Origin: an uncultured Candidatus Peregrinibacteria bacterium
GTDB lineage: Bacteria > Patescibacteriota > Gracilibacteria > Peribacterales > Peribacteraceae
Assembly: GCA_903854335.1 (NCBI GenBank)
Contig: CAINVY010000007.1
Location: 1 to 64,000 of the forward strand
Direction of reading: 5' to 3'
DNA: 64,000 nucleotides
In this document: positions 1 to 64,000 of the stretch, piece after piece
Layout of the letters: each line of letters starts with the position of its first letter
Numbering within the stretch: the first letter of the stretch is position 1
The notes under the pieces: generated by a model
Databases searched by the model: none
The model's input: the letters and a program-made list of their open reading frames with translations, nothing else
Told to the model about the DNA's origin: nothing
Translations under genes and position numbers: made by a program

Positions 1-29
1 AAGACGGCCCGTGCCAGGTAACTCCCTGG

Positions 30-1500
<1,471 letters not shown>

Positions 1501-2030
1501 GATTCCTAGTGATCAAAGATCACTGGTCTCCCTGTAGCGATGCAAAGCACCAGCTACAGGATTGACTCATTATTTGAAATCGCGAGTCGACGATTTTGTA
1601 CTCTAAGAAATAGTGGTTGGTCTGTGCTACTCCCGAAGGAGAGACAGACCGGGACTTTCTCTACTACACGATGCTGTGAAGGAGCTAGAAAAAACTTCTT
1701 CTCCCGCCACCTCCGAATTCTCTCGCCGGTCGGGTGAAGGAGCCTTGAAAGCGGGCTTTCCTTTCTTTTGTAACCTCAAGGAGAAGCGAGCCGAGTCATC
1801 TTACTCGCGTCTCGGGCACGGTCAAGCGCCTCTTTTGCATTTTCTCTCTCGGGGGTTCTCGTCACTTAAGAAAGGAGTGCGCCGTTGCTTCTGTCTTCGT
1901 CGAAAGACTCGCCGTATGCGGTTGCGCGCTTGCGGGGCGTGCCTTGACTTGACGCTTATTCGAACCGTAGGTAAAGTTCGCAAGCTTTTGATTCCCTACC
2001 GTCCATAGACGTTAGGTTTACCCACGAATC
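1501..2030. other. Non-coding region between 16S rRNA and rpsF: divergent leaders and promoters
   Basis: About 530 bases without a credible gene; small open frames here look like chance. It should hold the rRNA leader and promoter (minus strand) and the rpsF promoter (plus strand). A 7-bp stem with a 3-nt loop (AGTGATC aaa GATCACT, 1508-1524) lies just upstream of the 16S 5' end, where a processing stem or leader hairpin would sit. On the plus strand TTGACG (1949-1954), 17 bp, TAAAGT (1972-1977) is a possible rpsF promoter. I could not identify boxA or boxB antitermination elements with confidence. Confidence 0.5.
1798..1825 (-). promoter_or_regulatory. Candidate rRNA promoter
   Basis: On the minus strand, TTGACC (1820-1825) is followed after 16 bp by TAAGAT (1798-1803), pointing at the 16S gene with a leader of about 290 nt. 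This is the only reasonable sigma-70-like pair I found in the region. It is moderate in quality and unproven. Confidence 0.35.
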
Positions 2031-2588
2031 ATGCCTGAAATTTCTGCGACATCGGAAGACACGCGCATCTACGAGTGGTGCATCCTCTATCCCTACCTCC
2101 TCGGTCAGAAGGAGGAGCGAGAGTTCTTCAAGGAAGTCGAAGACCTCTTCTCGGAAGTCGGTGCGACGATGGTGGCCAAGGACCTCTGGGGCCGCCGCGG
2201 TCTCGCCTACCCCGTCAAAGGAGCCAAGGAAGGCTGCTTCGTCATCTACCACTTCGAGATGGATCCATCCAAGGTGCGCGAAGTCGATCTCGCTCTGCGC
2301 ATCATGAAGGGGGTGCTTCGCCACATGTTCCTCAAGCCCCCGAAGCACTATCAGATTCTGAAGTTCTCGGAGAAATACGAGCAGTGGCTCAAGGAGCGCG
2401 AGACGACGGAGGAAGTGAAGACGCGCGAGCAAGAGGAGAAAGTCCAAGAGCAGGTCGCGCGCAAGGCGAAGCGGCAGGCGAAGCTCGCCACCGAACGCAA
2501 GAAGGTGAAGGAGCCGGCCCTCGAAGCCGAAGACCTCACGCAGAAAATCGAAGAACTGATCTCCGATGATTCCCTTCACAACCTCTGA
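2031..2588 (+). CDS. rpsF: 30S ribosomal protein bS6 with long charged C-terminal tail
   Basis: bS6 binds 16S rRNA next to bS18 in the small-subunit platform. Residues 12-110 fit the bS6 fold, with the typical LRIMKGVLRHMFL segment near residue 88. The protein has 185 residues against about 95-135 in most bacteria. The extra 70 residues (about 115-185) are a Lys/Glu-rich, probably helical tail. The gene is directly followed by rpsR, the usual bS6-bS18 pairing (ssb, often in this operon, lies elsewhere at 38 kb). No Shine-Dalgarno precedes the ATG. Confidence 0.92.
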   Translation: MPEISATSEDTRIYEWCILYPYLLGQKEEREFFKEVEDLFSEVGATMVAKDLWGRRGLAYPVKGAKEGCFVIYHFEMDPSKVREVDLALRIMKGVLRHMFLKPPKHYQILKFSEKYEQWLKERETTEEVKTREQEEKVQEQVARKAKRQAKLATERKKVKEPALEAEDLTQKIEELISDDSLHNL

Positions 2589-2589
2589 T

Positions 2590-2850
2590 ATGGCCTCCCC
2601 GCACCATTCGCACCAAGGCAATAAGCAGCAACAGCGTCGCCCCGACCCGCGTCTCAAGACGTGCCCCTTCTGCGAGCACACGACGCGCTACATCGACTAC
2701 AAGGACTATCCGCGGATCAAGCCGTACCTCGATTACTTCGGCAATATCCGCAAGCGTTACTACACCGGTGTCTGTCTCCGTCATCAGAAGATGATCAAGC
2801 AGGCGATCGAGCGCGCGCGGTTCATGGCGATGGTGAGTTATAGGAAGTAA
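2590..2850 (+). CDS. rpsR: 30S ribosomal protein bS18 (zinc-ribbon type)
   Basis: bS18 is the binding partner of bS6 on the platform of the 30S subunit. This 86-residue protein keeps Cys25-x2-Cys28 and Cys62-x2-His65, the zinc-binding set of C+ type bS18, and the conserved YIDYKD and RYYTG..L..H segments. The start at 2590 falls two bases after the rpsF stop and gives the normal length. An in-frame ATG at 2566 would overlap rpsF and add eight residues, which seems less likely. It is co-transcribed with rpsF. Confidence 0.93.
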   Translation: MASPHHSHQGNKQQQRRPDPRLKTCPFCEHTTRYIDYKDYPRIKPYLDYFGNIRKRYYTGVCLRHQKMIKQAIERARFMAMVSYRK

Positions 2851-3014
2851 GGAGACGATGAGCTGCTGAGAGAAGGTGCAATTATTTTGCAGTTGTTGTT
2901 TTCATGTGTAGCCGGAGCCGCGCACCACGGGGTGGAATAGCTCCGAATGGTATAAATTGTAGAGAAAGAAATTTCTGAATCGGGATGGGCACCCGTTAGC
3001 ATTGGTGCGCGGAG

Positions 3015-3034
3015 CCTGCCTGCCGGCAGGCAGG
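3015..3034. repeat. 20-bp perfect palindrome CCTGCCTGCCGGCAGGCAGG
   Basis: A perfect inverted repeat in the rpsR-yebC spacer. Sixteen bases of it recur at 20738-20753 inside a broken tRNA-Leu copy, so it behaves as a dispersed element rather than a gene-specific operator. Similar CTGCCGGCAG palindromes are, to my knowledge, common in Patescibacteria genomes. Confidence 0.75.
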
Positions 3035-3045
3035 CGCTTTCTTTC

Positions 3046-3078
3046 TCTCTTTCTTTGTCGCCCTGACAAAGAAAGAGA
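3046..3078 (+). other. Strong hairpin upstream of yebC
   Basis: A 14-bp perfect stem (TCTCTTTCTTTGTC 3046-3059 against GACAAAGAAAGAGA 3065-3078) with a 5-nt loop, 19 bases before the yebC ATG. No U-run follows it, so a classical intrinsic terminator for rpsF-rpsR is not clear. It could instead protect an RNA end or act on yebC. Confidence 0.6.
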
Positions 3079-3097
3079 AATTCTGTATTCTTCACGT

Positions 3098-3841
3098 ATG
3101 TCAGGCCATTCGAAATGGGCAAACATCCGGGTCAAGAAAACCGCGCAGGACGCCAAGCGCGGAAAAGTATTCACGCGACACGCGCGTCTCGTGGAGATCG
3201 CAGCGCGATCCGGCGGCGGCGACCCGACGACCAATCCGGGGCTGCGCACCGCGATCGAGAACGCGAAGGAGGATTCCGTCCCGAATGCCAACATCGAGCG
3301 CGCCATCAAGAAGGGGACCGGCGAATTGAAGGGGGAACAGATGCGCGAAATCCTGTTTGAAGCCTACGGCCCCGCCAAGACGGCGTTCATCGTCGAGTGC
3401 CTCTCCGACAACCGCAACCGCACGATCGCCAACGTGAAGAACATCATCGTAAAGCACGGCGGCCACATGGCGGAGGGCGGAGCGGTCGCATGGCTCTTCG
3501 AGCGCAAGGGACTCGTGATGGCCGAGCTGCCGAAGCCCAATCCCGCGCAGGAGAAGATCGAGGAGCTGGAACTCGAGGTGATCGACTTCGGCGCCGAGGA
3601 TTTCGAAGCAGGCGAAGGCCTGCTCCGCGTTGTCACGGCGATGGGCAACTGGACGCAGGTGCGTGACTTCCTCAAGAAGAACGGTTGCACGATCCTGAGC
3701 GCAGGCCTCTCCTATCTCCCGAAGCAGAAAGTGACGATCACCGATGAGGCAACGACGAAGAAGGTGGAGGACTTCATCGAGAAGATCGAAGAGGACGACG
3801 ATGTGTCCGAGGTGCACACAAACGCAGAGTTGCAGGGGTGA
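3098..3841 (+). CDS. YebC/PmpR family protein (TACO1-like)
   Basis: The 247-residue product opens with MSGHSKWANIRVKK, the N-terminal signature of the YebC family, and has the usual family length. It shows the conserved NAKEDSVPNANIERAIKKG and Y.P.....VEC...N segments. Family members act as DNA-binding regulators or, in YebC/TACO1 work, as ribosome-associated factors that help difficult peptide sequences; which applies here is unknown. An in-frame upstream ATG at 3002 would include the palindrome and hairpin, so 3098 is preferred. It ends 6 bp from the convergent PBP gene. Confidence 0.93.
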   Translation: MSGHSKWANIRVKKTAQDAKRGKVFTRHARLVEIAARSGGGDPTTNPGLRTAIENAKEDSVPNANIERAIKKGTGELKGEQMREILFEAYGPAKTAFIVECLSDNRNRTIANVKNIIVKHGGHMAEGGAVAWLFERKGLVMAELPKPNPAQEKIEELELEVIDFGAEDFEAGEGLLRVVTAMGNWTQVRDFLKKNGCTILSAGLSYLPKQKVTITDEATTKKVEDFIEKIEEDDDVSEVHTNAELQG

Positions 3842-3847
3842 AGCGTC

Positions 3848-6800
3848 TTATTGACCGCCTCCGAAATTAATCGGCACGCCGATATTATCGGCAGGCACTT
3901 GGGCCTGCGGCGCCGGAACTGCTCCCCCTCCGACCGTTACGGAGACTTCATCGACATTGGTTTTGCCGTTCTCGTCGGTCACCACTGCGCGAATCTGATG
4001 GCTCCCCGATGCCAAGCTGGCCGGAAGCGTGTAAATGAGGCGGTAAGGCTCCTTCATGGCGCGTGAGAGAAGTGTCGCATCAACATAGAATTCCACGTAC
4101 TTCACGCCGGAAGGAGAAGAAGCCATGACGCTCATCGTTAATGGACTCCCGGGTGTGATGCTCTGCCCGTCTTGCGGAGCGGTGAGACGAACGGTCGGGA
4201 GGTTCGTGTCTTTCGAGAAGTGGAACGTCACCGTATCCGTCGCCGTGTTGAAATACTTATCCGTGAGAATCACCTGGAGCGTGTGTACTGCGGCTTCATC
4301 CACCGATTTCGGCATATGAAGGGACGTCTTGAAGGGCGGCCGCGTCATCTGCGCGACGGGTTTGCCGTCGATGAGGAACGTCATGCCGCTCGCGGTCGAG
4401 CCGACCGAGTAGGTGATCTGCGGCTCGAAGTTCGGGTACGTCGCACTGCCGCCGTTTGCCGGCACGAGGATGTGCACCTGCGGCTTAATCAGCCTCCCCG
4501 GCGTCGTCGAGATATCGCACTGCTGCGTGGGAATAAGCGGAAGGGGAAGCGTCGCTGTTCCGGTTCCCGTCACCGCATTCCTCGCCCAATCCTGCACTCC
4601 CTGCTCCCACTGCGGCCACCGATCGGAGAGGACGCTGTGCGGTACGAAGAAGCCGCGTTTCTCCTGGGCCTCGACCGGACAACTCGCCGACGCGAGCAAG
4701 CCCGTCACTTTGTCCACGAGGACCGAGACGCAAGCGGGATCGGATTGCGTGGGGGCGTTCTCCGACAGGAAGACATCCGCCCTGCGCTCATTCACCGGCG
4801 TGCACTCGGAGGGGAGCTGCCCCGAGAGGAGCGAGATCTGCGGCTGGACGATGCCCGATGGCACGGGGAACGACGTCGCGAGCGGCTGCTTCTCCTTCTG
4901 TAGAGCCGCGAGCGCATGCGTCATGAAATCCTTCCAGATCGGCGCGGCGACATTCAGCCCGTCAGCCTTGTCCGAGAGCGCGGCGCTGTTCGCATTGCCC
5001 ACCCAGACTCCGGCGACGAGATCCGGCGTATAGCCGATCGTCCAGAGGTTATCGGGCTTGCGATTGTTGCAGACATTCGTGTCGGTGTTCCGATCGAGAC
5101 ACTTGTCGCTCGTACCGGTCTTCGCTGCCGCCTGGAACCCGGGAAGTGAGAGCATGTTCTGCCAATACGGAGTCGGACGAACGGATGCGTCACTCAGAAT
5201 CGACGTCATCTCATAGGCGATGCGCGGATCGAGCACCTGCTGCCCGGGATCGTCAACGGAAGGCAGATCCAGCGGAACGATCGATCCGTGCTTGTCGCGC
5301 ACATCGAGGATGCTCGTCGTGGATTTCTCGATACCCGCGTCCGCGAACGTGCTGTACCCGTTCACCATTTCCAGGAGCGGTGTCTCCCCCGCGCCGATCG
5401 CGAGCGGCCATCCGTAATCAAACGGCTTGGTCTTCGCATATTGCTCTTTCATGAGCTGCGGCGTCGGCGCTCCCATCTTGGTCGCAAGATCCAATACCGG
5501 CTCTTCCCCCCCCGCCATGAAGAATCCTTTGATCGCCGGAATATTGCGCGATGCCCCGATGGCCTGCCGGATATTCATGAGTCCCCAGAACTTCCCGTCA
5601 AAATCCTGCGGCGTGTCGGTCCCGATCTTCGTCGCGACATCGTAGACAACCGTCGCGGGGCCGTACCCCTTCTCGAACGCCGCCGCGTAGACGAAAGGCT
5701 TGAAGCTCGATCCCGGTTGCCGCGGCGTCTGCGCCATATCGATGCGCGCCTCGTTCCCACTTCCTGTGTAACTGGTATTCCCGACGTACGCGAGGATCTG
5801 CTTGGTCTTGGGATCGAGCGCGACGAGCGCGATGTTCTTCGCGCCGTAGAGACGGAGGTAATCGTCCTTATGCAACGTGACCGCGGCTTCGGCCGCCTGC
5901 TGCAGATTCCAATCGAGGGTCGTCTTGATCGTCAGCCCGCCCTGCTCCAACAATCCCTTGTCGGAATTCTTTTCAAAGAACGCTTGAATCTGATCCTTCA
6001 CCCAGAGGACGAAGTACGGGGCGCGGATATTTTCCCGAAGCGGCTTGAAGGTCATGGTCTTCAGGTCGCCTGTCGCCTGCTGGAGATCCGCAGCCTTAAT
6101 AAATCCCTGCTCCTCCATATTTTTGAGCACCTGATCCGATCTCCCACCGACGTAGACGGCATTGGAGCCGCTGCCGAACGTCGCGCCGAGGAGCCCGATG
6201 GTCACATCGCTGTCGCGAAGTTCCGTCGCGTTTTTCACCTGACCCTGCCGGATGCGCTTGAGCGCGCTCGCCGACACGGTGGTGTGCACGTGTGAGCCGT
6301 ACGGCGTGAAGTACGTGGGCCGCTGCGGGATTGAGGCGAGGACGGCGGACTGCGCGAGTGTGAGATCAGCGGCTTTGACGCCGAAGTACTGATGACTCGC
6401 CTGTTCCACGCCATAGGCATTCTGTCCGTAGGGAATCCAGTTCAGATACATTTCCAGAAGCTTGTTCTTGTCGTAGGTACGCTCAAGCTCGCACGAGAGC
6501 ATGATCTCCTTGAGCTTTCTCGTGACGGTTCGCTCGCGGGAGAGGAGCGCATTGCGCGCGAGTTGCTGGGTGAGGGTTGAGGCGCCGCCGGTCACATCCG
6601 ATCCAATGAAGCGTGCGAAGACGGCGCGGAAGATCGAGCGCACCTCAATGCATCCGTGGCTGAAGAATCGCTGGTCTTCGATGGCGACCGTTGCGTTCTT
6701 GATGGAATCCGCGATCTGATTTCCCGGCACGTACGTGCGATCCTGCTCGCCGAAGAGACGATAGAGTTCGATACCGTTGCGATCCGTGACCACCGTACTC

Positions 6801-7117
6801 TGCGACGCGAAGAGCGTCGTCGGGTCGCTGATGTTGGGGAGCGTGATCCAGAGGAAACCTACATAAAGGATGCACAACACCACGGCCACTCCCGCCGAGC
6901 GAACGAGAAACTTCTTCCATCCCAGTCTGCGCTTCTGCGAGACGACCCACCGGCCGGATTGCCCGATGCCATGCACGACTGCCCTGACGAACGTACGCGC
7001 GCCTTCACGCGACCGAGGTCTGCGGCGACGCGGAATTTTCCCGCCGCCCCATGAACGAAGCTCCGGGGGTTCGTTCCCGGACATCGATCGACTGCGAAAA
7101 CCTTCTGCGGGTGTCAT
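3848..7117 (-). CDS. Class A penicillin-binding protein (PBP1A-like) with C-terminal Ig-like region
   Basis: Bifunctional peptidoglycan glycosyltransferase/transpeptidase. From the chosen start the protein has about 1089 residues: a basic cytoplasmic tail, a membrane segment near 71-93, a GT51 domain with catalytic Glu in IEDQRFFSHG and the GGASTLTQQLARN motif, then a transpeptidase with SSFK, SRN and KTGTS active-site motifs. The last 250 residues contain Ig-like stretches (VRLTAPQDGQSI, VKYVEFYVD), absent from standard PBP1A. The frame is open to 7540, but that extension overlaps a divergent gene and is Arg-rich shadow sequence. TACACT lies 12 nt before the ATG at 7117; ATG 7084 is an alternative. 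Confidence 0.93.
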   Translation of the reverse strand: MTPAEGFRSRSMSGNEPPELRSWGGGKIPRRRRPRSREGARTFVRAVVHGIGQSGRWVVSQKRRLGWKKFLVRSAGVAVVLCILYVGFLWITLPNISDPTTLFASQSTVVTDRNGIELYRLFGEQDRTYVPGNQIADSIKNATVAIEDQRFFSHGCIEVRSIFRAVFARFIGSDVTGGASTLTQQLARNALLSRERTVTRKLKEIMLSCELERTYDKNKLLEMYLNWIPYGQNAYGVEQASHQYFGVKAADLTLAQSAVLASIPQRPTYFTPYGSHVHTTVSASALKRIRQGQVKNATELRDSDVTIGLLGATFGSGSNAVYVGGRSDQVLKNMEEQGFIKAADLQQATGDLKTMTFKPLRENIRAPYFVLWVKDQIQAFFEKNSDKGLLEQGGLTIKTTLDWNLQQAAEAAVTLHKDDYLRLYGAKNIALVALDPKTKQILAYVGNTSYTGSGNEARIDMAQTPRQPGSSFKPFVYAAAFEKGYGPATVVYDVATKIGTDTPQDFDGKFWGLMNIRQAIGASRNIPAIKGFFMAGGEEPVLDLATKMGAPTPQLMKEQYAKTKPFDYGWPLAIGAGETPLLEMVNGYSTFADAGIEKSTTSILDVRDKHGSIVPLDLPSVDDPGQQVLDPRIAYEMTSILSDASVRPTPYWQNMLSLPGFQAAAKTGTSDKCLDRNTDTNVCNNRKPDNLWTIGYTPDLVAGVWVGNANSAALSDKADGLNVAAPIWKDFMTHALAALQKEKQPLATSFPVPSGIVQPQISLLSGQLPSECTPVNERRADVFLSENAPTQSDPACVSVLVDKVTGLLASASCPVEAQEKRGFFVPHSVLSDRWPQWEQGVQDWARNAVTGTGTATLPLPLIPTQQCDISTTPGRLIKPQVHILVPANGGSATYPNFEPQITYSVGSTASGMTFLIDGKPVAQMTRPPFKTSLHMPKSVDEAAVHTLQVILTDKYFNTATDTVTFHFSKDTNLPTVRLTAPQDGQSITPGSPLTMSVMASSPSGVKYVEFYVDATLLSRAMKEPYRLIYTLPASLASGSHQIRAVVTDENGKTNVDEVSVTVGGGAVPAPQAQVPADNIGVPINFGGGQ

Positions 7118-7224
7118 ACGCGGATATGGAGTGTAAGCGCGCCTCGCGCTCTCGGCAACCTCATCCCCCCGAGGTTTCCCGCACGAGAATGCGGCGTTTG
7201 TCGCTAGCGCAAGAGAGAGTTTAC

Positions 7225-7233
7225 TGCTATAAT
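7225..7233 (+). promoter_or_regulatory. Extended -10 promoter (TGC TATAAT)
   Basis: TG-C-TATAAT with the consensus hexamer at 7228-7233 and no good -35, as expected for an extended -10 promoter. It predicts a transcript start near 7240 and a leader of roughly 20 nt before the ATG at 7259. Confidence 0.7.
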
Positions 7234-7258
7234 GGTGAGAAAAATTCCCACAAACTCC

Positions 7259-8464
7259 ATGCGTCGCACAGCACTCTCCATCGCCACAATCCTGCTTCTC
7301 TGTTGGCCTCTCGGCGCTCTCGCCGCACCGCCCGCGTCCGTCACGGGCGTCGCTGCGACCTTCGTCAACGGCATCGTGCTCGTGACGTGGAACACTCCGC
7401 TCAACAACTCGGACATCGCGAAGTACCGCGTCTACTACAGTCATCAATCCATCCTGGGAAACGGCGGCACCTACGATGACTTCGCCACGACGACCTCGAC
7501 CGCTCCATCCTTCAGTCTTTCGTATACGGGAACGGCGCATCGTCTCTACGTAAGCGTCGTAGCCGTTTCAAGCACGGGCGAGGAGAGCACGACATTCGGC
7601 AGTGAAGCGTTCGTGGACATTTCCTCGGGACCGGCCTCTGCGTCGTCTGCTTCGCAGAACTCAATGCTTCGCCTCCTCGCAGCCAAGTCACTCTCTCCCA
7701 GTTCTCTGGAACTCGATTTCACGGAACCCGTTTCCTTGCTCAGACAAGATCCGTTCTCCTGCTTCACTATTGTCGACGAGGCAGGGCATTCCCTCGCTGT
7801 CCTCGGCATGCACGTATCCGGCTCCTCCGTCATCGTGACCACCCCATCGCAGAAAGTGGGAGAGCAGTACACGGTCACCGTGAGCAATATCTGGGCCGTC
7901 TCCTCGAATGAAGTGATCAAGCCCACCAACGCTACAGCCATCGTATCGAGCGGAAACGAGACAGCTCCGTCTCCCGCCCCGACATCATCGCCTTCCTCCA
8001 CTTCCGCTCCCATTCACACTCCTTCCACAAGCGCGACGGACGTCACACATCTCTCCCTAAAAAGTGCGCAGGGAGATGACGGACTCTACACGATTACCGT
8101 GTCCTTCGATGTCCCGGGCGACGCATCTCCCGACACGTTCGACATCTCCCAAACGACAGACGGCGGCCTCACCTACAGTGATCCGCAATCCATCGCAGGC
8201 TCAACGCGACAGTTGCGCATCAACAATGTCCCCCCGGGAACATTCGGCATTCTGATCCGAAGCCGCCCTGCGGATGGCGAAGAGACGAGCGGGACCGTCG
8301 GCTCCATCGATCTCGCCGTCGCGGCAAATCAGCGTCTCCTTCCCTCCGAGCATAACCACCACGGACTCACGCAAAGCGGTGCCGGGTTTATGTTCGTCCT
8401 CTGCCTGACGGGCGCGTTCATGGGATGGCTGCGGCTGCGCAAGAAGCCTCTCGTCGTCGCCTGA
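7259..8464 (+). CDS. Secreted fibronectin type III domain protein with C-terminal membrane anchor
   Basis: The 401-residue protein starts with a clear signal peptide (RRTALSIATILLLCWPLGALAAPP). An FN3-like region follows (about 30-125, with the VTWNTP, YRVYYS and VVAVSSTGEES pattern), then a beta-rich middle, a Pro/Ser/Thr linker (about 240-265), a second beta-sandwich-like region and a C-terminal hydrophobic segment capped by RLRKK. This is the layout of a cell-surface, membrane-anchored protein. The ATG at 7259 is preferred over 7232, which lies inside the -10 element. Function is unknown; adhesion or envelope roles are inference. Confidence 0.8.
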   Translation: MRRTALSIATILLLCWPLGALAAPPASVTGVAATFVNGIVLVTWNTPLNNSDIAKYRVYYSHQSILGNGGTYDDFATTTSTAPSFSLSYTGTAHRLYVSVVAVSSTGEESTTFGSEAFVDISSGPASASSASQNSMLRLLAAKSLSPSSLELDFTEPVSLLRQDPFSCFTIVDEAGHSLAVLGMHVSGSSVIVTTPSQKVGEQYTVTVSNIWAVSSNEVIKPTNATAIVSSGNETAPSPAPTSSPSSTSAPIHTPSTSATDVTHLSLKSAQGDDGLYTITVSFDVPGDASPDTFDISQTTDGGLTYSDPQSIAGSTRQLRINNVPPGTFGILIRSRPADGEETSGTVGSIDLAVAANQRLLPSEHNHHGLTQSGAGFMFVLCLTGAFMGWLRLRKKPLVVA

Positions 8465-8545
8465 GGACGCGTTGAGACATCGGACAGTTGGGCGTACACT
8501 TCCTTTCCGCGTGCCAAAGCCCCGCATGCGGCCTCCGCTCTTCGC

Positions 8546-9859
8546 ATGAAGACCCTCCTCCTCGTCGCCGGCCGCTCGAAGCGATTCTGGCCTCTGGCGG
8601 AAAAAAATCTCTGGTCGGTTGCCGGCAAGACGCTCCTACAGCATCAGCTGGATCGCCTCGCGGCGGCGGGTTGTCGCGATGTCACAGTCGTATCCGGAAA
8701 ACATAATTTGGACATGATTCACGCGCTGTTCCCCTCTCTCCCCCTCGTGGAGCAGGAAGATTTGGAACAGGGGATGCAGGGCGCGCTCCTTTCGGCATTG
8801 CCCTCGCTCGGCAATGAACCGATTCTGATCGTGAGCGGCAACGACATCATCGAGCCGAAGGCATACGAGACGCTCATCGCTGCTGCAACGCACGGGGACG
8901 GAGCGATCCTCGCGAAGAATGTTTCGCGCTACTTCCCCGGCGGCTACCTGACGGTCGAAGGTGACCGCATCGTTTCCATCGTGGAGAAGCCGGGCGAAGG
9001 GAAGGAGCCGAGCAGCCTCGTCACCATCGTCGCTCACGTGCACAACGAACCGGCTTCGCTCCTTGAAGAGCTCCGCCGCACCGCCTCCGATCATGATGAC
9101 GGTTACGAGCGGGCACTGGCCACGCTCTTCGAAACGAAAACCTATCGCCCTGTCTCCTACGATGGCTTCTGGCAAGCCGTGAAATACCCCTGGCACCTCC
9201 TGGAATTGCTCCCTTTCCTGCTGGAGGAAGCGACGAAAACGCCACGCATCTCGCCCTCCGCCGTCATCCATCCCACGGCCGTCGTCGAGGGAAATGTGGT
9301 CATCGAAGACGGCGTGAAACTCCTCCCACACGCCTCGGTGCGGGGACCCTGCTACATCGGGAAGAACACGATCGTCGGCAACGGCGCGCTCGTCCGCGCT
9401 TCCAGCATCGGAGAAAATTGTGTCGTCGGGTTTCAGACGGAAGTGAAGGGCAGCATCCTCGCAAACGATGTGTGGACGCACATGACCTACCTCGGCGACA
9501 GCGTCATCGCGAAGAATGTTTCCTTTGGAGCCGGGACCGTCACCGGAAATTTCCGTCTGGATGAAGGAGAGATTCGCTCCGCTCTTGGCGATACGATGGT
9601 GGGGACCGGCCTCACGAAGCTCGGCGCCATCATCGGGGAGCACTGCCGTGTCGGCATCCATGTCGGCATCAACCCGGGTGTGAAAATCGGTGGAGGGAGT
9701 TTCGTTGCCGGCGGTTCGTACATCGCCGAGGACATTCCCGAGAGAAGTTTTGTTTCTTCGAAGGATGGAAAAACCATCGTGCGCGAGAACAAGCTCGACG
9801 TCTCTCATCTGGGCGATCGAAGCACCTACCGTGCGATCGTTGAGAGGAAAACTCCTTAA
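8546..9859 (+). CDS. Sugar-nucleotide nucleotidyltransferase with left-handed beta-helix (GlmU-like)
   Basis: N-terminal nucleotidyltransferase half (1-225): a LLVAGRSKRFWPL loop in place of the canonical GxGxRxxPLT, then IVSGNDII and IVEKPGEGKEPS. The C-terminal half (about 240-415) is a run of hexapeptide repeats (HPTAVVEGNVVIEDG, YIGKNTIVGNGALV, IIGEHCRVG) forming a left-handed beta helix. This matches GlmU or other NDP-sugar synthases; the altered first loop leaves the substrate uncertain. In this genome it may supply UDP-GlcNAc for the Mur enzymes encoded further on. TACACT at about 8492 is a possible -10 with a longer leader. It sits beside the candidate origin. Confidence 0.82.
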   Translation: MKTLLLVAGRSKRFWPLAEKNLWSVAGKTLLQHQLDRLAAAGCRDVTVVSGKHNLDMIHALFPSLPLVEQEDLEQGMQGALLSALPSLGNEPILIVSGNDIIEPKAYETLIAAATHGDGAILAKNVSRYFPGGYLTVEGDRIVSIVEKPGEGKEPSSLVTIVAHVHNEPASLLEELRRTASDHDDGYERALATLFETKTYRPVSYDGFWQAVKYPWHLLELLPFLLEEATKTPRISPSAVIHPTAVVEGNVVIEDGVKLLPHASVRGPCYIGKNTIVGNGALVRASSIGENCVVGFQTEVKGSILANDVWTHMTYLGDSVIAKNVSFGAGTVTGNFRLDEGEIRSALGDTMVGTGLTKLGAIIGEHCRVGIHVGINPGVKIGGGSFVAGGSYIAEDIPERSFVSSKDGKTIVRENKLDVSHLGDRSTYRAIVERKTP

Positions 9860-10198
9860 TCTGCATACAAAAGTTATCCACACTCGATGTGGATAAGTCG
9901 GAAAGAGGAAAGACAGAAGTCCGAGGGGGTTCTCCACAGGGAGTTTTTGTTTTTGTCTCTGTGAAGCCAAAATCATACTTTTTGGCCTTTGGGACCTTTC
10001 CTCCCCATTTCTCCACCTGTTTTCCACATCCTTCCCACAGCCTTCCAAATCGAAAAATGGAGATCCTGGCTTTCCATCAAACGATTTCCGACCTTTTCCA
10101 GGGCTTTTCCACGGATCAGAAAGGAAATATTTCCTTTTGAGAAGATGGTATGATGATGACGAATTAAGTATATTCATTATTTATTCTCTTCAAGAGAC
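9860..10198. other. oriC: Candidate chromosomal origin (DnaA-box cluster upstream of dnaN)
   Basis: A 339-bp gene-free stretch with a perfect DnaA box TTATCCACA at 9874-9882 and an inverted perfect box TGTGGATAA at 9888-9896. One-mismatch boxes lie at 9930-9938 (TTCTCCACA) and 10020-10028 (TTTTCCACA), and a weaker one at 10105-10113. The last 60 bases before dnaN are A/T-rich (about 10150-10195), as a DNA-unwinding element would be. Location next to dnaN is typical of bacterial origins, though dnaA itself is not in this window. Confidence 0.7.
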
Positions 10199-11356
10199 AT
10201 GAAATTCTCCTGTTCAACACACGATCTTCTTCAAGCGCTTCACCTCGTGAGCAGGGCGATCGGCAGTCAGCAGGCACTCCCCATTCTGGGGAATGTTCTT
10301 CTCGAAGCGGAAGGCAGGAGATGCACGGTGAGCGCGACGGATCTGGAACTTTCCATCATCACCACATTCGATGCGCGAATTGAAAATGAAGGATCCATCA
10401 CCATTCCCGCGAAAGCGATTCTCAACTTCGCTCAGTACAACAACGATCCGGAAGTTCTCCTAGAAACAAGCGAGGGAACGCAACTTCGTTGCACTTCCAA
10501 GCATGCCAGAACCATGATTTCCGGAGAAGCCGCCAGCGAGTATCCGACGATCACCGCCGTTGATCGCCTCACATCCTTCTCTCTCAAGGCGGAACCCTTC
10601 CTCCAAGCGCTCCACCTCGTGACCTTCGCCTCCGCGAAATCCACACTCCGGCCGGTGCTCTCGGGAGTGTCTTTTCTGCAAGAGAAAGACAAACTCACGC
10701 TTGTCGCCACGGATAGTTACCGACTCTCGGAATACATTCTTGAGACGAAGGGAAATGGTTCCGCCGTCTCGTGCATCATTCCCACGAAAATTCTCGATGA
10801 ACTACGCAGTATTCTCAGTGCGAGCCTGAAGAAACCCGAAGAAAAAGAACAAGAGGGAGAAGCGACAGAGAAGAAGGTGCCTGAAATCGAAGTCTTCCTC
10901 AGTAAGCAGCAGATCGAGATGCACTACGGGAATGTGCGGCTGCTCTCGCGTCTCATCGACGGAAAGTTCCCCGATTACAAGCAGATCCTCCCAAAGGAGA
11001 CGAAGACCTCCGTCCTCTTCCCCACGCGCGAGCTCCTACTTGTCGTGAAACGCATGCACTACTTCGCGAAGGAGATGAACAACACGCTCACCTTTCACTG
11101 CGAGAAGAGTCAGACGAAGATCACGACTCCTCAGACACAGGCGGGTAAGGACGAGGCGGAAGTGCAGGCGGAGGCGACCGGCGGCAGTAACAAGATCGCG
11201 CTCTCCTCGAGCTACCTCCTGGATTTCCTCTCCCACATCGACGGGGAGGTGGTCGAGATGAAGGTGATCGATGCGCTGCATCCGGCTCTCTTCACGTTGT
11301 CGGGGAACCCGCAATTTCTTCACCTCATCATGCCGCTGCGGCTGCAGGAGGAATGA
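10199..11356 (+). CDS. dnaN: DNA polymerase III beta sliding clamp
   Basis: A 385-residue protein with the three-domain clamp pattern: KFSCSTHDLLQALHLVSRAIG at the N-terminus, VSATDLELSI, LRPVLSGVSF, LVATDSYRLSE, and the C-terminal LPLRLQ-type end (IMPLRLQEE). It encircles DNA and tethers DnaE, also encoded in this window. Two charged insertions are unusual: a Lys/Glu-rich stretch at about 208-228 and an Ala/Glu/Gln-rich one at about 310-330, both likely surface loops. It lies directly downstream of the candidate oriC, on the strand leaving the origin. Confidence 0.97.
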   Translation: MKFSCSTHDLLQALHLVSRAIGSQQALPILGNVLLEAEGRRCTVSATDLELSIITTFDARIENEGSITIPAKAILNFAQYNNDPEVLLETSEGTQLRCTSKHARTMISGEAASEYPTITAVDRLTSFSLKAEPFLQALHLVTFASAKSTLRPVLSGVSFLQEKDKLTLVATDSYRLSEYILETKGNGSAVSCIIPTKILDELRSILSASLKKPEEKEQEGEATEKKVPEIEVFLSKQQIEMHYGNVRLLSRLIDGKFPDYKQILPKETKTSVLFPTRELLLVVKRMHYFAKEMNNTLTFHCEKSQTKITTPQTQAGKDEAEVQAEATGGSNKIALSSSYLLDFLSHIDGEVVEMKVIDALHPALFTLSGNPQFLHLIMPLRLQEE

Positions 11357-11408
11357 GACGAGAAAGGGTTGTGTTGGTTGTTGGCTGCCGGAAGAGGCGA
11401 GATTGGGA

Positions 11409-11436
11409 TTGATATATATATATTCTGTTGTATAAT
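11409..11436 (+). promoter_or_regulatory. Strong sigma-70-like promoter
   Basis: TTGATA (11409-11414), 16 bp, TATAAT (11431-11436), 25 bases upstream of the ATG at 11462. It predicts a leader of about 18 nt without a Shine-Dalgarno. Confidence 0.75.
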
Positions 11437-11461
11437 AGAGTCAACATTCCGAAACACACAT

Positions 11462-12448
11462 ATGCAAACCGTCTCTACCCGCAAAGTTGCTCCTGTACTC
11501 ATCGGGCTTCTCCTTGTTGCAGGAACTGCCGCAGTCTTCCTCAGAGGATCCATGCTCACAGCAAGCCTGACCCCCACTGTTTCGCCCGGAACCGCGAGCG
11601 GGTTCACCTTGGAGGATATTTGGAGCAAGATCGCGAACAACACCTACACGGCTGTGAGCGGTCATGCGGCTATGGCGCCGTCGGATACGCCAAGCTCCCC
11701 GACGCTGCGGCACACGGTGGATCAGATTTTCCAAGCCATTCCCACTCTTTCCTCTGGCAGCATCAAATCTGGCGTGGCGTACTTCGGCGTCACGGGAGCG
11801 TACCCGTCCGCTGCGTATCCTCTCCCGACGACGGGCTCTACGGGCACCCCGGCCACCACTTCCAACATCCTCTCCAATTACTTCGCTCTCTCCACGACCG
11901 GCGCAGTGCTCCAAGGCTCCGCCACGGCAGGCGGCCCTCCGTACCCTTCCTGTGCTCCTTCGGGAACGTATCCTACTAACACTGATAACTGCGCCGCGAC
12001 CTCCGGATCTCACTACTCCTTCGCAACGGACGCCAACGGTGTTCTCGAAGTCGCGGATTCCGCCACCAATCTCATCTGGGCGAAGTGCCCTCTTGGCCAG
12101 ACGGGCGATGACTGTTCCGGCGGTTCCACGCTTAATGCCACTCTCGACGGCTCCGACAGTAATCCTTCGGCGGAGGCTGACTGCGAGGCTCTCAACACAG
12201 GTGGCGTCACAGGTTGGAGACTCCCGACGATTGCGGAACTTTCCAGTATCGTCGATTACAATCATTCACAACCCGCTATCAATAGAACCTATTTCCCCAA
12301 TACTCCTGCCGACGACTACTTCTGGTCATCCTCACCCTACGTCGATTACCCGGGTAACTTCTGGCTCGTGAACTTCTACGACGGCGGTACGCTCAACGAC
12401 GACCCGAGCTATACCATCGATGTACGTTGTGTGCGCCCGGCAATGTAA
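11462..12448 (+). CDS. Secreted DUF1566 (Lcl-type C-terminal domain) protein
   Basis: A 328-residue protein with an N-terminal membrane/signal segment (VAPVLIGLLLVAGTAAVFL) and a Thr/Ser/Pro-rich middle. The C-terminal module has TNLIWAKCPLGQ, WRLPTIAELSSIVDY, FWSSSPY and VRCVRP, the hallmarks of DUF1566. That domain occurs in surface and fimbrial-type proteins with a lectin-like fold; binding targets are unknown. The start at 11462 is chosen because it follows a strong promoter and begins the hydrophobic leader; in-frame codons upstream overlap that promoter. Four cysteines in the last 150 residues could form disulfides outside the cell. Confidence 0.85.
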   Translation: MQTVSTRKVAPVLIGLLLVAGTAAVFLRGSMLTASLTPTVSPGTASGFTLEDIWSKIANNTYTAVSGHAAMAPSDTPSSPTLRHTVDQIFQAIPTLSSGSIKSGVAYFGVTGAYPSAAYPLPTTGSTGTPATTSNILSNYFALSTTGAVLQGSATAGGPPYPSCAPSGTYPTNTDNCAATSGSHYSFATDANGVLEVADSATNLIWAKCPLGQTGDDCSGGSTLNATLDGSDSNPSAEADCEALNTGGVTGWRLPTIAELSSIVDYNHSQPAINRTYFPNTPADDYFWSSSPYVDYPGNFWLVNFYDGGTLNDDPSYTIDVRCVRPAM

Positions 12449-12518
12449 ATTTGAGCATTTCGTGATTGGAATCATTTGGTTATTTACTCTCTGGTTCAGC
12501 AACATTTCTCTCCTCGCT

Positions 12519-13325
12519 ATGAACTCCCGCATCCTCCTCACCGCCTCTCTCGTAGTCACGGGCATGCTCCTGGCCACTCCCGCTTTTGCGTCTGCAATCG
12601 ACGGAACTATCAATCAGACAAATCACTATACTTGGAGCGATACGTTTGGTTGGATCGATTTCAGGGCAACGGGAGGTGATGTGCATGTGACGGATACGGG
12701 ACTCACGGGTTATGCCTGGAACGAGAAGACGGGATGGATTTCTCTCAACTGCACCAATGGATCGAACACCTGCACGACTATCAATTTCGGCGTCGCCAAT
12801 GACGGCAACGGTCATCTTTCCGGCAAAGCCTGGAGCCAGACTGTGGGATACATCGACTTCGCTCCGACAGGCGGCGGCGTGACGATTGATAGCAGCGGCA
12901 ACTTCTCCGGTTACGCATGGGGGGATAAGGTCGGGTGGATCTCCTTCAATTGCGGCAATGGCGGAGGCTCCTGCACGATTCCGTACAACGTCTCGACGGA
13001 CTGGGTGCCGCAGAGCGCAAGGTCGTCCTCTTCTTCGTCCAGCGAATCATCGTCGAGTTCCAGTTCCGCCAAGATTGTGAACGGCGGCGGAGGAGGAAAT
13101 CGCGGAACGACGGGTGGCACGAACCACACAACACTCGGAACGCCGGGGAAGCCTTCCGTGAAGGGCAATATTCAAAATCTCACCTCTTCATCCAGATCGT
13201 CTTCGACGATGTCTTCCAAGCCTCTCCAGATCACTCCGGCTGAGCGCGCTCTCCTACGGAAACAGAAACGTGCTACGGTTTCTTCCTCTTCAGTGCAACA
13301 CTCATCTGTGGGCCGGAAATCGTAG
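12519..13325 (+). CDS. Secreted repeat protein with four W-x4-G-[WY]-I units and Ser-rich tail
   Basis: A 268-residue protein: signal peptide ending near TPAFASA, then four related units, YTWSDTFGWIDF, GYAWNEKTGWISLNC, GKAWSQTVGYIDF and GYAWGDKVGWISFNC (about residues 38-145). Units 2 and 4 end in Asn-Cys and are followed by a second Cys (NTC, GSC), so each may close a small disulfide loop. A poly-Ser linker follows (about 168-185), then a Gly-rich and basic tail with no membrane anchor. It is probably a surface or secreted protein; I do not recognise a function. Upstream is 70 bp of spacer after the DUF1566 gene, so the two may be co-expressed. Confidence 0.75.
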   Translation: MNSRILLTASLVVTGMLLATPAFASAIDGTINQTNHYTWSDTFGWIDFRATGGDVHVTDTGLTGYAWNEKTGWISLNCTNGSNTCTTINFGVANDGNGHLSGKAWSQTVGYIDFAPTGGGVTIDSSGNFSGYAWGDKVGWISFNCGNGGGSCTIPYNVSTDWVPQSARSSSSSSSESSSSSSSAKIVNGGGGGNRGTTGGTNHTTLGTPGKPSVKGNIQNLTSSSRSSSTMSSKPLQITPAERALLRKQKRATVSSSSVQHSSVGRKS

Positions 13326-13380
13326 GAGCTATGAGCAGGAGATGGATGATGGAGAGATGCAGACAGAGTGGAACGGCACA

Positions 13381-13418
13381 TTGACATATTTAAGTAGATT
13401 CAGTATAAAAACTATAAT
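13381..13418 (+). promoter_or_regulatory. Near-consensus promoter (TTGACA-17-TATAAA)
   Basis: TTGACA (13381-13386), exactly 17 bp, TATAAA (13404-13409), with a second TATAAT at 13413-13418. It is the best -35/-10 pair in the window and drives the small unknown gene at 13434. Confidence 0.8.
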
Positions 13419-13433
13419 TTTTAATATTCTCCT

Positions 13434-13910
13434 ATGTCAGATTCACCCGAGGATCTTCAGATTGGCGGTTACGACCATCCGTTGGATGACTTGGTCGTTC
13501 CCGCAGCGCAGGCCGACGCAGCCGTCGCGAAAGAGCGCGGCCACAGTGTCATCGGCGTGTCGTATCTTATGGAGCAGCTGTACCGAGAGCCATGGGATGA
13601 ACATCGTTTCCGCGCCATGCTCAGGACGCTCGATGATGCCGATTTCCAGTATTTAAAACTACAACTCGGCGGATATTTTTTATTGTCGGATTCCCAGAGG
13701 GCGCCTCGGATCAATTACGGTGTGGATAAGTCGAGTCTGACGTCGAAAGAACGGGTGCAGATGACGTGCAATGCCGTGAAGAGAACCATGTTCAATGTCG
13801 TGGGGAAATGGGTTGCCCCCGAGCCGGCGCATCCGCTTGATCTCGATGGGATGGGGCTGCTGATAGATCAAGAGCATGAATGGCGACTTGCGAAACAACG
13901 GATGTCCTAA
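13434..13910 (+). CDS. Hypothetical protein, 158 aa, highly promoted
   Basis: A soluble, acidic protein without signal peptide or membrane segment. Helices are likely over most of its length (for example YLMEQLYREPWDEHRFRAML). I recognise no domain. Expression is probably strong, given the near-consensus promoter just upstream. It stands alone between the WGW-repeat protein and mfd. Confidence 0.65.
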   Translation: MSDSPEDLQIGGYDHPLDDLVVPAAQADAAVAKERGHSVIGVSYLMEQLYREPWDEHRFRAMLRTLDDADFQYLKLQLGGYFLLSDSQRAPRINYGVDKSSLTSKERVQMTCNAVKRTMFNVVGKWVAPEPAHPLDLDGMGLLIDQEHEWRLAKQRMS

Positions 13911-13979
13911 GAAGTTGATGGAGCGTGAAATTCCGCAGCCCTTTTGCGATGAGGGTAGAAAAGGCGCTTTGGCGAGAGA

Positions 13980-14008
13980 TTGTTTTTTGTCTCAATTTCT
14001 TCTATGCT
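13980..14008 (+). promoter_or_regulatory. mfd promoter
   Basis: TTGTTT (13980-13985), 17 bp, TATGCT (14003-14008). It leaves a leader of about 95 nt before the mfd ATG, one of the few long leaders in the window; I see no conserved RNA motif in it. Confidence 0.6.
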
Positions 14009-14110
14009 GTAGGCAGATCGGTCTGTGGAAGAAGGCGTCTTTTTCCAACGTACATTCCTCCCGCGCAGGTTTTTCTGTGAGGGGGGCAATCACCGGCACT
14101 TCGAAAGCGC

Positions 14111-17100
14111 ATGAAACCATCACTTCTCCTTGGGAACACAACGCATCGGGAGCTCGCAGAGCTTCTGAGGGCAAAACACGAGCTCACGATTTCAGGGGCC
14201 AGTAACGAGACCGCCAAAGCATTGCTCCTGAGCCATCTCCTCTCCTTCCGCCCGCAAGCGACACTTCTCGTGACGCAGAATGCGGGAGGTGCGGAAGCGC
14301 TGCAGCACTGGTTGAAATTCTTCGAGACGCAGACGCATACGCTCATGCCTGTGAAGGATGAGGACGGGAATATTCTTCACGATCGGTTGCAGGTCTTCCT
14401 CACCTTCATGCAGGCGAAGAGTGGCAACGAGGAAGAGTGCGCCGTGTTCGTGTGCGAGCGCGCGACGTGGGATGAGGAATTTCCGTCCTTCGCGGAACTG
14501 GAGAAGGAGAAGCTGACGCTTAAAGTCGGGAAGGACATGCCGTTCACCGCCTTCGTGGAAGATCTCATCGCGCGCGGTTACTCGCATGGGGAGGATCTCT
14601 ACCTCAAGCCCGGAGAATACCGCCGTATCGGCGATACGCTCGACATTTTCCCCATCCAAACGCTTCATCCCTGGCGGGTTGCATTCGATTTCGACACTGT
14701 CTCTCAGATTCTTGTTGTGGATAAGAATGACTTGTCTCAAACATCCGAGGGCGGAAAAACACTCGACATTTTCCCCGCGCGCTTCGATCGCACGGAGGCA
14801 CTCGCCAGACAGATGCCCCCGGGCTCGCTTCTGGTGCTCGATGATCAGGATGACGTCGCCACGTTGCCGAACACCGCCACGCTCCACTTCACGGCGTTTC
14901 CGGAGTCGATGGAGAACCACGCACACCTGCGCTATCTCTCCGTTCTGAAGTTTTACACGCTGACGGATTTTCTCAACGACGTGCGCGACAAGCTCTCGCA
15001 GGAGTGGGTGCTCCTCGTCGTGACGAAGCGTGGGAAGGAGTTGCAGGCCATCCTCCATGAGGAGCATATCGCCTCGCACGAGCACGAGCGCCATCCGGGG
15101 GCGGTCACGTTGATTCCGGCCCATGAGGACGATCTGCTCCCCCACTCTCTCCAGAATCCCGATCTCAAGTGCGCACGTCTGACCGCTCGGGAAATCTTCT
15201 CCCTGCGCAAGGGGGGCAAGCAGCGCAGCGTCTCCAAGCTCGCGCTGGATTTCGTGACGTCCTTGCAGCCGGGGGATTACGTCGTGCATATGGATCATGG
15301 GATCGGCCACTTCGAGGGCATGACGCAGAAGGTCATCGATGATGTGCCGCGCGAGTATCTGGAGCTCACCTATGCGGACAACGACAAGCTCTTCATTCCC
15401 GTCGATCAAGCCGACAAACTCAGCAAGTTCGTGCATGAGGAGGGCGAGGAGCCGACGCTTAACCGTCTCGGCACGATCGAGTGGAAGCGTGTGACGGAGA
15501 AGATGCGCGCCGAGACGAAAGAAATCGCGAAGGAACTTCTCGCGCTCTACGCCAAGCGTGCGCGCAGCAAAGGATTTGCATTCCCTGAGGACGTCGAGAC
15601 GCAGCGCAAGTTTGAAGAGGCATTCCCCTACGAGGAAACGCCCGGCCAACGCGCCGCGATCGCCGATCTCAAGAAAGACATGGAGCGCGATCAACCGATG
15701 GACCGTCTCATCTGCGGCGATGTGGGATTCGGGAAGACGGAGGTGGCGATGCGCGCGGCGTTCAAGGCCGTGTCGGCGGGCAAGCAGGTCGCCGTCGTTG
15801 CTCCTATTACCATTCTTGCCGATCAGCACTATCACACCTTCGTGGATCGCATGAAGAATTTCGGCGTGAAGATCGAAATGCTCAGCCGCTTCCGCACTGC
15901 CTCCGAGCAGCAGGCGATCTTGGAAAAGCTGAGGAAGGGCGATATCCACATCATTATCGGGACGCACCGCCTGCTCCAAAATGACGTGAAATTCCTCAAC
16001 CTCGGTCTCGTCATCATCGACGAAGAGCAGCGGTTCGGCGTGAAGCAGAAAGAGAAGTTCAAGCAGATGCGTGCGAACGTCGACATCCTGACGCTCACCG
16101 CGACGCCGATCCCCCGAACACTCAATCTCGGACTCCATAAATTGCGCGACATCACGACGATTACAACGCCGCCTCCGGGCCGCCTCCCGATCATCACCGA
16201 AGTGCGCAAGTACTCCGATGAACTCACGCGTCAGGCGATTCTCTTTGAGATCAAGCGCGGCGGACAGTGCTTCGTCCTGCACAACCGCGTCGAGACGATC
16301 GATGCATTCTGCGACAAACTCCGGCGTCTCATTCCGGAGGCGAAATTTGTCGTGGGGCACGGACAGCTCTCCCCCGATCAACTCGAGAAGCGAATTCTGG
16401 AGTTCAAAGAAGGCCGCGCGGACGTCCTCGTTTCCTCCACGATCATCGAGAACGGCATCGATCTTCCGCGCGCCAACACTCTCATCGTCAACGAAGCCGA
16501 GCGGTTCGGTTTGGCGCAGCTGTATCAGCTCCGCGGGCGCGTCGGTCGAAGCAAATTGCAGGCGTTCGCGTACTTTCTCTACCACACGCAACGCCTAAAG
16601 GATGACGCCAAGAAGCGCCTCAAAGCCATCGTGGAAGCGTGCGAACTCGGGAGCGGGTTCCAGGTCGCCATGCGCGATCTCGAGATCCGCGGCGCGGGCG
16701 AGATTCTCGGCGCGAGCCAGTCGGGCACAATGCAGACGGTCGGCATCAGTCACTATCTGCGCATGCTCAAACACGCGGTCGACGATCTCAAGAGCGGAGG
16801 GAAGGAGGGGGAGGAATTCGAGGAGCAGGTGGAGATCTCTCTGCCGATCGACGCGTTCATTCCGTCGTTCTACATCCCCGATGAGCAGGAGAAGATTTCC
16901 GTGTACCAGAAGCTCGCGGGAAGCGAAGAGGAAGACGTACTGAAGGAGTTCGAGGCGGATCTGAAAGACGAGTACGGCCCTCTTCCGCCGCAGGTGCTCC
17001 ATCTCTTTTCCATCCTTCGCTTGAAGTTGGCGTGCAAGACGAGCGGCGTGATCCGCGTGAAGGCCGAGGATGGTGGCAGGGACGATCGCGAAATCGTGCT

Positions 17101-17335
17101 GACACTCAGCCCCCGCGTGACGGCGCAGGAAATCATGCAGCTGCTCAGTGTGAATCCGAAGTGGAAGATCAGCGGATCGATGCTGCGAGTGTCCGAGCGC
17201 GTGCTGCGAGACTTTGCAAAAGGCGGCGACATGATTGCCGAACTGACGCGGCAGGTGGCGCTCCTTAAGCGCGAGAAGAAAGCGGGGAAGGGCAAAAAGA
17301 AGGAGGAAAGCGATGAAACGGAGCCATCGGCGTGA
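14111..17335 (+). CDS. mfd: Transcription-repair coupling factor
   Basis: Mfd removes stalled RNA polymerase and recruits UvrA. The 1074-residue protein has a UvrB-homology N-terminus (LRAKHELTISGASN), a CarD-like RNA polymerase-interacting region (PGDYVVHMDHGIGHFEG, about 385), then superfamily 2 helicase motifs: Walker A GDVGFGKTE, DEEQRFGVKQKE, LTATPIPRTL, and motifs V/VI STIIENGIDLPRANTLI and QLRGRVGRS. A C-terminal TRCF domain follows. It is slightly shorter than E. coli Mfd (1148 aa), with the reduction mostly N-terminal. The tail is Lys/Glu-rich. Confidence 0.97.
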   Translation: MKPSLLLGNTTHRELAELLRAKHELTISGASNETAKALLLSHLLSFRPQATLLVTQNAGGAEALQHWLKFFETQTHTLMPVKDEDGNILHDRLQVFLTFMQAKSGNEEECAVFVCERATWDEEFPSFAELEKEKLTLKVGKDMPFTAFVEDLIARGYSHGEDLYLKPGEYRRIGDTLDIFPIQTLHPWRVAFDFDTVSQILVVDKNDLSQTSEGGKTLDIFPARFDRTEALARQMPPGSLLVLDDQDDVATLPNTATLHFTAFPESMENHAHLRYLSVLKFYTLTDFLNDVRDKLSQEWVLLVVTKRGKELQAILHEEHIASHEHERHPGAVTLIPAHEDDLLPHSLQNPDLKCARLTAREIFSLRKGGKQRSVSKLALDFVTSLQPGDYVVHMDHGIGHFEGMTQKVIDDVPREYLELTYADNDKLFIPVDQADKLSKFVHEEGEEPTLNRLGTIEWKRVTEKMRAETKEIAKELLALYAKRARSKGFAFPEDVETQRKFEEAFPYEETPGQRAAIADLKKDMERDQPMDRLICGDVGFGKTEVAMRAAFKAVSAGKQVAVVAPITILADQHYHTFVDRMKNFGVKIEMLSRFRTASEQQAILEKLRKGDIHIIIGTHRLLQNDVKFLNLGLVIIDEEQRFGVKQKEKFKQMRANVDILTLTATPIPRTLNLGLHKLRDITTITTPPPGRLPIITEVRKYSDELTRQAILFEIKRGGQCFVLHNRVETIDAFCDKLRRLIPEAKFVVGHGQLSPDQLEKRILEFKEGRADVLVSSTIIENGIDLPRANTLIVNEAERFGLAQLYQLRGRVGRSKLQAFAYFLYHTQRLKDDAKKRLKAIVEACELGSGFQVAMRDLEIRGAGEILGASQSGTMQTVGISHYLRMLKHAVDDLKSGGKEGEEFEEQVEISLPIDAFIPSFYIPDEQEKISVYQKLAGSEEEDVLKEFEADLKDEYGPLPPQVLHLFSILRLKLACKTSGVIRVKAEDGGRDDREIVLTLSPRVTAQEIMQLLSVNPKWKISGSMLRVSERVLRDFAKGGDMIAELTRQVALLKREKKAGKGKKKEESDETEPSA

Positions 17336-17358
17336 GTTGTCAATTTTCAAAGATCTTG

Positions 17359-17364
17359 TAGTAT
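17359..17364 (+). promoter_or_regulatory. -10 element 9 nt from the start codon
   Basis: TAGTAT at 17359-17364 precedes the ATG at 17374 by 9 bases, implying a transcript that starts at or within a few bases of the start codon. Confidence 0.45.
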
Positions 17365-17373
17365 AGCAAACCA

Positions 17374-17718
17374 ATGGCAGTCGATCCTTCCTCTCCCGAA
17401 GTCATTGCCCTCTATAGGAGCCCCTTTAAGTTCGGGCAAGATGTTTTAGCCTGCGCCTCTGTCAGTGATCATCGTGGTTCTTTTCATGGGACATTTGAGC
17501 AAATCGCCTCGGGTCTTGTAGCGGCCATTAAATCGGGTGATTTTCAAATGGGCACGAAGAAAACATTACGCATCACGACGATAGGGCGAAAGACTAGTTC
17601 TATGCGGGCAGGGCCCGAATGTCTTCCTTGGAATGAAGTCGAGTGCATTCGGAATTTAATGAAACAATTGCTTGAGTCGGCTAGTCCGGATGGGCGTCCT
17701 TCCATTAAGATCATTTAG
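17374..17718 (+). CDS. Hypothetical protein, 114 aa
   Basis: Small soluble protein with no signal peptide, membrane segment or recognised motif. It lies between mfd and a lipoprotein nuclease with its own probable promoter. The sequence is locally less GC-rich than mfd, which may point to recent acquisition; this is impression only. The open frame plus a well-placed -10 make it a plausible gene. Confidence 0.5.
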   Translation: MAVDPSSPEVIALYRSPFKFGQDVLACASVSDHRGSFHGTFEQIASGLVAAIKSGDFQMGTKKTLRITTIGRKTSSMRAGPECLPWNEVECIRNLMKQLLESASPDGRPSIKII

Positions 17719-17835
17719 GTTCTTCTAGGCGATAGAACGCATTTCTCTGCTGCTCCCATTGGAATATTGGATGTCGTGATGTTTTGCAGTTTTCATCATC
17801 CTTTTTTGGTGAAAAATCTTCATCACACTTGGGCC

Positions 17836-18309
17836 ATGCGCATTCTCGCCTCCCTCCTCTTTTCTCTCTGTCTTGTCTCCTGTGCGCCAACCCATGCGCG
17901 TGTCGTCTCCGTTATTGACGGCGATACGTATGTCGTGCGCCTTCAAAACGGTGATCAAGAGAATGTGCGCGTAATCGGCATCGATACACCGGAGACGGTC
18001 GATCCGAGAAAGCCGGTCGGATGCTATGGACCTGAGGCGAGTGCGGAAGCCAAGCATTTGCTTGCGGACAAAGACGTCACTCTTACGTCGAAGGCAGACG
18101 AGAATCGTGACAAGTATCACCGGCTCCTTCGCTATGTATCTCTCGCAGGACAAGACGTCGGCGCATTTCTTATCCGCCAGGGATTTGCGCGAGCGTATGA
18201 TTACTTCCCACATCCTCGTCTGCATCAGTACGATGCGCTTCAGGCGCAGGCGAAAGCCGAAGGGAAGGGGCTGTGGGGTGTGTGCGGAAGAGGTCGGGAG
18301 AAGAGTTGA
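17836..18309 (+). CDS. Lipoprotein thermonuclease (SNase family)
   Basis: A 157-residue staphylococcal-nuclease-fold protein. VVSVIDGDTYVV, RVIGIDTPE, the Cys/Tyr/Gly segment CYGPEASAEAK and DKYHRLLRYV carry the calcium and catalytic residues (Asp, Arg, Glu, Arg). The N-terminus is a lipoprotein signal peptide with lipobox LVSC, so the enzyme is probably anchored to the outer face of the membrane. It likely degrades extracellular DNA or RNA, useful to an organism that scavenges nucleotides. The ATG at 17836 is chosen because it starts the signal peptide; the frame is open from 17767. Confidence 0.9.
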   Translation: MRILASLLFSLCLVSCAPTHARVVSVIDGDTYVVRLQNGDQENVRVIGIDTPETVDPRKPVGCYGPEASAEAKHLLADKDVTLTSKADENRDKYHRLLRYVSLAGQDVGAFLIRQGFARAYDYFPHPRLHQYDALQAQAKAEGKGLWGVCGRGREKS

Positions 18310-18350
18310 TCGACGTGGGCGATGAGGAGGCTCTAGTCAGCGTGATGGTT

Positions 18351-18369
18351 CCCTTCGTCAGGCTCAGGG
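18351..18369. repeat. Short repeat CCCTTCGTCAGGCTCAGGG
   Basis: Imperfect palindrome of the CCTTCG-ACAGGCTCAGG type, which I recall as a frequent intergenic repeat in diverse bacteria. It lies 38 bp ahead of the larger structured repeat at 18406. Confidence 0.45.
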
Positions 18370-18405
18370 CAGGCTGTGGCCCGCTTATCTTTGCAGTTTC
18401 TGACT

Positions 18406-18473
18406 GTGTCAGCCTGAGGTGCCCCGCGCATGCGGGGCCACGAAGGCAACGCGCGGGCACCTCACCATGACAC
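18406..18473 (+). repeat. Structured repeat, copy A (conserved arms, variable inner hairpin)
   Basis: The arms GTGTCAGCCTGAGGTG and GCACCTCACCATGACAC are partly complementary (GTGTCA/TGACAC and GAGGTGC/GCACCTC), so the unit folds on itself. Inside are a GC hairpin CCCCGC-gcat-GCGGGG (18422-18437), the conserved core CCACGAAGGC and a variable segment. An inverted copy with the same arms and core but a different inner hairpin lies at 38924-38996. Confidence 0.8.
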
Positions 18474-18602
18474 GCTTGCCCTATTCTCTGTGAGATCGGA
18501 ACGTTTTTTTCCGCTTAGATAAGAGCGAAACGCCGTTATGGAGTTTTCAGAGATTCCATCAGGCCTCCCTGGATTCCTCACCTCATTGCATCATGCGTTC
18601 CT

Positions 18603-19808
18603 ATGATTTCCTCTTCTCTCTCCCGTGGGCTTCTCACGATCATCATCGGCAGTCTCTGTATTACTTCCGTCTGCGCGAGCGGAGTACGGCACACGCAATC
18701 CGGGTGGACCGCGCATCCCCCGCTCCATGTCCTGCGCGCCTCGGACGCCGCACCCGTCGGATATGCCCCCGCACAAATTCGTCATGCGTACGGTTTCGAT
18801 GCCGTGGCGGCTGCGGGGTCCGGGCAGATCATTGCCATCGTGGATGCCTACGATGCGCCGAAGGTCGCATCCGATCTGCAAACCTTCACCGCGACGTTCA
18901 GACTCCATCCGCTCTTCGGCCTCCCCGGCACATCTTCCTGTTCGGTGATTACGGGCCCGCATCCCTGCTTCCAGGAAGTTTTTGCACAGGGGAAGAAGCC
19001 CGCGGCAGATGACGGTTGGGCGCTCGAAACGGCGCTGGATACGCAGTGGGCGCACGCGACGGCCCCCGCAGCAGATATCCTTCTCGTTGAAACGCAGAGC
19101 GCATCACTCACGTCTCTCATGGGCGGCGTCGAAGCGGCGGTGGCGAACAAAGCGCGTGTCGTTTCCATGAGTTGGGGCGGCGATGAATTCGCGGCGGAAG
19201 CAAATTACGACAGTCACTTCCACAAGCCCGGCATCAGCTTCCTCGCGTCGTCAGGCGATAACGGCAACGGCGTGAGCTATCCCGCGAGTTCGCCCTACGT
19301 GCTATCGGTTGGCGGGACGACGCTCACATTGGATGCAGCGGGCGCTCTCATAAAGACCGAGAAGGGATGGCAGGGATCGGGCGGAGGCATCAGCGCGTAT
19401 GAGAAGCAGCCCTCGTACCAGAGCTTTCTTTCCCTCTCCACGGGCGGCATGCGCGCGACGCCGGATATCTCCGCCGATGCCGACCCGCAGACGGGCGTGG
19501 CCGTCTACCATGCCGGCTCGGGCGGCGGATGGTACACCGTTGGCGGGACGAGCGCGTCGGCTCCGCAGTGGGCGGGGATCGTGGCCGTTGCCGATTCCCT
19601 GCGGTCTCTTTCGCTTGCGACGAGCGCTAAAGATCAGTCTTTCCTCTACAGCGCAGCGATCAAGCCAGGGAATTTTCGCGACATTAAAAGCGGCAAGAAC
19701 GGCACCTGCGGAGTTTATTGTCGGGCGGCCGCGGGGTTTGATCTTGTGACGGGGCTCGGGAGTCCTCTGCTCCCCTCCTTAATTCCCGCGCTCGCAGCGA
19801 AGAAGTAA
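18603..19808 (+). CDS. Secreted sedolisin-type serine protease (peptidase S53)
   Basis: A 401-residue protein with signal peptide (GLLTIIIGSLCITSVCASG). The S53 catalytic set is visible: Glu and Asp in ALETALDTQWAHA, oxyanion Asp near SSGDNGNG, and the nucleophile in GGTSASAPQWAG. The C-terminal FRDIKSGKNG..GFDLVTGLGSP matches the calcium-binding end of sedolisins. There is no long N-terminal propeptide, unlike fungal or Pseudomonas members. Sedolisins are usually acid-active endopeptidases. Its place among other exported proteins suggests nutrient scavenging or envelope turnover. Confidence 0.92.
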   Translation: MISSSLSRGLLTIIIGSLCITSVCASGVRHTQSGWTAHPPLHVLRASDAAPVGYAPAQIRHAYGFDAVAAAGSGQIIAIVDAYDAPKVASDLQTFTATFRLHPLFGLPGTSSCSVITGPHPCFQEVFAQGKKPAADDGWALETALDTQWAHATAPAADILLVETQSASLTSLMGGVEAAVANKARVVSMSWGGDEFAAEANYDSHFHKPGISFLASSGDNGNGVSYPASSPYVLSVGGTTLTLDAAGALIKTEKGWQGSGGGISAYEKQPSYQSFLSLSTGGMRATPDISADADPQTGVAVYHAGSGGGWYTVGGTSASAPQWAGIVAVADSLRSLSLATSAKDQSFLYSAAIKPGNFRDIKSGKNGTCGVYCRAAAGFDLVTGLGSPLLPSLIPALAAKK

Positions 19809-19830
19809 GAACACTTTGTAGTCTTCGGCT

Positions 19831-19836
19831 TACACT
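19831..19836 (+). promoter_or_regulatory. -10 element TACACT
   Basis: TACACT, 17 bases before the ATG at 19854. The same hexamer precedes several other genes here (about 8492, 7118-7135 on the minus strand, and 52844). Confidence 0.4.
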
Positions 19837-19853
19837 TCCTCTATCATGGGCGC

Positions 19854-20369
19854 ATGAAACGACTCTGGATTTTTTCCCTCGCGCTTCTCGTCGTTGCTTG
19901 TGCGAAGAGCGGCCCGGTCTATCAGGATCCCGACACGAAAAGTTTTTCGGTGCAGCCGCCGCAGGGGTGGATCGCACATCGCTCAAAGGACTTTACGTAT
20001 CCGGATGTCGTGATGCACGGCGTGTCGTTTGTGGCTCCGTCTACGGTTGGGAGCGGGACAGTTCTCTTGGAGGCATCGATCGATGTCGCGACCGGCGCTA
20101 TGACGGCATGCCCGCAGACGGGATCGCAGGCTACGCTGGGAGGAGCGCAGGCGAGGAAATGGGATTGGAGTGATGCGGGGGCGGGCAATCTCTACCAGGG
20201 AACGACGGTGGCGGCCGTCCACGCGGGGACGTGCTACCGCGTGACGCTCTTCAATCACAATTGCAACATCGGGCCCGATTGTTCCAAGGGATACACGGCG
20301 CCCTTCGATCGAACGACGCTGCTTCCGATCTTCAATCAGGCGCTCTCGACATTCCGTTTTTCAAACTGA
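19854..20369 (+). CDS. Hypothetical lipoprotein, 171 aa
   Basis: Lipoprotein signal peptide with lipobox VVAC followed by AKSGP. The rest is beta-rich (FSVQPPQGWIAHRS, VVMHGVSFVAPS) and resembles small PsbP/DUF-type lipoproteins with a PPxGW start, but I cannot assign a family. Three cysteines near 123-143 (TCYRV, NCNIGPDC) could form a disulfide. It belongs to the exported-protein cluster with the nuclease and the sedolisin. Confidence 0.75.
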   Translation: MKRLWIFSLALLVVACAKSGPVYQDPDTKSFSVQPPQGWIAHRSKDFTYPDVVMHGVSFVAPSTVGSGTVLLEASIDVATGAMTACPQTGSQATLGGAQARKWDWSDAGAGNLYQGTTVAAVHAGTCYRVTLFNHNCNIGPDCSKGYTAPFDRTTLLPIFNQALSTFRFSN

Positions 20370-20457
20370 GCTAGTTACACTTGCTTCAGGTTGCGCTCCC
20401 GGGTTCGTATTTTACGGGGCAGCTCATTTGGATATTGGTAAAGGGAGGGGAAGGTTT

Positions 20458-20485
20458 GGAAGGTGGAACCGCAGGTTCCCCTTCC
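20458..20485. other. Intergenic hairpin with GCA loop
   Basis: GGAAGGTGGAACC, loop GCA, GGTTCCCCTTCC: a 12-bp stem with one bulge, 90 bp past the lipoprotein stop. No U-run follows. One of several long-stem, 3-nt-loop hairpins in the window. Confidence 0.5.
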
Positions 20486-20501
20486 ATTCAAATAATCTGC
20501 T

Positions 20502-20550
20502 GTTTTCGCTTCTGCGAAAACACACCAGTATTCGCTTCGCGAATACTGGT
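20502..20550 (-). terminator. Two tandem hairpins abutting the tRNA-Leu 3' end
   Basis: Reading from the tRNA (minus strand): ACCAGTATTCG/CGAATACTGGT (20524-20550, 11 bp, 5-nt loop), whose first arm begins with the tRNA discriminator base and CCA, then GTTTTCGC/GCGAAAAC (20502-20521, 8 bp, 4-nt loop). Likely termination or 3'-processing structures, although no U-tract follows. Confidence 0.55.
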
Positions 20551-20632
20551 GCCCAGGAGAGGACTTGAACCTCTAAGGGATTGCTCCCACCAGCTCCTAA
20601 GGCTGGCGCGTCTGCCATTTCGCCACCTGGGC
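20547..20632 (-). tRNA. tRNA-Leu (anticodon UAG)
   Basis: Minus-strand cloverleaf: acceptor GCCCAGG/CCTGGGC, D arm TGGCGAAATGGCAGA, anticodon stem CCAGC/GCTGG around loop CTTAGGA giving anticodon TAG, long variable arm as in type II tRNAs, T arm GGTTCAAGTCC, discriminator A. CCA is encoded (20547-20549). Note the overlapping hairpin at the 3' end. Confidence 0.97.
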
Positions 20633-20728
20633 AAAGATCAACTCCAACTCACATTGTTGAACGAGTGACCCCACGATACCGAAAAATAAATTTTCCGTCA
20701 TTCTTTACCGAAACATGGTTTCTGTGTA

Positions 20729-20775
20729 GCTGGCGCGCCTGCCTGCCGGCAGGTCTGCCGTTTCGCCACCTGGGC
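20729..20775 (-). pseudogene. tRNA-Leu 5' fragment interrupted by a 16-bp palindromic repeat
   Basis: On the minus strand the sequence repeats nucleotides 1-31 of the intact tRNA-Leu 100 bp away (one change, T to C, in the D loop), then diverges before the anticodon. Between tRNA positions 22 and 23 sits CCTGCCGGCAGGCAGG (20738-20753), the same element as at 3015-3034. There is no target duplication. It cannot form a tRNA. Confidence 0.85.
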
Positions 20776-20876
20776 AAGGAACACGTCGGGTAGTGTAGCT
20801 CGTTTTGTCTTCTGCGTCTTTTTTGGGTTTTCATGCAACGCTCATGGTATTCTGCGAGGCGTTCCTCTCTCCCCCC

Positions 20877-21614
20877 ATGGATTCCTCCACCAAGAATTTC
20901 CTCGTTCTACCCTCTTCCATTCTTGTCTGCGGACTTCTTTTCTGCACGATCGTCGGCGGATGGTTTGCATTCGGGATCAAATCCATCGGACACACCATTG
21001 ATGTGACGGGGTCGGCGCAGCAGACGATCGATTCGGATGTCGTGATGTGGCGCATCACTCTCACGCGCTCTGCCGAAAAGAGCGTGGTGCAGGACGGATA
21101 CAATCAATTGAATAGTGATCTCGTGAGTCTTCAGTCCTATCTTCGGCGCAATGGCCTCGAGGGTACGGGAGTGACGATTGGGCCCGTTTCAATCGAGCCC
21201 ATCATGTCTTACAACGACCCGACCGCGCAGGGCCCCACGGCCTACACGTTCCACCAAGACATCACCGTGACGTCGCCGGACATTGCGAAGGTGACGTCCG
21301 TTGCGCAGAATGCGGCTTCTCTCATCGGGAAGGGGGCGCTCATCTCTACCACGTCGCTTGAGTACTATTACAGCAAACTCGCGGCGCTGAAGATTGCCAT
21401 GCTCTCTGCGGCGACCAAGGATGCTCAGTCGCGCGCGCGAAGCATCGCCGAGAGTGCCGGCGCGAGCTTGGGGCCGCTGCGTTCCGCGAATATGGGCGTC
21501 TTCCAAGTGACGGCGCCGAACTCCACGGACATCTCGGACTCCGGTACGTATGACACCTCATCCGTTCGAAAGCAGATTACAGCTATTGTGCGTGCGAGCT
21601 TTGGAGTGAAGTGA
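20877..21614 (+). CDS. SIMPL domain (DUF541) exported protein
   Basis: A 245-residue protein with one N-terminal membrane segment (LPSSILVCGLLFCTIVGGWFAFGI) and a SIMPL domain: IDVTGSAQQTIDSDVVMWRITL, NGLEGTGVTIGPVSIEP, Y.FHQDITVTSPD, AALKIAMLSAATKDAQSRARSIAE. The family occurs in periplasmic or surface proteins, including Omp28 and BP26, and its role is poorly understood. The start at 20877 gives the membrane segment at the N-terminus; in-frame ATGs at 20805 and 20844 are less suitable. The leader is strongly pyrimidine-rich. Confidence 0.85.
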   Translation: MDSSTKNFLVLPSSILVCGLLFCTIVGGWFAFGIKSIGHTIDVTGSAQQTIDSDVVMWRITLTRSAEKSVVQDGYNQLNSDLVSLQSYLRRNGLEGTGVTIGPVSIEPIMSYNDPTAQGPTAYTFHQDITVTSPDIAKVTSVAQNAASLIGKGALISTTSLEYYYSKLAALKIAMLSAATKDAQSRARSIAESAGASLGPLRSANMGVFQVTAPNSTDISDSGTYDTSSVRKQITAIVRASFGVK

Positions 21615-21618
21615 AAGC

Positions 21619-22518
21619 TCAGTGCTGAGGATTCGGATCTTCCGCGATTTTCTGCTTCTCCACGAAGAGTTGCTGGTCGATTTCCTCTGATTTCGCGCGC
21701 CTGCGGCTCTCCGCTTCGCTCTTCTTCTTCATCGCCTCTTTTTCTGCGATATTCTTCCGTTCGTGCGTCTCGACGGAGAGTTTCCCCCGCTCCTCCGAAA
21801 CCTTCTTCTCGATTTCCTGAATGCGATGCGCGGCTTCACTTTCTATCTTGCTTCTCGCCTCCTCAAATCCCGTCTGACCGCGTTGCGGTTCCAATGTCGC
21901 AAGTAAGCTTCGCTTCTGCTCTTCGATTTGGAATTTCTTCTTCACTTCTTCGGCCTGGATGTCCTTGAGACGTTGCGCGTCCTCATGATCGATCTGATCC
22001 TTCTTTCTAAGGAACTCCCGATCGGCATCTTCCTTCTGCCTCACTTCGTCGCGATCCGCCTGGGATTGCGCTTCCTGTGCACGATGCACGGCTTGGCTGA
22101 GGAGATTTTCTTGCAGGAATTTATGCTCCAATTCCTTTTTTGCCATTCGTGCTGAACGAGCTGCTCCCTCGTGGAGCAGCGCGAGGTACTCCGCCTTCTC
22201 TTTCGCGAGTCGTTCCTCTTTCGCCTGTCGTTCCTTTTGCTCTTTCTCTTCACGCTGCATCCTCTCGCGTTCCGCGGCATGCGTGTCTGTTTTTGCTTGT
22301 TCCTTCTTTCTCCAGAGTTGCTCTTCCGCTTTTCTCTGCGCAGTCTCCCGCTCTTCCCTCTCGATCTCTTCTCGACCACGAGCCGCGAACGATGCGCTCG
22401 AGGCTCGTTTTTCCTCGGCGGATTTCGTGCGCTTCGCTTCGTCCTGCTCGATGAGTTTCTGACTCTCGCGTTGGATGCGCAGCAATTCTTCCTTGGGATC
22501 GATGGGTGAGGGAGACAT
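21619..22518 (-). CDS. Hypothetical coiled-coil protein, Glu/Lys/Arg-rich
   Basis: 299 residues, almost entirely charged helix with heptad-like patterning (EEIEREERETAQRKAEEQLWRKKEQ). No signal peptide or membrane segment. It resembles low-complexity, TolA-like coiled coils only in composition. It may be structural or a scaffold; no function can be assigned. It stops 5 bp from the convergent SIMPL gene and starts 60 bp downstream of the aspS stop on the same strand, so read-through from aspS is possible. ATG 22518 is preferred over 22554. Confidence 0.6.
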   Translation of the reverse strand: MSPSPIDPKEELLRIQRESQKLIEQDEAKRTKSAEEKRASSASFAARGREEIEREERETAQRKAEEQLWRKKEQAKTDTHAAERERMQREEKEQKERQAKEERLAKEKAEYLALLHEGAARSARMAKKELEHKFLQENLLSQAVHRAQEAQSQADRDEVRQKEDADREFLRKKDQIDHEDAQRLKDIQAEEVKKKFQIEEQKRSLLATLEPQRGQTGFEEARSKIESEAAHRIQEIEKKVSEERGKLSVETHERKNIAEKEAMKKKSEAESRRRAKSEEIDQQLFVEKQKIAEDPNPQH

Positions 22519-22577
22519 CGGTGAACAGTGAAGCGCGAATCGCGAAAAATGCAAAACCCAAAATCACGTATCTCCCC

Positions 22578-24341
<1,764 letters not shown>

Positions 24342-24347
24342 GGCGGG

Positions 24348-24353
24348 AGTATA
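24348..24353 (-). promoter_or_regulatory. aspS -10 element 6 nt from ATG
   Basis: Minus-strand TATACT, followed by CCCGCC and the start codon. A start site 6-7 nt downstream of the -10 would coincide with the A of ATG. Confidence 0.65.
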
Positions 24354-24405
24354 CGGTCGGCTGCCAGTGAGAGCCAGGGCGCTCCCCCGTGGCCGTTATT
24401 GCTGT

Positions 24406-24852
24406 TTATTTGAACAATCTCCCCAATTCATGTTTGAATTCTTCCACGTCTTTGAACTCTCGATGCACGGACGCGAAGCGGATGTAGGCGACCTCGTCGA
24501 TCTTCTTCAATTCCTTCATGACATCGGTGCCGATCGTCGAGGACGAGACTTCCTTACGGTTGCCGCCCCACTTCTCTTCGAGTCGCGAGAGCAGATGGTC
24601 CACCTGCTCCTGCGTGACGGGGCGTTTCGTGCAGGCAAGCCAGATGCCGCGTTCGATTTTGGTGCGGCTGTACGGTTCCCGCGTGCCATCTCTTTTTACG
24701 ACGATGAGCGACGAGAGCTCCTGACGCTCGAACGTAGTGAAGCGATGCGAGCACTTCGGACACTCGCGGCGTCGTCGCACGGCTCGGCCGTCCTCCGCGA
24801 GTCGGGAGTCGATCACGTTCGTATCGTCTGATTTGCAGCGCGGGCAGAACAC
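24406..24852 (-). CDS. nrdR: Transcriptional repressor NrdR
   Basis: NrdR senses ATP/dATP and represses ribonucleotide reductase genes. The 148-residue protein has the N-terminal zinc ribbon CPRC...CPKC with DSRLAEDGRAVRRRRECPKC..RFTTFE, and an ATP-cone (LIVVKRDGTREPYSRTKIERG). I chose the GTG at 24852: it puts the zinc ribbon at the N-terminus as in the family, whereas in-frame ATGs at 24927 and 24933 would run through the promoter and a NrdR-box-like palindrome. The -10 TATACT is 7 bases before this GTG. No ribonucleotide reductase gene is in the window. Confidence 0.92.
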   Translation of the reverse strand: MFCPRCKSDDTNVIDSRLAEDGRAVRRRRECPKCSHRFTTFERQELSSLIVVKRDGTREPYSRTKIERGIWLACTKRPVTQEQVDHLLSRLEEKWGGNRKEVSSSTIGTDVMKELKKIDEVAYIRFASVHREFKDVEEFKHELGRLFK

Positions 24853-24859
24853 GAGGAGG

Positions 24860-24896
24860 AGTATACATCCTTTGACATAACCACAACATCTTGTGT
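24860..24896 (-). promoter_or_regulatory. nrdR promoter with overlapping NrdR box
   Basis: Minus strand: -10 TATACT (24860-24865). The -35 region falls within ACACAAGATGTTGTGG (24881-24896), which matches 13 of 16 positions of the NrdR-box consensus ACACWATATATWGTGT. A repressor bound here would block its own promoter. Confidence 0.65.
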
Positions 24897-24926
24897 TGTT
24901 TATGATCGGGGGTCTCGTGTTCATTC

Positions 24927-25526
24927 TCATGCATTTCGTACCACCTCTCCCCCCTTCGTGAGGTCCACGATTTTGGATGGAGGCGTGGGAGGCAACCTTC
25001 CGGAATCGATGATGAGATCCGGTTGCAGCGTTTTCTCTGCGAACTGAAGGAGAATATCCTCCGCGCAGTAGGGATTTTGCTGGCCGTGGAGATTCGCAGA
25101 CGTGGTGGAAATCGGTTTGACGAAGGCTGCGGCGAGACGACATGCGAGTGGATGCGAGGAGACGCGGATGCCGAGTGTGGGGGTTGGGGATTGGATACTG
25201 GGGATTGGAAAAAGTTTCTGCGGAGCGCTTGAAAGCAGAGGAAGAATCAGCGTCAGGGGGCCGGGCAAAGAATCGGCTGCGAGCTTCTCCGCCTCCTCAT
25301 TCCACAGCACGTAGTGTTTTGCTTCTTCCACCGACGGGAAAAGCGCGCTCACGGGGTGATCCTCGGATCGTTCCTTGATCGCGAATAATTTTCGGACGGC
25401 AGTTTCATTCGTCATATCACAGGCGAAGCCGTAGCACGTTTCCGTTGCGTGGGCGACGACGCCTCCATCCCGCAAGATGACGATTGCCGCGGCAATCGCT
25501 TCTTCGTTGTCCGGAAGGATGATCAT
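24927..25526 (-). CDS. L-threonylcarbamoyladenylate synthase (Sua5/YrdC/TsaC family)
   Basis: Makes threonylcarbamoyl-AMP for the universal t6A modification of ANN-decoding tRNAs. The 199-residue protein has the YrdC pattern: GGVVAHATETCYGFACD, KERSEDHPVSALF (the K-R-x-P motif altered to K-ER-S-P), LPGPLTLILP, LGIRVSSHPLA and ISTTSANLHG. It lacks the C-terminal Sua5 domain. The ATG at 25526 overlaps the stop of the upstream PH-domain gene (ATGA, 4 bp), so the two are translationally coupled. Confidence 0.93.
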   Translation of the reverse strand: MIILPDNEEAIAAAIVILRDGGVVAHATETCYGFACDMTNETAVRKLFAIKERSEDHPVSALFPSVEEAKHYVLWNEEAEKLAADSLPGPLTLILPLLSSAPQKLFPIPSIQSPTPTLGIRVSSHPLACRLAAAFVKPISTTSANLHGQQNPYCAEDILLQFAEKTLQPDLIIDSGRLPPTPPSKIVDLTKGGEVVRNA

Positions 25527-26113
25527 GTTGTGGGATGGGGGGCGGAACCGGAAGGATGTGCACTTTGATGCTGAATGTACCAATGCCTCGCCTTCTCGCG
25601 CAAATGCATGAGTTCCTCATACTTTTTTCCGACCTGGGGAATGAAGTGCAATCGCAGCAAGCTCTCTTGCGCCTCGACGCGCAGACTGCCGAAACGCAAC
25701 GTATTTTGGATGATGCCGTGCTGCGACTTGACGATGTCCTGAATCACCCACAGATCAATGCTCTGTTGATCATCGGTGATGAAGAGCGTCTTCTTGATGC
25801 GATGGATACGGCGGTCCGTCACTACGACCATATAGAGGCAGTGATTGTAGAAGTGGATCAGGAATTCCAATTGGACGATGGCGAAGATGAGCAGAATCAT
25901 GATGATGACGATGTGTCGGCTGCCGGTTCCTGACGCGAAGGAGAGCTCCACGAGAAAATATCCCATCGTCGCGATGATTGCGGTGATCAGGATCATCCGG
26001 GCGAATGGCATGAAGAGCCGGATCCAATGCTGTCGGAAGTAAAATTGAAACTGTTCCTCGGGATACTTGCCCTGGAATTCCGTCGTGCCGCGGGTGCGAA
26101 CGGGAATTACCAT
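25523..26113 (-). CDS. Membrane protein with bacterial PH-like domain (DUF304-type)
   Basis: 196 residues: soluble N-terminus (GKYPEEQFQFYFRQHW), two adjacent membrane segments (about 38-60 and 69-92), then a cytoplasmic VVVTDRRIHRIKKTLF..DQQSIDLWVIQDI segment typical of YdbS/DUF304 bacterial PH domains. Proteins with this layout are frequent in Patescibacteria; the function is unknown. It is the middle gene of a compact three-gene group ending in the t6A enzyme, with overlaps of 7 bp upstream and 4 bp downstream. Confidence 0.8.
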   Translation of the reverse strand: MVIPVRTRGTTEFQGKYPEEQFQFYFRQHWIRLFMPFARMILITAIIATMGYFLVELSFASGTGSRHIVIIMILLIFAIVQLEFLIHFYNHCLYMVVVTDRRIHRIKKTLFITDDQQSIDLWVIQDIVKSQHGIIQNTLRFGSLRVEAQESLLRLHFIPQVGKKYEELMHLREKARHWYIQHQSAHPSGSAPHPTT

Positions 26114-26328
26114 CGGAAGAGCAGGGCGGAACAGATCAGTGTGAGGAGAAACGCGGTATGCGCAATTGCAAAGAGGCGCAGACGAATCGGGGTGGCAACG
26201 CGGAACGAGGACTCATCCGTTTCCAGAGGGAAGATGAGCCCTTTGCTCTTCGACACAAACAAATGCCAGAGCACCCATTCTATGGCAATGATGAGCAGAG
26301 CGACGAGAATGACGTACACGAGGTCCAT
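26107..26328 (-). CDS. Small membrane protein, 73 aa
   Basis: Two membrane helices (VYVILVALLIIAIEWVLWHLFV and LFAIAHTAFLLTLICSALLF) with a short polar loop. It overlaps the PH-domain gene by 7 bp and has its own good promoter, supporting it as a real gene and first in the operon. Function unknown. Confidence 0.65.
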   Translation of the reverse strand: MDLVYVILVALLIIAIEWVLWHLFVSKSKGLIFPLETDESSFRVATPIRLRLFAIAHTAFLLTLICSALLFRW

Positions 26329-26336
26329 GAACGATC

Positions 26337-26364
26337 ATTCTCTCTCAGGGCTGCGCCATGTCAA
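26337..26364 (-). promoter_or_regulatory. Promoter of the small-membrane-protein/PH/tsaC operon
   Basis: Minus strand: perfect -35 TTGACA (26359-26364), 16 bp, GAGAAT (26337-26342). The -10 ends 8 bases before the ATG, so the leader is at most a few nucleotides. Confidence 0.6.
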
Positions 26365-26379
26365 TTCTTTTCCCCTTCT

Positions 26380-29300
26380 TCAGGCGTTTTTCGCGTAGAG
26401 CGCGATGGCATCTTCTACCTTTTTCTCGAGGATGGTGGACATGGTAATGGTCAGAGGAAGCGGGATGAGCTGCTCGCCGATTTTCAGCTGCACGCGCTCT
26501 TTGCCGGGGAATGTCTCGAAGATCTTCTTGAGATCAAGCAGTAGCTGCCGCGGGGCTTTGGAAGGAAGATTGATTGTGTGAATGGAGATTTGCGTAAGAG
26601 AGGATTCCGAAGCGCCCGAAGAAGACTGAGAAGATTTTGTCTCCGTTTTGCTGACGGCAGGATTCGTGGGATTGTCCCAGCCTAATTTCTTCAGCACCTC
26701 CTCCTGATTCATCCCCTTCACGATCCATGCGGCGATCGGGCCGAAAAATTCCTCACCGCCGTTCTCCTTCTCCTTCCCCACCGTCACAGTTTCGCCCGCC
26801 ACGACATTGCCTTCTTCGTCGAGAAGATCGATGGTCTCCGCCGCTTCGTCGGGCGTCGCTGCGCGCATCATGAATCCCTGTTTCGCTTCCTCTTCATCGA
26901 AGAAGCCTTCGTCCTTTGCACGCTTGATCATCGTTTGGAGAGACGCTTTCTTCACGGCCTCCGCGCGCAATTGCAGTTGCCCGCCGCGCATATCGAGCGT
27001 GCCGCCGATGACGAGGACGGTATCCGGCAACCCGAAGAGCGCCGAGGCCTCGTTGAATGTGCGGGGGAAGAGCGTGATCTCCATTTTTCCCGTGGGATCC
27101 TCCAGTGTGAGAATCGCCATCGTCTCGCCTTTCTTCGTGACGAGCTTCTTCACGCCTTCCTCCAGGCCCGCGAGGGTCACACGCTTCCCCACATCCGTCG
27201 CTTTGAGCGTGGAGATGAGCTGCGCTTTCTTGCCCACGTATTTTCTCAGACCTGCGAGCGGGTGGCTGGAGACGTACATGCCGAGCGTTTCCTTCTCCCA
27301 TTTCAGTTTCTCGGATGATGTCGCCGGCGGGGCCGGAGGGAAATCAATTTTCACCGAAGCGACGGCGTTCTCGCTCCCACCGAAGAGATCGCCCTGCGTC
27401 GTCCCTCCATCGCCCGTTGCTTTCGAGAAGTCCGCGATGAGCTCGTAGTGTTCGATGATCGCCCGACGATCGCCGAGCGAATCGAGCGCGCCGCTCTTCG
27501 CGAGGGCTTCGAGCGTTTTCTTGTTGAGCACCTTGCCCGGCAGACGTCTTGCGAAATCCTCAATGGAGAGGAAGGGGCCGCTGCGATCGCGCACCTCGAT
27601 GATCTGCTGCACGGTGCTGTCCCCGATGCCTTTGACGGCCGAGAGACCGAAGCGGATCGATCCCTTCGGGGAAACACCCTTCGCCATCTTCTTCCCGGCG
27701 CGCGGGATCGCGGTGAAGTGGCGCAACGATTCGTTGATGTCGGGCGGGAGGACGGAAATGCCCATCTGTCGGCACTCCTCAATCTCGATCATGATGCGGT
27801 CGGTGCGCTGTGCATCCGAGGAGAGGAGCGCCGCCATGAACTCCGTCGGGAAGTGCGCCTTGAGGTATGCCGTTTCGTAGGCGATGCGCGCGTAGCCGGC
27901 CGCGTGAGACTTGTTGAATCCGTATCCGGCGAAGGGCGTGATGACATCGTCGAAAATTTCCTCCGAGAGTTTCTTCGCGTAGCCCTTCTTCGTCGCGCCG
28001 CTGATGAATTTCTCCCGTTGGGCTTTGAGTTCCTTCATGATTTTCTTGCCGATGGCGCGACGAAGGATATCCGCTTCCCCGAGCGTAAAACCTGAGAACG
28101 TCTGCGCGATCTGGAGGACTTGTTCCTGGTAGACGCCGATGCCGTACGTGGGCTCGAGAATCGGTTTCAGATCGTTGTGGATGTACGCAACCTCCTCCTG
28201 GCCGTGCTTGCGCTTGATGTACTGCGGGATCCAGTCCATCGGTCCGGGGCGGTAGAGGGCGACCATCGCGGTGATGTCGCCGAACTCCGTCGGCTTCAGT
28301 TGCTTCAAGTACCGTCGCATTCCCGGCGATTCCAATTGGAATACGCCGGTCGTGTCGCCGCGTTGGAGGAGTCCGTAGGTTTCTTTGTCGTCGAGCGGGA
28401 GGAGAGCCATATCGATCTTCAATGCGTGCAGGCGTTCGATGATGAGCAGCGCGGTTTGGATGACCGTCAGGTTCGTGAGACCGAGGAAATCCATCTTGAG
28501 AAGACCGAGAGCTTCGAGAGGTTTGGCGGCGTATTGCGTGATGATCGTCTCATCGTCCTTTGGCGCGCGTTGCAGCGCCGTGTACGTCGACGCCGGTTCC
28601 TCCGTGATAATGACGCCGCACGCATGCACGGAAACATGCCGTGCCTTTCCCTCGAGTTTCAGCGCCGCGACGATGATCTTGCGGTACATCTCGCTCCCTT
28701 CGTAGGCCGCCTTCATCTCGGTCGTCTCCATGGCGTCTTTCAGCTTCGTTCCCGGGCGATCGGGGATGAGTTTCGCGAGGCTGTTCATTTCGAGGAAGGG
28801 AATGCCGTACGCGCGGCCCACATCCTTCACTGCGGCGCGTGCGGCGAGCGTCCCGAACGTGCAGATTTGCACGACACGATCGCGGCCATACTTGTTGCGG
28901 ACGTACTCCAGCACTTCGTCGCGGCGCGTGTCCGCGAAGTCGAGATCAATATCGGGCATGGAGATGCGCTGGGGATTGAGGAACCGTTCGAAGAGGAGGC
29001 CGTGCTCGATGGGATCGATGCCCGTGATGCCGAGGCAGTAACTGACCATGGAACCTGCCGCCGAGCCGCGGCCGGGCCCGACGGTGATGCCGCGGCGCTT
29101 CGCCTCATTCACGAAATCCGCGACGATGAGGAAGTAGCCGGAGAAGCCGACTTGCTTGATGATGGAGAGTTCGAAGTTGAGGCGCTCGTGCAGCGCGGGG
29201 ACGGGTTTCGGATAGCAACGTGCGAATCCTTCTTCCGTGAGTCGCGTCAGTTCCTCCTCCTCGGTCGTATCCTTCGGGACGGCATAGCGCGGAATTTTGT

Positions 29301-30150
29301 ACTTTCCGAATTCGAAGGACACGTTGCAACGATCTGCGATCTCACGCGTGGCGGTGAGCGCTTGTGGCACATGGGAGAATGCCTGCTCGAGTTCTTCGAA
29401 CGGGCGCATGGAGAAGTCGGAGTCGCGCATGGAGAAGCGGCCCGGATCGCTCACCTGCGCGTTCTTCTGGATGCAGAGCAGGACATCGTGTGCTTCGGAA
29501 TCTTCCGTGCGGCAGTAGTGGCTGTTGCACGTCGCCACGAGCGGAACGTTGAGCTCTTTTCCAAATGCGATGAGTTGTTGATTGCACTCCGCTTGTCCCG
29601 GGACATTGGGGAGATCCATGAGTTCGAAGTAGAGGTTGTCGTTGCCGAAGAACGAGCGGTATTCCTCGACGAGTTCCCGCATTTTCTTTCCGTCCTCCTG
29701 CAGTGCCGCTTGTGGAATGGCGCCGCCGATCGGCCCTGACAGCGCGATCAGCCCCTTTCCAAATTTTGCGAGGAGCTCGCGATCGACGCGCGGCTTGTAA
29801 TACATTCCTTCGAGCGCGGAGAGGGTCGCGAGCTGAAGGAGATGCTCGTATCCCTCCTGCGTTTCGGCCAGGAGCGTGAGCGGGAAACGTTTGCTATCCA
29901 CGCCGCTCTCTTTGTCATTGCGTGTGCGAGCGGCAACGTACACTTCCAGCCCGAGGATGGGTTTGAGTCCCTGCTTCTGCGCTTCCTGAAAAAATTCAAT
30001 CAGGCCGTAGGTGTATCCCTTATCCGCAAGGCCGACGGCTGTCTGCCCCAGCTCTTTGGCGCGTTGCACGATCTCTCCCGGAGACGGCAACGCCTCGAGG
30101 AGTGAGTAGGTGGAGTGGCAATGCAGATGGACGAAATCCGAGGCTTTCAC
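26380..30150 (-). CDS. dnaE: DNA polymerase III alpha subunit
   Basis: Replicative polymerase, 1256 residues. The N-terminal PHP domain begins HLHCHSTYSLLEALP; the polymerase core has GPGRGSAAGSMVSYCLGI and the catalytic PDIDLDFADTRRDEV; the thumb, fingers and (HhH)2 region continues through GYGFNKSHAAGYARIAYETAYLK; an OB domain is near residue 1010 (VTLAGLEEGVKKL); and a C-terminal extension follows with a Ser/Thr-rich linker. It is the DnaE1-type enzyme that pairs with DnaN. The start codon is GTG with TATGAT 6 bases upstream, again a probable leaderless message. Confidence 0.97.
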   Translation of the reverse strand: MKASDFVHLHCHSTYSLLEALPSPGEIVQRAKELGQTAVGLADKGYTYGLIEFFQEAQKQGLKPILGLEVYVAARTRNDKESGVDSKRFPLTLLAETQEGYEHLLQLATLSALEGMYYKPRVDRELLAKFGKGLIALSGPIGGAIPQAALQEDGKKMRELVEEYRSFFGNDNLYFELMDLPNVPGQAECNQQLIAFGKELNVPLVATCNSHYCRTEDSEAHDVLLCIQKNAQVSDPGRFSMRDSDFSMRPFEELEQAFSHVPQALTATREIADRCNVSFEFGKYKIPRYAVPKDTTEEEELTRLTEEGFARCYPKPVPALHERLNFELSIIKQVGFSGYFLIVADFVNEAKRRGITVGPGRGSAAGSMVSYCLGITGIDPIEHGLLFERFLNPQRISMPDIDLDFADTRRDEVLEYVRNKYGRDRVVQICTFGTLAARAAVKDVGRAYGIPFLEMNSLAKLIPDRPGTKLKDAMETTEMKAAYEGSEMYRKIIVAALKLEGKARHVSVHACGVIITEEPASTYTALQRAPKDDETIITQYAAKPLEALGLLKMDFLGLTNLTVIQTALLIIERLHALKIDMALLPLDDKETYGLLQRGDTTGVFQLESPGMRRYLKQLKPTEFGDITAMVALYRPGPMDWIPQYIKRKHGQEEVAYIHNDLKPILEPTYGIGVYQEQVLQIAQTFSGFTLGEADILRRAIGKKIMKELKAQREKFISGATKKGYAKKLSEEIFDDVITPFAGYGFNKSHAAGYARIAYETAYLKAHFPTEFMAALLSSDAQRTDRIMIEIEECRQMGISVLPPDINESLRHFTAIPRAGKKMAKGVSPKGSIRFGLSAVKGIGDSTVQQIIEVRDRSGPFLSIEDFARRLPGKVLNKKTLEALAKSGALDSLGDRRAIIEHYELIADFSKATGDGGTTQGDLFGGSENAVASVKIDFPPAPPATSSEKLKWEKETLGMYVSSHPLAGLRKYVGKKAQLISTLKATDVGKRVTLAGLEEGVKKLVTKKGETMAILTLEDPTGKMEITLFPRTFNEASALFGLPDTVLVIGGTLDMRGGQLQLRAEAVKKASLQTMIKRAKDEGFFDEEEAKQGFMMRAATPDEAAETIDLLDEEGNVVAGETVTVGKEKENGGEEFFGPIAAWIVKGMNQEEVLKKLGWDNPTNPAVSKTETKSSQSSSGASESSLTQISIHTINLPSKAPRQLLLDLKKIFETFPGKERVQLKIGEQLIPLPLTITMSTILEKKVEDAIALYAKNA

Positions 30151-30156
30151 CTCATC

Positions 30157-30162
30157 ATCATA
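30157..30162 (-). promoter_or_regulatory. dnaE -10 element 6 nt from the GTG start
   Basis: Minus-strand TATGAT, then GATGAG and the GTG start codon. It supports the GTG as the true start and a leaderless transcript. Confidence 0.55.
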
Positions 30163-30231
30163 ACGGCCTCCGGCGTTCGCTAGTAGCGAATTGCAAGAGA
30201 GAATACACGTCGATGTCTTTGCAGGATCCCT

Positions 30232-31521
30232 CTAATCGCAAGCGCTTTGGAGTTCTTGCACCTTCTGCTTCACCTCATCCGCCGTCGCATTCTGCGCGAG
30301 GTCGCCGCTTCCCGTGGTGTAGGGGAAACAGGCATCCTTTGGAAGGATGGTCAGGATGTGATCGAGACGCGCGTTACACGAGCGATTCATGCAGGATCGT
30401 CTGAGGAAGTAGTCGAAGTCCATCACCATGTCCCGCAGGCTGCGGCTGCCAGTACCGTAGTCGTGCGCAAGGCGCGAAAGTGCGCCAATCGTGCCGGTGA
30501 GAGGAACGAACGTCTTCTCGATTTGCTTGGCGTCCACAATACCGCTTTCGATCGTGGCATCCGCTTTCGTTTGCGCGGTGGAGAAGGAACGCGTTTCCCG
30601 ATTGAGTTCCTGATTGAGCACTTGCATCCCGATGAATCCGATGCTGGTGTAGGGGGAAGGTCTCAAGAGTTCCTTGTTCCAGAGAAGATGGAGGAGCGTT
30701 GTGAATTCCCGTCCGGAGATTTCCCAGAAGTATCCCTGCGACCATGTCGTGCTCTGCTTCTTCGCTTCGTCGGGCGGAGTGCATCCTTCCCATTGCGTGG
30801 ACAGAGCCGCGGGACGCCAGCCCTGGGTCTTATCCAGCAGCGCTTGGAGTGCTTCTTTCTCCTTTTCCATGGAATCTTTCAGATCCGTGTTGTTCGCGGG
30901 GAGCATGGAGATCGCCTTGTCGATCATGTCGGGCGTGCAGCCGGAAGCGCCGTCGGCGGAGAGATCGAGGTATGCGGTGTCGAAGGGGCAGAGTTTTTCG
31001 TTCTGGATTTTCTTCGTCGTCGCCGCGGAATCAAACGTCTGCGGGCTGGCCCAGCCCGGATCGGTGTAGCCCTGATGCGTGGCTCCCCACACCAAAATGC
31101 CGTAACGATCGCTCAGGAATTTGTAGAGCGGGTTCAGGAGATTCGCGGCGTCGACATTCCCCTGGCTGTTCGCTTTCTTCAGGAGGTCAGAGACCTTCTG
31201 CATCTCCGCCTCCAACAGTGTTTCGTCCGTGGAGAGGCAAGCGGTGGCATGGGAGAAATCACTCACGGTCAGCGCGCGCATGACTTTCGGATCGAGTGTT
31301 TCGGTGATGGTGGACGTCGTGATGTCGTACCAGTTCTTCTGGAAGCTCGCGTCACCGGACGTCGCGTGCCCCTTGCTCGCGATTTCCTTCTCGGCGTTCG
31401 CGGCCCTCTCGAGCACTCGCTGCACGTAGGTGGAGAGGCCCGTTGGCGTCTGCTGCGCGTCCGCGCGCGGGAGGGCGAGCAGCAGCAGGAGCCCGATGAT
31501 GAAGAATGTTCTGCGCATCAT
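30232..31521 (-). CDS. Secreted operon gene 5: unknown secreted protein, 429 aa
   Basis: Last gene of the five-gene secreted operon. Signal peptide FFIIGLLLLLALPRADAQQ, then a mostly helical protein with no membrane anchor or known domain. Cysteines occur in ATACLSTDE, EKLCPFDTAY, SGCTPDM, EGCTPPDE and the end region RSCMNRSCNARL..KDACFPYTTG. The ATGATG start overlaps the stop of gene 4 by 4 bp (ATGA). The end region recalls parts of genes 2 and 3 (Cys followed about 15-30 residues later by [AG]C[VIF]P). I do not recognise the family; envelope location is inferred from the signal peptide. Confidence 0.75.
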   Translation of the reverse strand: MMRRTFFIIGLLLLLALPRADAQQTPTGLSTYVQRVLERAANAEKEIASKGHATSGDASFQKNWYDITTSTITETLDPKVMRALTVSDFSHATACLSTDETLLEAEMQKVSDLLKKANSQGNVDAANLLNPLYKFLSDRYGILVWGATHQGYTDPGWASPQTFDSAATTKKIQNEKLCPFDTAYLDLSADGASGCTPDMIDKAISMLPANNTDLKDSMEKEKEALQALLDKTQGWRPAALSTQWEGCTPPDEAKKQSTTWSQGYFWEISGREFTTLLHLLWNKELLRPSPYTSIGFIGMQVLNQELNRETRSFSTAQTKADATIESGIVDAKQIEKTFVPLTGTIGALSRLAHDYGTGSRSLRDMVMDFDYFLRRSCMNRSCNARLDHILTILPKDACFPYTTGSGDLAQNATADEVKQKVQELQSACD

Positions 31522-33428
31522 GGGGTCGAGGGAGTGGGACTTGAGACGCTGCATACGGCGCGATCGTCCTGGGGGTTCAGCGGACACATCGCGGTCGGGA
31601 ATGTGCTTGAAGCGAGTGTCTTCAGCATCGCGACGGTGGCGCTCAGGTTCCCCGCAAACGTTGCATTCGCCTGCTCGAGATAATCGCGGTAGAGCGAGGC
31701 TCCGCGTTCGAGCCCCATGGCTTCGGCTTGCTGCCTGTAGTCATCTTCGAGGAGAGGATCACTCACCTGCCCCGGCATGAATCCGTTTCCGGCATCTTGC
31801 ATGTGCGGGTATTCGATTGCCGTCGACAGATCCGGTCCGCAGAGGACGGGGAGTGCGAGCGGAGGCTTGCCGTTGCTCTGGCAGTATTGCGTGTTGAATT
31901 CGTGGAGACGCAGCGCGGGGTTGTACTCCGGAATGTGGGGGAGCGCGATGAGCGGCGATATCTCGGTGGTCTTCGCGGCGGGAGCACTCGCACTGCAGCC
32001 GCTCCAAGGCGCGGTGGTTTCCTGCGAGACGAGGGGGATGCGTCCAGGAGTCAGGCGGTGACCGTAGCTGCGCTCGGCGCACTCGCGGACGAAGCAGGCA
32101 TCTCCGAGGATCGAGTAGGGATAGGTCGCGGTATTTCCCGGCGCGCAGACATCGCCGCCTCCCGCATCATTTCTGAGTCGCGTACAGAGATCGGTGAGGT
32201 CGGCATCGGGGCTCTTCGCCCCCGCTTTCGGTGTGCACGAGGAGAGGATGATGACGCCGGTATCGGCTTTGGGTGCGGATTCCACGCAATCATCCGCCGC
32301 CGAGAGCGTCGTTCGCGCGTGGCACAGATATCCCTGGCTTCCGGCGAGAGATTCACAGAGTCCGCCGCCGCCTTTTTCGACGGTATCCCCGTTCACATTT
32401 TTCTCTGGAGGGGGCGGATAGAGTCCGCCGGGGATGCCTTTCTTCGATTTGCTCATGAGCGAGGGGAGCACAGGTTTGAGTGCCGTATCCCATCGCAAAC
32501 CGACATCGCTTGGGGGCAGATCGGTGATGCCGGCCGTCTTGTCGATGCTCGTGTCCCGGATGTATGCCCAGATGCTGACATTGCTCGTTCCTTTCGTATC
32601 CAGCGGGATGAGGAAGAACGCCACTTCGCCTTTCGAGAGCGGAGGATCGATGCTCGAGGAGAGCGAGGTTTTGATCGTGCTCAGCTCTTTCTCGATCGTA
32701 TCCCACCGCTTGAAGAGGAATCGACGTTCCGTATCGTCGCCGCTCAGTTTATCGGGATCCGTGGAGTCGCTCTTGGATTCCACGAAGTGCAGACCGTACA
32801 CGTAGCGCCACACGGCGGCTACGCGCTCCTCATCGCTCCCGTCCGCCACGAGGGCGTCCAGCGATGCATGCAGCGGGTCGAGAACGGAGGAGGCGTCGTT
32901 GGGTACGGGCATGAGCCGGATGGTCAACTCTGGGTGTTGCGCCACCTGGGGGATGCCCCAGATGCCGAGCGTTTCCCCGTAGGCAGATGTGAGTTTGCGC
33001 GGTTCCAAGCTGAAATCGGAAATTGGATCTTCATAGCTTGTCGCCACGGATTGCAGCCGGTCGCCGAGCGTTGTCGTTTCCATTTCCCGGTCGGCGATCT
33101 TCTGCATATCACTCATGAGGAGGATGCACGCGAGCGTCGATTTCAATTTTTGAGCCGTACAGAGGCTGTCATCCGTGAGCCCGTTCTGGTCTTTGGCGAG
33201 CGCCTTCTTCACCGCATCTCCCGTGAGGGACAGATGCGCTGAGCCATCGAGGTACGAGAGCTTCGCGGCATTCAGCGTGTCCGCGGTGAAGGCGGCAACC
33301 CTATCTGACACCGTGCTCTCCTCGGCGACGAGACTCTGAATTTTATCGAGCAGCACATCTCCGGCGCCATGCGTGGCGCAGGGGATCAGGAGCAGCAGGA
33401 GGCCGAAGATGGTGAGGAATTTTTTCAC
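31518..33428 (-). CDS. Secreted operon gene 4: unknown secreted protein, 636 aa
   Basis: Signal peptide KKFLTIFGLLLLLIPCATHGAG after a GTG start at 33428. This start is preferred because it begins the signal peptide and overlaps the preceding stop as GTGA; the frame is open to 33554. An N-terminal helical part is followed by regions rich in Pro/Gly and about 14 cysteines, many near the middle (GGGGLCESLAGSQGYLCHA, DDCVES, SSCTPKAG). No membrane anchor and no recognised domain. It may share ancestry with gene 5 (both have a Cys-containing helical stretch ending in EMQK or DMQK), but this is weak. Confidence 0.75.
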   Translation of the reverse strand: MKKFLTIFGLLLLLIPCATHGAGDVLLDKIQSLVAEESTVSDRVAAFTADTLNAAKLSYLDGSAHLSLTGDAVKKALAKDQNGLTDDSLCTAQKLKSTLACILLMSDMQKIADREMETTTLGDRLQSVATSYEDPISDFSLEPRKLTSAYGETLGIWGIPQVAQHPELTIRLMPVPNDASSVLDPLHASLDALVADGSDEERVAAVWRYVYGLHFVESKSDSTDPDKLSGDDTERRFLFKRWDTIEKELSTIKTSLSSSIDPPLSKGEVAFFLIPLDTKGTSNVSIWAYIRDTSIDKTAGITDLPPSDVGLRWDTALKPVLPSLMSKSKKGIPGGLYPPPPEKNVNGDTVEKGGGGLCESLAGSQGYLCHARTTLSAADDCVESAPKADTGVIILSSCTPKAGAKSPDADLTDLCTRLRNDAGGGDVCAPGNTATYPYSILGDACFVRECAERSYGHRLTPGRIPLVSQETTAPWSGCSASAPAAKTTEISPLIALPHIPEYNPALRLHEFNTQYCQSNGKPPLALPVLCGPDLSTAIEYPHMQDAGNGFMPGQVSDPLLEDDYRQQAEAMGLERGASLYRDYLEQANATFAGNLSATVAMLKTLASSTFPTAMCPLNPQDDRAVCSVSSPTPSTP

Positions 33429-34171
33429 GGGGAGGGCGGAGAGAGATCTCGCAGCGGCGTTTTCGCGTCCCAGGTTCGTTCGGGGATGCACGCGCTCTCT
33501 TCTGCGAGGAGGCCAAAGATATTGCGGATATCTTTCGAGGCGCGATTGAGACACGTGAACGACCGATCGAGCGGCTGGAGCTTGCTTCGCCCGATGAGCA
33601 ATTGCAGCACTCGCTTCATCGTTTCCCGCGTGGCATCGAGTTTCGTCTGCGCGTCATCCTGTCGGCTCTTCACCTCCTCGCTGATTTTGTCGTAGGTGTT
33701 GGCGATCGATTTGTCCTGCAGCACTTCATTGAGGATGTTGTCGGAACGCGCACGTTCGGCGCAGCCGTACGCTTCCAGATAGTCGAGGAGGATTTGCGGC
33801 ATGTCCGATTCGTCGATGGACACGTCGGCCCATGCGGGCAATTGCTTGGCGAGACTCTGCAGCGCGTCCGAAGCCGTTGCCTTCGCGTCTTCCGTGCAGG
33901 AAATTTTCACGGTCGCGTCGGCGTCGATCACTTCTTTCACATGCGTGCGGAAGATCGTATCCCACTGCATTTCCTTCTCCGGAGGAAAGAGTGTGGGGCT
34001 TGCGCCGCATGCGACGAGCCCCGCTCCGGATCCGGCGGAAGGAGGTGCGCCCGAATCCGCGACATCCCCGCGAAGTATTGTTGCGCCGCGGATTCCTGCG
34101 AGCACGCAGAAGATCAATGCGATCAATCCCGCGGACAGGAGGAGCCGACGGTGGGAATTCTTACTGGGCAC
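33425..34171 (-). CDS. Secreted operon gene 3: membrane-anchored unknown protein, 248 aa
   Basis: GTG start inside the end of gene 2 (11-bp overlap). An N-terminal hydrophobic segment (LLLSAGLIALIFCVLAGI) is either an uncleaved anchor or a signal peptide. The rest is helical with six cysteines outside that segment, including SFTCLNRASKDIRNIF and ESACIPERTW at the end. Smallest member of the operon. No family recognised. Confidence 0.72.
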   Translation of the reverse strand: MPSKNSHRRLLLSAGLIALIFCVLAGIRGATILRGDVADSGAPPSAGSGAGLVACGASPTLFPPEKEMQWDTIFRTHVKEVIDADATVKISCTEDAKATASDALQSLAKQLPAWADVSIDESDMPQILLDYLEAYGCAERARSDNILNEVLQDKSIANTYDKISEEVKSRQDDAQTKLDATRETMKRVLQLLIGRSKLQPLDRSFTCLNRASKDIRNIFGLLAEESACIPERTWDAKTPLRDLSPPSP

Positions 34172-35054
34172 AGTACGGGAGGAAGCAGGAGACGGAGCGC
34201 CATTCGCCGATGAAGTTGGAGACTTGGCGCAGCGGTGAGAGGAATGGGAAGCGGAGTTTTACGAGGAGTGGTTCGAGGAATCCGGCGAATTGTCTCAGCG
34301 TTCGTTGCGCCGCATCCTCGTGCGTGAGGTAGAGCAGTTGTGCCTCCTCGTAGGTCGTGAGCTTCTTGATCACCGGCGCACAGAACGTGCGAGCGGCCAC
34401 GACATCACTGACGGAGAAGATGGGGCTTGGCTGGCACGTCTTGATCACCTTCTCTGCTTCGGGCACGCAGCCGGGGATCGTCACGTCGATGCTATCGCTG
34501 CCGTTCCCTTTCGATCCCACCGGCGTATCGACGGTCTGAGTCACGCCTTCGCAGAAGGATTCCAGACGACATTGGAAGGCGCGGAATCCTTGGAGGATCG
34601 GAGGGATGAGGTCGGAGGTGAGAGCTTTCTGCGTATCGAGGATCCCGGGGCGCACAGACGGATTCTGAGGATCGATGGTGTTCGCTTTCATGAGTGGGTC
34701 TGTCGCCGTTTGCTTGTCCATGTCGTCGTCGGAAACGGCATCCTTTCCATTTGTCACCCATTTCCCTTCCGTGTTCTTGATCCAGGTGTCGCCGACCTCG
34801 TCGACGCGCGTGGCGCCGGCCTTTTCTTCGGCGGCATGACGATTGCCGAAGAGCATGGTGTCAAAGAGGAAGCGTTCCTTTGCCAGTCCCTTGGCGATAT
34901 CGTTCGTACACTGCTCGGCTGCGCTCTGTGGCGAGGAAGAAGACGATGACGAGGATGTCGTGGGGTTCGCGGCCGCCTGCAGACGCGGGGCGGACTGCAG
35001 AAGCGCGAACCCGAGGAGGAAGAAACCGAGGAGGGGCAGAGAGATTTTTTTCAT
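34161..35054 (-). CDS. Secreted operon gene 2: unknown secreted protein, 297 aa
   Basis: Signal peptide ISLPLLGFFLLGFALLQSAPRLQAAA followed by a poly-Ser linker (about residues 33-40). The mature part has Cys in EQCTND, QCRLESFCEG, PGCVPEAE, KTCQPS, TFCAP and at the C-terminus SCFLPYC. Its ATG overlaps the stop of gene 1 by 4 bp (ATGA). No recognised domain. The paired cysteines and lack of an anchor suggest a disulfide-stabilised extracytoplasmic protein. Confidence 0.75.
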   Translation of the reverse strand: MKKISLPLLGFFLLGFALLQSAPRLQAAANPTTSSSSSSSSPQSAAEQCTNDIAKGLAKERFLFDTMLFGNRHAAEEKAGATRVDEVGDTWIKNTEGKWVTNGKDAVSDDDMDKQTATDPLMKANTIDPQNPSVRPGILDTQKALTSDLIPPILQGFRAFQCRLESFCEGVTQTVDTPVGSKGNGSDSIDVTIPGCVPEAEKVIKTCQPSPIFSVSDVVAARTFCAPVIKKLTTYEEAQLLYLTHEDAAQRTLRQFAGFLEPLLVKLRFPFLSPLRQVSNFIGEWRSVSCFLPYCAQ

Positions 35055-37801
35055 GACGAAGAAGACGAGGAGGAAGAGTGTTCCAGCGGTATCGCCGGTT
35101 CGATCTGGAAGACGTGGTAGAGGTCCTGCGGGCTTTGGAGATCGTAGGGGGGCGCCTTGTCGCCGTTCTTCGTCAGCTTTCCGTTTTTGTCGATCGTCGA
35201 TTCCATCGCTTGACTACGCAGCGTGTCGAGCTGCGTATCCTGTGCTGCCTTTGGCAGCGTAATGCGCAGTCGATCTTGTACGTCTTGTTCCCTGAGCAGA
35301 CAGTTGTCATCTCCTTTTGCGCAAGCGGACAAAGACGAGGAGGACATCGCGCCAAATGGTGTAACGTCTTGATGCAGGTACGCGCCCACCGGCGCCCAGA
35401 ATCGCATGAAGACATCCCAGAGCCGCGTCTCAGGATACTGCGCGAGCGCGTTTAGCTCGATCGATGGATCGCGTTCTTGGTTCCAGAAATAGACGAAATA
35501 TCTTTGGGCCAATGATTGTAACTCCGTCGTCTTCGCTTTTAAATCGGTAATGAGCGCTGCGAGATCCGTGCCCGAGAGGGATTGATTCGCAGTCGCGGCG
35601 GCATACTCCTTGCGCACATCGATCGTTTGCTTTGGCTCGGGGAGCGATGGTACGGGTGGTAGGTCGGGAAGTTTCGATCCGTTGTTCTTCAGTGCTGGCG
35701 GATGCGGGAGGTCGAGCGAGACGAGGACGGGCATGAGTACGGGGATCTTCAGCTCAGCTTCATCCGTCGCACCGTCGATGAAAATATCGCTGAAATCGAA
35801 GACGAGGTGCCTGGGGATATCTGGAATGTTCAATGCCGAGAAGGAGCCGGTGATGTTGGTTCCCGCCAACGACGGTGGGGAGTAGATGTTCTCGAGCCAC
35901 GTGAGCGGCGGGGTCGTGCTATCCGCTTTGCAGTACGGTTGGTTGCGGGAGGAGAGGATGGCGGATGCATCTTTCAGGCGGCGCCAGACATTGACGAGCT
36001 CCTGGGATTTCTCCTGGTTGGCGAGGGCATCTTCGTAGGGCTGCATGCGGGAACGCACCCATTCGTCGATGGCCTGCGAGAGCTGCTTCCTGCGATCGAG
36101 CACCGTGGCGATGGACGCGGGCAGACTCGCGCGCAGCGATGCGTATTTGTCGAGGTTGCTCTGGTATTCCTTGAGCTTCGCGATCACCTCATCCGCGCCG
36201 GACGTATCGCCCTTCTGTGTTTTCACCGTTTCCTTCCAGTCTTCCCATTCTTTGATGGAGGCGAGGAGTTCGCTCGGCGAGAGGAGCGGCAGCACGACCG
36301 GCACGGGCTCTTCTTCCATACGGGAGAAGATCGCTTGCCGCAGTGCGCGCTGGACGTTTTCAAGCAGGCCCGGCTGTAGCGAGAGCGTGACGTTCAGAGA
36401 GGCGCCTGTCGCGTTCTCCTTCACTTCGGCACCGGAATCCGCCAAGGCACTCATCGCATCAAGGCGCGGCAGAATCATCTCCACGGTCGGTGGCACTCCT
36501 TGCAGCTTCATCTCCAGGGATTCCAATGCCGTCACGTACTTCGGTGTCTCGCCGAAGGGAGGAGTGGTGTTCGGTGGAGGAATAGTGGGGGTCAGGATGT
36601 TGCTCGCGGATTTCTTCGGGTCGAATCCGAATGCGGCATGCGCGTCGTCTGCGGAGGTCTGCTCATTCGTGGGTTTCAGATCAACGGTGCCGCTGACCTT
36701 TCGATTACTCAGCGAAGCGAATACTTCTTGCGGATCGTAGACGAGGCAGGCGAAGCTGCCGGGATCCGAGAGGTTGAGATCTTCCTGGTACCACGAATAG
36801 CACGCCATCGTTGCGGGAAGATTCTGATCTTCCGTCGTGGTATCCGGAATGTTCGCCAACGTATGCGTGGCGATGTACTTGCGATAGAACGATTGGTAGC
36901 GCGCGCCGTTCGGTGGGACGAAGGAATCGGGAGGGGTGTGATTGGGATCCGAACGGCATTCGGGTCCTTTGCATACCGTGCAGTTCGGCCACTCTTTGCT
37001 CTCACCCTCGGTCCATTTTTGCCTGCAGGCATCCGTCGGAAAATCCACACTCGCGTTTACTCCATTTCCCCACGTCCATCCATAATTATTGGTCAGCCGC
37101 GAGCCGTCTTCGAGCGATTGTGCTTGTTCCTGCGGATCGGAGGTGCACAGATACTTCGTGCCCACGAATGCATAGTCGGATTCGTTCCAGCCCGCGGGGC
37201 AGGTGTTGCAGTCGGGAGTGAAGGAAGGATCATCGTCGTAGGGGTAGGGCTCGGAGGTGTCGTACGTCTGCGTCTGATCTTGCATGATCGGGTCGCCGTT
37301 GGCATCGGTGCCGACTTGTACCGATACGCCTCGCGTACAGGTCGAGACGCGGTAGACCTTGTACTGCATGTTCTGATCTGTGTTCAATTTGTCACAGGTT
37401 TGCTGGCAGTTTGGGAGGCTATTACATGGACGACTGTTCTTGCGCTGATCAGCACACGCGGCGATGTCGTCGCGAATCGCAAGCGCATACCCGGTGGCGT
37501 TGTCGGGATATTGTCTGTCCTTATCTGCTTCGGATGAAATGCCACCGGCAGTGGGCCAGTCATGCGGCTTGAGGGGGAGACCTTCGACGTCGGTGTACGA
37601 ATCGCTCGCGCTCATATCTTTAGGATAGCCGCAGGTCGCGGTCTGCAATTGCTGGGGGATTTCTTCCGTGAGAACGCGATTGATCGTGGAAGAATCTTTT
37701 CCGGAAGGAATGCGATACAGCTTCGCCGCCGCCGCCGCGGGAAGAGCCACGAAAGCGAGCAGGAGAAGGGCCAAAAGCCGACGGCGGAAGTGTGTGTTCA
37801 A
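35051..37801 (-). CDS. Secreted operon gene 1: large cysteine-rich secreted protein, 916 aa
   Basis: TTG start with signal peptide RLLALLLLAFVALPAAAAA. The first 370 residues carry about 20 cysteines, including CNSLPNCQQTC, CNTCPAGW and NCTVCKGPEC. The central part (about 440-640) is long helix, probably coiled coil (RALRQAIFSRMEEEP, EVIAKLKEYQSNLDKYASLR). The C-terminal part ends in a run of eight serines after GLN-poor, Pro-rich sequence. It heads the operon and has an extended -10 promoter 9 bases before the start codon. No known family is evident; the Cys-rich head and long helical body suggest a structural surface component. Confidence 0.78.
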   Translation of the reverse strand: MNTHFRRRLLALLLLAFVALPAAAAAKLYRIPSGKDSSTINRVLTEEIPQQLQTATCGYPKDMSASDSYTDVEGLPLKPHDWPTAGGISSEADKDRQYPDNATGYALAIRDDIAACADQRKNSRPCNSLPNCQQTCDKLNTDQNMQYKVYRVSTCTRGVSVQVGTDANGDPIMQDQTQTYDTSEPYPYDDDPSFTPDCNTCPAGWNESDYAFVGTKYLCTSDPQEQAQSLEDGSRLTNNYGWTWGNGVNASVDFPTDACRQKWTEGESKEWPNCTVCKGPECRSDPNHTPPDSFVPPNGARYQSFYRKYIATHTLANIPDTTTEDQNLPATMACYSWYQEDLNLSDPGSFACLVYDPQEVFASLSNRKVSGTVDLKPTNEQTSADDAHAAFGFDPKKSASNILTPTIPPPNTTPPFGETPKYVTALESLEMKLQGVPPTVEMILPRLDAMSALADSGAEVKENATGASLNVTLSLQPGLLENVQRALRQAIFSRMEEEPVPVVLPLLSPSELLASIKEWEDWKETVKTQKGDTSGADEVIAKLKEYQSNLDKYASLRASLPASIATVLDRRKQLSQAIDEWVRSRMQPYEDALANQEKSQELVNVWRRLKDASAILSSRNQPYCKADSTTPPLTWLENIYSPPSLAGTNITGSFSALNIPDIPRHLVFDFSDIFIDGATDEAELKIPVLMPVLVSLDLPHPPALKNNGSKLPDLPPVPSLPEPKQTIDVRKEYAAATANQSLSGTDLAALITDLKAKTTELQSLAQRYFVYFWNQERDPSIELNALAQYPETRLWDVFMRFWAPVGAYLHQDVTPFGAMSSSSLSACAKGDDNCLLREQDVQDRLRITLPKAAQDTQLDTLRSQAMESTIDKNGKLTKNGDKAPPYDLQSPQDLYHVFQIEPAIPLEHSSSSSSSS

Positions 37802-37810
37802 AATCTATAG

Positions 37811-37819
37811 ATTATAGCA
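37811..37819 (-). promoter_or_regulatory. Extended -10 promoter of the secreted five-gene operon
   Basis: Minus strand TGC-TATAAT (hexamer 37811-37816), followed by 9 bases and the TTG start codon. Predicted transcription start is 2-3 nt from the start codon. No good -35. The remaining 220 bp up to ssb is A/T-rich and shows nothing else I can name. Confidence 0.65.
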
Positions 37820-38036
37820 GATCCGACTGCGTTTTTACATTGAGCAGATGGCAAAATCTCCGAGGTACCATTGACGTACTTATCGCAAGTATTTGCAGTA
37901 ATCAAAATTATGAATTTATGAAATATTTCCCATACTTTGCATCTTCCATCCCCTTTGCCAGAGAATGCCAATGGCGTAGGTTTCTCGCACCGGTTACAGA
38001 TCGTAGCCTCCTTATCTCCCATTTTCCCTCCCCAAT

Positions 38037-38885
38037 ATGTTCTCCTACAACCGGGTATCCCTCATCGGCTATCAAACGCAGCCCGTTTCCCTTCGCCAGA
38101 CTCCCGGCGGCACGAGCGTCACGGATTTGAATCTTGTCGTGCCTCATAGCTTCCGTCCCGAGAACGGCGAGACCGTGGAAGGAAAGAGTTTTCACACCAT
38201 CACGCTCTGGGGCGCGATGGCCGACATCGCCGGACGCTACGTACGTGCGGGCGGTCAGCTCTTCATTTCGGGTCGCCTCCAGACCGACAGTTGGGAGGAC
38301 GAAAAAACAAATGAGAAGAAATCGAAGACGAAGATCGTCGCGCTCGACATGATCATCCTCGATCCCAAGGACGGGTTGGTGGCGCCGTTGGAACACGGTT
38401 CGCTCCTCTCCGGCATGCTCAATCGCGCAGAGGTCATCGGCAATGTCACGAAGGATCCCGAAATGCGCACGACCACGAGCGGACAGCAGGTGTTGACGCT
38501 CGGCGTGGCGACGAACGAGAAGTGGAAGGACAAGGCGAGCGGCACCGATCGCGAGCGCGCGGAATTTCACTCGGTCGTCGTGTGGGGGCCGCTCTCGCAG
38601 GAGATCGCAAAGAGCGTGAAGAAGGGCAACCGCGTCTATGTCTCCGGTCGCGTGCAGACACGGAGCTGGGAGACGAAGGAAGGGCAGAAGCGAACGACCA
38701 CCGAAATCATCGCGGACACGGTGACGCTCCTCGGGACGCGTCATCCTCTCGCCGACGGTGCGATTCAGGCGGATGCCACACCTGCGCGCGTGCAAGCGGC
38801 GAAAGAGAAGGCCGTCGCCCCCTCCATCGACGTTCCCGAAATCGCGTACGCATCGGAAATTAAAGTGGAGGATTTGCCTTTCTGA
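38037..38885 (+). CDS. ssb: Single-stranded DNA-binding protein with two OB folds
   Basis: 282 residues, about twice the usual bacterial SSB. OB fold 1 (about 1-112) contains NRVSLIGYQTQP, FHTITLWGAMADIAGRYVRAGGQLFISGRLQT; OB fold 2 (about 128-235) contains NRAEVIGNVTKDPEMR, FHSVVVWGPLSQEIAKSVKKGNRVYVSGRVQT. The C-terminus ends in EDLPF, matching the acidic partner-binding tip. Each protomer would supply two OB folds, so a dimer rather than a tetramer is expected, as in Deinococcus-Thermus SSB. Confidence 0.93.
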   Translation: MFSYNRVSLIGYQTQPVSLRQTPGGTSVTDLNLVVPHSFRPENGETVEGKSFHTITLWGAMADIAGRYVRAGGQLFISGRLQTDSWEDEKTNEKKSKTKIVALDMIILDPKDGLVAPLEHGSLLSGMLNRAEVIGNVTKDPEMRTTTSGQQVLTLGVATNEKWKDKASGTDRERAEFHSVVVWGPLSQEIAKSVKKGNRVYVSGRVQTRSWETKEGQKRTTTEIIADTVTLLGTRHPLADGAIQADATPARVQAAKEKAVAPSIDVPEIAYASEIKVEDLPF

Positions 38886-38923
38886 AGCGGAAAAGTGAAT
38901 CTATCTTATTCTCCATGACAGAT

Positions 38924-38996
38924 GTGTCATGGTGAGGTGCGAGCGGCCTCCGCCTTCGTGGCTTTTTGCTACGCAAAAAGCACCTCAGGCTGACAC
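38924..38996 (-). repeat. Structured repeat, copy B (same arms as 18406-18473, different inner hairpin)
   Basis: Read on the minus strand it has the arms GTGTCAGCCTGAGGTG and GCACCTCACCATGACAC and the core CCACGAAGGC, identical to copy A. The inner hairpin is CTTTTTGC-gta-GCAAAAAG instead of a GC stem, and the second variable segment is GGAGGCCGCTC. It sits between ssb and murB, which converge. Confidence 0.8.
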
Positions 38997-39040
38997 GGAA
39001 AGGAACTGGAGGAGGAAGCGAGCCACGAACCATAGATACA

Positions 39041-39907
39041 CTACACGTTCACAATCTCCCCATCTTCCCCGTAGAGCCGCATTTCTATGCCGTCGAGCGC
39101 GGGCACCTTGTCGCGCACGGTCTCGATCAGCGAGAGGAGATCGGTGAAGGTTCCGTGATTGGCATTGATGAGGAAGTTCGCGTGTTTCTCATTGATCTGG
39201 ATGCCGCCGACGGTGAGCCCGCGAAGTCCTGCCTCATCGATGAGTTTCCATGCCGGCGTTCCATCGATTGCCTTGAAGCACGATCCGGCCGTCGATCGGT
39301 GGGGCTGGGATGCAATACGTTTCTCCAAAAGTTCTTGGACATTGCCAAGAATTTTTTCCTTGGGTTTTTGGGGGAGTCGGAGTGTGGCAGTCCAGACGAT
39401 CGCATGGGGCAAGGTCTTGAAGATGCTCTCTCTGTAGCCAAAATCGCACTCTTCCGGCTCGAAATATTTCCAATCCCCGTCGACGAAGGCGCAGACGGAA
39501 ACAATGAAAGAGTTGATCCATGTCCCTTGCGGCCCCTGCCCCGCATTCCCCACGATCGCTCCGCCGAGCGTTCCCGGAATGCCGGTGAGCGCGGAGAGAT
39601 CGAGATCGTGATCGGCGCATGCGGTGATGAGGCTCGCGAGCGCGATGCCCGACGAGGCCGTCACCTGATCTTCCATGAAGAAGAGCTCGGAGGTTTTCAC
39701 CTGAACCACCAGGGCATCGATCGTGCCGTCAGCGAATACGGTGTTGCAGCCAGCCCCCAGAACAATTAATGGCACATCCTTTTTCTTCGCGAATCTCTGT
39801 GCTTCCTCCACATCCTCTTTGGTTGAAATTTCCGCGAAATAGCGCGCAGAACCCCCGATCTTCATCGTCGTCTTCGCGCCGACATTCACGAATTCCTGGA
39901 TCGTCAT
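39041..39907 (-). CDS. murB: UDP-N-acetylenolpyruvoylglucosamine reductase
   Basis: FAD-dependent reductase making UDP-MurNAc. 288 residues with FAD-binding VLGAGCNTVFADG, LTGIPGTLGGAIVGNAGQGP, FGYRESIFK, the catalytic-region TAGSCFK, and HANFLINANHGTFTDLLSLI. It begins 2 bp after gltX on the same strand, an odd partner that implies co-transcription from the gltX promoter. The frame is open to 40108 but overlaps gltX; ATG 39907 gives the family N-terminus. Confidence 0.94.
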   Translation of the reverse strand: MTIQEFVNVGAKTTMKIGGSARYFAEISTKEDVEEAQRFAKKKDVPLIVLGAGCNTVFADGTIDALVVQVKTSELFFMEDQVTASSGIALASLITACADHDLDLSALTGIPGTLGGAIVGNAGQGPQGTWINSFIVSVCAFVDGDWKYFEPEECDFGYRESIFKTLPHAIVWTATLRLPQKPKEKILGNVQELLEKRIASQPHRSTAGSCFKAIDGTPAWKLIDEAGLRGLTVGGIQINEKHANFLINANHGTFTDLLSLIETVRDKVPALDGIEMRLYGEDGEIVNV

Positions 39908-39909
39908 AA

Positions 39910-41373
39910 TCACGACGGAAGCGAGGCGGCTTGTTTGAGTCGCAGGAGCGTCTCCTCCTTTCCAAGAGCGACGGCGACCTCGAGCGCTCCGGGGCTGTAG
40001 GGAAGACCGGTGAGGACGGCGCGCAGGGGCCAGAGGAGTTGTCCGAGTTTCCACTTCCCTTCTCCCGTAACGCGCTTCGTTTCCTCGAGAAGTTTTTCCT
40101 CGCGCCACTCCTGCTCGGAAATCGGACCGAGAATCGTTCCCAGTGTCTCGAAGATCGCGGGAAGATCCTCTCGTTTCACTTTCTGTTTCTCATTGGCGAG
40201 AAGATCGATCGAGACGGACGGTTGCTCGTAGAAGAATCGCAGCATCGTCGGTGCTTCGGAGAAGAACGTAATCCTTTCCTGGATCAACGCCGCCTTCTTC
40301 TCAAATCCATCATCTTCTTTCGCCTGAGGCACGAGCGGGCGAATGCGGGCAGCGAAATCCGAGAGTGGAATTTTGCGCATCCACTGGCCCTGAAGCCAGT
40401 CCAGCTTCGTGACGTCGAAGATCGCGCCGGCCTTCTGCACGCGGTCGAGCGAGAACTGCGCGATCAGTTCGTTGAGAGAGAATAATTCCTGCGTCGTGCC
40501 CGGATTCCATCCGAGGAGCGCGAGGAAATTGAGCAGTACTTCCGGCAAGTATCCCTTGGCGATGTAGTCTTCCACGGAGACGGCATTCTCGCGCTTGGAG
40601 AGCTTGGTACGGTCCGCATTGAGGAGGAGCGGGACGTGCGCGTACTTCGGCGGCGTCCAACCGAGAGCTTCGAAGAGGAGGAGATGTTTGGGGAGTGAGC
40701 TCAGCCATTCCTCTCCGCGGATGACGAGATCGATTTCCATGAGGTGGTCGTCGACGACGTGCGCGAGGTGGTAGGTCGGAAATCCGTCGCTCTTCATGAG
40801 GACTTGATCGTCCACCACATGCCCCTGGAACTTCACGACACCGCGGATGGCGTCATTGAATTCGATCGTGCGCTCGTGCGGGACCTTCATGCGGAGCACG
40901 TGCGGCTCGCCCGCGGCGATCCTCCGCTCGATTTCTTCGGAGGAGAGGCGCAGGCAGGTGCGGTCGTACATGGGGGCTTGCTTGCGTTGCTCCTGGTCGT
41001 GCCGCATCTTCTCGAGCCTCTCGGCTGTGCAGAAGCAGGGGTAGGCATGGCCGGATGCCCGCAGCTTCTCGGCGTACGTCTGATACAGCCCCTCCGCTTG
41101 CCGTTCCGATTGGATGTACGGTCCTTTCGATCCACGCTGCCCGATGATCCCATTCTCCATGACGACGCCTTCATCCGGCGTGAGCCCTGCCCAAAGCAAG
41201 CAGCGCAGGATGCTCTCGATGGCACCGGGGATCGAACGTCCTTGGTCTGTGTCTTCCAGGCGGATCAGGAATGCTCCTTGCGTTTGCTTCGCCACGAGGT
41301 AGGCGTAGAGCGCGGTTCGGAAATTGCCGACGTGCATGGATCCCGTTGGTGATGGCGCGAAACGCGTTCTCAT
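39910..41373 (-). CDS. gltX: Glutamyl-tRNA synthetase
   Basis: Class I synthetase, 487 residues. The HIGH-type motif is in RFAPSPTGSMHVGNFRTALY, then FLIRLEDTD, PTYHLAHVVDDHLM, and the KMSKS-type motif is KLSKR in NADRTKLSKRENAVS. A C-terminal anticodon-binding helical domain follows. The ATG at 41373 begins the canonical N-terminus, and a -10 TATGCT ends 6 bases upstream; the longer frame (to 41616) is not credible. Downstream is murB. Confidence 0.97.
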   Translation of the reverse strand: MRTRFAPSPTGSMHVGNFRTALYAYLVAKQTQGAFLIRLEDTDQGRSIPGAIESILRCLLWAGLTPDEGVVMENGIIGQRGSKGPYIQSERQAEGLYQTYAEKLRASGHAYPCFCTAERLEKMRHDQEQRKQAPMYDRTCLRLSSEEIERRIAAGEPHVLRMKVPHERTIEFNDAIRGVVKFQGHVVDDQVLMKSDGFPTYHLAHVVDDHLMEIDLVIRGEEWLSSLPKHLLLFEALGWTPPKYAHVPLLLNADRTKLSKRENAVSVEDYIAKGYLPEVLLNFLALLGWNPGTTQELFSLNELIAQFSLDRVQKAGAIFDVTKLDWLQGQWMRKIPLSDFAARIRPLVPQAKEDDGFEKKAALIQERITFFSEAPTMLRFFYEQPSVSIDLLANEKQKVKREDLPAIFETLGTILGPISEQEWREEKLLEETKRVTGEGKWKLGQLLWPLRAVLTGLPYSPGALEVAVALGKEETLLRLKQAASLPS

Positions 41374-41379
41374 GTGCAG

Positions 41380-41385
41380 AGCATA
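41380..41385 (-). promoter_or_regulatory. gltX -10 element 6 nt from ATG (extended TGC-TATGCT)
   Basis: Minus strand TGC-TATGCT, then CTGCAC and ATG. Spacing implies initiation at or beside the A of ATG. Confidence 0.65.
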
Positions 41386-41585
41386 GCAAGGATCGGGCGG
41401 GGTCGCTCCCGTGTTTCGAGGCAAAAGCATCTTGACGGCAAACGGGTCACAGTGACACCATGCACGCCTCGTGTTTTCCCGCATCCTTCCGCCGCGTCGT
41501 CGCATCGTCTCCCAGTGGTGACGACGACTCAGCATGAAGCATTGTCGATCACCCCGGGGGCAAGTTGTCCTTCCTCTTTTGCGTG

Positions 41586-42833
41586 ATGTCCTCACCCGTT
41601 TCCTTCCCTCCGACACCCGATCTCTATCAGCCTTTCTATGGGCATGAGCTTCTTGGGATTGCCGCGAGCGGCGGAGAAATCAGTGGAAAGGAGGGGCGAG
41701 CTCTCTTCAGGAGCATTCAAGAACTTGTTGCCCGTAATATTTCGGTTCTGCTCACGTACGGTGAAATGTTCCCTGATTTTCCCGGTGCTTATCAACGAGA
41801 AACCAAAGACGAAATTCTTAAGGGGCTTCGCAATGTTCTCCCCGATGACTGTCCGATCGATGATATTTCGCCGGAGCACGTCGTTTGTACGTTCAAACCT
41901 GATGACTGCAAGCTTGTCGGTACGCCGATCCGTGTCGATCGCGACATCACGGCTCCCGTCACGATTGTCGGATATTACGGGGTTGTCGACGGGAGGGTCG
42001 TCCCCGTGAGAAAAGATGACATCGCGAAAATTCTCGCACCTCGCACCGTCGAGAATTTTCTTGTGACGCGGACGGGAGGTGTTGTGGAAAATTCCTCGGA
42101 TCCTCCGGAGAAGCAGGGAGCGGTCTCGGTGATGTTCGCAGATGAAATCGACGAGGACGGCGGGTATCGCAACTTCGATATCGATGGCGACAAGAGGAAA
42201 ATTTTAAGGAACGCAAAGGCGATGGCGGATGATGCCCGCATCGTCATCGCTGCGGGCGGCGATATCCCGGGCGAGATCTTTAACGTAGGAGGAAAAGGGA
42301 CACTTGTCGTTCAGAGGCGCAATATCGTGGTCGGTCACCCGACGGCGCCGGAGAGGGAGATCGTGAAATTCGTGATCGAGCAGAATGAGCGCGCCGGTAA
42401 CTTCCGCCCGCGCACCGAAGCGGAGAGGGCGTTGGCGCTGCGCCATCATCTCGTGCTCCGTGAGCATACGCCCCTCGCCGGTTGCTCGCTTGTCCCCTTC
42501 GAGGATGGCTCGATGGAGCTCAGCACTCTCTGGTCGGGGTACAACGGGATGGGGAAGATCCTCGCCGAAGAGGCGAAGCGATACTTCCTCTCGCGTTCCG
42601 ATTGTCGTCTGCTCTTCGCGCTCTCACAGCTCGACAATCCGAAGGGGGAGATAGCACAAGACGAAACTGTGCAGCGTTTTCAGCGGTACGGGTTTCGCTT
42701 CATCGGTCCCCTTAGCGATGTCAAAGCGAAGCAGGGCGTGCCGGTGCCGCCTCATCTGAAAACGTACGATACGGATGCGCGAAATCCCTGTCTCTTCGTC
42801 GCGACCAGGGAAGAGCTTTCCCAAAGAGGCTAA
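41586..42833 (+). CDS. Putative amino-acid kinase-like/GNAT fusion resembling N-acetylglutamate synthase
   Basis: 415 residues. The first 270 have features of the amino-acid-kinase fold used in ArgA/ArgB (ISVLLTYGEMFPDF, VTIVGYYGVVDGRVVPVR, VIAAGGDIPGEIFNVGGKGTLVV). The C-terminal part (about 290-400) looks like a GNAT acetyltransferase: HTPLAGCSLVPFEDGSMELSTLWSGYNGMGKILAEEAKRYF, then LFALSQLDNP and FQRYGFRFIGP. This is the architecture of classical N-acetylglutamate synthase. No other arginine gene is nearby and most Patescibacteria lack that pathway, so the real substrate is unclear. ATG 41586 is preferred over 41565. Confidence 0.62.
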   Translation: MSSPVSFPPTPDLYQPFYGHELLGIAASGGEISGKEGRALFRSIQELVARNISVLLTYGEMFPDFPGAYQRETKDEILKGLRNVLPDDCPIDDISPEHVVCTFKPDDCKLVGTPIRVDRDITAPVTIVGYYGVVDGRVVPVRKDDIAKILAPRTVENFLVTRTGGVVENSSDPPEKQGAVSVMFADEIDEDGGYRNFDIDGDKRKILRNAKAMADDARIVIAAGGDIPGEIFNVGGKGTLVVQRRNIVVGHPTAPEREIVKFVIEQNERAGNFRPRTEAERALALRHHLVLREHTPLAGCSLVPFEDGSMELSTLWSGYNGMGKILAEEAKRYFLSRSDCRLLFALSQLDNPKGEIAQDETVQRFQRYGFRFIGPLSDVKAKQGVPVPPHLKTYDTDARNPCLFVATREELSQRG

Positions 42834-42836
42834 GCC

Positions 42837-43574
42837 TCAGTTCACCACCTCCACCGTGAAGGTGATCGGCGTGAGCGGCTTGTCGGAAGCGTCACGCGGA
42901 GCATTGACGATGGTATCGACGATGTCGAGCCCCTTCGTCACATTGCCGAAGACCGTGTGGCGGCCGTTGAGCCAGGGGGTCTCCTTGGCCTGGATGATGA
43001 AGAACTGGCTTCCGTTCGTGTTGGGGCCGGCATTCGCCATGGCGAGGGCGCCGCGCACGAGCGGGAGAGACGTGAGAGAAGAGTTGTACACGTAGCCGTT
43101 CTTCTCGTAGTACTGCTTCACCGTCATCGCCGCCACGTCCGGTGGGAGCGGCTGCCCCTGCGCGGCATCGCTCATTTTTTCCTTGTCGAGCCCGTAACTG
43201 TTCGCATTGATTTCGTCTTCGAAGGATTTTCCGAAGATGCTTCTTCCGCCACTGCCGTCACCGTTCGGATCGCCACCTTGGATCATGAAGTCGGGGATGA
43301 CGCGATGGAAGGTCAGGCCGTCGTAGAAGCCCTGCTTCGCGAGTGTGATGAAATTCGTCACCGTCTTCGGCGCTACATCGGCATTGAGCTCGAGCGTGAT
43401 GTCACCTTTCGTCGTTTTCAGGATGACGGTGTGTTTCCCTGTAAGCAGAGGACCGCTGTAGGAAGAACCGGTTGAGGTTGCCACGGGAGAAGGGGGAACG
43501 GCTGCAGGAGATTTCGCTCCACAACCCACGAGAAGAAATGCCAACGCAAAAAGCGGGATCAGGAATTTGTACAT
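42837..43574 (-). CDS. Lipoprotein peptidyl-prolyl cis-trans isomerase (cyclophilin type)
   Basis: 245 residues. Lipoprotein signal [17 protein letters not shown], a Pro/Ser/Thr linker, then a cyclophilin domain: [69 protein letters not shown]. An insertion of about 45 residues ([16 protein letters not shown]...YVYNSSL) interrupts the domain after FEDE, seen in some secreted cyclophilins. It probably folds exported proteins at the membrane surface. The frame is open to 43826, but ATG 43574 begins the lipoprotein signal. Confidence 0.93.
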
Positions 43575-43627
43575 GGCAGAGAGGCTAAGCGGGAGACATC
43601 GATGTAGCAAGAGACTTCCCTCACTTT

Positions 43628-44698
43628 TCATGGTGCAACTATCTCGAGTGAGGTCGCATCGGCTGCCACTTGCATGACAATTTTTGCAATTCGCTTTGCG
43701 GCGTTTGGAAGAAACAGCGCGTGGAATTTCCTCGACATTGTTTCCAAAGTGGTGCGCTCTTGGAGGAGCTGATGGATCAGTGGGAGCAGAGAAGACGATA
43801 GATCTTCCTGCTCCAGCAGCACGCATCCCCCTCCCTTCGAAGCTTCCTGCGCATTCTTCTCTTGGTGATCCTGCGCCAGGCCTCGCAGCGGGACAAGAAT
43901 GGTCGGGATGCCGTTCTCCGCGAGCTCGGCGATGGCGCCGGCTCCGCTACGTGAGAGCGCGAGGTCGCATGAGGCGTAGAGGTGCGGCAATTCTTCCTGC
44001 GCGAACGGAGCGGACCAATATCCTTCCTGCGCTTGCGCCCCTTTCTTTCCTTTGCCCGTGAGATGGATCACGTCACAGAGCGAGAGGAGATTTCGCTCAT
44101 GTGTGATGATGCACTCGTTGAGCGTCTGCGATCCCTGGCTGCCTCCGCAGACGAGGAGAATGGGGCGATCTCCTTTCAGTCCTGTGATACGCAGGCCCTC
44201 TTCCCTCTTCCCCTGAGAAATCTCCGGTCGCACGGGGTTGCCTGTATGCACGGTACGAATGCCGCGGAGCCCTGCGGCATGCGGAAAACCCGTACAGACG
44301 ACTTTCGTGAAGCGTGCTGCGATTCTCGTTGCTCTTCCGGCAATGGCATCCGATTCATGGATGACAACGGGGATTTTTTTCCGCCGCGCGGCGAGCACGA
44401 CGGGGATACTGATGGAGCCTCCCTTACAGAAAATCACATCCGGCCGGAAGGAATCCATGGCGTTGCACGCGATCCTATATCCTTTCCAGAAGGTGAAGGG
44501 AAATGAGAGCGAACGTCTGGGCAGGGGAATCGTCACGGTGGGCATTTCTTCTTTTTTCAGGAATGCGCTCTCCTCGGGTCTCAGTGAGCAGATCGTGAGG
44601 GACTGCGCGGAAGGTTCGATCTCATGCACGGCCCGCCAGACGCCGACGTACGGTGCGATGTGGCCGATCGAGCCGCCGCCCGCGAAGAGAATGTTCAT
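43628..44698 (-). CDS. murG: UDP-N-acetylglucosamine transferase MurG
   Basis: Transfers GlcNAc to lipid I at the inner face of the membrane. 356 residues with the N-terminal glycine loop [53 protein letters not shown] and the C-terminal donor-site segment [34 protein letters not shown]. It follows ftsW by 4 bp on the same strand, the usual dcw-type arrangement. Confidence 0.95.
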
Positions 44699-44702
44699 GA
44701 GA

Positions 44703-45896
44703 TCAGGAGAAAGCTCGTCGGAGAAGACGCGAAGTTTTCTTGCGTTCGCGTCGAAGAATCACTGCTCCTTCCGTCGAGTGCGCGGAAATATTCAGGAGAA
44801 TACCGATGCCGGTGAGCAGCGCGATGAGCGATGATCCACCGTAGCTGAGGAATGGCAGCGTGAGACCGGTGATGGGGAAGAGTCCGACATTCACCGCGAC
44901 GTTGACGCAGCTCTGTACGGCGACCCACGACGTGATGCCGGTGGCGAGCAGGAAGCCGAAGCGATCGGGAGCGTTCTGCGCGATGCGGAATCCGCGATAG
45001 ATCAGAATGCCGAACATGCCGACCACGATCATCAAGCGCAGGAAGCCGAGCTCCTCCGACATCGCCGAGAAGATCATGTCCGCTTGCACCTCCGGCAAGT
45101 AGCCGAATTTCTGCACGGATTTTCCGTATCCGACACCGAAGGCTCCGCCGCTGCCGATGGCGATGAGCGCTTGTTTGATTTGGAAGCCGATGGTTTCCGA
45201 AATCTGGGGGCTTGCGGGGTTGAAGAAGGCGATGAAGCGATCGCGGATGTACTGCTTGTGCAAAATGAGGGGGAGTCCCAGGACACTCGAGATCCCGCCG
45301 CCGAGGAAAAGGTGGAAGATATTGCCCCCGGCAATGAAGAACATGATCGTTGCGATCCCGCAGAGGATGAGGAATGTTCCGAAGTCCGGCTCAATGGCGA
45401 TGATGAATGTGCTTATGGCCAGAAGCGTTGCGAAAGGAATGAATCCCTCCTTGAATGTACCGATGAGCTGTTCTCTCTTCTGGAGCCACACCGCGAGGTA
45501 GAAAATGAACGCGAGCTTGAAGAATTCCGACGGTTGCAATGAGAGCGGACCGAGACGCAGCCAGCTGCTCGATGTCCCCCACCCCGCACTGAGGCCGGGG
45601 ATGAGACAGGCGAGGAGCAAGCACAGTGCAATGACGAAGAGCGTGCGCGCATGGCGTTCCCAGAAGTGGTAGGGGACGAAGGCGGCGAGGAACATGGCGG
45701 AGAGTCCCAGGAGCACGTGGATGAAGCTGCGCAGCAGATAGAAGGAATTGCTCGGCCCCTGCATGAGGCCCTGCTGCGTCATACGCAGCGTGAGCTGGTA
45801 GCTCTCGAAGACGCTCACGCTGGCGATCATCGCAAGACCGAAGAGCGAGAGGACGACAGCGATGCCGAGGAGCAGAAGATCCATCCGACGAAACAT
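44703..45896 (-). CDS. ftsW: FtsW/RodA-type lipid II glycosyltransferase
   Basis: SEDS protein of 397 residues with ten likely membrane segments. Signature segments include PSEFFKLAFIFYLAVWL, IAIEPDFGTFLI, GVGYGKSVQKFGYLPEVQADMIFSAMSEELGFL and TGLTLPFLSYGGSSLI. FtsW is favoured over RodA by its coupling to murG. ATG 45896 is chosen: a TGC-TATACT extended -10 ends 8 bases upstream, and the in-frame TTG at 45914 would lie within that promoter. Confidence 0.93.
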   Translation of the reverse strand: MFRRMDLLLLGIAVVLSLFGLAMIASVSVFESYQLTLRMTQQGLMQGPSNSFYLLRSFIHVLLGLSAMFLAAFVPYHFWERHARTLFVIALCLLLACLIPGLSAGWGTSSSWLRLGPLSLQPSEFFKLAFIFYLAVWLQKREQLIGTFKEGFIPFATLLAISTFIIAIEPDFGTFLILCGIATIMFFIAGGNIFHLFLGGGISSVLGLPLILHKQYIRDRFIAFFNPASPQISETIGFQIKQALIAIGSGGAFGVGYGKSVQKFGYLPEVQADMIFSAMSEELGFLRLMIVVGMFGILIYRGFRIAQNAPDRFGFLLATGITSWVAVQSCVNVAVNVGLFPITGLTLPFLSYGGSSLIALLTGIGILLNISAHSTEGAVILRRERKKTSRLLRRAFS

Positions 45897-45904
45897 GGCA
45901 CCGC

Positions 45905-45913
45905 AGTATAGCA
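45905..45913 (-). promoter_or_regulatory. ftsW-murG promoter (TGC-TATACT) 8 nt from ATG
   Basis: Minus strand extended -10 with the hexamer at 45905-45910. Spacing to the ATG leaves a leader of about 1-2 nt. Confidence 0.65.
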
Positions 45914-45952
45914 ACTGGGGAGACTCGACGTTTCCCTTTTCTTCTTGATTGC

Positions 45953-46420
45953 ATGGTTTTTTTTCTTCTCTGCGCCATACTTGTCTCGATGTTGCTCTTC
46001 CTCGTCACGCTTGGGGCCTTCTCCCTGAGTATCGCCGCGAAAGTTCTCGTGGATCATTTTCTCTCCGGACGCTTGGCGATCCTCGGGGCGCTTGTCGGCT
46101 TCGAACGATCGGTGAATGCCGGCGTGGCATTCGGTATCACCTTCCCGGGGTACTGGCAGCAGATTCTCGTCATCACCGCGCTCCTCATCATTGTTATTCT
46201 CGCGGTGCGCGCGAAAGATGCGACATTGCAGCGTGTCGCCTTCGGTCTCATCTTGGGCGGGGCGTTTGCAAATATCGCTGATCGTCTTCGCGACGGTCTT
46301 GTGACGGATTTCATCCAGGTGGGGTCGTTCCCCATCTTCAATGTCGCCGACAGCTGCATCACCATCGGCGTGGTGCTTCTGCTCATCGATACGCTTCTTC
46401 TGGAGAGGCAAAGACGCTAG
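45953..46420 (+). CDS. lspA: Lipoprotein signal peptidase (signal peptidase II)
   Basis: Cleaves prolipoproteins such as the nuclease, cyclophilin and small lipoprotein encoded in this window. 155 residues, four membrane segments, with NAGVAFG, NIADRLRDGLVTDFI (first catalytic Asp) and FNVADSCITIG (second catalytic Asp). An alternative ATG at 45989 is preceded by CATACT 7 bases upstream, which fits the leaderless pattern of this genome, and would shorten the first helix. Divergent from ftsW. Confidence 0.93.
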   Translation: MVFFLLCAILVSMLLFLVTLGAFSLSIAAKVLVDHFLSGRLAILGALVGFERSVNAGVAFGITFPGYWQQILVITALLIIVILAVRAKDATLQRVAFGLILGGAFANIADRLRDGLVTDFIQVGSFPIFNVADSCITIGVVLLLIDTLLLERQRR

Positions 46421-46452
46421 AAACCGGCCTACACTCCGGGCTTTCCTTTCGC

Positions 46453-46458
46453 TATACT
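46453..46458 (+). promoter_or_regulatory. murA -10 element (TATACT) 9 nt from ATG
   Basis: TATACT at 46453-46458 followed by GTCAACTCC and the ATG. It gives murA its own nearly leaderless transcript despite lying 47 bp behind lspA. Confidence 0.6.
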
Positions 46459-46467
46459 GTCAACTCC

Positions 46468-47739
46468 ATGGCACTCAGTTATCGCGTTCGGGGTGGAATT
46501 CCTCTCCGAGGGCAGGTGAACGTCGGCGGATCCAAGAATGCCGCGCTTCCGCTGATCGCGGGGAGCCTGCTGACGGATGGCGAGACGGTTCTCCACAATG
46601 TTCCCCATCTGCGCGACACCGTGGCGCTTCTGCGCGTTCTCGATTTTTTGGGAGTGCAGAGCAGCTTCCATGAGGGAACCGTTCGCATCCGAACGCAGGG
46701 GCTTCGCAATCGTCCGATTCCTAGTGAGTATGTCAGCAAGCTTCGTGGATCGATTGTGTTGCTCGGGCCTCTCCTCGCACGGTTCGGTGTCGTGGAGATG
46801 GCCTATCCAGGCGGCTGCGTGCTCGGCAAGCGACCGGTTGCCGCGCACATCGATGCGTTTCGGCAGCTCGGCGTGGAGGACATGAGCAGCGATGAAGTGC
46901 TGCATCTCCAGGGGGCACTGCGCCCGGGGCGCGTCGTCCTTCCGGAATTCTCGGTGACGGCGACGGAGAACATCATTCTCGCGGCTTCCCTCCTCCCAGG
47001 ATCCACCACCATCGAGCTCGCCGCCGAGGAGCCGCACGTCGTCGACGTGGAACGGTTCGTGGAAGCGATGGGAGCGCGTGTCAGCGGGAAGGGGACGCAT
47101 ACCGTTGTTGTGGAGGGGCAGAAATCCCTGCAGGCGGTCACACATACGGTCACGCCCGATTATCTGGAGGTCGGTATCCATGCGCTCGTGGCTCTGGTGA
47201 CAAGAGGCAATGTGACGATCCATGGGATCGAAGCCTCGCACCTCACATCTTTTCTCGATGTGTTGCGTCGCGGAGGGTGCGCGTGGTCGCTCACGGACGG
47301 CGGTCGCACGTTGCGCGTCGACGGTGAAGGTTCCCGCATGCGCGCGATGAGCATCCGCACGAATATTTTCCCGGGGTTCCCCACCGATCTCCAAGCGCCG
47401 TTCGGTGTCGCGATGACACAAGCAAACGGCGTCTCCCGCATCTTCGAACGACTCTACGAGGGGCGGCTCGGGTATCTCTTCGAGCTGGAGAAGATGGGGG
47501 CGCAGGTCGAAATGCTCAATGCGCATCAGGCTCTGATCATCGGACCCACACAGCTGCGCGGGAGGACCGTCGCCAGCAACGATATCCGCGCCGGTGCGGC
47601 CATGGTGCTCGCAGCACTCTGCGCAGAGGGTGAGACGACGATCACGGACATCCAGTACATCGAGCGTGGGTACGATCATTTCGATGAGAAGCTGCGGAGC
47701 CTGGGAGCGAAAATTGAGCGCGTAGAGACAAGGGATTAA
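46468..47739 (+). CDS. murA: UDP-N-acetylglucosamine 1-carboxyvinyltransferase
   Basis: First committed step of peptidoglycan synthesis. 423 residues with GGSKNAALPLIAGSLLTDG at the N-terminus, the active-site loop YPGGCVLGKRP carrying the catalytic Cys (fosfomycin target), and the C-terminal DIRAGAAMVLAALCAEGETTITDIQYIERGYD. The Cys is present, so fosfomycin resistance by Cys-to-Asp substitution is not indicated. A hairpin follows directly after the stop codon. Confidence 0.97.
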   Translation: MALSYRVRGGIPLRGQVNVGGSKNAALPLIAGSLLTDGETVLHNVPHLRDTVALLRVLDFLGVQSSFHEGTVRIRTQGLRNRPIPSEYVSKLRGSIVLLGPLLARFGVVEMAYPGGCVLGKRPVAAHIDAFRQLGVEDMSSDEVLHLQGALRPGRVVLPEFSVTATENIILAASLLPGSTTIELAAEEPHVVDVERFVEAMGARVSGKGTHTVVVEGQKSLQAVTHTVTPDYLEVGIHALVALVTRGNVTIHGIEASHLTSFLDVLRRGGCAWSLTDGGRTLRVDGEGSRMRAMSIRTNIFPGFPTDLQAPFGVAMTQANGVSRIFERLYEGRLGYLFELEKMGAQVEMLNAHQALIIGPTQLRGRTVASNDIRAGAAMVLAALCAEGETTITDIQYIERGYDHFDEKLRSLGAKIERVETRD

Positions 47740-47740
47740 G

Positions 47741-47772
47741 CGTGGAAGGAAACCTACGGTTTTCCTTCCACG
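47741..47772 (+). terminator. Hairpin after murA with TAC loop
   Basis: CGTGGAAGGAAACC, loop TAC, GGTTTTCCTTCCACG: a 14-bp stem with one bulged base, starting one base after the murA stop codon. Placement suggests a terminator, but no U-tract follows. Confidence 0.55.
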
Positions 47773-47900
47773 AGCCATCCTTTCCCTTAGAGGTGTCGCT
47801 TCAGCGCGGGAACCCGCGAGACCCGCGCTTCGCGACATTTGTTTATTTATCGAGTAGAAGCATTTTGCACTCCTTGGTTCTTTCGCTACCATCTCCTTCG

Positions 47901-48440
47901 ATGATGACATTCCAACCACTTGGCGGCCTCGCATTCCGTTGCACGGGCGGAGGAATGCCGATTGCGGTCTTCCCGGAAAAGTCCGACAATTTCGATGAGA
48001 AGACGCTCGTGCTGCTCTCCGTTCCGGAAGAAGAAGTGCGCACGCCGAATGTGCTCTCGTGGCCCGGCGAGTACAACGAGGGCGGTATATCGGTGTACGG
48101 GATCGGTCAGATGGAAGGGCAGGAAGTTTCCTATGTTGTGGAGGTCGACGGCGTGCGTTGTGCCTTCCTTGCCTCGCCTCTTCAGGATTGGACGGATCAT
48201 CAGATCGAGATGGTGGGGGAAATCGATGTTCTCTCGCTCCCCGCGGAGAATGCGAAAATTGCGCAGAAGCTCATCGATGAATTCGATCCGCGCGTGATCA
48301 TTCTCCTTCCGACCTCCGACAAGGAAGCGTACGCCGCGATCACGAAGCTCATCGGTGCTAAAGGCGAGGCCGTCTCGGAATACAAACTCAAGAGCTCACT
48401 TCCGGCGGAAGGAAGAGAAGTGGTGGTCATGAAGAAGTGA
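47901..48440 (+). CDS. Metallo-beta-lactamase-fold protein (COG2220-like) without the HxHxDH motif
   Basis: 179 residues resembling UlaG/YtkL-type hydrolases common in Patescibacteria: FRCTGGGMPIAVFPEK, VLSWPGEYNEGGISVYGIG, VDGVRCAFLASPLQDWTDHQIEMVGEIDVLSLPAENAKIAQKLIDEFDPRVIILLP. The metal-binding HxHxDH motif is missing, so it is probably catalytically inactive or a structural/regulatory homologue. The start at 47901 (ATGATG) follows TACCAT by 8 bases; the open frame upstream runs through the murA hairpin region. Confidence 0.7.
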   Translation: MMTFQPLGGLAFRCTGGGMPIAVFPEKSDNFDEKTLVLLSVPEEEVRTPNVLSWPGEYNEGGISVYGIGQMEGQEVSYVVEVDGVRCAFLASPLQDWTDHQIEMVGEIDVLSLPAENAKIAQKLIDEFDPRVIILLPTSDKEAYAAITKLIGAKGEAVSEYKLKSSLPAEGREVVVMKK

Positions 48441-48564
48441 TTCGGGGGTTTCGTAATGGCAGTCGGGGTTCTTGGCAATGTCTTCGATCTTCTTCATACT
48501 GCTTACAGCCACTGCCGGACCTCCGGCACATTCGAAATGTGGTTTCTCATTTCTCCCTCGCACA

Positions 48565-49179
48565 GTGATCTCCTCGTTCATTATTATGCTTCGGGAAACC
48601 GTGGAAATGGTGTTGATTCTAGGGGCCGTCCACGCCGCATTGCGCTCGTCTGAGCACAGGGGATGGGTGCTGCCATTTTGGCTTGGAGTTGCTTCGGGGA
48701 TTGCGCTGAGTGTTCTCCTCGGATTTCTGATGAGAGTTCTTTCTCATTTGCCCGGTGGCAGCGCCGCGGATGTTGTGTCCGCTGCCATGAGCATCGTTGC
48801 TGCGATCTTCCTCTATGGTATGACGGTGTGGACGTGGATGCATCGAGGCGATGGAGCGGCATTTTCCCGGAAGCTGCATGAGCACGCGAGTGCCGGGAAT
48901 GTCATCGGCATTTTCGCTGCCATTGTATTTGTGGTGGGGCGTGAGGGTTCGGAGGCGGTCGTTGCTCTTTTCGCCGTGCGGCCCGCTCACGACATCGTTT
49001 GGTTCGCTGCCGGAGGAGTGATGGGAATGTTAGCCGCATTTCTCGTCGGTTGGTTGTTCTCGATGGGATTCCGTCGGATTCCCCTACGGCCGTTCTTCAT
49101 TTTCACGAGCATTGTGCTCTTCGTCCTTGCTACGCACCTCGCGGCGGAAGGAATCGAACAAATGGCGAGCTTGTTGTAG
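48565..49179 (+). CDS. FTR1/EfeU-family iron permease-like membrane protein
   Basis: 204 residues with about seven membrane segments. Two copies of the iron-binding RExxE motif are present: RETVE in FIIMLRETVEMVLILG and REGSE in VVGREGSEAVVALFA. These define FTR1-type high-affinity iron permeases. No EfeO or EfeB partner is adjacent, so the system may be minimal or transport another cation. The GTG at 48565 (VISSFIIMLRE) matches the family N-terminus; ATG 48586 would begin inside the first helix, and ATG 48472 would add unrelated sequence. Confidence 0.82.
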   Translation: MISSFIIMLRETVEMVLILGAVHAALRSSEHRGWVLPFWLGVASGIALSVLLGFLMRVLSHLPGGSAADVVSAAMSIVAAIFLYGMTVWTWMHRGDGAAFSRKLHEHASAGNVIGIFAAIVFVVGREGSEAVVALFAVRPAHDIVWFAAGGVMGMLAAFLVGWLFSMGFRRIPLRPFFIFTSIVLFVLATHLAAEGIEQMASLL

Positions 49180-49204
49180 GAGTTTTCAGAATCTTCGTAG
49201 CTTT

Positions 49205-50050
49205 TTATACAATACTTTCGCTGGGTGCGGCTTTCGCACTTGTTTTCGGCCGGATGCGGTTGGAAGAAGAGAGGACTTCCTCGTAGAGATCGCGCGCACG
49301 TTCAATCATGTTAATTACTCTCTGTGGGAGCGCCGTGATATCCAATTTCTTTTCATGGCTCTTGTGGATTCCCGTGCTTTTCTCCACTTCCTTATGCCAC
49401 TTCCCGTGCGCCCAAATTTTGAGTTCTTTGGCATCGACCGGAGGCTCCCATTCTAGATATGCAGAATCATGACGAAGACCGAGATGTGAGCAAAATTGGG
49501 ACATGGTGTCATCAGGGTTGGCCGTGAAGTCCCCCGCGTCGACAACGACGGGATCTTCGCCTGTTTCCTGTTGTGCCCAGCGATACATTCTCACCTGCGA
49601 TTCGTATCCGGCTTCGTGCCACGTGAATTGGTTGTCCTTCTGATAATGAGAGGCCAGAGCTCTCGCGGGATCACGCGTCATGAACGCGTGCTGATGGTTG
49701 TGCAGTGCCGAGAGAGGGACGATCGGCTTTCCGTTTCCCGCGAAGAGGTAGTACGACATTTCCTTTCGGAAGATGAGGCGCAGAGCATCAATGGAAGGGT
49801 GATCGGTGGGCAGGAGCAATTCCGGATGTTGCAGTTCCGCTGCAATGAGATTCCTCATATCGGCAGCTGTTTTTATCTTCGGTTCCGGCGAGTGATGCTG
49901 GAGTTCTTCGAAGTGCTGCAATCTCGCGAGACGTTCGTGTACGTAATGCGTGTCTGGTCTCCCCATGAAGTACATGCCGAAGGCCGTCGAAACGCACCTC
50001 GGGACACATTGAAGCATCAAAGCTTCCGGTTTTTCACTCGAAATTTCCAT
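49205..50050 (-). CDS. Sulfotransferase-like P-loop protein
   Basis: 281 residues. The N-terminal LQCVPRCVSTAFGMYFM fits the 5'-phosphosulfate loop (PRxxST) of sulfotransferases, with AFMTRDPARALASHYQ as the 3'-phosphate-binding segment and VVVDAGDFTANPDDTMSQFCSHLGL as the typical later helix. It could use PAPS or be a divergent relative with another role; no PAPS-forming genes are visible. Such proteins are unusual in small Patescibacteria genomes and may be transferred. No signal peptide. Confidence 0.7.
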   Translation of the reverse strand: MEISSEKPEALMLQCVPRCVSTAFGMYFMGRPDTHYVHERLARLQHFEELQHHSPEPKIKTAADMRNLIAAELQHPELLLPTDHPSIDALRLIFRKEMSYYLFAGNGKPIVPLSALHNHQHAFMTRDPARALASHYQKDNQFTWHEAGYESQVRMYRWAQQETGEDPVVVDAGDFTANPDDTMSQFCSHLGLRHDSAYLEWEPPVDAKELKIWAHGKWHKEVEKSTGIHKSHEKKLDITALPQRVINMIERARDLYEEVLSSSNRIRPKTSAKAAPSESIV

Positions 50051-50103
50051 ACCTTTATATTTATCATGAAATTTGACTATGTCAATGGTGGTTCACGGAA
50101 ACA

Positions 50104-50706
50104 TTATTTCAGGAGCAAGATTCCCTGATGCGCAAACGTTATGGCAACTGCGAGAAGGAGGACGCCGAGGATGCGGATTCCCCAGTGCAGATACGAAACG
50201 AAGCGCATGCGAATGAGACCCACGAGTAACACGAGCAGCATCATGCTGATCACGCATGCGATGTTGAGCGCCACCGCGAAGACGATGCTGCCGGCGAGGT
50301 TCCCTCTCGCGAAGATCGGAATGGCGACGGAGAACCAGAAGATGTAGAGGTAGGGATTGAAAATATTCGTGACCACCGCCTTTGTGAATGAGGCAGAATT
50401 CTTCGTGCCCTGGTACAGGTCTTTCTTGCGGATCGTGATGTTTTGATAGGCCAGGAGCACGAGGAACGCCGCTCCGAGAATCGACAGGATCCCGATCGCC
50501 GGCTTGATCGATCCGATCTCATGCGCCAGTAGGATGGAAACGATCGCGAAGGGAATATCGGTGAAGAGCGGGGCCAGTGTCATGATGAGTCCGGAACGCA
50601 CGCCGTGTTTCAGTGTTCCCGAGAGGACGATCATCAGGAGGGGGCCGGGAGAGAGGCCGGCTCCGATACCGATCACGATGCCGGGCAGGAGAAAATCTCT
50701 GAGCAT
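50104..50706 (-). CDS. LysE/RhtB-family amino acid exporter
   Basis: 200 residues, about six membrane segments. The family start is clear: PGIVIGIGAGLSPGPLLMIVLSGTLKHGVRSGL, then FLVLLAYQNITIRK and FTKAVVTNIFNPYLYIFWFSVAIP. Exports amino acids or similar small molecules; the substrate cannot be predicted. It follows tRNA-Arg on the same strand and precedes the sulfotransferase-like gene. Confidence 0.88.
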   Translation of the reverse strand: MLRDFLLPGIVIGIGAGLSPGPLLMIVLSGTLKHGVRSGLIMTLAPLFTDIPFAIVSILLAHEIGSIKPAIGILSILGAAFLVLLAYQNITIRKKDLYQGTKNSASFTKAVVTNIFNPYLYIFWFSVAIPIFARGNLAGSIVFAVALNIACVISMMLLVLLVGLIRMRFVSYLHWGIRILGVLLLAVAITFAHQGILLLK

Positions 50707-50788
50707 GGGGCGCAGTGTAGAGCATGTTTATCGATTGTCGGATTCGAGTTTTGAAAGTGCTCGACACCATTGAGGGAAAAGATAGTTT

Positions 50789-50819
50789 ATGAAAGAAAAA
50801 CCGTAGGTTTGTCTTTCAT
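50789..50819 (-). terminator. Hairpin downstream of tRNA-Arg with GTA/TAC loop
   Basis: Plus strand ATGAAAGAAAAACC, loop GTA, GGTTTGTCTTTCAT: a 14-bp stem with one mismatch, starting 7 bases past the tRNA 3' end. Likely 3'-end formation of the tRNA transcript. Same loop as the hairpins after murA and in repeat copy B. Confidence 0.5.
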
Positions 50820-50825
50820 GCCTTC

Positions 50826-50900
50826 TGGTGCTCCTGGCAGGAATTGAACCTGCATTTATCCCTTAGGAGAGGATTGTTCTATCCATTGAACTACAGGAGC
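50826..50900 (-). tRNA. tRNA-Arg (anticodon CCU)
   Basis: Minus strand: acceptor GCTCCTG/CAGGAGC, D arm GTTCAATGGATAGAAC, anticodon stem ATCCT/GGGAT around loop CTCCTAA (anticodon CCT), T arm GCAGGTTCAATTCCTGC, discriminator A and encoded CCA. 75 nt. Confidence 0.96.
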
Positions 50901-50928
50901 CTTGTGCAAAGCATAGCATTTCTCTCTT

Positions 50929-51951
50929 TCACCTAAACTTCTTTCCTTCGTATCGCACGAGTTTGAGGCCCGTCTGCTGCCCGAGGATTTCTTTGCTGAG
51001 GGGATCGTCGTAGTCGGAGTCGTAGACGACGGTATCGATGCCGGCGTTGAGAATCATCTTCGTGCAGATGACGCAGGGGAAGCAGTTGCAGTAGAGCGTC
51101 GAGCCTTCGATGGAGATGCCGAACTTTGCCGCTTGCGTGATCGCGTTCTGCTCGGCGTGTGTGCCCCGGCAGATCTCGTGGCGCTGGCCGGAGGGGATTC
51201 CCAATTTCTCGCGCAGGCAGCCGCCGAGCTGCGCGCAGTGCGGAACGCCGCGGGGTGCGCCGTTGTAGCCCGTCGTGAGCTGTTGCTTGTCCTTCGCGAT
51301 CACCGCGCCGACCCTGCGCCGCAGGCACGTCGCGCGCTTTGCCCACGTGTACGCCACCTCCATGAAGACCTCGTGGAAGGAGGGGCGGTCCGTGCCGTCG
51401 AGGAGCTTCAGGAAATGATCGAGCTTTGCCTCGAGCTCGATGATCGTTCCTTCGTTGATGATGAAGAAGTCACAGGTGTCGAGGAGGCGGCGAACTTGCT
51501 GACCGTCCGGCGGCTCGCCGATCCCCTTCTCTCGGTTGAGCTTCTCGATGATCTGTTCGCGCGACAGATTCCCCTCTCTATTTCGCTTGAGCAGACGATC
51601 GATAATGACGTCGTCGTGCGCAAAGAGGCCGATCATCTGGAAGCCGGGGAGGCGACGGAGCTCCATCTCTTCCGCGGGGTTGCGGATGCCGTCGATGATC
51701 CAATCCTTCTCGCTGTCTTGCTCGATATGCTCTCGCACTTTCGCCGCGAGGACGCCGGCGCCGAATGTCTTTCTCAGTTCGTTGCCGATGTTCTGGAGAT
51801 TCTCCCGTGTGTGTTCCATCCCGCGCTTCGTCGCCTCCTCGCGCACGATGTCGGAGAGGGAGAGCATCTGGAAGCCTCGTGCCTGCAGCATCTTTACGAT
51901 TTCTCCCTTCCCCGTTCCCATGTAGCCGGTGAGTCCGACGGTGCGTGGCAT
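50929..51951 (-). CDS. Fusion of P-loop nucleotide kinase-like domain and dCMP deaminase
   Basis: 340 residues. The N-terminal half (1-180) has a Walker A GLTGYMGTGKGE, DGIRNPAEEMELRRLPGF and a LID-like RNREGNLSREQ, resembling dephospho-CoA/nucleoside-monophosphate kinases. The C-terminal half is a zinc-dependent deoxycytidylate deaminase: RRRVGAVIAKDKQQLTTGYNGAPRG, HAEQNAI (zinc His and catalytic Glu) and CFPCVICTKMI (zinc Cys pair). dCMP deaminase yields dUMP for dTMP synthesis. Yeast Dcd1 carries a comparable N-terminal P-loop region. ATG 51951 is preceded by AATACT with a 6-base gap. Confidence 0.9.
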   Translation of the reverse strand: MPRTVGLTGYMGTGKGEIVKMLQARGFQMLSLSDIVREEATKRGMEHTRENLQNIGNELRKTFGAGVLAAKVREHIEQDSEKDWIIDGIRNPAEEMELRRLPGFQMIGLFAHDDVIIDRLLKRNREGNLSREQIIEKLNREKGIGEPPDGQQVRRLLDTCDFFIINEGTIIELEAKLDHFLKLLDGTDRPSFHEVFMEVAYTWAKRATCLRRRVGAVIAKDKQQLTTGYNGAPRGVPHCAQLGGCLREKLGIPSGQRHEICRGTHAEQNAITQAAKFGISIEGSTLYCNCFPCVICTKMILNAGIDTVVYDSDYDDPLSKEILGQQTGLKLVRYEGKKFR

Positions 51952-51957
51952 GGCGTT

Positions 51958-51963
51958 AGTATT
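51958..51963 (-). promoter_or_regulatory. -10 element (AATACT) of the deaminase fusion gene, 6 nt from ATG
   Basis: Minus strand AATACT, then AACGCC and the ATG at 51951. Same spacing as aspS, gltX and pyrF. Confidence 0.45.
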
Positions 51964-52039
51964 GCGCAGATGCGCTAATGCACAAGGGGTGGAGATTGCG
52001 TATGGCCTGCGTCCGGCAAGCATGCTTCAATGCTGGCCT

Positions 52040-52807
52040 ATGACATTTCTTCAATCCGGCATCCTCGGTCTCGTCGAGGGCTTCACGGAATTCCTTCCGA
52101 TTTCTTCGACGGCGCACCTCATGCTCGCGTCGGTTCTCCTCAAGATTGCGCAGACCGACTTTCTCAAGAGTTTTGAAATCATCATTCAGCTCGGTGCGAT
52201 CCTTGCGGTCGTCGTGTACTACTGGAAGTTCCTCTGGCATCACAAGAAGATCTGGCCAACGCTGCTTGTTGCATTTCTCCCGACGGCCGTTATCGGCCTC
52301 GCGGTACACTCCGTCGTGAAGCGCTACCTCCTCGGCAATACATCCGTTGCGCTGTGGGCCCTCTTGCTCGGAGGCATCGTCTTGATCGCGTTTGAGGTGT
52401 GGCATGGCGAGAAGAAAGACGGAACGTCCGACCTCGAGAAGATCACGTACAAACAGGCGCTTTGGCTCGGCGTCTTTCAATCCATTGCCATCATCCCGGG
52501 CGTTTCGCGTTCTGCGGCGACGATCGTCGGGGGAATGATGCTTGGCATTCGCAGGCGCGCGATCGTGGATTTTTCGTTCATGCTGGCCATCCCCACGATG
52601 GCGGCGGCAACGGCGTTGGATCTCGTGAAGAGCGCGGGGTCGTTCTCTCTCGCGCAAGTGAACGTGCTTGCAGTGGGGTTCGCCGTCTCATTTCTCGCGG
52701 CGCTTCTCTCGGTGGTGTGGCTCCTGCGCTTCATCCGCAATCATTCATTCGTCTCCTTCGGCGTCTATCGCATTCTCCTCGCGTTGATCTTCTTCTTCGC
52801 GGGTTAA
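52040..52807 (+). CDS. uppP: Undecaprenyl-diphosphatase
   Basis: Recycles undecaprenyl pyrophosphate for cell wall synthesis. 255 residues, about eight membrane helices. Both signature regions are present: GLVEGFTEFLPISSTAHLML (Glu-rich PISSxxH) and FQSIAIIPGVSRSAATIVGG (PGxSRS). The ATG at 52040 gives the family N-terminus. Confidence 0.95.
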   Translation: MTFLQSGILGLVEGFTEFLPISSTAHLMLASVLLKIAQTDFLKSFEIIIQLGAILAVVVYYWKFLWHHKKIWPTLLVAFLPTAVIGLAVHSVVKRYLLGNTSVALWALLLGGIVLIAFEVWHGEKKDGTSDLEKITYKQALWLGVFQSIAIIPGVSRSAATIVGGMMLGIRRRAIVDFSFMLAIPTMAAATALDLVKSAGSFSLAQVNVLAVGFAVSFLAALLSVVWLLRFIRNHSFVSFGVYRILLALIFFFAG

Positions 52808-52874
52808 AGTCGTCAGATTGGTACCATGCATTCGGGACGCGGAGTACACTTGCAGTACTTTTTTCCGATGCATC

Positions 52875-54548
52875 ATGCGCAAACGCACTCTCCTCCTTGC
52901 TCTCGGTGTTCTGATTCCGCTCGCGGCGAACGCGCTCGATTTCACGGATGTCAGTTCCCGCTACAAGGACGCACCCTTTTCCACGTCGGAAGCGGCGGGC
53001 ATCAGTCTCCTGACGTCGATCGGCGCGGTACAGGGGAATCCCAACGGAACATTCACGCCTTTGCGCACGCTCAACAGAGCGGAATTTGTGAAGATTGCAT
53101 TGGCGAGTCATGCAGGAACGCCCGTCAGTTCTTCCGATGCCGCATCATGCTTCCCCGATGTCCATGCGGGGGATTGGTTCAGTTCGTACGTTTGTGTCGC
53201 CAAGAAGAGCGGTGCCATTAGCGGGTATCCGGATGGACTCTTCCATCCCGAACGGTCGGTGAACTACGTGGAGGCGCTCAAAATTCTCTGTGAACTGAAT
53301 GCGATTTCCTCTGCGACCGCACCTGCGGATCCGTGGTATCAGAAATATATTCTGGCGGCGCGGGCAGATGGCCTCCTTCTCCCCTCTCCCGTTTCCTACG
53401 GCGATTCTCTGACGCGCGGCCAAATGGCCAGACTCGCAGCGGGCTTCGTCGCCTTTGCGCAGGGGCAGCTGGCGCAGTACCGTCAGGCGGAGCTCGGAAT
53501 TTCTTCATCGAGCGCTTCTTCGAGTTCATCATCTTCCAGTTCCAGCGTTTCCAGTACATCTTCTTCCTCGGTATCTTCCTCGTCCTCGAGTCTCTCATCG
53601 CAGAGTTCCTCGAGCGTGAGTGCGGTGGAACTTCCCGCTCGTAGTCACTTCCTGCTCATCGGCCAACTCAGTAAACCCATCTCCAATGCGACGTTCAGAT
53701 CCCCTCTGGAGCCGGTGCGCGTGACCTCCATCATCGTGACGCTCAAGAGGAAAATAACGTCCATCGATTCGCTCGAAATTGTCGATCAGAACGGCACGGA
53801 TATCGGCAGGCTCCCACTCGATGATGTCTACGATCCCAACGATCTCACGTATCGTGCCCTATTTACTGGAACAGGAGCGTATGAACTTCCGAAAGATGTG
53901 GAGCGCACGCTTGCGGTAGAGGCGAGAATGAAGTCTCGGGATGAGGGCGGCATATCGGGAGACCTCGTCCAGGTGGACACGATTCAACTGATAACGCAGG
54001 GGGAATGGAGTCAGGAGAGTCAGGGTGCGACCCAAACGAACTTTATATTCCCGATGCATCAAACCACGCAGGGAGACATTCTTTCGGTGACCAACGCGAT
54101 GGCTGCGAACGGATCGTTGCCGGTGGGGTCGGCGCAGATGCTCGCGGCGTTTACGCTTTCGGGGATGGCCGTTTCCGGCGCCCCTTCACCACAAGTGCAA
54201 AATATGGATTTCCAAGTGAGTAAATCTTCTTCCGTTACCGTCACGAACTGGCAACTCGGGACGCAGAACAGCGCCGAGCGTATTCCCTGTTCCGTTAACG
54301 ACACGATCGTGAGCTGTCTCACCATTCCCACGGATATGGGAACCGTGGATGTGACGCAGCCGCGGACGTTGCAGCTCTTTGGTGATGTCGCTGTCGATCA
54401 AGGCGCGACGAATCGAATGCTCCAAGTGCAACTGTCCGATGCGGGCGCGATCGGAACGAATGGCGCGGTGCGATGGACGGACGGTGCCACGTACTTCACA
54501 TGGACGGAGCTTCAAAGCCCCCTCGCCAACGGACCTCTTTGGAGATGA
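52875..54548 (+). CDS. S-layer homology (SLH) domain protein with poly-Ser linker
   Basis: 557 residues. A signal peptide (KRTLLLALGVLIPLAANALDF) is followed by three SLH modules (about 22-195; ITSIGAVQGNPNGTFTPLRTLNRAEFVKIAL, CFPDVHAGDWFSSYVCVAKKSGAISGYPDGLFHPERSVNYVEALKIL, WYQKYILAARADGLLLP), which bind pyruvylated wall polymers in other bacteria. A poly-Ser linker spans about 213-255, then a 300-residue beta-rich C-terminal region without recognised domain. It is a likely wall-anchored surface protein, possibly the S-layer or a display protein. TACACT at about 52844 is a possible -10. Confidence 0.88.
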   Translation: MRKRTLLLALGVLIPLAANALDFTDVSSRYKDAPFSTSEAAGISLLTSIGAVQGNPNGTFTPLRTLNRAEFVKIALASHAGTPVSSSDAASCFPDVHAGDWFSSYVCVAKKSGAISGYPDGLFHPERSVNYVEALKILCELNAISSATAPADPWYQKYILAARADGLLLPSPVSYGDSLTRGQMARLAAGFVAFAQGQLAQYRQAELGISSSSASSSSSSSSSSVSSTSSSSVSSSSSSLSSQSSSSVSAVELPARSHFLLIGQLSKPISNATFRSPLEPVRVTSIIVTLKRKITSIDSLEIVDQNGTDIGRLPLDDVYDPNDLTYRALFTGTGAYELPKDVERTLAVEARMKSRDEGGISGDLVQVDTIQLITQGEWSQESQGATQTNFIFPMHQTTQGDILSVTNAMAANGSLPVGSAQMLAAFTLSGMAVSGAPSPQVQNMDFQVSKSSSVTVTNWQLGTQNSAERIPCSVNDTIVSCLTIPTDMGTVDVTQPRTLQLFGDVAVDQGATNRMLQVQLSDAGAIGTNGAVRWTDGATYFTWTELQSPLANGPLWR

Positions 54549-54594
54549 TGCACCCGAGGGAGAGTAGTACGGAAAGAGCTCTCAGTATTCGATG

Positions 54595-55446
54595 TCATCT
54601 GTCCTTCAGCACGTCTTTGATTTCCTTCGCCATGACCTCTGCGGCGGCTTTGGCCGCGTCCCGCCAGTCGTCGCCACTCGAAGCGTAGAGGATGCTGCGT
54701 GATGCGTTGACGATGGCGCCTTTTCCTTCGAGCAGGAAGCCGTTTCGCACGTCTGCGGCAGTGCCCCCCTGCGCCCCGTAGCCGGGAATCAGGAAGGGGA
54801 GGTGCGGCATGAGGGTTCGTAGATACTTCAGTTCTTCCGGGTACGTCGCACCGACGACGGCGCCGACGCAGGAGAGATTCGTTTCCGGTCCCAAATCCGA
54901 AAGTCCCCACGATTCGACGAGTTGTGCGAGATGCTCGTGGAGTGACTCGTCCCCGACGGGCAGATCCTGCAACTCTCCCGAGCTTTTATTGCTGGTTTTC
55001 ACAAGGACGAAAATCCCCTTTCCGTTTTCCTTGCAGCGTTTCAAAAACGGCTGGATGCTATCCGATCCGAGGAATGGTGTGACGGTGAGTGCATCGATCG
55101 GCTTGTCCGCGCTCAGGTACGCATCCGCGTACGCTTCGCAGGTCGAGCCGATATCGTTTCGTTTGCCGTCGGCGATGACGAGAAGTCCCCTGCTCTTCGC
55201 ATAGGCGCAGACCTCGAAGAAGACTTTCATTCCCTCCCATCCCAGGACTTCATAGAAGGCGAGTTGCGGCTTTACGCAGGCTGCGATGTCCGCCGTGGCA
55301 TCGATGATGCCCTCGCAGAAGGCGCGGACTCCCTCGGGGGTCTTCGGAAGTGACGAAGGCAACTTGGAGAGTTGCGGATCCAGTCCAACACAGACGGGGG
55401 AAGTCTTGGCTATGCGGTCTGCCAGTGCGTCGCCGAAGGGTTGCAT
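54595..55446 (-). CDS. pyrF: Orotidine 5'-phosphate decarboxylase (type 2)
   Basis: Last step of de novo UMP synthesis. 283 residues with VCVGLDPQLSKLP at the N-terminus, the catalytic VIADGKRNDIGST segment of the longer type 2 (mycobacterial-like) enzymes, ALTVTPFLGSDSIQPFL, FVLVKTSNKSS and FLIPGYGAQGGTAADV. No other pyr gene is in the window. The -10 TAGAAT ends 6 bases before the ATG. Confidence 0.95.
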   Translation of the reverse strand: MQPFGDALADRIAKTSPVCVGLDPQLSKLPSSLPKTPEGVRAFCEGIIDATADIAACVKPQLAFYEVLGWEGMKVFFEVCAYAKSRGLLVIADGKRNDIGSTCEAYADAYLSADKPIDALTVTPFLGSDSIQPFLKRCKENGKGIFVLVKTSNKSSGELQDLPVGDESLHEHLAQLVESWGLSDLGPETNLSCVGAVVGATYPEELKYLRTLMPHLPFLIPGYGAQGGTAADVRNGFLLEGKGAIVNASRSILYASSGDDWRDAAKAAAEVMAKEIKDVLKDR

Positions 55447-55452
55447 GGCGCC

Positions 55453-55458
55453 ATTCTA
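55453..55458 (-). promoter_or_regulatory. pyrF -10 element (TAGAAT) 6 nt from ATG
   Basis: Minus strand TAGAAT, then GGCGCC and the start codon; probable leaderless mRNA. Confidence 0.6.
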
Positions 55459-55492
55459 GCGAAGGAGGAACACGAAGGCACGAGGACGTTTG

Positions 55493-56479
55493 TCATCGGC
55501 TGGAACGTGGCGGTCGAGAGCCGCAGAGCGAGCGATTGCAGTAGCTTGTTCCTTGTGAGGCAGGAATCCCCATCATTGTTAACATGTCGATGGCATTGCC
55601 GGGAACAGACACGGAGATGGGCAGGGAGCGAACGGAGGAATCTCCCTGAAAAACGAAACTCCCCGGCCCTTCACCATGGAAATCCTCGGGGGTGATCGTC
55701 ACGCCGACATAGCTCTTCCCTCGCAGAAATTGATCCTTCGGGTCAGTAGTTACCACGATATGAACATTCAACTTACTGAAGAAGCGTCGTACATTCGCAA
55801 TCTGCTCTTTCTGCTGGTTCAGATCGCTGATGAGAGTGTCTTGATGCATCTTTCGTGCGATGTTCCGCAACGCGAGCAGCAGGGCGTCGGCCGCGTTCGG
55901 TTGCAGTTGGATCGAATAGGAAGAGCCTCCGGAAGTTTGCGAACGGGTGACGGAGAGGATCGCATCCACCGTTTGGAGGAACATTTGCTTCTGCTGATCG
56001 GGGGTCAGGGAGCCGGAGCCGGCGGAGGGATTGATGAACAACGCCGATGGCGCATTCATGCCCTTGAGCGTTTCGCTCTTGAGAGAAATAGAGAACCACT
56101 TTCCTTTTATTTGAGTGAATTGCGCAGCCGTATTCGCGTCAAACATACTCCCCCGAAAATCTTTCAATTCGACGTAGGCGATTCTGTTCAGAATGCGCAT
56201 CTCCCCCGCGGCTTCAATCGTCTTTCCCTGCCAAGTGGATTTCACGGTGATTCCGAGATTCATCTTTAGTGTGTCTGCCGTCTTGCCTTCGGTGGATCCC
56301 TTCACAGCAATCGAAGCGATGGAATTCTGATACGATTCATTGATTGTTCCGGAGAAGTCCATCGGTTGACCCTGCCACGAGATGTTCGTGAGGACGTCGC
56401 TCGCTTTCGTGAAGTATGCGAGAGCGGCGACGGGGAGGAAGAAGGCGAAAAGTGTTGCTGCGATGAATGTGCGACGCAT
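55493..56479 (-). CDS. Hypothetical secreted protein, 328 aa
   Basis: Signal peptide RRTFIAATLFAFFLPVAALAY, then alternating beta strands (ISWQGQPMDFSGTINES, VKSTWQGKTIEAAGEMRIL) and a helical middle (LLLALRNIARKMHQDTLISDLNQQKEQI). The pattern recalls lipoprotein-carrier-like or DUF6612-like folds, but I cannot assign a family. No anchor or lipobox. Together with comM it lies in a minus-strand group with a 55-bp gap. Confidence 0.7.
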   Translation of the reverse strand: MRRTFIAATLFAFFLPVAALAYFTKASDVLTNISWQGQPMDFSGTINESYQNSIASIAVKGSTEGKTADTLKMNLGITVKSTWQGKTIEAAGEMRILNRIAYVELKDFRGSMFDANTAAQFTQIKGKWFSISLKSETLKGMNAPSALFINPSAGSGSLTPDQQKQMFLQTVDAILSVTRSQTSGGSSYSIQLQPNAADALLLALRNIARKMHQDTLISDLNQQKEQIANVRRFFSKLNVHIVVTTDPKDQFLRGKSYVGVTITPEDFHGEGPGSFVFQGDSSVRSLPISVSVPGNAIDMLTMMGIPASQGTSYCNRSLCGSRPPRSSR

Positions 56480-56534
56480 GTTGCAGGAAGCGGAAAGGTG
56501 CAGTCATGGTAGAGCATCCTCGCACGAGAGGTAA

Positions 56535-58037
56535 TCATTCTTGCATCGCGATGCTCTGGCGATACTGGAGCGCTTCCGCGATGTGAGGAGCGCTGATCGC
56601 GTCGTCGCCTTCCAGATCGGCGATCGTACGAGCGACTTTGATGGTCCGATGGTAGCCGCGGGCGGAGAGCCCCAGGAGATCGACGGCCTGGGAGAGCAGC
56701 GTTTCGCAGGGGGTATCGAGGGGGCACAGACGATCGATCTGCCGCACGTTCATTTCCTTATTCGTATGGATGGGCAGTCCTTTGAACCGCTTCGCCTGCC
56801 TTGCCCTGGCATCGCGTACGCGGGCTGCGATCTGCGCCGTGGTTGTCTGTGCCTGCGGCAGGCGCCGCAGATCTTCCATGGGGACGGCCTTCACGTCGAT
56901 GCGCAGGTCGATGCGGTCGAGGAGCGGCGGGCTGATCCGTCGTTCGATGCGATGCTTCCCTCCCGGGATCATCGACGGAGGATTCATTGCCGCTACCATG
57001 ATGAAGTCCGCGGGGAATGTGACACTCCCCTGCGCTCGCGTGATCGTGATGGAGCGATCTTCGAGCGGCTGACGAAGCACCTCGAGGACTTGCGTCGGAA
57101 ACTCCGCGAGTTCGTCGAGGAAGAGCACGCCCCGGTGCGCGAGACTGATTTCCCCCGGCCCCGGGATCTGTCCGCCACCGACGATCGAGACGCCGCTTGC
57201 CGTGTGGTGCACGAGACGAAACGGCCTTCTCGAGAGGAGCGGCGTGTCCTTGGGCAGGAGATTGGCGACGGAATAAATCTGCGTCACCTCCAGCGATTCT
57301 TCCCTCGAGAGTGGCGGCAGAATTCCGCGGAACGCTCTCGCGAGGAGCGTCTTTCCCGACCCCGGTACGCCGCTGAGTAGCACATTGTGTCCTCCCGCTG
57401 CCGCGATTTCCATCACACGTTTCGCCTGCTGCTGGCCGCGAATGTCGCAAAAATCAATCCCCTCTTCACCAATATTTTTCGGACTGCAGGCCGATGCTTC
57501 GATCAATGGGGGTTCCTTCTCCCCGCGAAGGATGTGGAGGAGGTCCGAGAGGGAAGTGGCGGCGATGACACGGACACCGGGAACGAGTGCCGCCTCGGGT
57601 GCGTCGATCGCGGGCACAACGAGCGTCTTGATACCGAGATGTTCGCACGCGATGGAGGCAGACAGAACACCGGAGACGTGGCGCAGCGTCCCGTCGAGCG
57701 CGAGCTCTCCGAGAAAGGCGATGCTCTCCAGCTGGGAAGATTCGATGGTGATGAGATCGAGACTCAGGAGGATGCCGAGCGCGATCGCGAGGTCGTAACG
57801 CGGACCGACTTTCTTCAAATCCGCGGGAGCCAAATTCACCGTGAGTATGCGACCCGTTGGGATGCGATACCCGCTCGAGCGTATGGCCATCTTGACGCGT
57901 TGTTTGCTTTCTTGGACGGCGGCATCGCCAAGCCCGACGATAAAGAAGTGTCCTTCGCCGGGGGAGACCGCTGTTTCGACGGTGATGCGTTCGCTTTTGA
58001 GTCCGATGGTGGCAAAAGAGGTGAGAGAAGTGAGCAT
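56535..58037 (-). CDS. comM: ComM/YifB family Mg-chelatase-like AAA+ ATPase
   Basis: 500 residues. The N-terminal ChlI-like domain (VETAVSPGEGHFFIVGLGDAAVQESKQRVKMAIRSSG) is followed by an AAA+ core with Walker A GVPGSGKTLLA, Walker B FLDELAEF, and ARIMVAAMNP/RRISPPLLDRIDLR, plus a C-terminal helical domain. ComM is a hexameric helicase that promotes branch migration during natural transformation. In a host-dependent or scavenging bacterium it is consistent with DNA uptake. ATG 58037 gives the family start. Confidence 0.93.
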   Translation of the reverse strand: MLTSLTSFATIGLKSERITVETAVSPGEGHFFIVGLGDAAVQESKQRVKMAIRSSGYRIPTGRILTVNLAPADLKKVGPRYDLAIALGILLSLDLITIESSQLESIAFLGELALDGTLRHVSGVLSASIACEHLGIKTLVVPAIDAPEAALVPGVRVIAATSLSDLLHILRGEKEPPLIEASACSPKNIGEEGIDFCDIRGQQQAKRVMEIAAAGGHNVLLSGVPGSGKTLLARAFRGILPPLSREESLEVTQIYSVANLLPKDTPLLSRRPFRLVHHTASGVSIVGGGQIPGPGEISLAHRGVLFLDELAEFPTQVLEVLRQPLEDRSITITRAQGSVTFPADFIMVAAMNPPSMIPGGKHRIERRISPPLLDRIDLRIDVKAVPMEDLRRLPQAQTTTAQIAARVRDARARQAKRFKGLPIHTNKEMNVRQIDRLCPLDTPCETLLSQAVDLLGLSARGYHRTIKVARTIADLEGDDAISAPHIAEALQYRQSIAMQE

Positions 58038-58140
58038 GGGTGGGGGAGTGCTGGAAACATCGGAAGTGTACTCTCGTACACCAATTCTCAATCAACCAAA
58101 ATAGATGGACGAACGTACACCTTGAGTATAGGATAGCCCT

Positions 58141-58548
58141 ATGCAGAAAGGAAAAGTCCCCGCCTTTCTCCGGCGCTTTATTCCCCCCTCCGTAGCACAC
58201 ATGAGAGTTGGGAAGGAGGGTGAGAGGCTCGCGGTTCGTTTTCTAAAGCATGAGGGACTTCACATAGTGGCGAGAAATGTACGCATCGGCAGAGACGAGA
58301 TTGATGTGATTGCGAAGGATCCGGTGGATGACGTTCTTGTCTTCCTCGAAGTGAAATCTCGTTCACATAGCGACAGTGATTTTCCGGCGATGATGAGTGC
58401 CGGGCCGACGAAAATGCGAAAGATTTTGCGCGCAGCGCGGCGGTGGATTGCAGATCACGAATACGAAGGCGGTTATCGTATTGATCTCCTCTGTATTGAG
58501 GGCGGGAAAGTCGTTCACTATCTGCGAGAAGTGTCGTGGGAGCGATGA
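58141..58548 (+). CDS. YraN family (UPF0102) endonuclease-like protein
   Basis: 135 residues. The family core is MRVGKEGERLAVRFLKHEG, RNVRIGRDEIDVIAKD, LVFLEVKSRSHSD and RRWIADHEYEGGYRIDLLCIE; Asp, Glu and Lys form a restriction-endonuclease-like (PD-ExK) site. The exact role is unresolved. It is divergent from comM by about 100 bp, and the two are often neighbours in bacteria. A TATAGG element lies about 8 bases before the ATG. Confidence 0.88.
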   Translation: MQKGKVPAFLRRFIPPSVAHMRVGKEGERLAVRFLKHEGLHIVARNVRIGRDEIDVIAKDPVDDVLVFLEVKSRSHSDSDFPAMMSAGPTKMRKILRAARRWIADHEYEGGYRIDLLCIEGGKVVHYLREVSWER

Positions 58549-58602
58549 AATTCTTTTCCTCGTATGTGAAGTGTGCCATACTTCTCCCCTTTCTCTCGAT
58601 TC

Positions 58603-59202
58603 ATGGATTTTTCTTCTCTCGAAGGCGCGTATCGCGATCATATTCGCAACAAGCGAGAGATTCTTTCTCAGGGGAATCGTGTTGATTCGAAGCGTCACGC
58701 TCGCATTGAACGTGCGCTGAATGCGGAAGGATATCGTGCACTTTTCCTCCTTCGTCTTCTTCAAGAAGGCCATACTTCTCTTCTTCGAGTGATACATCCC
58801 GAGAGTGAGCGCAATGATCTGGTGCAAGCGGTCGAGGCTTTGCGGTTGCTGGAAAAAGCGACACTCTGGGGGCCACTTCAGATGGAGGGTACTGCTGAGG
58901 CTCCTTTGGAAACATCACCGCGTCATCGCAGCATTCAGCCAAGAGCTATTCTTACGGATCTTGGCTGGGTTTCGCAGGAAGAAGCCACGCTCATCCCACA
59001 TACACCTTCGGATGCCGTCACCCATGCTTCTCTTCGAAAAATCCTTTCCTTAAAGTCGACTCCTGCCGGGGAGGAGATTGTGGATCGGTATCGCAAGTTT
59101 GCGGGGCTTCCACCGCGCGAGGCCATCATTGCTCTCACGGGAATAAACGCGGGAGAGCCGATGGATGACAAGATTGCACAACCAGCATCGTTCGTACCGT
59201 AA
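58603..59202 (+). CDS. Hypothetical protein, 199 aa
   Basis: Soluble, mostly helical N-terminal half (YRDHIRNKREILSQGNRVDSKRHARIERALNAEGYRALFLLRLLQEG) and a less regular C-terminal half. No signal peptide or membrane segment, no recognised motif. CATACT about 22 bases upstream of the ATG could be its -10, with a C/U-rich leader. It follows yraN by 54 bp and may be part of the same unit. Confidence 0.6.
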   Translation: MDFSSLEGAYRDHIRNKREILSQGNRVDSKRHARIERALNAEGYRALFLLRLLQEGHTSLLRVIHPESERNDLVQAVEALRLLEKATLWGPLQMEGTAEAPLETSPRHRSIQPRAILTDLGWVSQEEATLIPHTPSDAVTHASLRKILSLKSTPAGEEIVDRYRKFAGLPPREAIIALTGINAGEPMDDKIAQPASFVP

Positions 59203-59206
59203 CTTC

Positions 59207-59896
59207 TCACCACTGCGCCACGACGCGCACGTTTCCCGTTTCGATCAGCGTTTGCGCGGGCCAGCGTGAAGGATTGCGCTTTCCGCGCTGCATCTTCACC
59301 CACGTTTTTTTCTTCTCGATTCCCTTGAGGAAGAAGAGGAACGCGTTCGAGGCGAGGAGGGTCGGCATCGTCGCCGAGATGCGATCGGGAATTTCAAAAT
59401 TCTCCGTGTGCGTCGCGAGCGCGAAGGCACCTTCGAATGCCTCCGGAGGAACCGGCGGGAAGAGTGAGGCGATGTGACCGTCGGAGCCCAGCCCCATCGT
59501 CACCAGGTCCGCGGGGCCTTTCGCGAGGAGTTCGCGCAGTTTCTGATCGTACAGATGCACGCATTCTTGGAGCGGTTTCCAGGTGTCCGGTGCGAGAAAG
59601 TGATCGGGGGGAAGTCCGATGGCGTCGATGAGCGCGGTGCGGATCGCCCGCTGATTGCTCGCCTCGTGATCGGGGGAAACGTAGCGCTCGTCCGTCAGAT
59701 AGATCCAAACATTCGTCCATTCGATGGGGCGGTTCTTGAGGAGTTCGTAGATCGGCAGGGGAGTCGATCCTCCCGAAAGTCCGAGCACGCAGCGGCCGCT
59801 TTTCGAGAGCGCCGTCGTGACGGCTTCCTCGAGGAGCGAGGCGCTGTGTTCCAGAAATTTCTCTTCCGACGGAAGCTCAATGAGATCAAAAGCCAT
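59207..59896 (-). CDS. pgl: 6-phosphogluconolactonase
   Basis: Second step of the oxidative pentose phosphate pathway. 229 residues, DevB/Pgl type: VLGLSGGSTPLPIYELL, WIYLTDERYVSPDHEASNQRAI, LVTMGLGSDGHIASLFPP. It starts 3 bp after the zwf stop on the same strand, a natural pair for NADPH and pentose supply. Confidence 0.93.
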   Translation of the reverse strand: MAFDLIELPSEEKFLEHSASLLEEAVTTALSKSGRCVLGLSGGSTPLPIYELLKNRPIEWTNVWIYLTDERYVSPDHEASNQRAIRTALIDAIGLPPDHFLAPDTWKPLQECVHLYDQKLRELLAKGPADLVTMGLGSDGHIASLFPPVPPEAFEGAFALATHTENFEIPDRISATMPTLLASNAFLFFLKGIEKKKTWVKMQRGKRNPSRWPAQTLIETGNVRVVAQW

Positions 59897-59899
59897 AGA

Positions 59900-61342
59900 T
59901 CAAAACCAGGGAAGTCCGTCACGTTCGATCCAGCGATGTGCCGCCTCGGGGGTTGCGGCACCGGAGGGATACGTGTGGAGAGGAGTGGAGGGAAGATCGA
60001 GGTAGGTTTGGAGCGGATCAATGAAACGCCACGCGGTGCGCACTTCCTCGAAGTCGAGGAACCAATTTCGCTTCCCCGCGATCGCCTCGAGAAGCAGGAG
60101 TCCGTGATCCGGCAAACAATCGCCGACGCACACGAGGGGGTCGGTCATGATGAGCGGTCGGAAGGCGGGATCGGAGCCCCCAAGCTTCGTCTGGAGCGCG
60201 AGGCGCATCCCCGCTTCTCCTTGCAGAATGATGTCGAGGCGGTTGGGATTGCTGCCTTCTCCCACGACGCGGGGTTCCTGGAAGCGGATGGAAATGCGCG
60301 TCTCCTTCTTCGCGAGTCTCTTGCCGGTACGCAGGTAAAACGGCACGCCCTGCCACCGCGCTTCGCGGGAGAGCAGCTTCAGGGCGATGAAGGTATTCGT
60401 CCGCGAATCTTTCCGCACCCCCTCTTCCTCGCCGTACCCTTTTGCCTCTTCCTTACCGACGCTGCCCGGGCCGTATTGTCCCTGAATAATGACGTCATCG
60501 AGCGTCGCGGCGGGCGGCAGATAGAGGAGCTTCTCGGCGTCGAGGCGGTTTGTGGGAAGGGAATTTTCATCGTCACTCAGACGCATTGTGAGGAGTGCGC
60601 AGAGCTCGAGCAGGTGGCTCTGGATCATGTCGCGCAGCGTTCCCGTGTGTTCGAAGTAACTCGCGCGCCCCTCGATGCCGACCGTCTCCGACGCCGTGAT
60701 TTCCACGTGGTGGATGAGCGTGTTTTTAAAGAGGCGTTCGAGGATGGGATTCGCGAAGCGCAAATAGTAGACGTTGCGCACGGCTTCTTTCCCGAGGTAG
60801 TGATCGAGCAGGAAGATCTCCTCGTCTTTCAGACAGTGGGTGAGCTGGTCGCGGATCTCCTCGAAGCTCTTCATATCATGACCCACCGGCTTCTCGACGA
60901 TGCAGCGGAAGGTGCCGCCTTCTCCGCGGATCTGTGCGGCGCAGAGTCCTTTGAGCGTGGGGATCATGACTTGCGGCGGGATGCTGAGGTAGGCGAGGCG
61001 CACGGTATTCCCCCATCCTTTCCCCAGAATTTCCAACTCCCCTTTCAATCGTTTCATATCTTCCGCGCTGTCGTACTGCCCGGCGCAGTAGTGGACGTGC
61101 GAGAGGAATTCCTCAAGGGCGGATTCCGTCACTTCGAGCATGTCCGCTCGAATCGCGTCCGCGACAAAGGAGCGAAACGTATCGCCGTCCATCTTGGTGC
61201 GGCTGTATCCGACGATGGCGTACTGCGAAGGTAATCGCTTCTTGAGAGCGAGTGTGTAGAGCGACGGGTAGAGCTTCAGCTTCGCCAAGTTTCCGGAAGC
61301 ACCGAAGAGCAGGAGCGAAAAGGGGCGGGAGGCGGAGAGCAT
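59900..61342 (-). CDS. zwf: Glucose-6-phosphate 1-dehydrogenase
   Basis: 480 residues with the Rossmann start LLLFGASGNLAKLKLYPSL, the active-site DHYLGKE (substrate-binding Lys/His), VEKPVGHDMKSFEEI, RTGKRLAKKE and VRTAWRFIDPL. It makes NADPH from glucose 6-phosphate and is coupled to pgl. The oxidative branch is often missing in Patescibacteria, so its presence says something about redox metabolism here. TACAAT ends 10 bases before the ATG. Confidence 0.96.
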   Translation of the reverse strand: MLSASRPFSLLLFGASGNLAKLKLYPSLYTLALKKRLPSQYAIVGYSRTKMDGDTFRSFVADAIRADMLEVTESALEEFLSHVHYCAGQYDSAEDMKRLKGELEILGKGWGNTVRLAYLSIPPQVMIPTLKGLCAAQIRGEGGTFRCIVEKPVGHDMKSFEEIRDQLTHCLKDEEIFLLDHYLGKEAVRNVYYLRFANPILERLFKNTLIHHVEITASETVGIEGRASYFEHTGTLRDMIQSHLLELCALLTMRLSDDENSLPTNRLDAEKLLYLPPAATLDDVIIQGQYGPGSVGKEEAKGYGEEEGVRKDSRTNTFIALKLLSREARWQGVPFYLRTGKRLAKKETRISIRFQEPRVVGEGSNPNRLDIILQGEAGMRLALQTKLGGSDPAFRPLIMTDPLVCVGDCLPDHGLLLLEAIAGKRNWFLDFEEVRTAWRFIDPLQTYLDLPSTPLHTYPSGAATPEAAHRWIERDGLPWF

Positions 61343-61418
61343 GAGAGACAGGATTGTAGCATCCGTCGTTCAAAGTGAATGTTAAGAAACTTCGCAGAAT
61401 CCCATGCCGGAGGCAAAG

Positions 61419-61446
61419 TTGATTTTCCTGTGCACGATGCTAGGAT
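61419..61446 (+). promoter_or_regulatory. Promoter of the metK leader
   Basis: TTGATT (61419-61424), 16 bp, TAGGAT (61441-61446) preceded by TGC as an extended -10. The transcript would begin near 61453, about 40 nt ahead of the riboswitch aptamer. Confidence 0.6.
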
Positions 61447-61492
61447 TCCCTCACATCATCGTCCTACCACGGGCGTTCGCGAACGCCGTGGC

Positions 61493-61593
61493 CTATCAAG
61501 AGAGACGCCGAGGGAACTGGCCCGCACGAAGCGTCCCCCAACCATCCGGAAGACCGGAACGGTGGGAAATCCAGCCCCGCCCGGGGAAGATAG
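61493..61593 (+). ncRNA. SAM-I (S-box) riboswitch controlling metK
   Basis: The aptamer core ATCAAGAGAG..GCCGAGGGAACTGGCCC..CGAAGC..CCCCAACC followed by GGTGGGAAATCCAGC matches the SAM-I consensus (AUCAAGAGAGG.GGAGGGACUGGCCC.AUGAAGCC..CAACC...GGUGC.AAUUCC). P1 can form between CTATC (61493-61497) and GATAG (61589-61593). It lies 62 nt before the metK start. No clear terminator hairpin with U-run follows, so control may be translational. Binding of S-adenosylmethionine would reduce metK expression. Confidence 0.88.
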
Positions 61594-61654
61594 CTCTGCT
61601 CTCCTTCTCGTCACGCGGGAAGGCGGTTTCTCAAATTCTTTTTCCCCTTCTCCT

Positions 61655-62809
61655 ATGTCCCACTTCTTCACTTCGGAATCCGTGACGGAAGGTCACCCAG
61701 ACAAGCTCTGCGATCAAGTCTCCGATGCCATTCTCGATGATGCGCTGAGGCAGGACAAGCGTGCACATGTGGCGTGCGAGTGTCTTGCGACGACGGGGCT
61801 CGTGGTGGTCGCGGGTGAAATGCGCACGGCGGGATACGTCGACATCGCCGGGATTGCGCGCGAGACGATCCGACAGATCGGATACGATGACGCGGCGTAC
61901 GGGTTCGATCACCGGGCATGTGCGGTGATGGTTTCCGTCGGCGAGCAGAGCACGGATATCCAGATGGGAGTCGATGAGGAGAAGAACGCCGTGCACGAGC
62001 AGGGCGCGGGGGATCAGGGGTTGATGTTCGGCTATGCATGCGACGAGACGCCGGAACTCATGCCGCTGCCAATTTCGCTCGCGCATGCGCTGACCAAAAA
62101 GCTTGCGGACGTGCGCAAGAAAAAAGGTCTCCCGTACCTGCGTCCGGACGGCAAGAGTCAGGTGACGATTCAGTACGGCGATGACGGGAGGCCCGAACGC
62201 ATCGATTGCATCGTCGTGTCGACGCAGCACGCCGACACCGTTTCGCACGAACAAATTTCCCGCGACATGACGGAGCAGGTCATCCATCCGGTGTGCGAAA
62301 AATTCCTCGATGCGCGGACGAAGATATACGTCAATCCGACGGGACGATTCGTGATCGGTGGCCCCCCGGGGGATTGCGGACTCACCGGCCGCAAGATCAT
62401 CGTCGATACGTACGGTGGTTACAGCCGGCACGGCGGCGGCGCTTTCTCCGGCAAAGATCCGAGCAAGGTTGATCGTAGTGCAGCGTACGCGGCGCGCTGG
62501 ATCGCGAAGCATGTCGTGAAGGCGGGGCTCGCGCGCAAGTGCGAAGTGCAAGTGGCGTACGCGATCGGCATCGCCGCGCCCGTCTCCGTGCACGTCGAGA
62601 CATTCGGCACGGGCAAGGTATCGGATCGGCAGTTGGAGAAGGCGATTGATGGTGTATTCGATCTCCGTCCCGCTGCAATCATCCGCGATCTCGATCTTCT
62701 GAGACCCCAGTACCGACAGCTCGCGACCTATGGACATATGGGTCGGGAGGATCTGCAGGTGAAATGGGAGGAGACGAACCGCGTGGATGCTTTGCTGAAG
62801 GCCGTCTAA
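61655..62809 (+). CDS. metK: S-adenosylmethionine synthetase
   Basis: Makes SAM from methionine and ATP. 384 residues with [24 protein letters not shown] at the N-terminus, [62 protein letters not shown] and [22 protein letters not shown], all MAT signatures. The ATG at 61655 begins the canonical start; the open frame upstream runs through the riboswitch. Confidence 0.97.
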
Positions 62810-62910
62810 AGTCTTGTATCTTTGACAGGACGTACAGCTCCTTTTGCTTCAATCGACAATTTCAGTGGAGCCCTATCCTCTGCCGAAAAGTCGATTTGGA
62901 GCAGAAGGAG

Positions 62911-62916
62911 TATCCT
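62911..62916 (+). promoter_or_regulatory. -10 element (TATCCT) 6 nt from the rescue-factor ATG
   Basis: TATCCT, then GTAGCT and the ATG at 62923: the same 6-base spacing as other candidate leaderless genes. Confidence 0.45.
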
Positions 62917-62922
62917 GTAGCT

Positions 62923-63324
62923 ATGGAATTCCCCGTTTCTCTCTCACCGGATCTCATACAAAAAGCCCGTGAGCTCGGGATTCGCGGTGGAGACGTCGAG
63001 GAGCGCTTTACGCGGGGGAGCGGTGCGGGTGGACAGAAGATCAATAAGACATCGAGCACGGTGCAGCTGATGCATCGGCCGACCGGTATCGAGGTGAAGA
63101 TGCAGCGGCATCGCGAGCAGTCGCGCAATCGTCTCTCAGCTTGGAAGCTTTTGATTTTAAAAATCGAAGAGCGGGTGAAGGGTGAGGAATCGCAAATGCA
63201 GAAGAGCATATTTAAACTACGGAAGCAGAAACGCAAGAGATCCAAGCGGGCTCAGCAAAAAGTTCTCGATGCCAAGAAGAAGAGGGGAGTTACCAAGGTG
63301 CTGCGAAGCAACGTACAACTCTGA
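62923..63324 (+). CDS. ArfB-like release factor domain protein (GGQ, ribosome rescue)
   Basis: 133 residues with only the peptidyl-hydrolysis domain of class I release factors: RFTRGSGAGGQKINKTSSTVQL (GGQ at 36-38) and HREQSRNRLSAW. There is no codon-recognition domain. The C-terminal 50 residues are very basic (KLRKQKRKRSKRAQQKVLDAKKKRG), like the tail ArfB threads into an empty mRNA channel. Likely role: release of peptides from ribosomes stalled without a stop codon. The start at 62923 suits the -10; the open frame upstream begins inside metK. Confidence 0.85.
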   Translation: MEFPVSLSPDLIQKARELGIRGGDVEERFTRGSGAGGQKINKTSSTVQLMHRPTGIEVKMQRHREQSRNRLSAWKLLILKIEERVKGEESQMQKSIFKLRKQKRKRSKRAQQKVLDAKKKRGVTKVLRSNVQL

Positions 63325-64000
63325 CTAAATCTTCTTCACCGTTGCCCCCGGGTAGTAGTAGCGCAGGATTTCCAGTGCGCCTTTCCCCTGCTTTGCCTGC
63401 CCCTTGGCGCCACAGCCGGACATGCCAACGCCGTGCCCCGAGAGCGCAAGTCCTGCGCACCAGGGATCGGGCTTCGACGCGAAGATCTCCGCATGCGGGA
63501 AGTTGGTCCAGCCGACCTCCGCGGGAGAGCGCGTGCGTCCATCATCGGAGGAGAAGTACGGGATCCGCAGCACATCTCCGTTTGCGGTGAGCACTTCTCC
63601 GGCTGTTCGCTGGATGATGCCCGCCCACTGGGGATTCTTCGCTTCAAACATCGCGCCGGCATACGCCTGGAATTCCGCTGGGTTGTCGGAGGCATCGTAG
63701 GGCTGTCCCGGGAATTTGCGGTGCGCGGGATTCATCCAGTATGCGGCGTAGGTGCGAGCCGCGATGGCAAAGGCTTCCTGCTTGGCGGCGGGCTCCGTAT
63801 CCGGCTCCTCGCTGATGCCCGCCATGTAGGCTTCGAGCGGCAGCTCGTCGATGAGTGCCAGTTGTCCGTCGATCACGCGGCATTCGAGGATGCCGCGGAA
63901 GAGATTGCCGGCCTTGTGCCAACCGATGATGGCGTTGAAGCCGTTTAGGGAAGAGACGCGGACGACGCCCGACGCAATGTCCTTTCCGTTGATCGATCCG
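63325..64000 (-). CDS. SpoIID/LytB domain protein, N-terminus beyond the window
   Basis: The frame is open to the right edge, so the gene is 5'-truncated here. The visible 224 residues include NLFRGILECRVIDGQLALIDELPLEAYMAG, AFAIAARTYAAYWM, FSSDDGRTRSPAEVGWTNFPHAE and LSGHGVGMSGCGAKGQAKQGKGALEILRYYYPG, the SpoIID domain from start to finish. In other bacteria SpoIID-type proteins are lytic enzymes or amidase regulators acting on peptidoglycan. The stop codon lies next to that of the convergent rescue factor. Confidence 0.9.
   Translation of the reverse strand, partial: GSINGKDIASGVVRVSSLNGFNAIIGWHKAGNLFRGILECRVIDGQLALIDELPLEAYMAGISEEPDTEPAAKQEAFAIAARTYAAYWMNPAHRKFPGQPYDASDNPAEFQAYAGAMFEAKNPQWAGIIQRTAGEVLTANGDVLRIPYFSSDDGRTRSPAEVGWTNFPHAEIFASKPDPWCAGLALSGHGVGMSGCGAKGQAKQGKGALEILRYYYPGATVKKI

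Follow-up and report, generated by a model that had tools for sequence, protein, structure and literature searches.

The 64,000-nt stretch of DNA analysed here (the window) belongs to contig C7 of a genome of 1.17 Mb, assembled in 13 contigs with a completeness of 97%, from a tiny, probably host-dependent CPR bacterium. Searches with DnaE group it with Candidatus Peribacteraceae/Peregrinibacteria (identities of 89–71%). Five consecutive genes, referred to as g1–g5, are present on the minus strand of the window, i.e. g1 (35051–37801; 916 aa), g2 (34161–35054; 297 aa), g3 (33425–34171; 248 aa), g4 (31518–33428, starting at 33428; 636 aa), and g5 (30232–31521, starting at 31521; 429 aa). Our reading of the ORFs agrees with the initial annotation of this locus in the sizes and coordinates of all five genes and in the overlaps of 4, 11, 4, and 4 bp at the successive junctions. 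Next to the block lie ssb, murB, and gltX, followed beyond gltX by a cyclophilin gene, murG, and ftsW; dnaE borders it at the opposite end. In 25 of the 28 loci identified in the same family (Peribacteraceae), murB is located upstream of the block.

All five proteins start with a basic and hydrophobic, signal-like segment, as had been annotated, and similar N-termini are found in nearly all orthologues. None of the window proteins shows a clear second transmembrane segment; g2, g4, and g5 are predicted to be secreted and g3 to be secreted or anchored. The g1 protein comprises a signal peptide, a Cys-rich head (approximately residues 57–352), a core of ~400 aa (approximately residues 437–830), and a C-terminal poly-Ser stretch, which is real. 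The coiled-coil body previously assigned to this protein has moderate support, namely helices at residues 509–620 in an AF2 model with a mean pLDDT of 45, where the pLDDT is mostly 63–83. Direct reading of the C-termini of the window proteins revealed no LPXTG-type signal with a transmembrane segment, and no SLH domain was detected at E ≤ 1 in the five proteins or in all 28 family members of g1, leaving the window g1 with no SLH domain, LPXTG motif, or C-terminal anchor. Sortases are encoded elsewhere in the genome.

The initial annotation regarded the five proteins as members of unknown families and proposed profile and structure searches, and these found no known family. Searches of Pfam, NCBIfam, and PHROGs with the five window proteins gave nothing significant, and PDB profile searches with all five alignments gave no match. 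The AF2 models of g1 and g4, built from eight sequences each, are of low confidence (mean pLDDT of 45 and 49, respectively), and structure searches with these two models were uninformative: Foldseek yielded no match at E ≤ 0.001, and the best VIA Z values were 4.3 and 4.4. One alternative is that the block encodes the periplasmic or external part of an export or host-contact machine, such as a T4SS-like or uptake apparatus. Several secreted, Cys-containing proteins encoded in one operon do recall the accessory genes of F-type T4SSs. However, neither Tra/VirB domains nor a partner ATPase were matched by Pfam or NCBIfam models, and ATPases, channels, pilin motifs, and T4SS Pfam models are all missing from the block, which was not joined by genes of this kind in any locus read. 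In addition, the N-termini of the five proteins are ordinary signal peptides without the prepilin motif G|FTLxE. We therefore consider such a machine very improbable. The function suggested previously, 'an appendage, attachment device or uptake machine', was narrower than the evidence allows, and its last part is unsupported because nothing in the block resembles a pilin, an ATPase, a channel, or a transporter. The more general proposal of a surface or envelope role is supported, as relatives of g1 carry SLH wall-anchoring domains (see below).

With g1 as the protein query, 30 of 59 relatives (counting the window genome) gave matches, and all of these are members of the same family. Among the 27 family loci in which g1 is complete, 26 have the five genes side by side on one strand and in the same order. 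At three of the four junctions, overlaps of the ATGA type (4 bp) prevail in the family loci, although start codons were picked by a rule favouring short gaps and signal peptides, and the overlap counts lean that way. In an evenly drawn sample of 57 family genomes, the g2 profile matched 49; some of the misses are at contig ends (G019), and others look real, occurring in the near-complete genomes G008, G011, and G026. Between the window and G001, the protein identity is 67–76% and dN/dS is about 0.15–0.22, indicating that all five are real genes under purifying selection, and the five genes evolve faster than dnaE or ssb. Conservation at the levels of order, coupling, and selection goes beyond chance. 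A scattered arrangement of the genes in relatives had been named as an observation that would speak against a joint system, and the order was found to be kept both within the family and across the class, which supports co-expression of the genes as one unit. The fixed stoichiometry also claimed does not follow, since overlaps alone are insufficient to show it.

A single promoter at 37811 had been proposed for the five genes. An extended −10-like element, TGCTATAAT, is located at 37819–37811 on the minus strand and is kept in locus L032, but no −35 element was found at this site, no Shine–Dalgarno sequence precedes g1, and a consensus scan detected no strong sigma-70 promoter before g1, with TGCTATAAT scoring below the pass level. 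As the element ends 9 nt before the TTG start of g1 (the two together spanning 37799–37819), the g1 mRNA would be near-leaderless, and TGCTATAAT is thus a possible, weak candidate for a near-leaderless operon promoter. Motifs similar to this −10-like element are located 14–22 nt upstream in several relatives.

The description of the five proteins as Cys-rich holds in part. Their enrichment is mild, with Cys contents of about 1.9–2.7%, compared with ~1.5% in the other ORFs of the window; a value of 1.67% is reported for Peribacteria proteomes (PMC4736985). The cysteines themselves, however, are invariant: nine in g1, all eight in g2 (in 28 family members), all five of the mature g3, ten in g4, and all eight in g5 are present in every aligned family member. 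This fixation suggests that the cysteines of g1–g5 form disulfides. As candidate disulfide machinery, the genome has four DsbA-like thioredoxins and a VKOR homologue, the latter matching just at the family cut-off.

Outside Peribacteraceae, weak matches to the g2 profile were obtained in two families of the class, f9 and f11 (f1–f33 are working labels for the families, and the class was named from record titles and code use). The f9 loci, when read, showed the same five-gene order, with a gene for a giant protein as the first gene. Profiles derived from f9 led to loci in f5, f18, f20, f26, f27, and f30, and the N-terminal domain of the giant led to those in f2, f15, and f16. In total, this order recurs in ten or more further families of the class (f2, f5, f9, f15, f16, f18, f20, f26, f27, and f30). 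Comparisons by hhalign link the family profiles to their counterparts elsewhere with E values of 1.7e-8 for g2 (against the f9 homologue), 1.7e-5 and 2.8e-5 for g3, 1e-3 and 8.9e-7 for g5, and 2e-17, 4e-12, and 3e-16 for the core of g1 against the giants. The g4 proteins of f9 and of the other non-window families match one another strongly (E = 3.5e-27), whereas g4 of Peribacteraceae matches that of f9 in the signal-peptide region only (E = 1.7e-4; 0.03 against others) and is tied to g4 of other families only by position and signal peptide; a scan of the genome collection with g4 alone found nothing, and the g2 alignment contains no segment with sufficient conservation for a scan of this kind. 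The fifth gene in f2 and f15 was likewise recognised by position and signal peptide only. In one locus (L100, 1505–9376; G191), the g4 position is occupied by a gene whose product has 2,623 aa and contains eight repeats of DUF4215, and thus g4 can become giant too.

The genes flanking the block vary among the families and include murD/murJ-like genes (read from sequence in f9), aspS, uvrA, and others; therefore, the conserved order does not reflect general synteny. The giant is found without g2–g5 beside it in f3, f6, and f10, and in f11 g2–g5 are located on another contig. The cassette is thus widespread, but not universal.

Full-length giant first genes from six genomes encode proteins of 3,915–5,609 aa, in which an N-terminal domain is combined with Ig-like/invasin-like, FG-GAP, TSP3, and SLH domains in varying sets. 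SLH domains are present on the g1 giants of f9, f18, f20, f26, and f27. The ~400-aa core of the window g1 is homologous to the middle of the giants, and judging from this shared segment, the window g1 is a short family version of the class-wide giant. Of the 16 genomes searched from the class outside Peribacteraceae, 15 contain the N-terminal domain of the giants (A13), three of them with in-frame UGA codons, and the domain was absent from each of the 24 genomes searched from Peribacteraceae. Across 380 genomes sampled from the whole phylum, this domain was confined to the class. It gave no match in Pfam or PDB. We had presumed a resemblance to gingipain/C25, perhaps without the catalytic residues, but this identity was dropped, as it has no Pfam or PDB support and no His or Cys is invariant. 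In the N-termini of several giants (L198–L203 and L092), this class-specific domain has the pattern 'GVVLIGDVPLPVV...FPYTDF...EIWHGVI'. A 4,494-aa relative of the giants is encoded at L225 (2097–15581), where g2–g5 were not recognised beside it; this genome seems to read UGA as a sense codon (code 25).

The SLH giants of relatives also raise the question of whether the proteins form an S-layer-like coat or an extracellular matrix that has no particular part in cell contact. With 23 SLH matches in the genome of the window, a protein coat is likely; one SLH-domain protein (558 aa) is encoded in the window itself, at 52872–54548 on the plus strand. However, a single cassette copy in each genome, with four partners dedicated to it, does not resemble the pattern of a bulk coat protein. 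In contrast to SLH-anchored S-layer and surface proteins (PF00395), with which gene 1 of the cassette in other families shares the anchoring domain, neither the window g1 nor any other of the five proteins carries SLH. It is improbable, in our estimation, that the cassette serves merely as such a coat.

Of the 27 family g4 proteins, 17 contain a Cys-framed module with the pattern HELVHA...CC..E, and 12 of these g4 copies have an intact HExxH. It is found, for example, at 11853–12410 in the family g4 locus L043 and at 14178–14687 in L055. The module weakly resembles Peptidase M76, with an E value of 4e-5 that does not reach the curated cut-off, and differs from the M76/DUF6782 metallopeptidases in its Cys framing. 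It is absent from the window genome, including g4, and from the genus to which the window belongs. In G028, the module is located in g1 instead of g4, and this movement between g4 and g1 suggests that the two proteins act together. The argument is weakened by G008, in which a copy is carried by an unrelated, non-cassette surface protein; for the same reason, the module was rejected as a cassette-only marker. An apparent match between g1 and g4, tried as a sign of paralogy, actually reflects the module lying in g1 of some genera, and comparisons of g2/g3, g1/g4, and g5/g4 revealed no common domain beyond the signal peptides.

A wall-maturation or protein-folding unit, in which g2–g5 would be secreted chaperones or processing factors for a large surface protein or for murein, could account for the presence of this metallopeptidase-like module in g4 of most genera, as well as for murB, murG, and ftsW near the block and the murD-like genes in f9. 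Giant secreted proteins, moreover, commonly have dedicated helpers. On the other hand, the block is intact in the window's genus and others that lack the module, domain searches of the five proteins found no peptidoglycan-binding or hydrolase domain, and Peribacteraceae retain g2–g5 despite the reduction of the giant. We regard this explanation as unlikely, albeit worth bearing in mind.

We favour, with a probability of roughly 0.6, the reading that g1–g5 form one multi-protein surface complex whose members are secreted together, stabilised by disulfides, and associated with the wall, and which arose by reduction from an SLH-giant ancestor. The conserved operon, the signal peptides, the invariant cysteines, purifying selection, and the homology of the g1 core to the SLH giants are shown by the sequences, and the murein genes beside the block also speak for this reading. 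The operon would be read from a promoter abutting g1, for which the sequence evidence is weak; translation of g1–g5 would be coupled, and the proteins would be exported through Sec and oxidised outside the membrane, assembling outside the cell next to the wall. In the ancestral form, a giant SLH-anchored protein may have extended Ig-like and FG-GAP domains outward, with g2–g5 as its dedicated, disulfide-locked partners; in present-day relatives, the giant would still anchor the complex to the wall and contribute the adhesive domains that face outward. Peribacteraceae appear to keep g2–g5 and the core of the giant only, with a different Cys-rich head, the anchor having been lost. Their anchor is perhaps provided by another of the many SLH proteins of the genome, which is speculation. 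Most likely, the complex would be a surface structure by which the cell contacts or attaches to other cells. We infer the physical complex, its location at the wall, the direction from giant to short form, and the attachment role; attachment to hosts in particular is plausible from the biology of the lineage (PMC4736985, PMC8080830, and PMC11452946).

Judged against the open-access literature, this is probably a conserved surface complex that had not been described before. Large extracellular proteins of Peribacteria have been proposed to function in attachment in the main text of PMC4736985, which does not describe the five-gene block. Among them, the large Cys-rich proteins of Candidatus Peribacter riflensis are of the same lineage, exported, Cys-containing, and without a known family, but as given there they average 1,655 aa with 7.2% Cys and include a 14-gene cluster, whereas the window proteins are of 248–916 aa with about 1.9–2.7% Cys and are encoded in a fixed five-gene order. 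Giant surface proteins have similarly been proposed for attachment in Candidatus Vampirococcus lugosii (PMC8080830), and these and the huge proteins of Peregrinibacteria (PMC11573180) are from the same CPR clade, surface-localised, and equipped with adhesion-type domains. The window g1 is short by comparison and shares only the ~400-aa core with the class-wide giants, and the open-access text of these two papers describes no conserved operon with partner genes.

A bolder version, in which the wall-anchored giant and four disulfide-locked partners would be a class-specific machine of Gracilibacteria/Peregrinibacteria/Peribacteria, serving as the host-gripping organ of dependent or predatory CPR cells and reduced in Peribacteraceae, is put forward tentatively, being possible yet doubtful. 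The means by which CPR bacteria grip their hosts have long been debated, usually with reference to type IV pili, and a single-copy cassette with an order kept in much of a class and without any known protein family provides named, testable candidate genes. The class-wide giant is also present in families with in-frame UGA. UGA recoding has been reported in Gracilibacteria and Absconditabacteria, the latter including cultivated predators (PMC11452946), and the hypothesis is thus testable in living co-cultures.
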